A DNA stretch of 39,080 bases from a virus. Each line of letters starts with the position of its first letter. Positions within the stretch are counted from its first letter, which is position 1. The translations under genes and the position numbers were made by a program. This document shows positions 1 through 39,080 of the stretch, in pieces. The notes below the pieces were generated by a model. The model made no database searches. It was not told where the DNA came from and saw only the letters and a list, made by a program, of their open reading frames with translations. The stretch is taken from positions 1-39,080 of the IMG/VR virus record IMGVR_UViG_3300008107_000316. The stretch is one strand, 5' to 3'.

Positions 1-1
1 A

Positions 2-223
2 CCAACTTTGTATCTTGATGGCGCCGAAGAAATACTGGCAGGACAAATAGAAGGTTGCGGCTCTGAGATTGCACCCCTCTACACATCCCCACCATCACAG
101 CGCACATGGGTTGGGCTGACGGATGAGGAGATCACTGACATGTGGGCTGAGTCAAGCCCGTACTACCACGAAGATGACTTTGCCCGAGCCATCGAAGCCA
201 AACTCAAGGAGAAGAACATATGA
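2..223 (+). CDS. Hypothetical phage protein, 3' part only
   Basis: The reading frame is open to the left edge of the window, so this is probably the C-terminal end of a longer gene; a TTG at 8 is the only in-frame start-like codon near the edge. The visible residues contain a PLYTSPP segment followed by WVGLTDEEI and a DFARAIEAKLKEKN tail. This combination is common at the C-terminus of otherwise variable hypothetical proteins in many phages. No function is known to me. Its stop overlaps the start of the primase gene (ATGA at 220-223), so it belongs to the same transcript. Confidence 0.6.
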   Translation, partial: PTLYLDGAEEILAGQIEGCGSEIAPLYTSPPSQRTWVGLTDEEITDMWAESSPYYHEDDFARAIEAKLKEKNI

Positions 224-1041
224 CAACCTACTATGCACAAGAAGCAAAACATGTGCTTACTAGTAACGCACACGACTTTGAGACTTTAGATGAAGGGGAT
301 CAAGCTAAGTACAACCATGTTGATTGTCCTAATGGCATGGATAATAGGGAGAGATTGTACGTTAAGAACTTAGATGGTGCATTCATGTGGCACTGCCATA
401 ACTGTGGAGATAGCGGATATTACCGACCAAAAGAGACAGTTAGAAGCATAAAGGCAACAACAAGGGCTGTAGTGTCTAGGACACCAATCCCTGATTACAA
501 AGACTTGACAAAAGAACTTGACTATGCTAAGTTTAAAGTTGAAGGGCAGTTGTGGTTAGGCCAGTATGGATTTAACGAATCACTGGTTAACCAGTTTCGC
601 ATTGCTGAAACAGACGAGGGTGTTGTACTACCTATATTTAATGATTTATTTATTTATGGTTATCAAATAAGACGTTACAATAAAGCACCTAAGTATCTTA
701 CATATAGTAAACAACGATTTAGTTTCTTAGAGTGTATTGCTGGTATTAGAAGTAAGCCACTAATTATTGTAGAAGATTTACTTAGCAGTTATAAGTTACG
801 TTATGCAGGTTATCCAACCTTGTGTTTGTTAGGCACTAAACTAGATGGAGAAGCACAGAGAGTTTTGAGTATGTTTAGGACAAAACGTGTGGTATTATGG
901 CTAGACGATGATATCGCAGGACATGCAGCAGCTAAGAAATTGTTTGTTGATGTATCACCAATTGTCCCTAACATCTCAGCTATATTCAATCATCAACCAA
1001 AGGAATTATCTCTTGAGATACTTAAAGACATGGAGCTTTGA
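220..1041 (+). CDS. DNA primase (zinc-binding and TOPRIM domains)
   Basis: 273 aa. The N-terminal part has a zinc site of HxxC plus CxxC type (His33/Cys36 and Cys59/Cys62). The C-terminal half carries the TOPRIM motifs: Glu185 in IIVEDLL and the DxD pair Asp229/Asp231 in LWLDDDIAGHAA. This is the layout of the T7 gp4 primase half, which makes short RNA primers on single-stranded template. In T7 primase and helicase are one protein; here the helicase is a separate gene starting at the next base (1042), so the two products presumably act together at the fork. The start overlaps the previous stop (ATGA). Confidence 0.88.
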   Translation: MTTYYAQEAKHVLTSNAHDFETLDEGDQAKYNHVDCPNGMDNRERLYVKNLDGAFMWHCHNCGDSGYYRPKETVRSIKATTRAVVSRTPIPDYKDLTKELDYAKFKVEGQLWLGQYGFNESLVNQFRIAETDEGVVLPIFNDLFIYGYQIRRYNKAPKYLTYSKQRFSFLECIAGIRSKPLIIVEDLLSSYKLRYAGYPTLCLLGTKLDGEAQRVLSMFRTKRVVLWLDDDIAGHAAAKKLFVDVSPIVPNISAIFNHQPKELSLEILKDMEL

Positions 1042-2304
1042 ATGAGCTATGACATTGACTTACTAGCAGTTACTAGTAACAAAGACACTTACAACAGATT
1101 TAAGGATCATGTAAAGAAACACAACGTATCACCCATTACATTAGAAATATTTAATGTGTTAGGTGAGTATTGGGACAACTACCCAACACGTACAGAAATT
1201 AATTACCCTGAGTTTCGTACATTCTTTTCAATTGTGAAGGGTAGGAAGGTTAAAGACCCATCATCATACGAGGTTGCATTTGACAACCTGAAGGATGCGT
1301 TAGATAAGCCCTCACCCATTGTCAAAGATTTGCTAGGCAAACTAATTGAGACTGACTATGCAACACAGATTTACGATGTGTGCCTTAAGATTGGCACTGG
1401 TATGGGCGGCGACTTGGAAAGCATTGAGCCGTTACTTAACGCCTACAAGAAAGAAGTAGGTGCTAGCGTAGAGAAGGATGATGTGTTCGTTAAACCGTCA
1501 CTAGATTACTTGTCTGGTGTGGTTGCAAGTGGTGGACTTAATTGGAGACTGAAAGAGTTGAACGTAGCACTAGGGCCAATACGTAAGGGTGACTTCATCA
1601 TCATTGCGGCACGACCAGAGACAGGTAAGACAACGTTTACAGCTAGTGAAGCAAGTTACATGATGACTCAGCTACAACCTGATGAGCATGTGATTTGGAT
1701 TAACAACGAAGAAGCTAGCAACAAGGTTATGATGCGTGTGATTCAAGCCTACAGCCAAGTTACTAGTAGCGAATTACTTAGTGACCCTAAGACACATGAA
1801 GCTGAATTCCTAAAGGGAGGTGGTCAACGTTTCCTAATCTTGGATGATGACTCAGGCATTAAGAGTGTGACTAAGATTGCAAGATTGTTTAATGAGTACA
1901 AGCCGGGACTCATCATCTTTGACCAACTTGACAAGGTACATGGTTTCAAGCAAGATAGGGAAGACCTGCGTATCGGACAGCTATACGAGTGGGCACGAGA
2001 TTTGGCTAAAGAATATTGCCCTGTCATTGCCATTAGTCAGGTGGACGGTACAGGTGAGGGAGAGAAGTGGATTCAGATGAACCAGCTACGAGGTAGCAAG
2101 ACAGATAAGATTGGGGAAGCTGATGCTATTGTCACTATTGGAAAAAGTAATGAACCGGGTATGGACTTACAACGATTTATCCATATTCCAAAAAACAAGT
2201 TATTCGGAGGTAGCGAAACACTTGAAGCACATAGACATGGATGTTTCGAAGTTAACATTGAACCAGCAAAGGCACGATATGTCAGTAAATGGAAAACCAA
2301 ATGA
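1042..2304 (+). CDS. Replicative DNA helicase, DnaB/T7 gp4 type
   Basis: 420 aa. It carries a Walker A motif ARPETGKTT at residues 190-198 and a Walker B strand LIIFD ending at Asp294, followed by a VIAISQVDG segment and an arginine-containing NQLRGSKTDKIGEAD segment typical of RecA-fold SF4 helicases. These form hexameric rings that unwind DNA 5' to 3' using NTP. The roughly 150-residue N-terminal region looks helical, as in DnaB. It follows the primase gene without a gap and precedes the DNA polymerase, the standard replisome order in T7-like phages. Confidence 0.9.
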   Translation: MSYDIDLLAVTSNKDTYNRFKDHVKKHNVSPITLEIFNVLGEYWDNYPTRTEINYPEFRTFFSIVKGRKVKDPSSYEVAFDNLKDALDKPSPIVKDLLGKLIETDYATQIYDVCLKIGTGMGGDLESIEPLLNAYKKEVGASVEKDDVFVKPSLDYLSGVVASGGLNWRLKELNVALGPIRKGDFIIIAARPETGKTTFTASEASYMMTQLQPDEHVIWINNEEASNKVMMRVIQAYSQVTSSELLSDPKTHEAEFLKGGGQRFLILDDDSGIKSVTKIARLFNEYKPGLIIFDQLDKVHGFKQDREDLRIGQLYEWARDLAKEYCPVIAISQVDGTGEGEKWIQMNQLRGSKTDKIGEADAIVTIGKSNEPGMDLQRFIHIPKNKLFGGSETLEAHRHGCFEVNIEPAKARYVSKWKTK

Positions 2305-2530
2305 AGGTGATGTGTATATAGATGTAGATGGTTATCTACGCATCTATTTTAAAAATATTAATAGGGTTTGGTATGATGTTATAATTGCACCTGAAGAGAA
2401 GGGTAGTCATATGTGGATTACCGATCCAAAATCAGAAGTGTTTATTCACAAGGACAACAAGTTTGTAATGAACGTAAAAGAGTTGCTGTCAACAGTTAGA
2501 AAGGAGTTGAAAGATGAATCTAGTAGTTGA
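2279..2530 (+). CDS. Small hypothetical protein between helicase and polymerase
   Basis: 83 aa, not recognised. The chosen ATG at 2279 has an AAAGG ribosome site about 7 bases upstream and lies inside the helicase 3' end (26-base overlap); the same frame is open further upstream but that part merely shadows the helicase. The protein is mixed alpha/beta, without membrane segments or cysteine clusters, with a GDVYIDVDGYLRIYF strand-rich start. Its 3' end overlaps the polymerase start by 17 bases, so it is translated as part of the replication cluster. A replisome accessory role is only a guess from position. Confidence 0.7.
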   Translation: MSVNGKPNEGDVYIDVDGYLRIYFKNINRVWYDVIIAPEEKGSHMWITDPKSEVFIHKDNKFVMNVKELLSTVRKELKDESSS

Positions 2531-4421
2531 TCTTGAGACAACCATTCGTTGTCCAGTAGGTAACAACAGTGGCAACCCTATGTGGAGAGGTAACAAGGTC
2601 ATTGCTTGGGGTACATGTTGCGTAGGTGGTACGTCAGGATACAAGTATGATGCAACGGGATTAGACCTAACACCATTGCGTAACTTGTGCGATGCAGCAT
2701 CACTTGTCATTGGTCACAATGTTAAGTTTGATTTGTTGTACATCTATCGTGATACTAATAATACATTGCCACGTATTTGGGACACACAGTTAGCCGCCTA
2801 CCTACTCAGTGGTCAGCGCCATTTGTATGCATCACTGGATGAACTAACTAAGGAATATATTGGTGCACATGCACTGAAGGATGACAAGATTAAAGCCTAT
2901 TGGAAGGCTGGCATTGATACGCCACATATTCCCCGTGAGGAGTTGATGGACTATTTGAAAGGTGACGTAGAGAATACAGCCATAATCTTTGAGCAACAGT
3001 GGGCAGAAGCAGAAGGCTTAGACATTCTACCTTTGATGTTCACACAGATGGACGCACTACGTGCAACCATTGAGATGAATAGAAACGGTATGCGTGTTGA
3101 TTGGGAGTACGTACATACACAGCGTGACTTCTACGACATTATGCTGAAGACAGCACAAGCGACAGTTGCAGAAGAAGCACCTGATCTAGATACAGCTAGC
3201 CCTAAACAACTATCCCTGTATTTCTTTGGGGGTGAAGAGAAGTATAAGGAGAAGGTAGATGATGGATTTTATAAGAATGGTAAACCAAAAACTAAAACGG
3301 TGGAGAGCATTCGGAGAGTTGTTGGCAAATATGCCCCTACGGGGGAGTTAGGTAAGGGTGGTTACTACTCAACAGATGACGCAGTGTTAAAGCAGTTAGC
3401 AAGTGGTGGTGACTCAGTGGCACAACAGTTATTGTTAATTCGTGAATACAGCAAGATTAAGGACACCTATTACGAAGGACTCATTGGACTACGATTTCCA
3501 GACGATAACATCTATCCCAACCTCAACCATTGTGCAACCAAGACAGGAAGATTGTCAGCCACTAACCCTAACCTACAGAACCAGACAGATACAGGGGATG
3601 TTAAAAAAGCATACGTTAGCCGTTATAAAGATAACGGTAACATCTTGGAACTTGACTACAGCCAGCTAGAGATGGTTGCATTGGCCTACTTAGCCGATGA
3701 CAAGCAACTCATTGACGATATTAATAACGGTAGGGATATGCACCGTGAACTTTACAAAGGAATGTATGGTAGATATCCAACTGACAAAGAACGGAAACCC
3801 TTTAAGCGTTTTAGCTTCTTGCTCGTATACGGAGGAGGAGCTACTACGCTTATGGCGCAAAGCGGTTGTGATAGAGCAACAGCTAAGAAGTTTATTAACA
3901 CATTCTATTCACGTTACACAGGAGTTAAACGTTACCATGAAGAAATAGTTGCAAAGGCAGAGAAAGATGCAGTAATTAGTTACTGTCCAGATATTAGTGG
4001 GCCGCAATATACCTACTACCATACCAGCCCTACAGGGCGACACTACATCTTTAACAAGTATGCTAACGAATACAAAGGAGGTCTGTCATTCAGTCCTACC
4101 GAGTTAAAGAATTGGCCTATTCAGGGCTTTGCTACAGGGGATGTTGTCCCTATGATGGTTGGTATCTTGCTACGTAAGTTGGAAGAAGCCTCCCTGACAC
4201 CAGATGTGAAACTAGTAATGACTGTGCACGATTCTGTGGTACTTGATGTACCGCTTGACAAGTTAGAAAAGTGTGCTATATTGGCTAAGCAAACATTAGA
4301 GGATGCACCAAAATACATGAAGAGTATTTTCAACATTGATTTCCCATGCCAACTAGGTGTTGGTGTGGATGCTGGACTAAACTGGCAAGACAAATTTGTT
4401 TTACTAAAGGAAGATAAATGA
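2514..4421 (+). CDS. DNA polymerase I-type (family A) with 3'-5' exonuclease
   Basis: 635 aa, no 5'-3' exonuclease domain. Proofreading residues are intact: Asp6/Glu8 (DLET), Asp73 (HNVKFD) and Asp151 in YLKGD. Polymerase motifs follow: the TGRLSATNPNLQN segment, motif A with catalytic Asp381 (LELDYSQLE), motif B/O-helix with Arg427, Lys431, Phe435 and Tyr439, and motif C VHD at 571-573. Phe435 aligns with E. coli Pol I Phe762. The length and order match T7 gp5-like replicative polymerases. The start overlaps the preceding small gene and the end overlaps the SSB-like gene by 4 bases (ATGA). Confidence 0.95.
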   Translation: MNLVVDLETTIRCPVGNNSGNPMWRGNKVIAWGTCCVGGTSGYKYDATGLDLTPLRNLCDAASLVIGHNVKFDLLYIYRDTNNTLPRIWDTQLAAYLLSGQRHLYASLDELTKEYIGAHALKDDKIKAYWKAGIDTPHIPREELMDYLKGDVENTAIIFEQQWAEAEGLDILPLMFTQMDALRATIEMNRNGMRVDWEYVHTQRDFYDIMLKTAQATVAEEAPDLDTASPKQLSLYFFGGEEKYKEKVDDGFYKNGKPKTKTVESIRRVVGKYAPTGELGKGGYYSTDDAVLKQLASGGDSVAQQLLLIREYSKIKDTYYEGLIGLRFPDDNIYPNLNHCATKTGRLSATNPNLQNQTDTGDVKKAYVSRYKDNGNILELDYSQLEMVALAYLADDKQLIDDINNGRDMHRELYKGMYGRYPTDKERKPFKRFSFLLVYGGGATTLMAQSGCDRATAKKFINTFYSRYTGVKRYHEEIVAKAEKDAVISYCPDISGPQYTYYHTSPTGRHYIFNKYANEYKGGLSFSPTELKNWPIQGFATGDVVPMMVGILLRKLEEASLTPDVKLVMTVHDSVVLDVPLDKLEKCAILAKQTLEDAPKYMKSIFNIDFPCQLGVGVDAGLNWQDKFVLLKEDK

Positions 4422-4915
4422 GCTATATCATCGAGAACATCACGACCAAAGAAGTTACTACTAAGTTTGGCCCTAAGCCAGCGTACACCATCACAGCAGG
4501 TGGTGAACGTTTCAGCTATGGCTTTAAGAAGCCAGCGTTTGCAATTGGTGACGAAGTTGACTTTCAATATACCGAGAACACATACGGTAAGAACGTTGAC
4601 TTAGCTTCTGTTCAAATGCTCAAGAAGGGTACAGGTGCACCTACCCCTAGCGCATCAGCCGCTAGCCCCGGTAAAGCCCCTTATAGCCCTCCTAGCAAGG
4701 TGTTTCCTATTCCCCTATTGCATGGTGATCGTGCCATTGTCCGACAGAACTCCATTACGAATGCTACTAAGGCAGTGTGTGACTACCTAGATAGCAGTGA
4801 AGATATTGACACTGTGCAAGCATATGCTGATTTAATCATTGAGATTGCACGTAAGTTTGAAGCCTATTCATGTGGTGACTTGGATGCCGCACAAGCAGAG
4901 GAAATGATTAAGTGA
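4418..4915 (+). CDS. Probable single-stranded DNA-binding (OB-fold-like) protein
   Basis: 165 aa. The first ~70 residues look like a small beta-barrel (alternating strands, KFGPKPAYTITAGGERFSYGF), followed by a Pro/Ala/Ser linker at about 71-93. A helical C-terminal part has the RQNSITNATKAVCDYL and IIEIARKFEAY patterns seen in phage ssDNA-binding proteins placed between polymerase and exonuclease. I infer that it coats single-stranded DNA during replication and recombination. The acidic C-terminal tail of T7 gp2.5 is only weakly represented here (AEEMIK end). Coupled by ATGA to the polymerase and by GTGA to the exonuclease. Confidence 0.6.
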   Translation: MSYIIENITTKEVTTKFGPKPAYTITAGGERFSYGFKKPAFAIGDEVDFQYTENTYGKNVDLASVQMLKKGTGAPTPSASAASPGKAPYSPPSKVFPIPLLHGDRAIVRQNSITNATKAVCDYLDSSEDIDTVQAYADLIIEIARKFEAYSCGDLDAAQAEEMIK

Positions 4916-5751
4916 AATCAATCAATACACTGGTAGAAGATATTTACAGTGTTGTTAGCGGGGGCTTAGCCCCTGTTACTAATAACAACAAGGTAGATAT
5001 AAGCTATGACAAATGGTTTACCCCACGAGATAAGTTGCGTGAACAGAAGGTGTTGTACTTCTCTGAAGTAGGTGATCCATGTGCACGTAGACTATGGTAT
5101 AAGTACAATATGCCTACCGTTGCTGAGAAGCCTGATGGTCGTGCCTTACTTAAATTCTTTTACGGAGACATTCTAGAAGAGTTGGTATTGAATGTGGCAG
5201 AGGATGCTGGTCACACAGTGGAGAAGAAACAGGAGCGAGTGGTTTACGACATTGGTGATGGTTGGTATGTACGAGGACGCATTGACGCTGTGATTGATGG
5301 TGCAATGGTTGACGTTAAGAGTGTTACTAAATATTCTGAAGAGAAGTTTAAAAACAACTTAGTCGATGACCCCTTTGGATATTACCAACAACTTAATGGC
5401 TATGCTACTTCTCTTAATTATAACGATGCTGGTTTTCTCACTATCCAGAAAGAGCTAGGCCATGTAAACTACTACCCTATTGAGGTGAACAAAGGTTTGT
5501 TTAAGATGCAAGCTGAACATGCGGCAGACACTGCTTCATTATCCAGCCCTGACAGCATCAAACGACTAGACCCTGTTCCAGCCAGTAAGACTAGTAAGAA
5601 CAAAAAGCTATGCACTAGTTGCAGTTATTGCAACTTTAAGAAAGAATGTTTTCCAGAGATGCGTACATTCTTATACGCCAGTGGCCCCGAGTTTCTAGTT
5701 GAAGTGGTAGATGTACCCCGAGTTATGGAGATTACCAATGCAAGTAATTAA
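4912..5751 (+). CDS. PD-(D/E)XK exonuclease with Fe-S cysteines (Cas4/RecB-like)
   Basis: 279 aa, GTG start overlapping the previous stop (GTGA). The nuclease core shows RGRID with Asp125, then Asp134-Val-Lys136 (DxK motif) and a downstream QQLNGYA motif. Cys57, near the N-terminus (DPCARRLWY), and Cys237-x2-Cys240-x5-Cys246 form the Cas4/AddB iron-sulphur cluster signature; Cys234 is an extra nearby cysteine. In T7-like phages an exonuclease in this position (gp6 role) removes primers, degrades host DNA and drives recombination. The replacement of the T7 gp6 fold by a Cas4-like enzyme is known in several podovirus groups. Confidence 0.88.
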   Translation: MKSINTLVEDIYSVVSGGLAPVTNNNKVDISYDKWFTPRDKLREQKVLYFSEVGDPCARRLWYKYNMPTVAEKPDGRALLKFFYGDILEELVLNVAEDAGHTVEKKQERVVYDIGDGWYVRGRIDAVIDGAMVDVKSVTKYSEEKFKNNLVDDPFGYYQQLNGYATSLNYNDAGFLTIQKELGHVNYYPIEVNKGLFKMQAEHAADTASLSSPDSIKRLDPVPASKTSKNKKLCTSCSYCNFKKECFPEMRTFLYASGPEFLVEVVDVPRVMEITNASN

Positions 5752-5959
5752 AGAGGGTTGGGTGCTCAAGCACCGATCAGTGTTAGGCGAGTTTATGTGT
5801 ACACAAAACACAACTACCCCTAAGATGTATGTGTCAGAGAAGAGTGCTATTAGTAGCGCCAAATACCATGCCGAATACAGTAACGATGGTGTTAATGTAT
5901 ATAAACCAATTAAAGCTTTTATTGTTGTAGAAGGAGATAGTGATGCAATTCCGTTTTGA
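5738..5959 (+). CDS. Small hypothetical protein
   Basis: 73 aa, unrecognised. The ATG at 5738 is chosen because GGAG lies about 8 bases upstream; it overlaps the exonuclease 3' end by 14 bases. The protein is beta-rich (MQVIKEGWVLKHRSVLGEF start, PIKAFIVVEGDSD near the end), with no membrane segment or metal-binding pattern. Its 3' end carries the AAGGAG ribosome site of the next gene. Confidence 0.6.
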   Translation: MQVIKEGWVLKHRSVLGEFMCTQNTTTPKMYVSEKSAISSAKYHAEYSNDGVNVYKPIKAFIVVEGDSDAIPF

Positions 5960-6218
5960 ATGTTTTGAGCCAAGTGATCTAGAAGACAATTCGTTTCCTG
6001 ATATTGAATATCCAACTGATCTACGTGTAGTACATGAGTTTGAAATATCAGACGAGACACGTTGGGACAACATTATGTTGCAGTTTGCTAAGTTCCTAGA
6101 TGCTACAGGATATGTAGGTGTCTATGATAAAGTTAGTAAACGCATTGATGCGGATTGGGAAGTCATTACAAAAGGATTTGATGATGAAGATATTAGTAAT
6201 CCCGGATTGTCAGATTAA
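5943..6218 (+). CDS. Small acidic hypothetical protein
   Basis: 91 aa, not recognised. The ATG at 5943 sits 6 bases after AAGGAG (5931-5936); the GTG at 5940 is too close to that site. The product is acidic and Phe/Tyr-rich (FECFEPSDLEDNSF), with a predicted helical centre. It overlaps its neighbours on both sides (17 bases before, 35 bases after), which argues that it is translated as part of the operon. Function unknown. Confidence 0.6.
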   Translation: MQFRFECFEPSDLEDNSFPDIEYPTDLRVVHEFEISDETRWDNIMLQFAKFLDATGYVGVYDKVSKRIDADWEVITKGFDDEDISNPGLSD

Positions 6219-6951
6219 GGAAGGTGTATCTAGGGAACATCTACCTTGGGTTGGTAAGGCAATTGCTGATTACCGACCTGACGTAGTTGTCAACCTAGGA
6301 GACTTTGCTGACATGCCCTCATTGTCAACACATGACGTTAAGGGCAGTAAATACTTTGAAGGGTTACGGTATAAGAAAGATGTAGAGATTACTAAGGTGG
6401 CTATGCAAGAGATGCTAGCCCCATTGCGACAGCTACAGAAAGTGCAGAAAGATACCAAACACAAAGTATATAAGCCCCGTATGATTATGCTGATGGGAAA
6501 CCATGAGAATCGCATCAATCGTGCAGTTAACAATAACCCTACCTTAGAAGGCTTAATATCAACAGCCGACCTAGGTTACGAGAAAGATTGGGAAGTCCAT
6601 GAATTCCTCCATCCTGTTTTTATCAATGGTGTTGGTTTCAACCATTATTGGCCTGTTGGAGCTATGGGTAGGCCATCTAGTACTGCTTCCGCTATTATTA
6701 GTAAGTTGCATATGTCTTGTATTGCTGGTCATCAGCAAGGTAAGCAAGTAGCCTACGGTAAACGAGCAGATGGTAAATCAATCTGTGCTATAATTGCAGG
6801 GAGTTATTATTTGCACGATGAGAGTTACATGGATCAACTTTCCAACAAACATTGGCGAGGTTTGGTTATGCTCAACGAAGTAAATGATGGTCACTTTGAT
6901 GAAATGTTTTTGTCTATTGAATATTTAGGAAAACGATATGGTCAAGATTAA
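6184..6951 (+). CDS. Calcineurin-like metallophosphoesterase
   Basis: 255 aa. The five metallophosphatase motifs are visible: Asp8 in VIPDCQ (Gln10 where many relatives have His), GDFAD at 39-43, GNHENR at 105-110, a central HYWP segment and GH at 182-183. Such enzymes use two metal ions to hydrolyse phosphate esters; SIO1-like and other podoviruses carry relatives of unknown substrate, possibly nucleotides or nucleic acid ends. AAAGGA at 6171-6176 supports ATG 6184 (7-base spacing) over ATG 6181. Upstream in-frame codons shadow the preceding gene. Confidence 0.82.
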   Translation: MKILVIPDCQIKEGVSREHLPWVGKAIADYRPDVVVNLGDFADMPSLSTHDVKGSKYFEGLRYKKDVEITKVAMQEMLAPLRQLQKVQKDTKHKVYKPRMIMLMGNHENRINRAVNNNPTLEGLISTADLGYEKDWEVHEFLHPVFINGVGFNHYWPVGAMGRPSSTASAIISKLHMSCIAGHQQGKQVAYGKRADGKSICAIIAGSYYLHDESYMDQLSNKHWRGLVMLNEVNDGHFDEMFLSIEYLGKRYGQD

Positions 6952-7267
6952 ACATTACTCACGTAAGTTTTTAAATAAATCTACGGGATTATCTGCAATT
7001 GAAACGAGCATTGATACAACACTGTGGAGTGGTGGCGTAGAGGGTAGTGTTAGCATTACAGATTGTGCACGACAAGTTAATTTAGATTTCAGCCTTTATG
7101 ATGTTAAGGATGTAGATGTTAAGATTGCTAAGCTAAACTTACTGTTAGTAGAAATTAGTGCATTCCGAGATGTATATCTACAACACTATGATGAAATCAA
7201 GGATAATCTAAGTAAGAAAGAAAAAGAGCGTAAGAAGTTGCAGGGTAAAAAGAATGAACTACAATGA
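6938..7267 (+). CDS. Hypothetical protein with basic coiled C-terminus
   Basis: 109 aa, unrecognised. AGGA at 6927-6930, 7 bases before the ATG, supports the start. The first half is beta-rich with many Ser/Thr. The C-terminal third is strongly charged and helical (KKEKERKKLQGKK), probably a coiled coil or nucleic-acid contact. It overlaps the phosphoesterase by 14 bases and the next gene by 14 bases. Confidence 0.6.
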   Translation: MVKIKHYSRKFLNKSTGLSAIETSIDTTLWSGGVEGSVSITDCARQVNLDFSLYDVKDVDVKIAKLNLLLVEISAFRDVYLQHYDEIKDNLSKKEKERKKLQGKKNELQ

Positions 7268-7487
7268 TAAACTATGGCAAGTGAAACAATTTATTGAGGA
7301 GAACTTTGATGACCCAGTAGAGTTAACCATTGCACTAGGATTGTCAGTAGATGATCTAGTGCTTCTTTTACCAGATGTATTAGTTGCTAACTACCATAAA
7401 TTTTTTCAAACAAATGACGACACAGAAGACGAACTTGAAGAAGACGAGCCGCCCGACTTTGGAACTGGAGAAGATTGGGAAGAGTAA
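7254..7487 (+). CDS. Small acidic hypothetical protein
   Basis: 77 aa, unrecognised. The N-terminal 50 residues are helical (WQVKQFIEENFDDPVELTI and a SVDDLVLLLPDVLV helix). The tail is very acidic (about half Asp/Glu from residue 55 on), ending GEDWEE. It lies between a basic coiled-coil protein and ThyX; an acidic tail of this sort occurs in DNA-mimic and SSB-like proteins, but nothing more specific can be said. Confidence 0.6.
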   Translation: MNYNDKLWQVKQFIEENFDDPVELTIALGLSVDDLVLLLPDVLVANYHKFFQTNDDTEDELEEDEPPDFGTGEDWEE

Positions 7488-7546
7488 ACGTAAAGAAGTT
7501 ATTAATAACGAACGACAACGTGATTGGGCACAGGAGTTACAAGATT

Positions 7547-8173
7547 ATGAGCAAGGTAAAATTGATATGGAGTACCCCGGAAGGGGAGGATTTAGTGGCG
7601 TACATGGCACGAGTGTCCAACCCTGAGAACCAAGACAATAAAGAGACAGCAGGTAAGTTGGTTAAATACCTTGTAAAGAATAAGCATTGGTCGCCGTTAG
7701 ATATGGTGGACATGTGTGTAGAAATTGAAACTACACGAGACATTGCCCGACAAATATTACGACACCGAAGCTTCTACTTTCAAGAGTTTAGCCAGCGATA
7801 TGCAGAGGTACAGAGCTTTGAACTATCTGACTGCCGTATGCAAGATGGAAAGAACAGGCAGAATAGTTTAGAGACAGAAGACTTAGCTCTCAAATATTGG
7901 TGGGAAGGTGCTCAAAAACGTGTACTAGGTGATGCTCGGTTTATGTACGAATCTGCTTTGAAAAAAGGCATTGCAAAAGAGGTGGCACGTAAACTCCTTC
8001 CTGAAGGATTGACAATGAGTAAGATGTACATGAAGGGTACACTACGTAATTGGATTCACTATCTTGAAGTACGATGTGACCCATCTACTCAGAAAGAACA
8101 TCGTGAAGTGGCATTACTAGTAAAAGAGCAACTACTTAAATGTTATCCAACAATGGAGTATTTATGGAAGTAA
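7547..8173 (+). CDS. thyX: Flavin-dependent thymidylate synthase ThyX
   Basis: 208 aa. The ThyX signature RHRx7S is present: Arg72-His73-Arg74 ... Ser82-Gln83-Arg84 (SQRY). The enzyme makes dTMP from dUMP using FAD, NADPH and methylenetetrahydrofolate. An AGGAG about 10 bases upstream and the family's usual start (a beta strand reaching AYMARVSNP) favour ATG 7547 over an upstream ATG at 7475, which would add 24 residues with no family match. It belongs with MazG and the ribonucleotide reductase downstream as the nucleotide-supply part of the operon. Confidence 0.93.
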   Translation: MSKVKLIWSTPEGEDLVAYMARVSNPENQDNKETAGKLVKYLVKNKHWSPLDMVDMCVEIETTRDIARQILRHRSFYFQEFSQRYAEVQSFELSDCRMQDGKNRQNSLETEDLALKYWWEGAQKRVLGDARFMYESALKKGIAKEVARKLLPEGLTMSKMYMKGTLRNWIHYLEVRCDPSTQKEHREVALLVKEQLLKCYPTMEYLWK

Positions 8174-8436
8174 TTGACAGCACCAACATGATTAAACCAG
8201 TTGTGCATTTCTTAGGCGAGCCTATATTCTACAGAGTAGAGTTAGCACCTATGCACGAACGTGTTTATGGTAATTACGCAGACGATGATGGATGTGTAGA
8301 GTATGCCCGTGTGCATGGGCTAGATCATCCAATCTTAGGAACAGATAACATTCGTACATCCATTGTCTTGAAGAAGTATGACGATGGAAGCTTTGAAACA
8401 ATGAACACAGTGTATAGGCCTAAGCATGACACTTGA
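8164..8436 (+). CDS. Small hypothetical protein after ThyX
   Basis: 90 aa, unrecognised. GGAG at 8155-8158 and a 5-base spacer point to the ATG at 8164, inside the last codons of thyX. The protein looks beta-rich (FLGEPIFYRVEL, SIVLKKYDDGSFETM) and carries no clear catalytic motif. Its stop overlaps a short membrane-protein gene by 11 bases. Confidence 0.6.
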   Translation: MEVIDSTNMIKPVVHFLGEPIFYRVELAPMHERVYGNYADDDGCVEYARVHGLDHPILGTDNIRTSIVLKKYDDGSFETMNTVYRPKHDT

Positions 8437-8575
8437 GCATCTTATTGTAGGAGCTACAGGAATTGGCTATCTCATCGTAGGTGTGCTACAATGGAGCAAA
8501 GGCGAAATGTCTAACGGTATGATTTGGACAGGGTATGCCTTTGCACAGATAGGACTTTGGTTAAACTTAAAGTGA
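8426..8575 (+). CDS. 49-aa predicted two-helix membrane protein
   Basis: A short reading frame starting at ATG 8426 inside the previous gene and ending TGA 8573-8575, just before the next ribosome site. It encodes 49 residues with two hydrophobic stretches, about 6-22 (LIVGATGIGYLIVGVL) and 32-48 (MIWTGYAFAQIGLWL), joined by a short polar loop with Ser-Lys-Gly-Glu. It fills an otherwise empty 146-base gap in a block where every other base is coding, which supports its reality. Function unknown; it could act on the host membrane early in infection. Confidence 0.6.
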   Translation: MTLEHLIVGATGIGYLIVGVLQWSKGEMSNGMIWTGYAFAQIGLWLNLK

Positions 8576-8582
8576 GGAATGT

Positions 8583-8819
8583 ATGATAAGTGAAATAGAT
8601 ATTTCCGACATGAAGGCACTATATGACATGGAACGTGGTAAACATTTCAAACTTGCACCAGCAGATGTTGTCAGTGTACCTCCAGACAGTGAAAAGTTTA
8701 CAACGGATGATGTATACAAGTTCATGGGTATTGACGGAATGTACAGCAAATGCGTTGACAGCAACGGCACTACTCATCATTTTGCCGCATGGACTAAAGT
8801 AATTCCGTGGGTAATTTAA
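8583..8819 (+). CDS. Small hypothetical protein
   Basis: 78 aa, unrecognised. GAGGA lies about 5 bases upstream of the ATG. The protein is acidic in its first third (EIDISDMKALYDMERGK) and has a compact mixed alpha/beta look. It overlaps the HNH gene by 13 bases. Confidence 0.6.
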   Translation: MISEIDISDMKALYDMERGKHFKLAPADVVSVPPDSEKFTTDDVYKFMGIDGMYSKCVDSNGTTHHFAAWTKVIPWVI

Positions 8820-9346
8820 GGAACGATGGAGAGTGGACAGAAGGCCGCTATCGCAGCTTCATTACTAGTACGCTACGTGGTGGAATGCGAAGGTGGCCCC
8901 CTAAGTGGAAAGCACTTAAAGAAGCAGAGTTAGGTAGGAAGACTAATAAGAAGTCTGGTAAACTAGCAATGCATTATAGGTGTGCTTGTTGTAAGAATGA
9001 GTATACAGCTAAGGATGTTCAGGTTGACCATATGGAACCTGTAGTCAATCCAACTACGGGTTTTGTTTCTTGGGATGTGTACATTGATCGTATGTTCTGC
9101 GAGAAGAATAACTTACAAGTATTGTGCACTACGTGTCATAAAATAAAAACAAAGGAAGAAAAGGATGAATCTACGAGAGTATCAAGAGATGGCGGCAAGG
9201 CTAGCACTTCCGACAGCGTTAAACGACCAGTACCTAAGCCTAGGGCTAGTAGGGGAAGCGGGGGAAGTAGCGTCCCTGTTCGCAAAAGCAGTGAGGGACA
9301 GCGGAAACCTAGTAAACCGAGACAGCTTAAAAAAGGAGTTGGGTGA
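8807..9346 (+). CDS. HNH endonuclease
   Basis: 179 aa, GTG start inside the previous gene. The N-terminus (WTEGRYRSFITSTLR ... RRWPPKWKALKEA) resembles podovirus nucleases of the T7-like group. The HNH core is complete: Asp74-His75 in VDHMEPV, Asn102, and His111 in CTTCHK. A zinc knuckle uses Cys59/Cys62 and Cys107/Cys110. Such enzymes cut DNA, perhaps host DNA degradation or resolution of branched DNA. Residues from about 120 on form a Ser/Arg/Lys/Pro-rich tail encoded entirely by bases that also encode MazG in another frame, so the tail may be poorly constrained. Confidence 0.82.
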   Translation: MGNLRNDGEWTEGRYRSFITSTLRGGMRRWPPKWKALKEAELGRKTNKKSGKLAMHYRCACCKNEYTAKDVQVDHMEPVVNPTTGFVSWDVYIDRMFCEKNNLQVLCTTCHKIKTKEEKDESTRVSRDGGKASTSDSVKRPVPKPRASRGSGGSSVPVRKSSEGQRKPSKPRQLKKGVG

Positions 9347-9479
9347 TGTGTTATGGTTTGTAGCTGTACTATCTGAACACTACAACCTAGACTTACAAGA
9401 TGTTGCCATTGGTAACATTAACAAGCTACGTAGCCGACAGCAACGTGGTACACTACAAGGAAGTGGTGATGATAGATGA
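9165..9479 (+). CDS. mazG: MazG-like nucleotide pyrophosphohydrolase
   Basis: 104 aa. The family helices are visible: GLVGEAGEVAS at about 27-37 and KKELGDVLWFVAVLSEHY at about 56-73, giving the ExxE and ExxD metal-binding residues. Enzymes of this type hydrolyse NTPs or dNTPs to monophosphates; in phages they are thought to protect the dNTP pool or lower ppGpp, which is unproven here. AAAGGA about 8 bases upstream supports the start. The gene begins 182 bases before the end of the HNH gene in another frame. Confidence 0.85.
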   Translation: MNLREYQEMAARLALPTALNDQYLSLGLVGEAGEVASLFAKAVRDSGNLVNRDSLKKELGDVLWFVAVLSEHYNLDLQDVAIGNINKLRSRQQRGTLQGSGDDR

Positions 9480-9663
9480 TGTAAACGAAGAGGAAGCATG
9501 GTTACATGGTGTAATTGCAGACTTTGATTACATTGTGTGTAGTGGTAAGTATGGCCCCTTGTTCTACAAGATGTTATCTGACCAAGCCAAGTTTATTATT
9601 AATAACATGCGTGAATGTGAACTACGCAACATGGAGGTTAAATGTCCATCGCAATTAGATTAA
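9469..9663 (+). CDS. Small hypothetical protein
   Basis: 64 aa, unrecognised. AAGGAAG at 9457-9463 supports ATG 9469 (a GTG at 9466 is possible). The protein has an acidic start (MIDDVNEEEAW) and two cysteines (YIVCSG, ECEL). It overlaps mazG by 11 bases and the next short frame by 22 bases. Confidence 0.55.
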   Translation: MIDDVNEEEAWLHGVIADFDYIVCSGKYGPLFYKMLSDQAKFIINNMRECELRNMEVKCPSQLD

Positions 9664-9779
9664 TGGCTGGATTTGCATTAGGGTTTGAAATTAATTCTGG
9701 CCCCGGTGTCTATCTATGCATCTATTTAGGTATTGCAGAATTTGCATTTTATAACGAAGAGGAATTAGAAGATGATTAA
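9642..9779 (+). CDS. 45-aa predicted membrane-associated peptide
   Basis: A short frame with a very strong GGAGG site 4 bases before its ATG at 9642, ending TAA 9777-9779 and overlapping the reductase start by 8 bases. It encodes 45 residues: hydrophobic segments at about 3-15 (IAIRLMAGFALGF) and 22-36 (GVYLCIYLGIAEFAF) and an acidic tail NEEELEDD. The strong ribosome site and the exact fill of the gap before the reductase support a real gene. No function known. Confidence 0.6.
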   Translation: MSIAIRLMAGFALGFEINSGPGVYLCIYLGIAEFAFYNEEELEDD

Positions 9780-11679
9780 ACACGAAATGGGTATCTACGA
9801 AACATTCATTGCTAAGAGTCGCTATAGCCGATTCCTAGAGGATGAGAACCGCCGTGAGCATTGGCCTGAGACAGTTGACCGCTACATGAACTTTATGCAT
9901 CGCCACCTCATTGGTAAGATGCATTACAAGATGACCCCTGAATTGTATGACGAGTTACATTCAGCAATTCTCAATCACGAAGTAATGCCTTCTATGAGAG
10001 CTATGATGACCGCAGGGGAGGCACTAAACCGAGACAACACAGCAGGGTATAACTGTTCCTACCTACCTGTAGATGATGTTAAATCCTTTGATGAAGCCAT
10101 GTACATCTTGTTATGCGGCACTGGTGTTGGATTCTCAGTTGAGAGCAAGTATGTTAATAAGCTACCCGAAGTACCTACGCAAATGTTTAACAGCGACACT
10201 ACTATCTCTGTGTCTGATAGCAAAGCAGGTTGGGCCAAAAGCCTACGTCAACTCATCGCCTTACTGTATTCCGGGGAAGTACCAAAATGGGACGTTACCA
10301 AAGTGCGTCCGGCAGGGGCACGCCTTAAAACGTTTGGTGGTAGAGCTAGCGGCCCTAAACCCCTCACTGAACTCTTTGAATTTGTTACTAATAAGTTTAA
10401 AGGTGCGGCAGGTCGGAAACTTACCAGCTTGGAATGCCATGACATTATGTGCAAGATTGGAGAAGTCGTGGTTGTTGGTGGGGTACGTAGGTCAGCGATG
10501 ATTAGCCTAAGTGATTTGTCAGATGATCGGATGCGACATGCTAAAGCTGGACAGTGGTGGGAGCGAGAAGGACAACGAGCACTTGCAAACAATAGCGCAA
10601 GCTATAATGAACGCCCCACAGTTGGGGAGTTTATGTCAGAGTGGTTGGCATTGTATCAAAGCTACTCTGGTGAACGTGGCATCTTTTCCCGAGAAGCTGC
10701 TAAATCTACAGTTGCGAAACGAGGACGAAGAGATAGCAGTTATGATTTTGGGACTAATCCATGCTCCGAGATCATCTTACGTCCGTATCAGTTCTGTAAC
10801 CTTACTGAAGTGGTGGCCCGAGCAGACGATGATGAAGCAAGTCTACAGCGAAAAGTTAGATTGGCCTCTATCCTTGGGACTTTCCAGTCTACTCTTACAG
10901 AATTCCCTTATCTAAGGAAAATCTGGCAGAAGAACACTGAAGAAGAACGTTTGCTAGGCGTGTCAATTACAGGAATTCTAGACTGTGCGTTGCTAAATAA
11001 TATTCACGATGTGGGTCTGTCATCAAGGCTAGATGCTCTACGTGAGTTGTCAGTTGTTACTAATAAGGAACTTGCTAATGCGTTGGGAATTCCTCAATCC
11101 GCTGCTATTACGTGTGTTAAGCCTTCTGGTACTGTTTCTCAACTTGTTGATAGTGCCAGCGGCATTCATGCTCGCCACAGTGATTACTACATTCGCCGTG
11201 TGCGGAACGATAACAAAGACCCTATCACAGCCTTTCTACAAGGTCATGGAGTACCTTCAGAAGCGGATGTGATGAAGCCTCATGATACAACTATCTTTAG
11301 CTTTCCTATGAAAGCCCCTGATGGTTGTGTTACACGAGATGAGTTGGACTCTTTCACTCACCTTAAATTGTGGCTAATCTATCAACGTCATTGGTGTGAG
11401 CATAAGCCCTCAGTAACTGTATATGTCAAAGAGAAAGATTGGCCTTCAGTTGGTGCTTGGGTGTGGGAACACTTTGACGAGATTAGTGGTATTAGTTTCC
11501 TACCGTGGGACGGTGGTAGCTACAAGCAAGCCCCCTACGAGGAGATTACAGAAGATATGTACGACCTATTAAAAACAGGTATGCCGAAGTCTGTTGATTG
11601 GAATACGTTCCTAGAATATACAGACAACGTTGAAGGTGCTCAGCAACTAGCGTGTGTCGCTGGTGTCTGTGAAATCTGA
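9772..11679 (+). CDS. nrdJ: Class II (adenosylcobalamin-dependent) ribonucleoside-triphosphate reductase
   Basis: 635 aa. The residues of monomeric B12-dependent RTPR are in place. The radical-site triad is Asn329-Pro-Cys331-Ser-Glu333. The redox cysteines Cys95 (GYNCSY) and Cys342 (FCNLTEV) lie at the same spacing (11 from Cys331) as in the Lactobacillus leichmannii enzyme. A C-terminal Cys628-x4-Cys633 pair matches the shuttle cysteines. KPSGTVSQL is the phosphate-binding loop. It is shorter than the ~739-aa Lactobacillus enzyme. It reduces NTPs to dNTPs without oxygen or an iron partner subunit, but needs cobalamin from the host. The sigma factor gene overlaps its 3' end. Confidence 0.94.
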   Translation: MIKHEMGIYETFIAKSRYSRFLEDENRREHWPETVDRYMNFMHRHLIGKMHYKMTPELYDELHSAILNHEVMPSMRAMMTAGEALNRDNTAGYNCSYLPVDDVKSFDEAMYILLCGTGVGFSVESKYVNKLPEVPTQMFNSDTTISVSDSKAGWAKSLRQLIALLYSGEVPKWDVTKVRPAGARLKTFGGRASGPKPLTELFEFVTNKFKGAAGRKLTSLECHDIMCKIGEVVVVGGVRRSAMISLSDLSDDRMRHAKAGQWWEREGQRALANNSASYNERPTVGEFMSEWLALYQSYSGERGIFSREAAKSTVAKRGRRDSSYDFGTNPCSEIILRPYQFCNLTEVVARADDDEASLQRKVRLASILGTFQSTLTEFPYLRKIWQKNTEEERLLGVSITGILDCALLNNIHDVGLSSRLDALRELSVVTNKELANALGIPQSAAITCVKPSGTVSQLVDSASGIHARHSDYYIRRVRNDNKDPITAFLQGHGVPSEADVMKPHDTTIFSFPMKAPDGCVTRDELDSFTHLKLWLIYQRHWCEHKPSVTVYVKEKDWPSVGAWVWEHFDEISGISFLPWDGGSYKQAPYEEITEDMYDLLKTGMPKSVDWNTFLEYTDNVEGAQQLACVAGVCEI

Positions 11680-12181
11680 AGACCAGTTACTAATAGCTGA
11701 AGCGTTAGGGGGGAGTGAGGAAGCTTACTCCTCTCTAACAGCTAAATATTGGAAGCGTATATTTAGTTTCTTACGTAAAAGGGTTAACGACAATGCACTA
11801 GCAGAAGACTTAACCCAAGATACGTTTGCAGCAGCCTTTAGGTATCTCAAGACGTTTCGTGGTGATAGTCAGTTCTATACTTGGCTATGTACAATTGCCA
11901 TCAACAAGGCCTCTAAAAGACCGTTTGAGAGCATTAAAACAGAAGTTGATAGTGTGACTAGTGTTACCCCTGAAACCCTGTTAAATACTAAGCAAGAGTT
12001 TCACCAGTTGTTAGACATGATAAGTGATTTACCAGAAAAACAACGTAAAGCACTGTACATGAAACATGCTCAAGGAATGTGCTACAATGACATTGGTGTA
12101 GCCCTTGCATGTAGTTCTAAACATGCTAAAAACTTGGTGTACAAAGCTAAGAAAACTTTGAGGAGTAGGTATGAGCAGTAA
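11654..12181 (+). CDS. ECF-type sigma-70 family RNA polymerase sigma factor
   Basis: 175 aa. A sigma-2 domain spans about 22-90, with region 2.2/2.4-like AEDLTQDTFAAAFRYL and YTWLCTIAINKA. After a short linker, a sigma-4 domain covers about 118-173 (ISDLPEKQRKALY, then the helix-turn-helix YNDIGVALACSSKHAKN and KAKKTLRSR). Sigma-1 and sigma-3 are absent, as in ECF factors. It should bind host core polymerase and direct it to phage promoters; placed last among the recognised early genes, it fits a late-gene switch. The start is uncertain: GTG 11654, 11663 or 11669, none with a good ribosome site, so translation may depend on coupling to nrdJ. Confidence 0.88.
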   Translation: MSLVSVKSEDQLLIAEALGGSEEAYSSLTAKYWKRIFSFLRKRVNDNALAEDLTQDTFAAAFRYLKTFRGDSQFYTWLCTIAINKASKRPFESIKTEVDSVTSVTPETLLNTKQEFHQLLDMISDLPEKQRKALYMKHAQGMCYNDIGVALACSSKHAKNLVYKAKKTLRSRYEQ

Positions 12182-12329
12182 TGAGGAGAGTTATCGAATG
12201 ATGGAGGCACTAAGACGCTATGTGCGGCTTAAAGTGTACGAGACAGATAAGACAGTGGAAATTGTCTTACAGTTTAAGACAGAAGACGGTAAGATGCATC
12301 AAATTTGTAACAGCTTTATGGAGAAATAA
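12171..12329 (+). CDS. 52-aa hypothetical protein
   Basis: A short frame from ATG 12171 to TAA 12327-12329, with GAGGAG about 5 bases upstream, overlapping the end of the sigma factor gene by 11 bases. The 52 residues are highly charged (helical N-terminus SSNEESYRMMEALRRY, then a strand-like VEIVLQFKTEDG). No family recognised. Being directly downstream of a sigma factor, an anti-sigma or co-factor role is worth testing, but nothing in the sequence proves it. Confidence 0.6.
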   Translation: MSSNEESYRMMEALRRYVRLKVYETDKTVEIVLQFKTEDGKMHQICNSFMEK

Positions 12330-12330
12330 A

Positions 12331-12519
12331 ATGGAACTTGAACTAGTTGAAGAACATGAAGATGGTAGTGCAACAGTAGTGTTGAAAGATATTGAACCAA
12401 GAATGATGCAACTTTTGTTGCAAGAGGGTTTTATCTCAGTAATGAGGAGGGAGATTGATCGGCTAGAGAAAGAAGATAAACTACCAGCTTTACTAAAGGG
12501 AAAACCTGATGCAGTATGA
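12331..12519 (+). CDS. Small hypothetical protein
   Basis: 62 aa from ATG 12331, with GGAG about 8 bases upstream. Pattern: strands ELELVEEHEDGSATVVL, then a helix EPRMMQLLLQEGFISVM and a charged end. Similar small proteins, with a helix ending ...LLQEGF, occur in many phages near DUF3310 genes; no function is known to me. Overlaps the DUF3310 gene by 11 bases. Confidence 0.6.
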   Translation: MELELVEEHEDGSATVVLKDIEPRMMQLLLQEGFISVMRREIDRLEKEDKLPALLKGKPDAV

Positions 12520-12790
12520 TGATGTTATGGCTACGCAGTATGGTGGCAACCATTACAAAGATCGTGCTATTCAACCGTGGGAGGTATGGGAAGCGTATGA
12601 CATGAATGGTTGGGAAGCTAGTGCCCTTAAATACTTGCTACGCTACAAGGATAAAGGTAAGCCACTAGAAGATTTACATAAATGTATGCACAACATTCAG
12701 TATCTAATTGCCAAAGAAGAGCGTAAGTTAATGGCTAAGAAAGATATTAATAGCGTTGTTCAAAACATTGTTAAAGAGTTAACTAAATGA
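12509..12790 (+). CDS. DUF3310 family protein (SaV-like)
   Basis: 93 aa. The family pattern is clear: GGNHYKDRAIQPWEVWEAY, then a helix WEASALKYLLRYKDKGKPLEDL and the KCMHNIQYLIAKEE helix. DUF3310 proteins are small phage proteins often labelled nucleotide kinase or pyrophosphatase-like without firm proof; the helix and His/Asp layout is related to all-alpha NTP pyrophosphatases, which would fit the MazG/ThyX/NrdJ context. AAAGGG upstream supports ATG 12509; ATG 12527 would also keep the domain. It is the last gene on the + strand and ends just before the hairpin at 12792. Confidence 0.8.
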   Translation: MQYDDVMATQYGGNHYKDRAIQPWEVWEAYDMNGWEASALKYLLRYKDKGKPLEDLHKCMHNIQYLIAKEERKLMAKKDINSVVQNIVKELTK

Positions 12791-12791
12791 A

Positions 12792-12815
12792 GAAAGGGGC
12801 GCAATGCCCCTTTTC
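12792..12815. terminator. Bidirectional intrinsic terminator between convergent blocks
   Basis: AAAGGGGC (12793-12800) pairs with GCCCCTTT (12806-12813) around a 5-base GCAAT loop. On the + strand the stem is followed by T-rich sequence, and on the - strand the left A run gives a short U run. It lies 2 bases after the last + gene and 3 bases from the stop of the last - gene, so it should end both transcripts. Confidence 0.85.
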
Positions 12816-13283
12816 TTATTTCTTATATTTTTCAGTTAAGAATGTTTTAACTCTATCAACATATTCTTGAGTTTCTTTAGCTGGCGGTTTCTCCCCTTTT
12901 AACACTGCCTTACCAGCCGCAGGGCCACCATTATAATCTGCTACAGCAGCTAATGCATTCCCTTTATATTGATTATCTAAAGTAAACTTTAAATATTTAC
13001 CAGCAGCATCAATGGAAGCAAAGGGATTGTTTACATCGTGCTTAAACATTCCATTCTGTAGTTTTTGTGTAGCTGGCATAAACTGCATAATGCCTTGTGC
13101 ACCTTTAGGACTCACCTGACCGGGGTTAGTTCTCTCACCAGCATTCTTAACAGATAACACAATGCCTTTAGGTAAACCATATTTACTTTCCACCTCTTCA
13201 GCAAAGGCATCTAGTCTAGGGTCATTATATTGTAATTTAGACCACTCAGACTTATTTTTAACTAGCTGTTTCCACTCTGACAT
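12816..13283 (-). CDS. Lytic transglycosylase (SLT domain)
   Basis: 155 aa. The SLT core is visible: Glu50 in NAGERTNPG as likely catalytic acid, SPKGAQGIMQFMPAT at 58-72, and a later ADYNGGP segment matching the AYNxG motif. It cleaves the glycan strands of peptidoglycan. GGGAGGA 6 bases before ATG 13283 fixes the start; the 46 codons open upstream only shadow the neighbouring gene. No signal peptide. It is the last gene of the late operon, next to the internal virion proteins, so it may be a virion-borne wall-drilling enzyme (in T7 this domain is part of gp16) rather than the main endolysin. Confidence 0.85.
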   Translation of the reverse strand: MSEWKQLVKNKSEWSKLQYNDPRLDAFAEEVESKYGLPKGIVLSVKNAGERTNPGQVSPKGAQGIMQFMPATQKLQNGMFKHDVNNPFASIDAAGKYLKFTLDNQYKGNALAAVADYNGGPAAGKAVLKGEKPPAKETQEYVDRVKTFLTEKYKK

Positions 13284-13284
13284 A

Positions 13285-15420
13285 TCATTCCTCCCACCAG
13301 TTTTTAGACTGCTTTGGCTCAGTAGTAGTACTAGTATCAGGGGTAGTAGTTTGTGTAACTGGTTGTGCTGCACTTTGATAAAACCCACCATACGGTTGAT
13401 TATTATTAATAACAGTTGCAAATTCAGTACCGACTTCTTTAGGTTGTTTCATTGTAAGCATAGCTGTACCGTACACAATGTTGTTTAGCATGGGTTTAAC
13501 TTGCTTCATAAACTCTTGAGCAGCAACTGTTGTTGTAAGGCTGTTACTTGTTGCTGGTGCAGCATCAGGCCCAACAAGGGTAGCCCTAGATTTAGGCAGC
13601 ACCACACTAATCTCACCTGCATCATTAACACCAAGAGTTAACTTGGTTTTATATTTAGCTTCAATTACTTGTTTAACATCATTGATACTAATAACAGCAC
13701 CAGACACACTCTTACTTACGTTGCTCTTAATGATAGCTTGGTCAGTGTTTGGTAACTTAGCAATTTGTTCACCAATCTTACGGTAACTATTAGCAAGTTC
13801 CTTACTGTTAGCACCTGTAGCTATGCTAGTTGAGAAAGCAGCACTTGCAATGTTAACTTCAGAAGGGAGAAGTGTAGTTTTCTTAAGAACTTCAATAGCA
13901 CTAGCTTGTAATGCTTGATGAGCAGCACGAGTTGTTGCAGGGGATGCAACAGGATCAATAGGGACAGCAGCAGGGTCTTGTTGTGCTTGTACAAGAACAC
14001 GCTGTACATTAGCTAAGTTAGTAGCACCTGTTATTACGTTACGAACACCACTAACTGAGGTTGTTAACTCTGCCTCTTGTCCAACCATAAAGTCATGGAA
14101 ATCCTTATTAGTACGCTTTAAATTCTCACGAGCAGTACCACCAGCCCAATATGCCATAACCATAGGGTTATTCTGCATCGCAGATTGTTGTTGGATAGCT
14201 AGGTTAACTAGTTGTTGTTGCTCAGTTAAACTCTTATCACGATAGTTTTTAAAGATATTTGCAATTGCTAGTAAGCCAATGCCTTTATCATCCGCATACA
14301 AACTCATTGCTTGATTAGCTTGACGATCAATGTCTGCATACAACTCTTTACGTTTGCTATCTGACACGTTAGGGTTTTTAGCAAGGTAGGCATCAATTGA
14401 ACGATAGGCTTGTGTACGTGCACCTTCAATGTTTGTTTTCATCTGTGCATTGTGTACAGCAATGGAGGTTTGAAACGCTACAGGATCAACGGTAACACTT
14501 TTACCTTCAGACATTAACTTTAATGTAGTGCCTAATACTTGTTCTTTATCGTTGACAGATTGACTTAGTGTTGTAGCACCTAAACCACCAGCAAAGATGG
14601 CAGAGAACCCTGCACGAACAGTGTCAGCTTCAAAATCACTTTGACCACTTAACGCACCCACATTATTCTTAACAATATTAACTTGGGTTTGTGCTTGTAA
14701 TACTTGTTTAAACCCTGTCATCTTAACATCGTATGCACCACGATTAGTTCGGTAGTCATTTAAAAGTTCTTCACGAGTACCAAACAAACCTGTTTTAGCA
14801 GCATCATCAATGTCTTGTAAAGCCATATCTTCTGGTGTCTTTGTCTTAGGAGCTTCTTGTTTAGAGAAACGCTCCTTAACATAGTTCATCTGTGCCCAAC
14901 GATCAGCGTATGGTAGCCCCGTAACTCTACCAATGCGTTCACGAATTTCGTTAGCCATGCCGGGAAATTTAGCAATTGCTTTTTTAGTTTCACTATCAAT
15001 ACGAGACACATATTGTTCGTTAGACATACCGCCTTCAGCAGCATCTTTTAAACGTGCAATTTCCCTATCAAAAGATTTTAATTGTTGTGCAGCTTTTGCT
15101 TGTGCCTCTTCACCTTGAGCACCTAACAATGTTTCTGCAAACATACTACCAGCCATAGGCTTACCTGCTTCAAGTTGGGCTGCTTGCCTACCTGCAACTT
15201 GTGCGGCTTGGTTACTAATAAACAACTCTTGGTTTATTAGTGATGCACTTTCTTCTATATTAGCTATCTCTTGTTCTACATATCCTTTATAGAGGGCGCT
15301 AACACCTTCACCAAGGGTTTGAATTGCACCACGAGTAGCTGCGCCAGCTTGTTGTAAGATGGCTGGATTAGCCATTGCTGGCTCAATGTTTCTAGTAATG
15401 TTTGCTTGATAAGTTGCCAT
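13285..15420 (-). CDS. Large internal virion protein, T7 gp15-like position
   Basis: 711 aa, mostly alpha-helical with Ala/Gln-rich helices (AAQVAGRQAAQLEAG, AQAKAAQQLKSFDREIARLK) and a Thr-rich linker before the WWEE end. No enzymatic motif seen. Size, helical nature and place between the 1969-aa protein and the transglycosylase suggest an ejection/core protein like T7 gp15; assignment rests on position and composition. Its ATG shares a base with the upstream stop (TAATG at 15418-15422), so translation is coupled. Confidence 0.65.
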   Translation of the reverse strand: MATYQANITRNIEPAMANPAILQQAGAATRGAIQTLGEGVSALYKGYVEQEIANIEESASLINQELFISNQAAQVAGRQAAQLEAGKPMAGSMFAETLLGAQGEEAQAKAAQQLKSFDREIARLKDAAEGGMSNEQYVSRIDSETKKAIAKFPGMANEIRERIGRVTGLPYADRWAQMNYVKERFSKQEAPKTKTPEDMALQDIDDAAKTGLFGTREELLNDYRTNRGAYDVKMTGFKQVLQAQTQVNIVKNNVGALSGQSDFEADTVRAGFSAIFAGGLGATTLSQSVNDKEQVLGTTLKLMSEGKSVTVDPVAFQTSIAVHNAQMKTNIEGARTQAYRSIDAYLAKNPNVSDSKRKELYADIDRQANQAMSLYADDKGIGLLAIANIFKNYRDKSLTEQQQLVNLAIQQQSAMQNNPMVMAYWAGGTARENLKRTNKDFHDFMVGQEAELTTSVSGVRNVITGATNLANVQRVLVQAQQDPAAVPIDPVASPATTRAAHQALQASAIEVLKKTTLLPSEVNIASAAFSTSIATGANSKELANSYRKIGEQIAKLPNTDQAIIKSNVSKSVSGAVISINDVKQVIEAKYKTKLTLGVNDAGEISVVLPKSRATLVGPDAAPATSNSLTTTVAAQEFMKQVKPMLNNIVYGTAMLTMKQPKEVGTEFATVINNNQPYGGFYQSAAQPVTQTTTPDTSTTTEPKQSKNWWEE

Positions 15421-18400
15421 TATTCTTTAACTCCTGTATTTACTACAATGTCTTTTACTGCCCAATCCTTTACAGCTTGATCTGTAAGCATCTTTTCGTA
15501 TTGAGTAAATGCTTCCACTTTATAAGCTTCTCTATATAGTTGCTGTAAATCACTACCTGAATATGTATTCAGAATAGCTTGTACAATTGCAGCGTGTGTT
15601 CTATGTCCTTCACTATCGTTATTACGTAACGCAGTTAAAGCTAACATAGAGTGTTTACCAATTGCTTTAGCAGATGTTTTAATATCATCGGCTTGTGATT
15701 TTCTACTACTATATAGAATGGACAAGTCTTCTTGAACAGCAGGTGGGATACCAAAACTTAACATCCATGCTTCAGTGTCAGTAACACGGAACATGGCTCC
15801 ACCAGCACCACTTTGCACTTGGTTATAGTTAGCCATTGCAATGCGTGACTTCTGGATGTTGTTGAAGAAAGAGAAACTTCCTTTACCAATCTCACCTAAA
15901 GCAATCTGCAATGTATCCATAGTCATAGGAGCTTTAGCAATGATTGAGAATGCCTCACCAAAGCCACCTAGGATGCGTAGAGCAGCGAAACCTGAAGGGC
16001 CAGCAGCCACTTCCATGAATGTTTTCTCAGGGTCTAATAACCCTTTAATAACATCTTCATAATATTTAAATGTGTTAAATCGGCTACCTAGTGCTAGCTT
16101 AGCTTCACCATCAGTAATGGAACCAATCATACCTGCAACAACACCTTGTTGTACATACAAACGAGCTTCTGGAGACGTATCTTCAGGAAGTACTTCTGTG
16201 AGTAAATCCCGGAAGGGCCATAAGAAGTTACCAGCAGTACCCATAACGAGTGCATGTGTTACTAATAACTGCAATGCCTCTTTCTGTGTGAATGCTCGGG
16301 GATTACCCATTAAACTCTGCACAACGTTCATCATCAACTTTACTTGATATTGAATGAACTGAGCAGGGATCGACTTCCAACCTTGTTGCCATGATGCTAC
16401 GTTAGCCTTAGTCATGTTCTGTGTCAAATCATCTTGACGCTTTAGAATCTTAGTTAAGTTGTCATCAGTCCACCATGCAGTGCCGGGATTAGTTTCCATA
16501 AATTCCCTACGTGCAATGTCAAAGCTAACTAAACGACTATATCCTTCACCAGAGTTAAAGGGTGTAGCAGCTAGATAACCTACATTACGAGTTAGCTTAT
16601 TCATAATGCCATACTTACCTACTTCAGCACCATATAAGCTACTAGTATTGATACCATCCATTAAACCTGTGCGGCGAATAGCTCTAACTACTTCAACAAA
16701 CTCTTCTTCAGACATACCTAAACCAAGGTTAGTTAGTTTGTTAGTCTTAGCTACAGTTTGCCAAATAGATTCTTGATCGCTAAATAAAGCCATCGCATAT
16801 AGTGCGCTACTCTTAGCACTACGTAAACCATGCACAGGGGAGATAGCTACAGCGTTGAAAGCGTTCATACCTTGCATAAAGAATTGCACAGGGTTAAATG
16901 CAAAGAAGCTGTGAAAAGCAATGGTACGTGCCCATGTAGGATAATCTTTAGTTGCACGTAATGCAGCACCTAGTTTCATAACTGGTTTACCACCTACACC
17001 ACCTTCAATACCCTCACTTATCATACGCATAAAGCCTAGATATTCCTTCTCTTCTTTAGTAGGAATATTCATCTGAGCAATGATGTAATCTTGCACCTTT
17101 TCAGCTACAGCTAAACGCTTACTCTGACCAACATATATTCCCTTGTTAAGAAGCATATAACGGAATGCAGCATCAGGAGTCATAGCTTGTACGTTAGCTG
17201 GTAAGTCATCAGCAAAACTATTAAACCAACGTTGAATATGACTTTCACGCCACTCTAATGTAGAAGCTACATATGCTGTGTTACCAATCTCAGCAGCTAC
17301 ACTATCTAATGGGCTAACTGTGTTCACTGTATCTTTACCAAATACAGATAACACTCTATCACCCCTCTTACTTGAGAAGTTACTAGTAAGGCCAATTGAT
17401 TCTTCTACATAATCATCATCTGTACGGTTGTACTTAACTTCTGCTTTAAAGTTAGTTCCAAATCTACCGCTATCTAGTGCATCAATAATTTCTTCAGGTC
17501 GCCAGCCATAAGGCTCCATTAAACGGCTAGCATCTTGAATGGTAAGTTTACCAGCTTTATGTAATGACTGAGCTTCAGACAAAGCTTTTACATAAGCATT
17601 GGCATCAGCCACATTGCTAGCAGTACGGTGAGTAGTGGTAACTTCTTCAATAACACCATCAACTTCATAGCTAGATTTAATTTTAACGAAATATTCATCG
17701 CTGTAAATACGGCGATATTCCCCTGCACGATATGGAATTACAGTATCAATAGGTTGGCTAGCAAAGCTACCCACTTTAAAACCAAATGTTTTACGATATT
17801 TACCGTCAATTAGCACAGGCTCAGCAGCTTCGTAGAAGACATAACCCTTAGTAATGGCTTCTTCACGAAACTCTGCACTCATACGTTGCATAGCACCAGT
17901 ATCGCCAAGATAGACAAAACTGCCCTCTTTAGGCGTTATTGGCTTACCAAACAGTTGATTACCACTATCGTCAAACTTTAGACCAGTGTTAAGTTGGACA
18001 AACCCTCGGCGGGTCATACTCTTAACAGCCACATCATTACGCATCTGCCACATAACATCACGTAACGCACGTACTTTAAAGTAGGCATCACGGGCTTTTA
18101 ATGACAGACCTTGACCAGCTAGTTCATGTGCTGAGAATAGTTTACCCTCTTTATCACCGATGACTAATGCATCATTCAGTGCCACCATATCTGCTTTACT
18201 TAGCTTCTCAATGGATGGTCGTACAAAGTTAGTCAACAACTTCTGATAACGGCTACCTTGATTAATACCTACAAGACGTTGTGAATATAGTTCACTGGAT
18301 GTAGCAAATGCCCAATCGCCCATAGCAAATCGTGCTGCGCTATTAATATCATCATCAGAATATTTACCAACAATGGAATAATCTAGCGTACGGTTAATAG

Positions 18401-21329
18401 GTTGCTCAACTAGCCACCCTGTCTTCAATCCTTTTTCAGCATCTTCAATTGCGTTGAGTTCATCCATCACTTCGTCCAACTCTTTTTGTAGAGAGGCAAG
18501 TGTTGGTTTAATCTTTTTGCTTTCAGATGCAATCATTGTCATGTTGGCATTTACTTGAACAGCTTGTTCTTGTAGTTGCTTAACATGGGTATTGAGCATA
18601 GCGGCAATGTTCTTGTCTACTTTACCAACATCAGCTACGATACCTAGCTTAGCTAGCCTATCCATAACATCGCTAGCAATTAGCTTAAAACCGTCTACAA
18701 GGCGCTTAAATGCCTGTCCTAATACCGTGGTAGGTATTTCATCACTGAAGGCCCATTTAGCAAAGTTCTCAGCAAAGAATTCACTGTAGCTAGATGCCCA
18801 CTTGTGAATCTGAGATTCGTATGCCTGATACTTACCGTAGTCACCACCAGCCCACTTATCAATCCAGTTGACAGCAATGTCTTCTGCGTTGGTAATGGAA
18901 CGATATTCTAATAATGCTTCAGGGGGGAACACATCTAGAACAGACTTAGTGTCCCCCTCACCTGTAAACTTAATGCCTTTAGCACGCAACCACTTGTTAA
19001 AACTACTATTAATAATGCCAAAATACTTTGTAGAAAACTCTGCTTCAAAAGCGTGACCATATTCATGGGCAAAGTTTTCCATGTATTGACGTAGTGATAA
19101 AGGATTTTTATTTGTACCTCGGCGCATTACGATTAACGATTGACCATTACCGTAGTCATAATGTATAGCACCAGCACTACCGTGGTTTTGTTTTATGTCT
19201 GTTACACGTGCACGTACTGTTGGGTCTTTACTCTTAACCATATCTTCGTAGTCCATAACTACAAGTTTACGGTTGTCCATGCCTAGTGCTTTACCTAGCT
19301 TGCTAACAAACTCTACAACAAATGCCTTCTTAACACCAGCAGACATAGTGATGTTGCCAACAGTGGTAGTACCGGAGGCAACTTGTAAGTTAGCAAATAA
19401 AATATTAGCATCAACTTGTGCAATTGAAGAAGGGCGACCTACTGGTACTTGACTAGCAACCACAATGTTACCTGCATCATCTACCATGCCTTCGTTAGCC
19501 TTGATGTAGTCACGTACAGTTTGTGCATGACCAGCAATGGTGGCATCATCCCAACCAGTTGTATTCTGTAACCAAGTCTTAATTTCTTTATCACTCTTAC
19601 TAGTAGCAGTTTTACTACCAATTTGATAGGCAGCTTTATCTACATCGTCTTCAAATGTAAGTTGTGATGTTTTGTAACGAGGCTTACTATCTGTTAGAGC
19701 TTTAGGTGCTGGAGCACGTTCTACTGGGGGTGTTTCTACAGTAGGTGCTTTCTTACCACGCTTAGGTTTACTCTTATTTAGTTCTTCTAATACCAATGCT
19801 TCTAGTGCAGATTTACGTAGTTGTAAATCTTTCTTAACACTCTCTTCAACCAAAAAGCCTGTGTTAGTAGTGTCAGGTACAACCTTCATGCCAATAGACC
19901 CTGTTGGATCGGCAACTTTAATGTAGGACTCAGCCGCCTCTTTAGTTAAGAAACTAGACGCTGTATCTGGTTTATAAAATACTTTACCAGTAATAACTAA
20001 ACCATTCTCAGATAGAGTGAATGGGTCTACTGAGTGTACGTTAGGGTTGTTTGTTTTAGAATAGATGCGCTGTAAGTCTGTAAGTTCAGCAGCAGCTTCA
20101 GATGCACGAACACCTTTAGACGCAACTACATCTTGTAGTTCGGCAATTAGTTTCTCAACAGGTGCACGAATAGTTTTTTGTAAATCATCAGCAGCCGTTG
20201 TAATGGCATCAGGTAGTATTTTAGCAGCATTCATGCTGACTAGTTTACCTAAGTCAATGGCTGTACTAATACCTGTTAGTTCACCAGCAACTACACCTAC
20301 AGCTTGTAAGCGTTGTTTGTTAGCCACTTGTGACGCAATTTTAGCAGCTTCGGCAGCCATAATAGCATTCTTACCACCAGCAGCAGTTAGTGATCGTTCT
20401 ACACTTTGTAATGCACTAGCATTTTTAAATAGTTTTGCTGATTTAATAACAGCACCACCACCTGCTAGAGCAGCACCTACTACACCTAGTCTATCTAACC
20501 AATCTGATAAACCATCCCACGTTTGTTCTTCACCAGTAGCAACCTCTTGTATTAGTAACGCAGCTTGCCAATCAGTAATCAACCAACTATCTTTTAAATC
20601 GTTATACAAACCAGATAACCACTCACCTTTTAACTCTTCAGGTTGTGCATTAAATGCAGCTTGTAAATAACTTTTAGTTTGTGATCTACCAGAAGTACGA
20701 CTAATGGCATCCGCAGGGACGCCATATTTAACTGCTACTCTATCAATAGCTGCACCTTGTTCAGCAGCCATTGGAGTAAACTCATATAAAAATCCTAAGC
20801 CAATAGTAGACCAACTTTTACCATCTTGTATAGCTTTGTCTAGTGTTGCAGCAGCACTTAAACGCTTAGACATGCGAGTAGTAGACTCGTTAATTTCAGC
20901 AGGAGTGTTATTAAATAAAACAGAAGGATTACGTACAGCAGTTGTTTCTACAGCTTGTGTTGTAAGTTCTTTTAATTTAGCACGAACATCATTAACGTTA
21001 TTAATACTAACTTCACCGTACATGCGATTACGTGCAGCAACACTATCTAGTGTTTGTTGTACAATATTTACGTTACCTTCAGAAGCAGCTTTAACCGCAA
21101 TATCACGGTCAATGTTATTCTGTTCAGGTACAGTGGTACGCCAATTACCATCTACAAACTGGTCAAAATTAATCTCATCTGAAATATCTGTATTTCCAGT
21201 AGCCGTTGCTACAATGCCTTTAACAACTGAATAGTTTCCCACACTAGTGTCAGGAGCAGCTACAGTGTCTTCAGCAGTGTATAAGCTTTGTTCAGGTTGT
21301 GCTGCACCATCTTCTTCGTATAACATCAT
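15420..21329 (-). CDS. Giant internal virion protein with zincin (HExxH) motif
   Basis: 1969 aa, by far the largest gene. Its position after a gp14-like gene and its size match the ejection proteins of T7-like phages (gp16 role), which enter the cell ahead of DNA. A zinc-metallopeptidase motif, His755-Glu-Tyr-Gly-His759 within NFAHEYGHAFEAEF, sits in the middle, preceded by a strand-rich stretch (QSLIVMRRG). The surrounding low-similarity helical regions recall large polyvalent proteins of mobile elements. A hydrophobic stretch (FHSFFAFNPVQFFMQGM) lies in the C-terminal half. The transglycosylase domain usual in gp16 is instead a separate gene at 12816-13283. Two adjacent ATGs (21329, 21326) can serve as start. 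Confidence 0.8.
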   Translation of the reverse strand: MMLYEEDGAAQPEQSLYTAEDTVAAPDTSVGNYSVVKGIVATATGNTDISDEINFDQFVDGNWRTTVPEQNNIDRDIAVKAASEGNVNIVQQTLDSVAARNRMYGEVSINNVNDVRAKLKELTTQAVETTAVRNPSVLFNNTPAEINESTTRMSKRLSAAATLDKAIQDGKSWSTIGLGFLYEFTPMAAEQGAAIDRVAVKYGVPADAISRTSGRSQTKSYLQAAFNAQPEELKGEWLSGLYNDLKDSWLITDWQAALLIQEVATGEEQTWDGLSDWLDRLGVVGAALAGGGAVIKSAKLFKNASALQSVERSLTAAGGKNAIMAAEAAKIASQVANKQRLQAVGVVAGELTGISTAIDLGKLVSMNAAKILPDAITTAADDLQKTIRAPVEKLIAELQDVVASKGVRASEAAAELTDLQRIYSKTNNPNVHSVDPFTLSENGLVITGKVFYKPDTASSFLTKEAAESYIKVADPTGSIGMKVVPDTTNTGFLVEESVKKDLQLRKSALEALVLEELNKSKPKRGKKAPTVETPPVERAPAPKALTDSKPRYKTSQLTFEDDVDKAAYQIGSKTATSKSDKEIKTWLQNTTGWDDATIAGHAQTVRDYIKANEGMVDDAGNIVVASQVPVGRPSSIAQVDANILFANLQVASGTTTVGNITMSAGVKKAFVVEFVSKLGKALGMDNRKLVVMDYEDMVKSKDPTVRARVTDIKQNHGSAGAIHYDYGNGQSLIVMRRGTNKNPLSLRQYMENFAHEYGHAFEAEFSTKYFGIINSSFNKWLRAKGIKFTGEGDTKSVLDVFPPEALLEYRSITNAEDIAVNWIDKWAGGDYGKYQAYESQIHKWASSYSEFFAENFAKWAFSDEIPTTVLGQAFKRLVDGFKLIASDVMDRLAKLGIVADVGKVDKNIAAMLNTHVKQLQEQAVQVNANMTMIASESKKIKPTLASLQKELDEVMDELNAIEDAEKGLKTGWLVEQPINRTLDYSIVGKYSDDDINSAARFAMGDWAFATSSELYSQRLVGINQGSRYQKLLTNFVRPSIEKLSKADMVALNDALVIGDKEGKLFSAHELAGQGLSLKARDAYFKVRALRDVMWQMRNDVAVKSMTRRGFVQLNTGLKFDDSGNQLFGKPITPKEGSFVYLGDTGAMQRMSAEFREEAITKGYVFYEAAEPVLIDGKYRKTFGFKVGSFASQPIDTVIPYRAGEYRRIYSDEYFVKIKSSYEVDGVIEEVTTTHRTASNVADANAYVKALSEAQSLHKAGKLTIQDASRLMEPYGWRPEEIIDALDSGRFGTNFKAEVKYNRTDDDYVEESIGLTSNFSSKRGDRVLSVFGKDTVNTVSPLDSVAAEIGNTAYVASTLEWRESHIQRWFNSFADDLPANVQAMTPDAAFRYMLLNKGIYVGQSKRLAVAEKVQDYIIAQMNIPTKEEKEYLGFMRMISEGIEGGVGGKPVMKLGAALRATKDYPTWARTIAFHSFFAFNPVQFFMQGMNAFNAVAISPVHGLRSAKSSALYAMALFSDQESIWQTVAKTNKLTNLGLGMSEEEFVEVVRAIRRTGLMDGINTSSLYGAEVGKYGIMNKLTRNVGYLAATPFNSGEGYSRLVSFDIARREFMETNPGTAWWTDDNLTKILKRQDDLTQNMTKANVASWQQGWKSIPAQFIQYQVKLMMNVVQSLMGNPRAFTQKEALQLLVTHALVMGTAGNFLWPFRDLLTEVLPEDTSPEARLYVQQGVVAGMIGSITDGEAKLALGSRFNTFKYYEDVIKGLLDPEKTFMEVAAGPSGFAALRILGGFGEAFSIIAKAPMTMDTLQIALGEIGKGSFSFFNNIQKSRIAMANYNQVQSGAGGAMFRVTDTEAWMLSFGIPPAVQEDLSILYSSRKSQADDIKTSAKAIGKHSMLALTALRNNDSEGHRTHAAIVQAILNTYSGSDLQQLYREAYKVEAFTQYEKMLTDQAVKDWAVKDIVVNTGVKE

Positions 21330-21331
21330 TA

Positions 21332-21784
21332 TTAACCTTGTGTAGTAGGTTTAGTAGGAGTATTTATTTTAGCATATGTACCAGCTAGATTACCAATAGT
21401 ACCAAAAATAGTACCCGCAGTTTGGAAATTAGAAGCACTAATTGCTGCATTAGTAATAGCAGTATTTTGTTCTGCAATTTGTGCCATATAACCTAAGTTA
21501 CCAGCTAGTTGAGAACCAACACTAGCTGTTCCACCAGCTAAACCACTACCACCCATACCACCTGTTTGTGCAGCTACGTTAGTCATAGATGCTTGTGCCA
21601 TACGAGCTTCACGAATTTGCTGACGCATAGAGCGAATATTTTGTATTTCAGCTTTACGTCCTTCCGCTTCATACTGACGCTGTGATGCTTGTGCTGCTTT
21701 TTTTTGTTGATTAGCACTAGAAATATTACTTACGGCTGATGCGCCAAGAGCAATATATGCTATAGTAATTGGATCCATTCCCAT
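21332..21784 (-). CDS. Internal virion protein, T7 gp14-like
   Basis: 150 aa. It has a hydrophobic, Ala-rich N-terminus (TIAYIALGASAVSNI), then a Gln/Arg-rich helix (QKKAAQASQRQYEAE ... RQQIREARMAQAS), a Gly/Ser-rich centre (TGGMGGSGLAGG) and a second Ala-rich helix. This is the usual pattern of gp14-type core proteins, which are ejected and embed in the outer membrane. GGAG about 8 bases upstream supports ATG 21784. Confidence 0.75.
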   Translation of the reverse strand: MGMDPITIAYIALGASAVSNISSANQQKKAAQASQRQYEAEGRKAEIQNIRSMRQQIREARMAQASMTNVAAQTGGMGGSGLAGGTASVGSQLAGNLGYMAQIAEQNTAITNAAISASNFQTAGTIFGTIGNLAGTYAKINTPTKPTTQG

Positions 21785-21785
21785 T

Positions 21786-22076
21786 TTATTTCTCCGTTGA
21801 ACAAACCATTAAAAGAGCATTGTTAATTTGTTTAACAGGTTTAAAGCCAAAAATTGTTTCAAACCTAATTAACGTTTGATTGTCAGCAGGAATAAGTACA
21901 AACACTTCGTTATGCCCTGCTTCTCTTAGTTCTTCTTTTGCAACATGCCATACGTCTAGACATTTCATGTACACACGTTTATTCCACTTATTAGTAACGG
22001 CATGTGCGTAAACACGCCCCATGTGATGTTGAAACTTTAATGTCCCATCTTCATCTTCCCAAAATACATCAAACAT
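21786..22076 (-). CDS. GNAT-like / T7 gp13-like small virion protein
   Basis: 96 aa. The C-terminal half reads like the end of a GNAT acetyltransferase fold (EVFVLIPADNQTLIRFETIFGFK), the same fold as the T7 gp13 family of small morphogenesis proteins, and it lies exactly between tail tube B and the gp14-like gene as gp13 does. An acetyl-CoA loop is not evident, so enzymatic activity is doubtful. GGGGAA before ATG 22076 sets the start, which overlaps the upstream gene by 8 bases. Confidence 0.6.
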   Translation of the reverse strand: MFDVFWEDEDGTLKFQHHMGRVYAHAVTNKWNKRVYMKCLDVWHVAKEELREAGHNEVFVLIPADNQTLIRFETIFGFKPVKQINNALLMVCSTEK

Positions 22077-24291
22077 TAGTATTCCCCACAAATGTTCCTG
22101 TCCAACCTACAATCTTCATATCTTTACCAGCTTGTGCAGTAAACTTAAACTGCACTGCTTTACCTCTACCACGTAATTTATTTTTTGAAATAACTAGTGG
22201 ATAACCATCATCAAATGTAGTACTAGGATTAGCAAAGTAAGGACGTAGTTGACGATATACTTCTACTTCAGCAGCCCACTTACCGGGGTAATTATTGTCA
22301 GTAAAATCCCAAAGACTTTGCATTTTACAACTACTTTGATTGAGTGGAATAGTATTACTATCAAATGTTGTTTCAGTGCGCTTCATAAAGACAGTTAGAT
22401 ATTGCCCCGATTTAATCCTAGCAGGGCCATTACCACCCATGTTATATCCAGTAATAAAATAGGCAGGTTGCTCAACACCAACGCTGTTGAAGGAATACCA
22501 GTCTTTAAACTTAGTAGAACTATCTCGTGTATTATCAAAATCAGCAAACGTTACAGAATAATTGTTACTGTTAACTGGATGTAATATTAGTATTTTATAT
22601 GCTTTATTTGTACCAGACACGTTAGCTACGTTAGCAATTACATTATCTGTATTAGCTATTACATCATCTACACCAGCAATAACTTCGTACTCGTTAGTAA
22701 TAGTAGTTGTTTCTTTAGTAACCTCAATAGATACAGGAATAACACCAATAGAGGTATTAATGGAAAACCAATACCAACTATTTAAACGGGCATCAAAGGC
22801 AAGAATAGTGTTTTTATTGAATCTACCACTACTAGTAGATGTATTACTTGAGTTTGAATATAACCAATAAATAGTTTTATTTGTAGCATTATACGAGCCT
22901 TCAGCATACAATTTACCTAAAATTGGAATGTCTTGATAAAAAGTTTTAATGTTTTTTTCACTAATATTAGTAGCTGTATATTCTACAGAATTAGTTGCAC
23001 TAACAACATAAATACCACTAGTGCTCCAATAAAGCACTGTGTCTTCTACAGCTACAACACTTTTACCTGCTAAACAACCTACAGCCGATACCCTATCAAC
23101 TGCGTAGTTAGATGCTTTAAAACCTTGGTCTACACCAGAAATAAACCACACGCCGTTAGTGGCAAATACCATAATACCACGACCTAGTGGTTGTAATGAG
23201 ACAATTTCACCAGCTTCAGGAATTTCAATAGTACCACCATCATCATCTTCTAAATCACTAATAACTTCAGATGTTGGATCGTTAGTTTGATAGCAATTAC
23301 CTACTTTATCAATATTATCTAATACTTGACTAAAAAATACAGTTCCTAATAAGTCAGATGTTGGCATACCTGCATACCATGTACGCCCTGCAAAAAAAGC
23401 ACATACTTTAGGACGATATACAATGTCTTCAAAAGGATCAATAATAAAGTGTCCTTTAGGAGCAGGAGAATTACCAAAATCTTGTTTGTTTAAGAATCCG
23501 GGGCTGAAATCATCATTACTATCTTTACCATAAATCCAACTTTTAGTATTAGCTGGGTATTTGTTTGAGTTAGCACCTTTATAAGAATTAATTTGTGTAT
23601 CTGTCCAACCTTGGTTATACAAGTTATATTTAACATCAGTAACATCTACACCTAATGCTGCCCATCCTGCATCATCGTATTCAGCATTAATTGGAACACT
23701 ATTACCACTATTATCAATAAGTGCAACACCTTTAAAATCACGAATTTCTAAATCTAGTGTTTTAACTGTAAAAGTTCCCCATGTATTTTCATTACCTTCA
23801 ACTGGTGCATAACTTACTAATAATGGTAACGTGTCTGCACTAGTAACAATAAGTCGCCCATAAGTAGGAGCAAAACTACAAATTCCTGAACCAACAGTGT
23901 TGGGGTTACCGGGAACTTTGTAGGTTTCTAAATCAATACGAAACACTGTATTGCGTGACGCACTAACACTACCAGTAGCAGCATTATAGAAGTTTAAATA
24001 ACGACCTGTCTGCGTTACAATAAAATCCCTATTGCCACTACCAGCTACAGTAGACCATGTACCTGTGGTAAAGGCCCATAAATCTTTACTGTCAGCAGTA
24101 ATGGCAGCAGCATGTAAGTTATATCCAGTTTCATAATCCAAACCATTACGGCGTTCAATAGTACCGTCAACTTGTGGGATTACGTTAACACCTTCTTTGT
24201 AGCTGTTTTCAGGCGTAAGAAAATAGCCGCCTTCAGTGACTAGACCACCTACAAACGTAAACGAATCCTTTACTGAAGCTTGTGCTGACAT
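22069..24291 (-). CDS. Tail tubular protein B (T7 gp12-like nozzle)
   Basis: 740 aa. Recognisable family segments include an early PQVDGTIERRNGLDYE, then VTQTGRYLNFYNA, a central CAFFAGRTWYAGM, and a beta-propeller-like repeat region (LGRGIMVFATNGVWFISG; AVEDTVLYWSTSGIYVV). Gp12-type proteins form the hexameric nozzle of the short tail. The ATG at 24291 overlaps the previous stop (TAATG) and has AAAGG upstream, which makes it a better start than the GTG at 24309. Confidence 0.88.
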   Translation of the reverse strand: MSAQASVKDSFTFVGGLVTEGGYFLTPENSYKEGVNVIPQVDGTIERRNGLDYETGYNLHAAAITADSKDLWAFTTGTWSTVAGSGNRDFIVTQTGRYLNFYNAATGSVSASRNTVFRIDLETYKVPGNPNTVGSGICSFAPTYGRLIVTSADTLPLLVSYAPVEGNENTWGTFTVKTLDLEIRDFKGVALIDNSGNSVPINAEYDDAGWAALGVDVTDVKYNLYNQGWTDTQINSYKGANSNKYPANTKSWIYGKDSNDDFSPGFLNKQDFGNSPAPKGHFIIDPFEDIVYRPKVCAFFAGRTWYAGMPTSDLLGTVFFSQVLDNIDKVGNCYQTNDPTSEVISDLEDDDGGTIEIPEAGEIVSLQPLGRGIMVFATNGVWFISGVDQGFKASNYAVDRVSAVGCLAGKSVVAVEDTVLYWSTSGIYVVSATNSVEYTATNISEKNIKTFYQDIPILGKLYAEGSYNATNKTIYWLYSNSSNTSTSSGRFNKNTILAFDARLNSWYWFSINTSIGVIPVSIEVTKETTTITNEYEVIAGVDDVIANTDNVIANVANVSGTNKAYKILILHPVNSNNYSVTFADFDNTRDSSTKFKDWYSFNSVGVEQPAYFITGYNMGGNGPARIKSGQYLTVFMKRTETTFDSNTIPLNQSSCKMQSLWDFTDNNYPGKWAAEVEVYRQLRPYFANPSTTFDDGYPLVISKNKLRGRGKAVQFKFTAQAGKDMKIVGWTGTFVGNTNV

Positions 24292-24416
24292 TACATTACA
24301 CCTTTCCACTTATGACGATTTACGTCATCTTTTTTTGGTTGTTCTTCAATACCTAATTCACGCTTAGCTTTTTCACCAACTTCTACTAATTTAGCAAGAC
24401 GTTGTTGACGTTGCAT
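24291..24416 (-). CDS. 41-aa charged protein ending HKWKG
   Basis: Short frame from ATG 24416 to TAA 24291-24293. A TTG at 24446 with GAGG 8 bases upstream could extend it to 51 aa (overlapping the upstream gene). The peptide is a charged helix (QRQQRLAKLVEVGEKAKREL) ending VNRHKWKGVM. Its end closely resembles that of the 50-aa product of 24681-24833, and its Trp-Lys-Gly codons supply the AAAGG site for the tail tube B gene. Function unknown. Confidence 0.6.
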   Translation of the reverse strand: MQRQQRLAKLVEVGEKAKRELGIEEQPKKDDVNRHKWKGVM

Positions 24417-24426
24417 AGCGTCTTCT

Positions 24427-24684
24427 TTACGTAGTGACTTCTTCAACTTCGATACCTCGTTGTTTTGCAATTGCTAAGATACGTTCTTTACGTGTGAACA
24501 AACCTTTGAGTTCATCAGGTACAGGGCCACGCATTGAATAACGTGCCTGATATAAACCCATTGGAGTACGATCAATAGCAAGTTTATTTACAATGCCTGA
24601 CTCTTCACGTTCTTCTTTACGTTCTTTAGCTACTAACTTTTTTTCTTGGTGTTTTTCCATGACTTTATCGTAGGCAGTGGTCAT
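24427..24684 (-). CDS. Hypothetical charged protein between tail tube genes
   Basis: 85 aa, unrecognised. The ATG at 24684 overlaps the upstream stop (ATGA), with GGAAAGG just before it. The N-terminal half is a highly charged helix (VMEKHQEKKLVAKERKEEREE). The C-terminal half has ARYSMRGPVPDELKGLFT. It probably accompanies tail assembly, judging only from position between tubes A and B. Confidence 0.6.
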   Translation of the reverse strand: MTTAYDKVMEKHQEKKLVAKERKEEREESGIVNKLAIDRTPMGLYQARYSMRGPVPDELKGLFTRKERILAIAKQRGIEVEEVTT

Positions 24685-24833
24685 TTCATTTCGCCTTTCC
24701 ATTTGTGTTTGTTAACATCTTCAAGTTCTTCAGGCATTTCATACTTAAGTTTTACTTCTACTTCTTCAACTTTAGGAGACTGATTTAATACTTCTTTAAC
24801 TTGTTTATCAACACTTTTTTGTTTAGTAGCCAT
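24681..24833 (-). CDS. 50-aa charged protein ending HKWKG
   Basis: 50 aa from ATG 24833, one base after the stop of tail tube A, with GGGAGA upstream. The frame is open further upstream but that part shadows tail tube A. The peptide is Lys/Glu-rich (KQKSVDKQVKEVLNQ, EEVEVKLKYEMPEELEDV) and ends VNKHKWKGEMK, matching the end of the 41-aa protein downstream. Function unknown. Confidence 0.6.
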   Translation of the reverse strand: MATKQKSVDKQVKEVLNQSPKVEEVEVKLKYEMPEELEDVNKHKWKGEMK

Positions 24834-24834
24834 G

Positions 24835-25539
24835 TTATCTCCCGTAATTAACTCGTGTGTTGTATTTAACTTCACCGTTTTCATTTTTCCAACTATCGTT
24901 ACGCATTGCCATTCGTCCTCTAGTTGCTTTGCGTTCTTCTCTAGCATTACTTTGTTGCTTTAAGTTAACGAATGCTTGACTCTTTGCTTCAGCTAACAAT
25001 GTAGGAAAAAACTTTTCGGGAATAGCTGGAACAAAATTATCCATGTGTGTCCAACTAGCTTGTTGTGTGCCATAGGCACTACTTTTATTAGCCTGTAACG
25101 TATTATCTACACTACTATTATAACCATCAAAAATTAAAAACTGATCGTCATAACTAGTCCAGTATTGAGGGTCTTGGTTAATGACATATCCATTAGCATT
25201 AATAACACCACTTTGTGCAACACGGTTAGTAATAATGTCGTTAAATGTTTGAGGGTCTACCCACGTTACTTCTTTTTTATTATATTTGACCCATTTAACT
25301 TTATTCCATGTATCTGGAATTTTCATTTTAGTAGGGTTATTAGTATCACCTAATGCTTGTAATGGTGCAAGTTGAAACAGAAAAGGCCAGTCACGCTGGC
25401 TTAGTAATTCAAAGTAAGCCTCTTTAACAAGTTCTGCAACTTGTACAGCTTCTACTGTTTCATCTATACTACTTACGGGGTCTGAATCTAATGCAGAAAG
25501 AATGTTCTGCGTCATGTCTAGTAAAGAAAGTTTAGCCAT
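24835..25539 (-). CDS. Tail tubular protein A (T7 gp11-like adaptor)
   Basis: 234 aa. Family features: a helical start (MTQNILSALDSDPVSSID ... VAELVKEAYFELLSQRDWPF), a central WVDPQTFNDII segment and a C-terminal helical region with an Arg-rich REERKATRGRMAMRN. Gp11-type proteins form the ring between portal and nozzle. Order and size agree with T7-like phages. Confidence 0.85.
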   Translation of the reverse strand: MAKLSLLDMTQNILSALDSDPVSSIDETVEAVQVAELVKEAYFELLSQRDWPFLFQLAPLQALGDTNNPTKMKIPDTWNKVKWVKYNKKEVTWVDPQTFNDIITNRVAQSGVINANGYVINQDPQYWTSYDDQFLIFDGYNSSVDNTLQANKSSAYGTQQASWTHMDNFVPAIPEKFFPTLLAEAKSQAFVNLKQQSNAREERKATRGRMAMRNDSWKNENGEVKYNTRVNYGR

Positions 25540-25547
25540 ACACTTCC

Positions 25548-26129
25548 TTATGAGGGATCAATTAGTAAACAACTTAAACCAGCTTCTTTAGCAATAATAG
25601 CAGTAGATGAAGAAGTACCATCACCACCTACTTGTATTGTAACAATGTCATTAGCAGCTAAAGTAACATACCCATTAGAAGCTAAGTGTAATGTATCCAC
25701 ACCATTGGTTGTTTTTTTAACATACACTTTACGTGTAGATGCAGTGCCGTTTACAGCATAATGAAAGTTATACGCTGCACCGCTAGCAATTGCAGCAGTT
25801 TCAAATACAATCCAAAAATCAAGTTGGTAAATACCTGCTTGTGTAATTGTAAACTGTCCATTAGCTGCGGAAGGTGTAATGTTCTGGTATCCGTTAGCAA
25901 CCCATGCACCAGTTGGATTTAATTTAGCTAAAGCACTAGAAGCAGATAATGTTTGAGAAACACTGCTAGCAGTAATATATAAATCACCGTATGCGTGTCC
26001 AGCAATAAACTGCCATGTTCCACTACCACTACCATTAGCTACATACACTTTACCACTGGCGGCAGTAGATGCCCCTTTAGGTTCATGTAGTTGAGGGTCA
26101 GTAAGTGCTGAGTGCTGAATATTAGCCAT
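25548..26129 (-). CDS. Beta-rich virion protein with C1q/TNF-like C-terminus
   Basis: 193 aa. The start ANIQHSALTDPQLHEPKGA and a SGKVYVANGSGSGTW segment are common in phage virion proteins. The C-terminal ~120 residues look like a jelly-roll (QAGIYQLDFWIVFETAA, AYNFHYAVNG, DIVTIQVGGD), similar to C1q/TNF-like domains. It is probably a capsid decoration or fibre-like head protein, being placed between the capsid and tail tube A genes. Identification is by pattern only. Confidence 0.65.
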   Translation of the reverse strand: MANIQHSALTDPQLHEPKGASTAASGKVYVANGSGSGTWQFIAGHAYGDLYITASSVSQTLSASSALAKLNPTGAWVANGYQNITPSAANGQFTITQAGIYQLDFWIVFETAAIASGAAYNFHYAVNGTASTRKVYVKKTTNGVDTLHLASNGYVTLAANDIVTIQVGGDGTSSSTAIIAKEAGLSCLLIDPS

Positions 26130-26146
26130 CTATTTCTCCAAAAGGA

Positions 26147-26179
26147 AACGGAGAAACCCCTTATGAGAGTTTCCCCGTT
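26147..26179 (-). other. Hairpin between the two beta-rich virion genes
   Basis: On the - strand an 11-bp stem (AACGGGGAAAC with GTTTCTCCGTT, one G-U pair) closes an 11-base loop. Only a short, interrupted T run follows, so it may be a weak terminator or an mRNA end-stabilising structure rather than a full terminator. Confidence 0.5.
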
Positions 26180-26187
26180 AATTTACA

Positions 26188-26646
26188 TTAAATGTAACGT
26201 ACTACGACAGTAGCTGTACCAGCAGTGAATGTACCAGTGATGGTTGCAGTTAGGTTAGTTGCAGTAGCATACACCTTAGCTAAGCCACGGTTAGTAGCAG
26301 CGTCACCAATAGCATAAGAACCACCAGCAACAATATCAGCACCAGCAGTTAGGTTAGCAGTAGCACCTTGAGTAGCTGAAATCCAGCCATCAGGATCAGT
26401 TGCATCACCAATTTCAACTTTAGTACCGCCTACCCATGCTGTACCAACTAATAGGTTAACATCCACAACAGCACTGCCAGCAGGGACTGGAATCACTGCG
26501 CCAGATGATTGAAATGTAATCTGTAACACTGCTTCTTTAAAAGCACCATCAGTTGAATAATCACCTGCAACGTTACGTTCAGGGAGGTTAGGGCCGAAAC
26601 CGACAACTAAGCCATCGGCGTTAGTCCAAGTAGATTGACGAGTCAT
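26188..26646 (-). CDS. Putative head/decoration protein
   Basis: 152 aa. The start MTRQSTWTNADGLVVGFGP is typical of a structural protein found right after the capsid gene in many marine and freshwater podoviruses. The rest is Gly/Ala/Thr-rich and beta-strand-like (ATVVVRYI end). It likely sits on the capsid, as judged from position and composition. It begins after the intrinsic terminator that follows the capsid gene, so it depends on readthrough or a local promoter. Confidence 0.65.
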   Translation of the reverse strand: MTRQSTWTNADGLVVGFGPNLPERNVAGDYSTDGAFKEAVLQITFQSSGAVIPVPAGSAVVDVNLLVGTAWVGGTKVEIGDATDPDGWISATQGATANLTAGADIVAGGSYAIGDAATNRGLAKVYATATNLTATITGTFTAGTATVVVRYI

Positions 26647-26670
26647 TTTAAATTCCTTTATATGTTAGAT

Positions 26671-26700
26671 AAAAAACACTAGGAGAAATCCCCTAGTGTT
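26671..26700 (-). terminator. Intrinsic terminator after the capsid gene
   Basis: On the - strand AACACTAGG pairs with CCTAGTGTT, with two further pairs (one G-U) closing a 4-base loop, followed by a run of T ending TTTTTTATC. It lies 8 bases after the capsid stop, a position like that of the T7 terminator downstream of gene 10. Confidence 0.85.
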
Positions 26701-26707
26701 AGTTAGT

Positions 26708-27136
26708 TTAGATGGTAGACTTAGAGATGACTGACACTAAGCACTCAGGGCGATATAGCTTGAGTCCAAAACGTGCGTTCATCACATACTCGTCACGGCG
26801 TAGGTCTTTGTTACGCTCGTATTCAACACGAGGCATTTGACGATAAGCACCAACGAAAGGAGTTAGATCGCCACCAACAGACATAAACACGTTAGTCACA
26901 GGGGATGCAGGGGTGTTAACACTACCACGACCATCAGCGTTAATAGCTGTGTCAGTAGGAGTAGCTAGGAAGTTAGAAACATAAACGTCAAAGCCGAAAA
27001 TGTTTTTAACGAAACGCATACCAGTAACTTCGTTCACGAAACCACCGTTAACAATACCACCGAATTGTGGGTTGTTAATGAAAGCTTGTGCACCAACTGT
27101 TAGAACTACCAGAAGCAATGAAGCGGTGTGAAGCAC
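26708..27136 (-). CDS. Major capsid protein, C-terminal part (frame-shifted from the N-terminal part)
   Basis: The frame encodes the second half of a T7-like capsid protein: FINNPQFGGIVNGGFVNEV, then GMRFVKNIFGFDVYVSNFL, and near the end RRDEYVMNARFGLKLYRPE. The nominal GTG start at 27136 lies inside the first fragment, and the first ~14 codons (HTASLLLVVLTV) are probably out-of-frame noise. It is +1 relative to the N-terminal fragment. Together the pieces cover about 285 residues, where relatives have about 320-350, so bases appear to be missing at the join. It may be a real lesion or an assembly error. Confidence 0.75.
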   Translation of the reverse strand: MLHTASLLLVVLTVGAQAFINNPQFGGIVNGGFVNEVTGMRFVKNIFGFDVYVSNFLATPTDTAINADGRGSVNTPASPVTNVFMSVGGDLTPFVGAYRQMPRVEYERNKDLRRDEYVMNARFGLKLYRPECLVSVISKSTI

Positions 27137-27563
27137 CGTTAATTGAGTTGGCGTTGTTAGCAGTTTGTGTGTTAGCTAAAGAGAAAACAGAAGTTTCTAA
27201 GTTCTCATCTAAAGCTCGGCGCATCTTGGTAGGAAACATACCAATTAATTGTTGAGCGTAATAGCTGTCTTGCTTAGCCTTATCAGTGATATAGGTAGCA
27301 GATTCAACGTAACGATCAATAGTGAAGTTGAACTCACCAGTATCCATTGCGTCATACACAACGGGGGTTAGTTCAGCAGTTTCCCGCATTGGTAGTTCAC
27401 CAACAGAAGGAATTGTGAATTGGTTGCCATCAGGGAAACCATTTAGCATACGCACGTAGCGTGTGCCCATGAGTTGTTCTTGTAGAACGTCTTTTAGTTC
27501 AGCAGACCAAAGTTCTGCACGAACGAGGTTTTCATTAACCTTTGCGTAATCAACACCAGCCAT
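27075..27563 (-). CDS. Major capsid protein, N-terminal part (truncated by frameshift)
   Basis: 162 aa. It opens with MAGVDYAKVNENLVRAELW and has the T7-like capsid patterns SVGELPMRE, ITDKAKQDSYYAQQLI and MRRALDENLE, up to NGASHRFIASGS. After this it changes to SWCTSFH and stops (TAA 27075-27077). The expected continuation of the HK97-fold shell protein is in the +1 frame (26708-27136). As drawn, the product lacks the second half of the fold and could not build a shell. Starts 10 bases after the scaffold gene with a normal ribosome site (AAGGAG). Confidence 0.8.
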   Translation of the reverse strand: MAGVDYAKVNENLVRAELWSAELKDVLQEQLMGTRYVRMLNGFPDGNQFTIPSVGELPMRETAELTPVVYDAMDTGEFNFTIDRYVESATYITDKAKQDSYYAQQLIGMFPTKMRRALDENLETSVFSLANTQTANNANSINGASHRFIASGSSNSWCTSFH

Positions 27564-27573
27564 TTAATTCTCC

Positions 27574-28308
27574 TTATTGACCAAAATATAAGGTCGGGTT
27601 TTTAGAAACAGTTTGTTGTAACTTATATTGAAACTCTTGTGACCAGTAAGTGTTAGGATCATCTTTACGGACTTTAGTAGCCCATTCTTTTGTTCCTTCT
27701 ATCTTACTACGATCACCGCCATTTGAAGTTACGGAAGTGGTATTTACTGAATTGTTATCAAAGTTATTTGCTGGAAGGAATGACCCACCACCGAACAAAG
27801 ATACAAACTCAGTCGGATCAGTCGCAGCTAGTTCCATAAGGATACGGGCTTTATCAGGAGTTGAAGCTTTATGCTTAAACATCTGTTCTGCTTTATCACC
27901 AAACTTCTCTTTCATAAGAGCATCAGCTTTAAGCAAATTGCCTGTCTTAGTATCTTGCTGTTTACGACCCTCTAACGTCTTCTCTACAAGCTGTTGCACA
28001 ACATCAGGGGTTAGACCCTGTACAGGAGGATTGTCGGCCTCTGGTGCACCACTTTGCTTTGACATACGTTCCAAAACTTCATCAATAGTTTTAGCTGAAG
28101 CAGCTTGCTCACGTAGTTTACGATTTTCCTCTTTTAAGGTTTCAATAAACTGGTCAGCGTTATTATAAGCTTTAGCTAACTCGTCTGGAGTTTTGTATTT
28201 TTGCGTTTCACCCACAAGTGCAGTGAAAAGCGATCCATCAGTTGTCGCTGCTGGTTGGTTAGTGGAAGAATTGTCTGTCTCACCACTAAAAATTGTTGCA
28301 TTGGTCAT
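27574..28308 (-). CDS. Scaffolding (capsid assembly) protein
   Basis: 244 aa, between portal and capsid genes, the standard scaffold position. It is acidic and helical, with a coiled-coil stretch (NNADQFIETLKEENRKLREQA) and a C-terminal segment KEWATKVRKDDPNTYW followed by a helix, similar to T7 gp9-type proteins. The N-terminus is Ser/Thr/Asn-rich and likely disordered. It guides shell assembly and leaves before DNA packaging. Confidence 0.82.
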   Translation of the reverse strand: MTNATIFSGETDNSSTNQPAATTDGSLFTALVGETQKYKTPDELAKAYNNADQFIETLKEENRKLREQAASAKTIDEVLERMSKQSGAPEADNPPVQGLTPDVVQQLVEKTLEGRKQQDTKTGNLLKADALMKEKFGDKAEQMFKHKASTPDKARILMELAATDPTEFVSLFGGGSFLPANNFDNNSVNTTSVTSNGGDRSKIEGTKEWATKVRKDDPNTYWSQEFQYKLQQTVSKNPTLYFGQ

Positions 28309-28330
28309 GCGAAGTTCTCCTAAAAATTGG

Positions 28331-28348
28331 TAGCCTTAGAGTAGGCTA
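28331..28348 (-). other. Short hairpin before the scaffold gene
   Basis: TAGCCT and AGGCTA form a 6-bp stem with a 6-base loop in the 51-base gap between the small gene 28360-28611 and the scaffold gene. A TTTTT run begins 4 bases after the stem on the - strand. It may be a weak terminator/attenuator or a processing site. Confidence 0.4.
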
Positions 28349-28359
28349 ATTAAAAAATG

Positions 28360-28611
28360 TCACCTTTTAGCTGTATCTGGTAACATTGACATGATAAACT
28401 CATATGCTTTAATTTGTCCTAAGTTGTACGCTAGTTTAGCATAATGGTTAGGACAATCAAAGTCATCTTTTTTAATATTACTAATATCTTCTTTTAAAGA
28501 TAATAGTGTTTTATATAAAGCTTCTAATGTATAACTACTATTATTCCAAGCTTTAATAAACTCTTCATTACTACTATCTTTAGGTTTATTATTTAATAAT
28601 ACTTTATTCAT
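28360..28611 (-). CDS. Small AT-rich hypothetical protein before scaffold
   Basis: 83 aa, unrecognised. Helical and rich in Lys, Asn and Leu (NKVLLNNKPKDSSNEEF; LEALYKTLLSLKEDIS); one Cys-Pro-Asn-His segment. Its codons look more AT-rich than the neighbouring structural genes, which may mean recent insertion. It is the first gene after the sigma70-like promoter at 28643-28671, with AAGGAA about 5 bases before its ATG. Confidence 0.6.
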   Translation of the reverse strand: MNKVLLNNKPKDSSNEEFIKAWNNSSYTLEALYKTLLSLKEDISNIKKDDFDCPNHYAKLAYNLGQIKAYEFIMSMLPDTAKR

Positions 28612-28642
28612 TATATATTCCTTATATTAGTTTATATATAAT

Positions 28643-28671
28643 ATACTACCACAATTACTGAGGCATGTCAA
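28643..28671 (-). promoter_or_regulatory. Sigma70-type promoter for the scaffold/capsid unit
   Basis: On the - strand a perfect TTGACA (28671-28666) is followed by a 17-base spacer ending in TGG and then TAGTAT (28648-28643), which matches four of six -10 positions and has the extended -10 TGn. The -35 lies in the last codons of the portal gene. Downstream are the small gene, scaffold and capsid, and then the intrinsic terminator at 26671-26700. Confidence 0.7.
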
Positions 28672-30412
28672 CATCTGGCCCTTCAGGGCTAATTGTGGCC
28701 TCAGTTTGAATGTCTTCAGATACCTGATTCATTAGTCGTTGTGTTTCAGCTTGTTCAAAAATCATAGCATTGTCTTGAACAATACGATAGTTCTGCCAAC
28801 CTAAATTCTCTTCCAAAGCTTTAGCAATAGCTTTACCACTGATATGAGCAGCCACAGTTGGCATAGCTTGTACAGCAGCCATAGTTTGTGACAATTCTTG
28901 AATGAATCTTGCTTGTTCACCATAATGACGAGCACCTAAAGGATAGATTTTACCAGCAGCCATTAGGTCATCTTTTGTAACGTCTACAAAGGATTCAGTA
29001 CCATAATCTTCGTCAATTGAACGAATACGCTCAACACCTTCAAAGTTACGTACAGCTTCAGCTAACATGCCGTTTAGTAGAGGTTCTAGGATGTTTCGTT
29101 CAAACCAACTCACCTTGCTTTGAAAAATACGTCCAGCAGCGTTCTCTAAGCTTTGTACTTCGTACTTTGTCTTCTCACCGGGGGTACGGATACCCATAGC
29201 CTGTTTAGGCGCTCCTGCAAGCTCTTCCATACGGTTCATAAGCTCATTAATCTGCATGTCAGCCTGTAATGCTGTAGCATCAGGACGTAAGAAAGTTAAA
29301 CTACCTTCGTCACCAACGAACACAGTGGCTCCGGGTTCGTATTCAAACTCTTCCACAGTGTTACCACCGACCACCATAACAGGGTAGGCAATGAGGTCAA
29401 ATACGTCTGCCTTCAAGTTTTCCAAATGGTCAATTCGGTATTGCATACCAACCAACTGGTCTAGTGGCCCTTGTGCCCAAAGGTTATCTGTACGTAATCT
29501 CCAACCACAATGGAACATGGGTTTGCTACCTGTCCACATTGGATTAGGTTGTTTACGTAAAATCCACTTACGATCAATAACTGTAATTAACTGGTTGCGT
29601 AAAAGCAGCTTCTTTTCAGGATCATAAATGTCTCCCCAAAACTCTAGCAACTCAACCATGTCACTTTCTAGGTATTCGTCAGCACTACCAAAGCCATCAA
29701 TAGCCATGTTCAATTCTTTCTTGAACTCTGGATCATCACGATAGTTTTGACGGAACTGTAAAGCTTTGTTTAACACTTCTTTGCTGTAGTTTAGTGCTGG
29801 CTTAGTCTCAATGTCAGTCATCAAGTCGCCTAGTGATTTAAGCATACGGCGCACTACAGGGGTCTTATCAAAGGTTTCAGCCAACGGATTAAACACAATG
29901 TCTGTAGGATTAATGCGATAGGCTTTAGGGCCAATGTAGCGACTAACTACATTACCTGTAGCGTCACTAATAACATCACGTATATAATCATATGTGACAA
30001 CTACGTTACCAAAATCAATGTAGTCGTAAACTAGTTGAGAAACAAGAAGTTGAAAGTTAGAAGCTTTTAGCTTCTGTTTCATGTAGTTAGTAATGGCATA
30101 ACGCTTTTTAGTTAACTCTTCACTTTTATCAGTGGCTTCCCAAAAAAACCAAGTCTCAGATGGGAACAACGCAGCCATGTAGTTGGCATGTAAGTTGTCC
30201 CTAATCTGAGTTAGTTTAGGAGTTACTGTAGAGTTTTTCCAAGGGAGTTTACTATTACTAGTTTTACGTGTATCAGTGGCAAACAAGTAGTTACGTAACT
30301 CTTGTTGGTCTGATTTCCATACCGAACGGTTAGTGTCCCACTTAACCCACATATCAGCAATTTTATTTGCTAGGCTATCGTTATCAAAACTTACTTGTAC
30401 GTTTTCGTTCAT
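28655..30412 (-). CDS. Portal (head-tail connector) protein
   Basis: 585 aa. T7 gp8-like portal patterns are seen: an N-terminal DMWVKWDTNRSVWKSDQQELR helix, FFWEATDKSEELTKKRYAI, a VSRYIGPKAYRINPTDIVFNP segment, and the C-terminal GAPKQAMGIRTPGEKTKYEV and QSKVSWFERNILEPLLN. It forms the dodecameric ring through which DNA enters and leaves. Order terminase large, portal, scaffold, capsid agrees. Confidence 0.9.
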   Translation of the reverse strand: MNENVQVSFDNDSLANKIADMWVKWDTNRSVWKSDQQELRNYLFATDTRKTSNSKLPWKNSTVTPKLTQIRDNLHANYMAALFPSETWFFWEATDKSEELTKKRYAITNYMKQKLKASNFQLLVSQLVYDYIDFGNVVVTYDYIRDVISDATGNVVSRYIGPKAYRINPTDIVFNPLAETFDKTPVVRRMLKSLGDLMTDIETKPALNYSKEVLNKALQFRQNYRDDPEFKKELNMAIDGFGSADEYLESDMVELLEFWGDIYDPEKKLLLRNQLITVIDRKWILRKQPNPMWTGSKPMFHCGWRLRTDNLWAQGPLDQLVGMQYRIDHLENLKADVFDLIAYPVMVVGGNTVEEFEYEPGATVFVGDEGSLTFLRPDATALQADMQINELMNRMEELAGAPKQAMGIRTPGEKTKYEVQSLENAAGRIFQSKVSWFERNILEPLLNGMLAEAVRNFEGVERIRSIDEDYGTESFVDVTKDDLMAAGKIYPLGARHYGEQARFIQELSQTMAAVQAMPTVAAHISGKAIAKALEENLGWQNYRIVQDNAMIFEQAETQRLMNQVSEDIQTEATISPEGPDVDMPQ

Positions 30413-30421
30413 ATTGTCCTC

Positions 30422-31945
30422 TTAGTAGGCTACGCCACCAAATTTAGAATTAAATGCAATGATGTTTGATTTCTTACCCCATGACCTGCTAGATACTGGG
30501 GATTTACAAATCTCAACACAAGCCGCTAAAGCATCTTTAACGTCATCATGCTCAGGGTTATTCATAATGAGTTCTTCTTCTAGCACTTGGCAGTTACCGC
30601 CTTTGTAGTGCCAGATTTGATTGTTGGTATAACGGGGTTCTAAGATAGAAGCAATGCGCTCTGCTTTGTTCATAGTCTTAGGGGGGTTATACTCATCAAT
30701 GGTAAACACAATGTTTTGACTACGCATGTAGTCACGGAACTGGCTTACAATGAGTCGCTGTGCAGCTACAATCTCACAACGCATCTTTTTAAATCGCCAC
30801 TTCCTAAACACTGATTCAGCCCTATCGTACATAACAGAAATCTTGTTTGTTTTAAATCTGTCAATATCAAGGACATAATAGTTATTATCTTCGTCTACAC
30901 CTACCACAGCAATAACAGTATAGTCTGAGTTGTTACTGACTGTGTAAGCAAAGTCCATAGCTGCATACACATGGAGAAGCTTATCACCAAAGTACCAAGC
31001 ACCGCTAAAGTTTTCAATCTTATCCCTTTCATAGTAGTTAAACCTACTACGGTCAATAAGCTGTGTTTCCACAGCATTAGGGTTATTGTAGTATTGGGCA
31101 TAAAACTGAGTAATATCCAAATACTTTGCTTTTTTACGGGCTAATTCTTTTTGGTCAAAACCAAAAGTCTTACCATCTGTACGCCGTTGTTTAGGCCATA
31201 GGAATTCACCATTAGTCTCGACAACACGTTCGAATGTTTCGTACACTTCCAACTCGACTTCTTCGTCCTTATCCTCATCATAGTAGGACTCATTCATTTC
31301 CATCATATCTTTGTACAAGTCACCGGGATGGTAACGTGTACCTACAGCCCACTCTTTAGCACCAGTAGATTCAATGGAGGATAATTGTGAATAGAATGCC
31401 CTTACTTGGTCACGTCCAATTTGAGAATAGGCATTATCAGGGACTACTACGTCATCTAACACAGCAACAGAACAATGCAACCCTGTTACGTTAGCTGTAA
31501 TACCTGCTGCTTTAATAGTTGCATCACGAATACCCTCTGCTCTACGCTTAGGGTGGTCAACACTAATCTCATCCGCAGCCCAACGCTCTCGTTTACCTTC
31601 CATTTCATTAACCATCTCAGGCCAATAGAAACGGTAAATATCAGATAATAGAATGTCTTTAACAGCTTTTAATTGTTTTTCAGCCAAGTTAGCTGTAGCA
31701 GATACATATAACACTGTAGCTTCAGGATGCTTAGTAATGTGGTGTGCCACACGATAGGCAATCATTGCACTCTTTTGGTGGTCACGAGGAAGCAACACAA
31801 GTTGGTTATCCTTAGCATCTTGACGTTGCCACCAAGCACACAACTCCTCATGCACTGAACCCAACACACGATGGGGTGCAACAAGACGAATAAATGTAAG
31901 CAAGTCAGCTTCTGCCGCTTGCTTTACTAGTTCTTTTTCAGTCAT
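30422..31945 (-). CDS. Terminase large subunit
   Basis: 507 aa. The ATPase half has a deviant Walker A (LLPRDHQKSAM at about 51-61) and a Walker B strand ending in Asp164-Asp165 (VAVLDDVV). The nuclease half has AAMDFAYTVSNNSDYT with the first metal-binding Asp and a later PEHDDVKDALAA acidic motif. It cuts concatemers and pumps DNA into the prohead. The ATG at 31945 overlaps the previous stop (TAATG); an ATG at 31951 would add two residues. Neither has a strong ribosome site, so translation is probably coupled. Confidence 0.92.
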   Translation of the reverse strand: MTEKELVKQAAEADLLTFIRLVAPHRVLGSVHEELCAWWQRQDAKDNQLVLLPRDHQKSAMIAYRVAHHITKHPEATVLYVSATANLAEKQLKAVKDILLSDIYRFYWPEMVNEMEGKRERWAADEISVDHPKRRAEGIRDATIKAAGITANVTGLHCSVAVLDDVVVPDNAYSQIGRDQVRAFYSQLSSIESTGAKEWAVGTRYHPGDLYKDMMEMNESYYDEDKDEEVELEVYETFERVVETNGEFLWPKQRRTDGKTFGFDQKELARKKAKYLDITQFYAQYYNNPNAVETQLIDRSRFNYYERDKIENFSGAWYFGDKLLHVYAAMDFAYTVSNNSDYTVIAVVGVDEDNNYYVLDIDRFKTNKISVMYDRAESVFRKWRFKKMRCEIVAAQRLIVSQFRDYMRSQNIVFTIDEYNPPKTMNKAERIASILEPRYTNNQIWHYKGGNCQVLEEELIMNNPEHDDVKDALAACVEICKSPVSSRSWGKKSNIIAFNSKFGGVAY

Positions 31946-32205
31946 TACCATTTAACTTTATCTGCCCAATATGCAGCACTCATCTTGCCTTTGGCAATGT
32001 TACTAGCATGTCGTGCTTTAAAACTTTTTTGTCGTGCTGTAGGTTGTTTATCACCAGTCACACCTTGTTGACCAAAACGAATAGTTTTTACTTTGTCGCC
32101 TTCTTTAGCAACTACTACGTGTGATTTAGTAGCATGACTAGGTGTGCGTTTAGGTTTATTAAAACCAGATACACCAGCACGTTCTAATCTTGGGTCTTTA
32201 GCCAT
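31945..32205 (-). CDS. Small basic conserved phage protein next to terminase
   Basis: 86 aa, very basic. The pattern DPRLERAGVSGFNKPKRTP ... KVKTIRFGQQGVTG ... ARHASNIAKGKMSAAYWAD is one I recognise from many phage genomes, where it lies beside terminase genes; its function is unknown. It may bind nucleic acid, judging from composition. Coupled to the terminase by TAATG. Confidence 0.65.
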   Translation of the reverse strand: MAKDPRLERAGVSGFNKPKRTPSHATKSHVVVAKEGDKVKTIRFGQQGVTGDKQPTARQKSFKARHASNIAKGKMSAAYWADKVKW

Positions 32206-32214
32206 GTATATCCT

Positions 32215-32445
32215 TTAACGATATTTAGATGTTTTAGAAGCAATTTTTTTAGGTTGTGCTACAAACTGTTTGCCTTTAGCATTTCCTTTAGCTTTAGCTT
32301 TATTAGTAGCAGCTTTTTCAGAAGAAGAAAGTGCATCCCAAGCAGCATCAGGTAAATATCGTTTTTTACCTTTAGATGGTTTACCATCAGATGTTCGCCA
32401 CTTTTGTGCTGTCCACTCCTTTAAAGATTGTTGTGGATTTTTCAT
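32215..32445 (-). CDS. Small Lys-rich protein, DUF5872-like C-terminal module
   Basis: 76 aa. The pattern SLKEWTAQKWRTSDGKPSKGKKRYLPDAAWDALSS, then a Lys/Ala-rich tail, matches the KWT..KWRT..GKP module of DUF5872-type proteins of phages and large DNA viruses as I recall them. Strongly basic; DNA binding or packing is plausible but unproven. Starts with an ATGA overlap with the upstream 48-aa gene. Confidence 0.6.
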   Translation of the reverse strand: MKNPQQSLKEWTAQKWRTSDGKPSKGKKRYLPDAAWDALSSSEKAATNKAKAKGNAKGKQFVAQPKKIASKTSKYR

Positions 32446-32588
32446 TTCTTTTTCTTAGGCGGTGTATGGCTAAGTTTTTGACTCTTTTCAGAGTGTTTTG
32501 CTCCAGTATGTAACTGGCTGCCCATCTTATGAATTGGGCCTTTATATTCTTTGCCACTTGGTAAATAGTGTTTAGCAGTTTTACTCAT
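32442..32588 (-). CDS. 48-aa basic protein, HKM..HTG type
   Basis: ATG 32588 to TGA 32442-32444, overlapping both neighbours by 4 bases (ATGA at each end). 48 residues, basic, with HYLPSGKEYKGPIHKMG and LHTGAKHSEKSQKLSHT followed by a poly-Lys end. Small proteins with this HTGxxH...L.HT pattern are widespread in phages and some large viruses; no function is known to me. Confidence 0.65.
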   Translation of the reverse strand: MSKTAKHYLPSGKEYKGPIHKMGSQLHTGAKHSEKSQKLSHTPPKKKK

Positions 32589-32764
32589 GATTTATACCCT
32601 CCACCTTTAGCTTTGTATTCTTTAGCTAACAACTGTGCTTTACGTGCTGACCACTCACCGGGATCACCACCTTTAGTGCCAGCTTTAATTTTTTTAAACA
32701 ACTCTTTACGCATAGTTGGTTTTGTATAAACATTAGCAGAATTAACTTTTGATTTGGGTTTCAT
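32585..32764 (-). CDS. 59-aa basic protein, DUF5872-like N-terminal module
   Basis: ATG 32764 to TGA 32585-32587, with ATGA overlaps on both sides. The sequence has YTKPTMRKELFKKIKAGTKG and GGDPGEWSARKAQLLAKEY plus a GGGYK end. This WSARKAQ..GGGY pattern is, from memory, the first module of longer DUF5872-type proteins, whose second module is encoded here by the gene at 32215-32445. Very basic, function unknown. Confidence 0.65.
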   Translation of the reverse strand: MKPKSKVNSANVYTKPTMRKELFKKIKAGTKGGDPGEWSARKAQLLAKEYKAKGGGYKS

Positions 32765-33030
32765 TTCATTGTTCCATTCTTCTTACGGGCAAAACTACGA
32801 TTAGCACTCTTACTAGTAACACGTAAATTACCACGACTAGCACTGCCACCTTTACTTAGTGGCTTTTTGTGGTCTACATCTTTACCGTCACCTTTGCTAA
32901 CCTTACCTTCACGCTCCAACATACGGCGTGCACCATTACGTTTAGCCCGATCTTTTTTTACATCCTCTTTACCATCATACTTTTCGTATTGTTTTTTATA
33001 ATCACGTTTACCGTTGGTCATAAATGGCAT
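32761..33030 (-). CDS. Small HNH-like protein beside terminase small subunit
   Basis: 89 aa. GKDVDHKKPLSKGGS at about 50-63 gives Asp53-His54, followed by Asn68 (GNLRV) and Asn77 (ANRSF), a pattern found in small HNH-type nucleases; the zinc-cysteine pairs are lacking. Small HNH proteins beside terminase help DNA cutting in some tailed phages, which suggests a packaging role here. The N-terminal half is a basic helix. GGAGG stands 9 bases before the ATG, which overlaps the terminase small stop (TAATG). Confidence 0.65.
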   Translation of the reverse strand: MPFMTNGKRDYKKQYEKYDGKEDVKKDRAKRNGARRMLEREGKVSKGDGKDVDHKKPLSKGGSASRGNLRVTSKSANRSFARKKNGTMK

Positions 33031-33509
33031 TATCGTTTACCTCCAATTACAATTCCTAAACGAGCCATATCACCTGCAATACGACTAGGGATAGGGGGTA
33101 GTTCTACCTCTTCCTTTTTAGGCCTTCCTACGGGCTTTTTAACGGCTTCTGAGGCATATCCTTTATCAGCCAACCACTTAGCAGCAGCAGTGCCTCCCGG
33201 TTGTTTAGCATGACTCTTCATTTGATTAATTGCTTCTGAACGCAACTTTACTTCTAGTTCGGCTTGCCACTTATCTACATGTGGTTTAATTAAAGCATGG
33301 TTACGTACTTCAAGCCAGTGTTCCCAATCCCCAAGCAATAGTTGTGCAGGTTGGTATTCTGAAGGATCACGACAATCAAGAAATACATCTTTCCATTCTT
33401 GTAATGTATATACAGGTTTAAACTTAACATCAGGACGAGCAAACTCTTTAAAGAGTTGTAATATTACTCGCTTGCCGCTGCCATCAAGGAACTTGGTTCG
33501 GTCAACCAT
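33030..33509 (-). CDS. Terminase small subunit
   Basis: 159 aa. Helical N-terminal half (KRVILQLFKEFARPD; LGDWEHWLEVRNHALIKPHV), a long helix with LEVKLRSEAINQMKSHA, then GGTAAAKWLADKGYASE and a KKPVGRPKKEE linker. This is the common layout of DNA-recognition subunits in podoviruses. It lies upstream of terminase large, separated by the cluster of small basic genes. AGGAG 7 bases before ATG 33509. Overlaps the upstream gene by 46 bases. Confidence 0.7.
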   Translation of the reverse strand: MVDRTKFLDGSGKRVILQLFKEFARPDVKFKPVYTLQEWKDVFLDCRDPSEYQPAQLLLGDWEHWLEVRNHALIKPHVDKWQAELEVKLRSEAINQMKSHAKQPGGTAAAKWLADKGYASEAVKKPVGRPKKEEVELPPIPSRIAGDMARLGIVIGGKR

Positions 33510-33730
33510 TCGATACTCCTAATCATTTGTTTAGGTATTTGATTACGTCTAGCTATTTCACCATTACTAGTAACTGCTTGCGTAAGAATAATACCTTCGG
33601 GGCCATCATAAACAACCCACCCTACTTGCTTACATAACACTGGCACATACACAAATCCTTCGTCTTGAAATGTCCATGCAGTTACATCTAATTCAGATGC
33701 ATCTTCCCAAATTATGTAAGCGAGCTTCAT
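33464..33730 (-). CDS. Small hypothetical protein
   Basis: 88 aa, unrecognised. Beta-rich with aromatic residues (KLAYIIWEDASELDVTAWTF; KQVGWVVYDGPEGIILTQ) and a helical end. It is coupled to the DUF6496-like gene by ATGA and overlaps terminase small by 46 bases. Confidence 0.6.
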   Translation of the reverse strand: MKLAYIIWEDASELDVTAWTFQDEGFVYVPVLCKQVGWVVYDGPEGIILTQAVTSNGEIARRNQIPKQMIRSIEWLTEPSSLMAAASE

Positions 33731-33894
33731 TTTTTAGCTTTATTTTTAGCAGTTCGTTCGCCTCGTTTTGGCAGACTTTTACCTGCTTTAGACATAGCAA
33801 TTGCTACAGCTTGCTTTTGACTTTTACCACTATCCATTTCTTTTTTAATGTTTTTAGAAATAGCTGATTTACTTTTACCTTCTTTTAATGGCAT
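33727..33894 (-). CDS. 55-aa basic protein, DUF6496-like
   Basis: ATG 33894 to TGA 33727-33729. The sequence begins MPLKEGKSKSAISKNIKKEM and contains SQKQAVAIAMSKAGKS, the pattern of DUF6496-type proteins (PLKxGKSxxxISxNI ... QAVAIAxxxA). Lys-rich tail. Common in phages and environmental bacteria; function unknown. It starts just after the endolysin stop and overlaps the next gene by 4 bases. Confidence 0.7.
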   Translation of the reverse strand: MPLKEGKSKSAISKNIKKEMDSGKSQKQAVAIAMSKAGKSLPKRGERTAKNKAKK

Positions 33895-33895
33895 T

Positions 33896-34351
33896 TTAGA
33901 TTCCTTTTAAATAAACTGTTTTACCGTTACGTTTAACGGCGGTTAATACTTCTTGTTTTAAATCATCTTTATCATAACTAATATGTACCCAACCACTGTG
34001 AGGATCACCCTCAGTGTAAAATTCTAATATTAATTGCGTAAATTTAATATTATTTTGGACATATTGCGCTAAAACTTTGTTGTCTAATCCAAGAACTTCA
34101 ATGTCTGCTGCCATGCCTAATACATGGTCACTAGTAGCACTACCACCTATAGCTACATTTAACTGTGCTGAACGATAACCACTAGTTACAGTAATGGGGC
34201 CAAACTTATCCCGTATGGGTTGCAGCACGTTAGTAACCAGTTGTTGTAAATTTTCAACGACACTAGAGGAAGGAGTATTATTAATGCCACGGCGTATTGC
34301 TGTCTCTGATTTAATTAATTCTTCAAGTGTAAAGTTATTGGATAGTTTCAT
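33896..34351 (-). CDS. Endolysin, M15 family peptidase
   Basis: 151 aa. The M15A zinc site is complete: His76 and Asp83 in SDHVLGMAAD, and His123 in GWVHISYD, with Glu110 as a possible catalytic base. It is expected to cut the peptide cross-bridges of peptidoglycan (L-Ala-D-Glu or D-Ala type). No signal peptide, so it needs the holin encoded just upstream, to which it is coupled (ATGA overlap). A second muralytic gene is at 12816-13283. Confidence 0.9.
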   Translation of the reverse strand: MKLSNNFTLEELIKSETAIRRGINNTPSSSVVENLQQLVTNVLQPIRDKFGPITVTSGYRSAQLNVAIGGSATSDHVLGMAADIEVLGLDNKVLAQYVQNNIKFTQLILEFYTEGDPHSGWVHISYDKDDLKQEVLTAVKRNGKTVYLKGI

Positions 34352-34758
34352 TTATTACTCCGCATATCTGCTAATTTTTCAACAGTTCTACCGCCAAAAT
34401 AAGCTAAGAAAATAATTTGTCCCCATTGACCTAGTAACTGTACGTATGATTCTTGTGCGTTATATCCATAAGCACTCATCATTGTAAATACAAAGTATGC
34501 TACAAAAATTGCAATAAGGGCCATTGGTCGAATGTTTTTAGACAACCAAGAATCTGACCCCATGTCAGCTTGCCACCTATTTGATACAGCAGTTTGTTCT
34601 ATCTCATATAGTTTAGTGTCGTTAGTTAATCTAGCTAACTCACCATCCTGTGCCATTTTAGCTAAATCAAGTTGTGCTTGTGCTTTAGCTTGCGGATCAG
34701 GAATAAGTTTATCTATAAGTTTAGTACCAACATCTAATATTGCAGCTAATGGAAACAT
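34348..34758 (-). CDS. Holin, 3TM-type
   Basis: 136 aa. Start MFPLAAILDVGTKLIDKLIPD, Ala/Gln-rich helix, then SDSWLSKNIRPMALI, which is the typical lead into the membrane part of Holin_3TMs proteins. Hydrophobic helices are at about 79-97 and 108-123; the N-terminal hydrophobic stretch may be a third. It makes the holes through which the endolysin reaches the wall. Overlaps the endolysin gene (ATGA). Confidence 0.8.
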   Translation of the reverse strand: MFPLAAILDVGTKLIDKLIPDPQAKAQAQLDLAKMAQDGELARLTNDTKLYEIEQTAVSNRWQADMGSDSWLSKNIRPMALIAIFVAYFVFTMMSAYGYNAQESYVQLLGQWGQIIFLAYFGGRTVEKLADMRSNK

Positions 34759-34770
34759 ATACTCTTCCTA

Positions 34771-35226
34771 TTAAAAATATACAACGTAAATATAAATACC
34801 ATACAATATTAGTATAGCCAAAATAATAAATGCTACAGATAGAACTATAACGTCAATCAAATCACTTATTTTTTGTTTGCGAATTAGTGCATTTCGTGCA
34901 GCAATTTCTTTATTTCTACGTCTACGGCTAGCAGCTTGTGCTTGAAACTTTATCCAATCTTCCCAAAGACCGGGGCGACCTGCATATATCATACGTTCAC
35001 GTAACTCAGTCTCTTGGGCATTAAGCTGCTCAAGAGCCATAAATTCTTCCATATCCGAACGATCACCATTTTTATTTGTTTTCTTAGTAGCTTTTTCTTG
35101 TATTTTTGCTTTATTATCAAAATAATCAAAAACTTTACCACCAATAGCTGATAGTTCTTTACCGTTGTTTAATGCAGTTTTAATAACTTGAAAAGCTGCA
35201 TTAGCAGCAGCAAGTTCAGCAATCAT
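34771..35226 (-). CDS. Lysis-cassette protein with C-terminal membrane anchor
   Basis: 151 aa. Start IAELAAANAAFQVIKTALNNGKEL, long charged helices in the middle with FMALEQLNAQETELRERM and AGRPGLWEDWIKFQ, then one hydrophobic helix at about 124-148. Similar proteins are found in many T7-like and T4-like phages next to holins. A spanin-like role has been assumed for some, but there is no lipobox or signal peptide here, so the function stays open. Confidence 0.6.
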   Translation of the reverse strand: MIAELAAANAAFQVIKTALNNGKELSAIGGKVFDYFDNKAKIQEKATKKTNKNGDRSDMEEFMALEQLNAQETELRERMIYAGRPGLWEDWIKFQAQAASRRRRNKEIAARNALIRKQKISDLIDVIVLSVAFIILAILILYGIYIYVVYF

Positions 35227-35438
35227 CTGTTATTCCACCACGTTACACAAACAGTAGAAAGACCAACAATAAATAATAAAGGTTTAGCTATTTTAGAAAT
35301 CCATTCTAAAACAACAAATGCCCCTTGTGCTGCATGAAAAGCGTTTACTACATCTTTAGTATTTTGTGCAACTGTATCAACTTTGTTTTCAACAGCAATA
35401 AGTCGCTCATAAATTTCTTTGTGGCTTATTTCAGACAT
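35223..35438 (-). CDS. Small membrane protein of the lysis cassette
   Basis: 71 aa from ATG 35438 (which shares a base with the upstream stop, TAATG). A heptad-like helix (EIYERLIAVENKVDTVAQNTK) followed by one membrane segment at about 46-66 (ISKIAKPLLFIVGLSTVCV). It resembles the small helix-plus-anchor holin-like or haemolysin XhlA-like proteins that accompany holins. Overlaps the next gene by 4 bases (ATGA). Confidence 0.6.
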   Translation of the reverse strand: MSEISHKEIYERLIAVENKVDTVAQNTKDVVNAFHAAQGAFVVLEWISKIAKPLLFIVGLSTVCVTWWNNR

Positions 35439-36955
35439 TATACAGGGTCTTTCCAATAGTCAAATAACATGTCAGTAACAGTTCCAGTAAAACTTAAACT
35501 ACGTAAATAAGCATACCACTTATCGGTATTACTACCTAAAGTATAACCTTTAATAATTAAAAACTGAGACTCTGCATCTTGTAAACTATTACTAGTAGCA
35601 CCATTTGCTTTATAATATTGTAACAACATATCAGTTACTGTTCCTGTGTAACCACGTAACTGTAAACTATCATAAATAGAATTTGTAACTGGATAAAAAT
35701 CCCAACCTGTATTATTGCCAGCATTTACGTTATTATTAGTAACATAAGCTTCAAATATTGCACCGCCTGTAGCGTTAATGTCTCGGATGGTCAAATAGTT
35801 GACACTGTTTGTATCGCTTGAGTCGGATAAAGTAGCTTGCGTTCCCGGCGTTGTGGATTGAAGAAACTTTTGGTTTGTACCTGCGGTGAGAAGTGCTCCG
35901 ACTGTATTTGTTGTGCCAGATTTGAGTTGCAACGTGCCGTTAGTCATTGTCAAGTTGCGAGTTGAACCAAGCGTCAGTGCATCTTGCATTGCCCAAGTGC
36001 CGCCAATACCATTGAACCTAATTGGGTTGTCAATAGTTTTTCCGTTAGTGGTAATAGTTTGTGATGTGGTTGCAACAAAAGTCCATATGTTAGTGCCGCT
36101 AGTAACAGTCATACCCGTAGAAAGCACTAAATCACCATAAATTTGCGGCGCAATGTTAGCAATTGTTGAACCAGAAAACCCAGTGAAATCCAGTGTTCCG
36201 TACACACGGTTTCCAGTACCAAGTGAAATAATATCCACACCAGCTTTAAAATACATATTAACTGCATTTGCAGCAGTTCCGTCAGTGGTAGTAGACCCTC
36301 CGGTTATAGTGCGAGTTTGTCCGGCTGTGCCAACCCCGGTGAATTCAACCGTCCTTGTTCCGGTCATGGTCAAACCTGTCGATATGGATGTTGTCCAAAC
36401 CGATGCGTTTAAGCCCGTTATAACCATCTTACCAGTACCAAAAGCCATTACCCTAGTGTTAGTATTGGAAGAAGTAAACAAACCACTAGTTAACGTATAG
36501 CTTGCCAAATCTAATGTGCCAGCGGTTAGTGTGGTTACACGGGTAGCACCAGTAGTTAGTGCACTTCCAAGTTGCCAACTACCACCTACACCGTTAAAGG
36601 TAATAGATGCTGAAAGACTAACGCCATTAGTAGTGATTGTGTTGCCAGTTGTTGTAGCATTAAATGTAATTAAACCTGTAGCATTCCAAACAGTTGCTGC
36701 AACTAAAGACATAGAACCACTAATAGTAGGTGTTCCACTTCCAGAAAATGTTACTGTACCTGCGGACACTGTAATATCTAAGCAAGTTAATGCTCCAGTT
36801 AGTGTAACTGTATACGTACTAGCTTGGTCAAAAAATACAGAATCAGCAGCAGTGGGAACGGATGCCCCACTAGCTCCGCCAGAAGATGCTGACCAGTTAG
36901 TTGTAGATGAAGTATTCCATGTCCCCGTTCCACCAACCCAATATCTGTTTGCCAT
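35438..36955 (-). CDS. Repeat-rich adhesin-like tail protein
   Basis: 505 aa, Thr/Ser/Gly-rich and beta-like throughout. It opens with ANRYWVGGTGTWNTSST, common in phage and bacterial surface proteins. Two copies of an ITTNG ... FNG(V/I)GG(S/T)W unit start near Phe120 and Phe314. A C-terminal GTVTDML(L/F) unit occurs twice, 53 residues apart (Gly438 and Gly491). A tail fibre or host-binding role is likely. GAGGAG in the last codons of the upstream gene serves as the ribosome site. Confidence 0.7.
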   Translation of the reverse strand: MANRYWVGGTGTWNTSSTTNWSASSGGASGASVPTAADSVFFDQASTYTVTLTGALTCLDITVSAGTVTFSGSGTPTISGSMSLVAATVWNATGLITFNATTTGNTITTNGVSLSASITFNGVGGSWQLGSALTTGATRVTTLTAGTLDLASYTLTSGLFTSSNTNTRVMAFGTGKMVITGLNASVWTTSISTGLTMTGTRTVEFTGVGTAGQTRTITGGSTTTDGTAANAVNMYFKAGVDIISLGTGNRVYGTLDFTGFSGSTIANIAPQIYGDLVLSTGMTVTSGTNIWTFVATTSQTITTNGKTIDNPIRFNGIGGTWAMQDALTLGSTRNLTMTNGTLQLKSGTTNTVGALLTAGTNQKFLQSTTPGTQATLSDSSDTNSVNYLTIRDINATGGAIFEAYVTNNNVNAGNNTGWDFYPVTNSIYDSLQLRGYTGTVTDMLLQYYKANGATSNSLQDAESQFLIIKGYTLGSNTDKWYAYLRSLSFTGTVTDMLFDYWKDPV

Positions 36956-36957
36956 AA

Positions 36958-37128
36958 TTACTCCTCAACAGACTCGTCAACTACAATGGGGGGATTCTTG
37001 ACAAAAGCATCCCACTTGTCATATCTAGCTTGCTTCATGGCTTCAATTTCAACATCAGTCAAGCCGTGATCGTCAGCTAAATGCAAAGCATCTGTAAACC
37101 CATTAATAGTAAAATCAATTTTTATCAT
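36958..37128 (-). CDS. 56-aa protein between tail spike and adhesin
   Basis: ATG 37128 to TAA 36958-36960; 56 residues, acidic (TDALHLADDHGLTDVEIEAM, tail VVDESVEE) and helical, with an aromatic WDAFV. Unrecognised; short acidic proteins of this type often stand next to tail fibre genes and may be chaperones. Its last GAG GAG codons form the ribosome site of the next gene. Confidence 0.6.
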   Translation of the reverse strand: MIKIDFTINGFTDALHLADDHGLTDVEIEAMKQARYDKWDAFVKNPPIVVDESVEE

Positions 37129-37143
37129 GTACTGCTTTCGTAA

Positions 37144-38796
37144 TTACACTTGGTAAGAAAGTTCAATGTACAAGTCTGCGCTGCCACTGGTGTACTTTGA
37201 AACTAAAAGTGTTGCCTGTCCTGTGGTTGTTTGCTCAAATAGACTGATGTAATCAGTTCCAGCAATTGCACGAGTAGTAATGCTACCAGTGGCTGTTGTA
37301 ATTAACGCAAATGAAACAGCACCAGCCGAACGAAGGTCAGTGGTAGAATTTACATTCCAAGGTAGTCCCCGAATAAATGTTTGATTACCAGCAGTCATAC
37401 CTGTGGTGGTTATGTTTGTAAGAGAGATGGTCACAAATACTCGGTTGCCAATTCTTGTGTACAAGCCACTGGCAGTACCAATGGTTGCAACATTACCCGC
37501 TGATTGGTCATCTGCTAATATTGGGGTAAAAGTTCCAGTTTCGTAATATCCTAGCAACTCGCTTACTAATGTTCCAGCAGTTGCTGTTCCGGGGTTTGGA
37601 AGAATAAACCCTCCCGGATAAGACCGTGGTGTATTTGCAATTTGAGAGGTGGCCCTTAATTCAGCAACGTAAGTGCGTTCACCACTGTCTACAAGACCAG
37701 TTGTAGTGCTAGACAACGAAGCAAAACCAAAAACAGTGGAGTCTAAACTTCTGGTCGTTAGATTCATCCCTAAAGTACATGCTTCTGCATAAACTTGGTG
37801 AAAACTATTTCCGTTAGAATTCAAAGTGTACAAGGTTGGATTTCCAACAACAATGCCTGTTCCACAGCTAGAAACTTCTGGTTGGATAAATCTATTGTCG
37901 CTACCTATCCACATTGAGATGCCTTCACCAAACGAAGAAAAAACGCAGTGGTTAACTTGGTTTAGGTTAGCTCGTTGATTGTCTGTACTACCAATGGTTG
38001 TGCCGAGCCAAATACCGCTGTTAGTGTTTGAGCTACCGCCTCCATTAGCTCGGCAATGGTTGATCTGGTTGTAGTAAGGGCCAGCCACACCAGTGATGCC
38101 CTTAATCATAATTGCTGATGTGCGGTAGTTTGCGTTGTTAGTTACGCCATCGTTGTACGTAAATGTTCCGCTACCTACGTTGGTAATAATCGCATTGTCA
38201 ACAACACATGATTGAGCACCTTCTAAAAATATCCCTGCACCAGTGCAGTTGTTCATGTTGATTCGTGCATTGAAAATCTTTGCATAAAGAACAGAAGTGG
38301 TTGGGACAGTTACAGAGGGGCTGGTTGATGTGCGAATGGCAAACCCGTTTGCTGTTTGCTTAAATGTTGCATTAGCATCAAACTGAAGAATGGTGTTTGG
38401 ATAAATCTTAATACTGGTTACGGCGTATGTCCCTGCATCCACATACACAGTTTTACCACTTGTAAAACATGCATCAACGGCGGCTTGAATTGCAAATGTG
38501 TCGTCTGCTACCCCATCACCCACAGCATCAAAGTCTTTAACACTCACCCTATTTAGTATTGCTAAATCTGAAAGAACTACTACTTCACCATTAAGGTAAA
38601 GTTTACTTGCATAGAATTGATCCACATTCAAAATTGAATTGTCATCCATGTCTAGGTTGGCCAGCATGTTATTTGGGCCAGTACCATCTCGGCTGAGAGT
38701 GTTTTCAAATGCGGCTTCGATGAGGTCTGAATTATCATTCAGCGCATCAATAGACCCATATCTACTCCCAATAGTGTTCAGTGTTAGTTTTGCCAT
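37144..38796 (-). CDS. Tail spike / fibre with pectate-lyase-like beta-helix
   Basis: 550 aa. The N-terminus AKLTLNTIGSRYGSIDALN and DLIEAAFENTLSRDGTGPNN is a frequent virion-attachment module. At about 85-125 comes the VKDFDAVGDGVADDTFAIQAA pattern and DAGTYAVTSI, the hallmark of the pectate-lyase-3 type right-handed beta-helix. The C-terminal ~140 residues look like a beta-sandwich (GLYTRIGNRVFVTISLT). It likely binds or cuts host surface polysaccharide. AGGA before ATG 38796. It is the first gene of the late operon. Confidence 0.88.
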   Translation of the reverse strand: MAKLTLNTIGSRYGSIDALNDNSDLIEAAFENTLSRDGTGPNNMLANLDMDDNSILNVDQFYASKLYLNGEVVVLSDLAILNRVSVKDFDAVGDGVADDTFAIQAAVDACFTSGKTVYVDAGTYAVTSIKIYPNTILQFDANATFKQTANGFAIRTSTSPSVTVPTTSVLYAKIFNARINMNNCTGAGIFLEGAQSCVVDNAIITNVGSGTFTYNDGVTNNANYRTSAIMIKGITGVAGPYYNQINHCRANGGGSSNTNSGIWLGTTIGSTDNQRANLNQVNHCVFSSFGEGISMWIGSDNRFIQPEVSSCGTGIVVGNPTLYTLNSNGNSFHQVYAEACTLGMNLTTRSLDSTVFGFASLSSTTTGLVDSGERTYVAELRATSQIANTPRSYPGGFILPNPGTATAGTLVSELLGYYETGTFTPILADDQSAGNVATIGTASGLYTRIGNRVFVTISLTNITTTGMTAGNQTFIRGLPWNVNSTTDLRSAGAVSFALITTATGSITTRAIAGTDYISLFEQTTTGQATLLVSKYTSGSADLYIELSYQV

Positions 38797-38804
38797 TAAT
38801 AGTC

Positions 38805-38820
38805 CTAATAAACTTATTAG
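38805..38820. repeat. Palindrome in tail spike leader
   Basis: CTAATAA and TTATTAG arms, 7 bases each, separated by AC, 9 bases or so before the ribosome site of the tail spike gene. It could be an operator or a leader hairpin affecting translation. Confidence 0.5.
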
Positions 38821-38864
38821 TAATGTACCCGCAAAGGGGTGATAGTTAGTTAATGAGATGCTTA

Positions 38865-38887
38865 GACCTTATATATATACAAAGGTC
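38865..38887. repeat. GACCTT/AAGGTC inverted repeat around a TA-rich core
   Basis: 6-bp arms GACCTT and AAGGTC enclose an 11-base alternating TA segment. On the - strand the core (TATATATAA) could act as a -10 region, with the arms as a protein-binding operator. It lies about 70 bases upstream of the tail spike ATG. Confidence 0.5.
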
Positions 38888-39020
38888 ATCATATTGAGTA
38901 ATTTACGTAAACGCATTTAAACGAGTTTTACGGCGTTTTGTGGCTGTTAGGCTACTACCCCCTTACCTACCCCCTAAAAAGCTGTTAAAACCCTTTTAAA
39001 ATCAATTTAAACACGATAGT

Positions 39021-39034
39021 GGTGGGTGGGTGGG
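39021..39034 (+). repeat. GGT-GGG repeat tract
   Basis: GG-T-GGG-T-GGG-T-GGG, one G short of a standard four-run G-quadruplex motif. C-rich runs lie about 50 bases to the left (38958-38962, 38970-38974). Such tracts can form quadruplex-like structures or mark replication or packaging sites. Confidence 0.5.
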
Positions 39035-39080
39035 AATCTTTTTAATGAAATGTTCTGGAACAGTTAATTATTATGAGATA

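Follow-up and report, generated by a model that had tools for sequence, protein, structure and literature searches.

Introduction

Can a phage carry its major capsid gene in two reading frames, or does such a break belong to the assembled sequence and not to the virus? The question is raised by a single virus record, IMGVR_UViG_3300008107_000316, which comprises 39,080 bases without ambiguous bases and is analysed here over its whole length (hereafter the window). Its gene content is that of a T7-like podovirus, with a replicative helicase, primase, DNA polymerase, ribonucleotide reductase, and thymidylate synthase on the plus strand and the large terminase, portal, capsid, tail, and internal virion proteins on the minus strand, and a nucleotide search against deposited phages returned short matches only. 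The record is incomplete as a genome at its right end, since two other contigs (G003 and G006) extend ∼580 and ∼675 bases past position 39080. Near the capsid gene, a minus-strand gene (25548–26129) encodes a protein that matches phrog_38624 over its first 48 residues and, in its C-terminal part, BclA_C (a TNF-like fold) weakly and below threshold; its product is possibly a head decoration or fibre protein.

Two fragments of one capsid gene

A sequence-only reading of the window had placed the two halves of the capsid gene in different frames, and both open reading frames were confirmed (Table 1). Each matches the major head protein profile phrog_267, the N-terminal fragment at profile positions 42–173 and the C-terminal fragment at positions 228–327, and the intact protein of a near-identical contig (L003, described below) matches positions 42–327 in a single stretch (E 4.6e-28). 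The N-terminal frame runs from a regular capsid start through HRFIASGSSN, continues with SWCTSFH, and then reaches a stop codon; its native part is 99.96–100% identical to the corresponding part of four contigs of the same phage population (L001–L004). In Pfam, the N-terminal fragment falls just short of the threshold for Phage_capsid_4 (26 bits vs 27), and the capsid proteins of intact relatives gave no match. A profile of the capsid protein (A1) matches the solved phage major capsid protein 9jwb_A at positions 5–227 (E 4e-12), including the residues that are missing from the window, and the 9jwb capsid, by its family, presumably has the HK97 fold. AlphaFold2 modelling of an intact relative from a shallow alignment of 14 sequences gave a mean pLDDT of 30.8, too low for a usable model.

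Table 1. Positions in the window of the capsid gene fragments, the join between them, and adjacent features.
Position	Strand	Feature	Basis
26708..27136	-	Capsid C-terminal fragment, 142 aa, in the +1 frame relative to the N-terminal part; native from VGAQAFINNPQFGG	ORF, phrog_267
27075..27563	-	Capsid N-terminal fragment, 162 aa; residues 1–155 native, followed by out-of-frame residues and a stop	ORF, phrog_267
27097..27099		Junction; 116 bases present here in four contigs with 99.96–100% identical flanks are absent; one-base ambiguity (A)	Sequence comparison
27442..27568		127-base block ending at the first base that separates L002 and L006 of sample 3300031963; L002 starts at its upstream end	Comparison
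27574..28308	-	Probable scaffolding protein gene, intact, directly upstream of the capsid gene	phrog_7931 (unknown function); scaffold by position
28655..30412	-	Portal / head-tail adaptor gene, intact	phrog_332

A 116-base gap relative to near-identical contigs

The loss of about 120 bases, not a multiple of three, had been proposed near 27075–27110, and comparison with L001–L004 gave an exact size and place for it. These four IMG/VR contigs come from four other sample sets, and at window position 27098 each of them carries 116 extra bases, which are identical in all four. The flanks are 100% identical to the window in L001–L003 and 99.96–99.98% identical in L004, which has one mismatch upstream and two downstream of the gap, and the flank matches of L003 and L004 cover more than 10 kb at the capsid locus. 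In all four contigs, the capsid gene is a single open frame of 323 codons, and division of 116 by three leaves a remainder of two, so that its loss shifts the frame. The region that the sequence-only reading had placed at this point in relatives (DFAYA..ALKKANVP..IVDPS) corresponds to DFAKAKFALDKAQAGGSRVAIIDPS in the closest relatives. When whole contigs were searched, the 100% match of G003 to the window reached 12.0 kb to the upstream side of the gap and 7.1 kb to the downstream side, the gap being the sole insertion or deletion, and G002 extends the 100% match 8.8 kb further downstream without another break. Over the compared stretch, the window therefore departs from an intact and repeatedly sampled haplotype only by the gap.

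Distribution of the missing segment among relatives

Two scans of IMG/VR, one with the N-terminal capsid part and one with an alignment, each yielded 80 loci, which came largely from the same contigs. In the first scan, the missing segment was present in all 80 loci; complete capsid genes of 318–323 codons were found in 75, four loci were truncated past the segment by the end of their contig, and in the remaining one, L072, the capsid gene was fused to the upstream gene. In the second scan, the segment lay in a single open frame in all 80 loci, one of which was cut by its contig end. A short two-frame organisation in close relatives, which had been named as one of the findings that would speak against a defect, was looked for, and neither scan contained, among its 80 loci, a capsid gene split at the window's site. 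In addition, 118 deposited phage genomes carry the segment, each matching the intact protein over 80% or more of its length at a single place, and the residues lost from the window are conserved among relatives. The exact junction, searched as a 30-mer and as a 20-mer, occurred in no other IMG/VR contig, a search from which records very near the window may be excluded, and the intact right border of the segment was found in five IMG/VR contigs.

A second defective contig was present in the set. L072 (IMGVR_UViG_3300008266_004224), from another species of the family, lacks 109 bases at about position 4999 relative to L030, to which it is 100% identical across the 1,294 bases surrounding the join that were compared, again with a 1-base overlap. 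Its gap removes the last part of the probable scaffold gene upstream together with the initial capsid codons, and the loss fuses that gene to capsid residue 15 in one frame that is open by chance. Its junction sequence was likewise found in no other IMG/VR contig, and no palindrome of 14 bp was found in the stretch of L030 around the gap. Among 46 near-identical sequence pairs of the set, only the window and L072 showed a gap of this kind, and the loss in L072 is probably another assembly fault. Isolated losses of ∼110 bases in both contigs indicate that such events happen more than once in contigs of this type, which supports a technical cause.

Strain branching at the capsid gene

Sample 3300031963 contains two relevant contigs, L002, which has the capsid haplotype of the window, and L006, which matches the window without a difference from 39080 to 27442 (about 11.6 kb) and then diverges inside the capsid gene, with 39 differences between 27441 and 27104 and ∼80% identity downstream. 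L006 may have arisen by natural recombination at the capsid gene, or it may be a contig that is chimeric between strains. L002 begins at window position 27568 and precedes the first difference, at 27441, by exactly 127 bases; an overlap of 127 bases is what a branch in a de Bruijn graph with k = 127 would give. The start of L002 and the divergence of L006 in one sample thus point to strain mixing as something that breaks assemblies at the capsid gene. An identical block of 59–65 bp, common to L006, L009, and L010, has its first base at the right end of the window's gap; the left end coincides with no special strain border. Such block borders account for 0.8% of positions across the 10.5 kb locus and for 2% within the capsid gene; these coincidence figures, like that for the palindrome described below, were obtained after the fact and do not serve as proof. 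Of 33 contig ends lying within 5 kb among the relatives of the first scan, 20 lie no more than 2 kb past the N-terminal part, a modest excess that lends weak support to a strain-branch artefact. Coexisting viruses with highly similar regions are documented to give smaller and chimeric contigs in metagenome assembly (PMC5610896).

Origin of the gap

The split capsid gene of the window is very probably the product of a local assembly collapse that dropped 116 bases of a normal HK97-type capsid gene encoding 323 residues. Mixed strains would be the likely cause, where related phages in the same waters share identical blocks inside the capsid gene and the assembly graph may consequently branch and merge at these blocks. 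The assembler or a scaffolder could then have joined two paths while skipping the 116-base segment, and butt-joining of the flanks would shift the frame. Since the overlap at the join is a single base, a simple collapse at a k-mer repeat does not fit, and the join would require that a scaffolder butted the flanks together or that a rare chimeric read linked them; the joining probably took place in software or through such a read, not in the dominant phage genome, and the phage itself would make an ordinary capsid protein. Whether by butt-join or by chimeric read, the window contig probably misrepresents a working phage genome. An artefact of this kind is tested by independent near-identical assemblies, and L001–L004 are without the defect. 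The earlier preference for an assembly error or a mixed population over a dead phage is supported by the presence of the segment in these four contigs and by the mixing seen between L002 and L006.

There is a small but real chance that the assembler captured a genuine 116-bp deletion present in a minority of the phage genomes of the window's sample, perhaps originating from polymerase slippage at a palindrome and perhaps maintained briefly by complementation in co-infected cells. The flanking haplotype is equal on both sides of the gap, and a 14-bp perfect palindrome, ACCAACTAGTTGGT, has its centre at the gap's right end. This palindrome lies at positions 5575–5588 of L003 in the intact capsid gene and is the sole palindrome of at least 14 bp in the 10.5 kb L003 locus; it could point to a physical cause. 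De Bruijn assemblers normally require reads that span a join, and because a 1-base overlap is no k-mer repeat, a molecule bearing the deletion could exist. Against such a deletion stand the absence of the junction from other IMG/VR contigs and the similar loss in L072, where the stretch examined has no 14-bp palindrome. Moreover, a phage that lacks a complete capsid protein is unable to propagate by itself, and a deletion allele should therefore not dominate the consensus. That a capsid-deletion genome circulates in the window's water sample as a natural defective dsDNA phage, packaged via intact sister phages, is less probable again. A library-preparation artefact at palindromes was also considered and rejected as a source of the gap, because its mechanism gives inverted chimeras and not deletions (PMC10908179).

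A genuine two-frame capsid gene, expressed by +1 frameshifting or as two subunits, would agree with the 62-base overlap of the two open reading frames and with the GTG start of the second, but it is hardly credible. No purine-rich ribosome-binding sequence lies just upstream of the GTG, and the first residues of this frame are out-of-frame capsid sequence from the left flank. The organisation occurs in no relative (80 loci of either scan), and a fused product would be without ∼39 residues that are present in every retrieved relative and align to 9jwb; this conservation and alignment make it unlikely that such a product could build a capsid. There is no evidence for an unusual expression of the capsid gene. 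A dead or decaying prophage, or a relic with a pseudogenised capsid gene, would account for the breakage of an essential gene and is very improbable, since the remaining structural and replication genes that were tested have long open frames matching phage families, and since the window is 100% identical to intact viral contigs; with 19 kb identical to other viral contigs except for the gap, no decay has accumulated. The split is an artefact, or at most a rare defective molecule, and involves no new mechanism.

Implications and comparison with known phages

The probable collapse carries a small warning about sequence quality, as ∼110 bases of the capsid gene can vanish unnoticed, where strains mix, from a viral contig that looks polished and has no ambiguous bases, and automated annotation would then report a split or missing capsid gene or, in a case such as L072, a fused scaffold-capsid protein. 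The two cases are alike in their isolated loss and 1-base overlap and differ in that the gap of L072 lies at the start of the capsid gene and keeps the frame open. The strain-heterogeneity errors benchmarked in PMC5610896 have a cause like that proposed for the window, and short internal deletions of exactly this form are not described in the passages concerned. With flanks 99.96–100% identical between L001–L004 and the window, only L001–L004 have the 116 bases and an open capsid gene of 323 aa. Among more distant phages, the capsid proteins of SIO1-, P12053L-, ICBM1-, and CRP-4-type marine podoviruses (PHROG 267) are 42–44% identical to the protein of the intact relative over 94–99% of its length, and their genes are single and continuous, in contrast to the window's copy without the 116 bases. 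As biology, the capsid of the window is an ordinary one.
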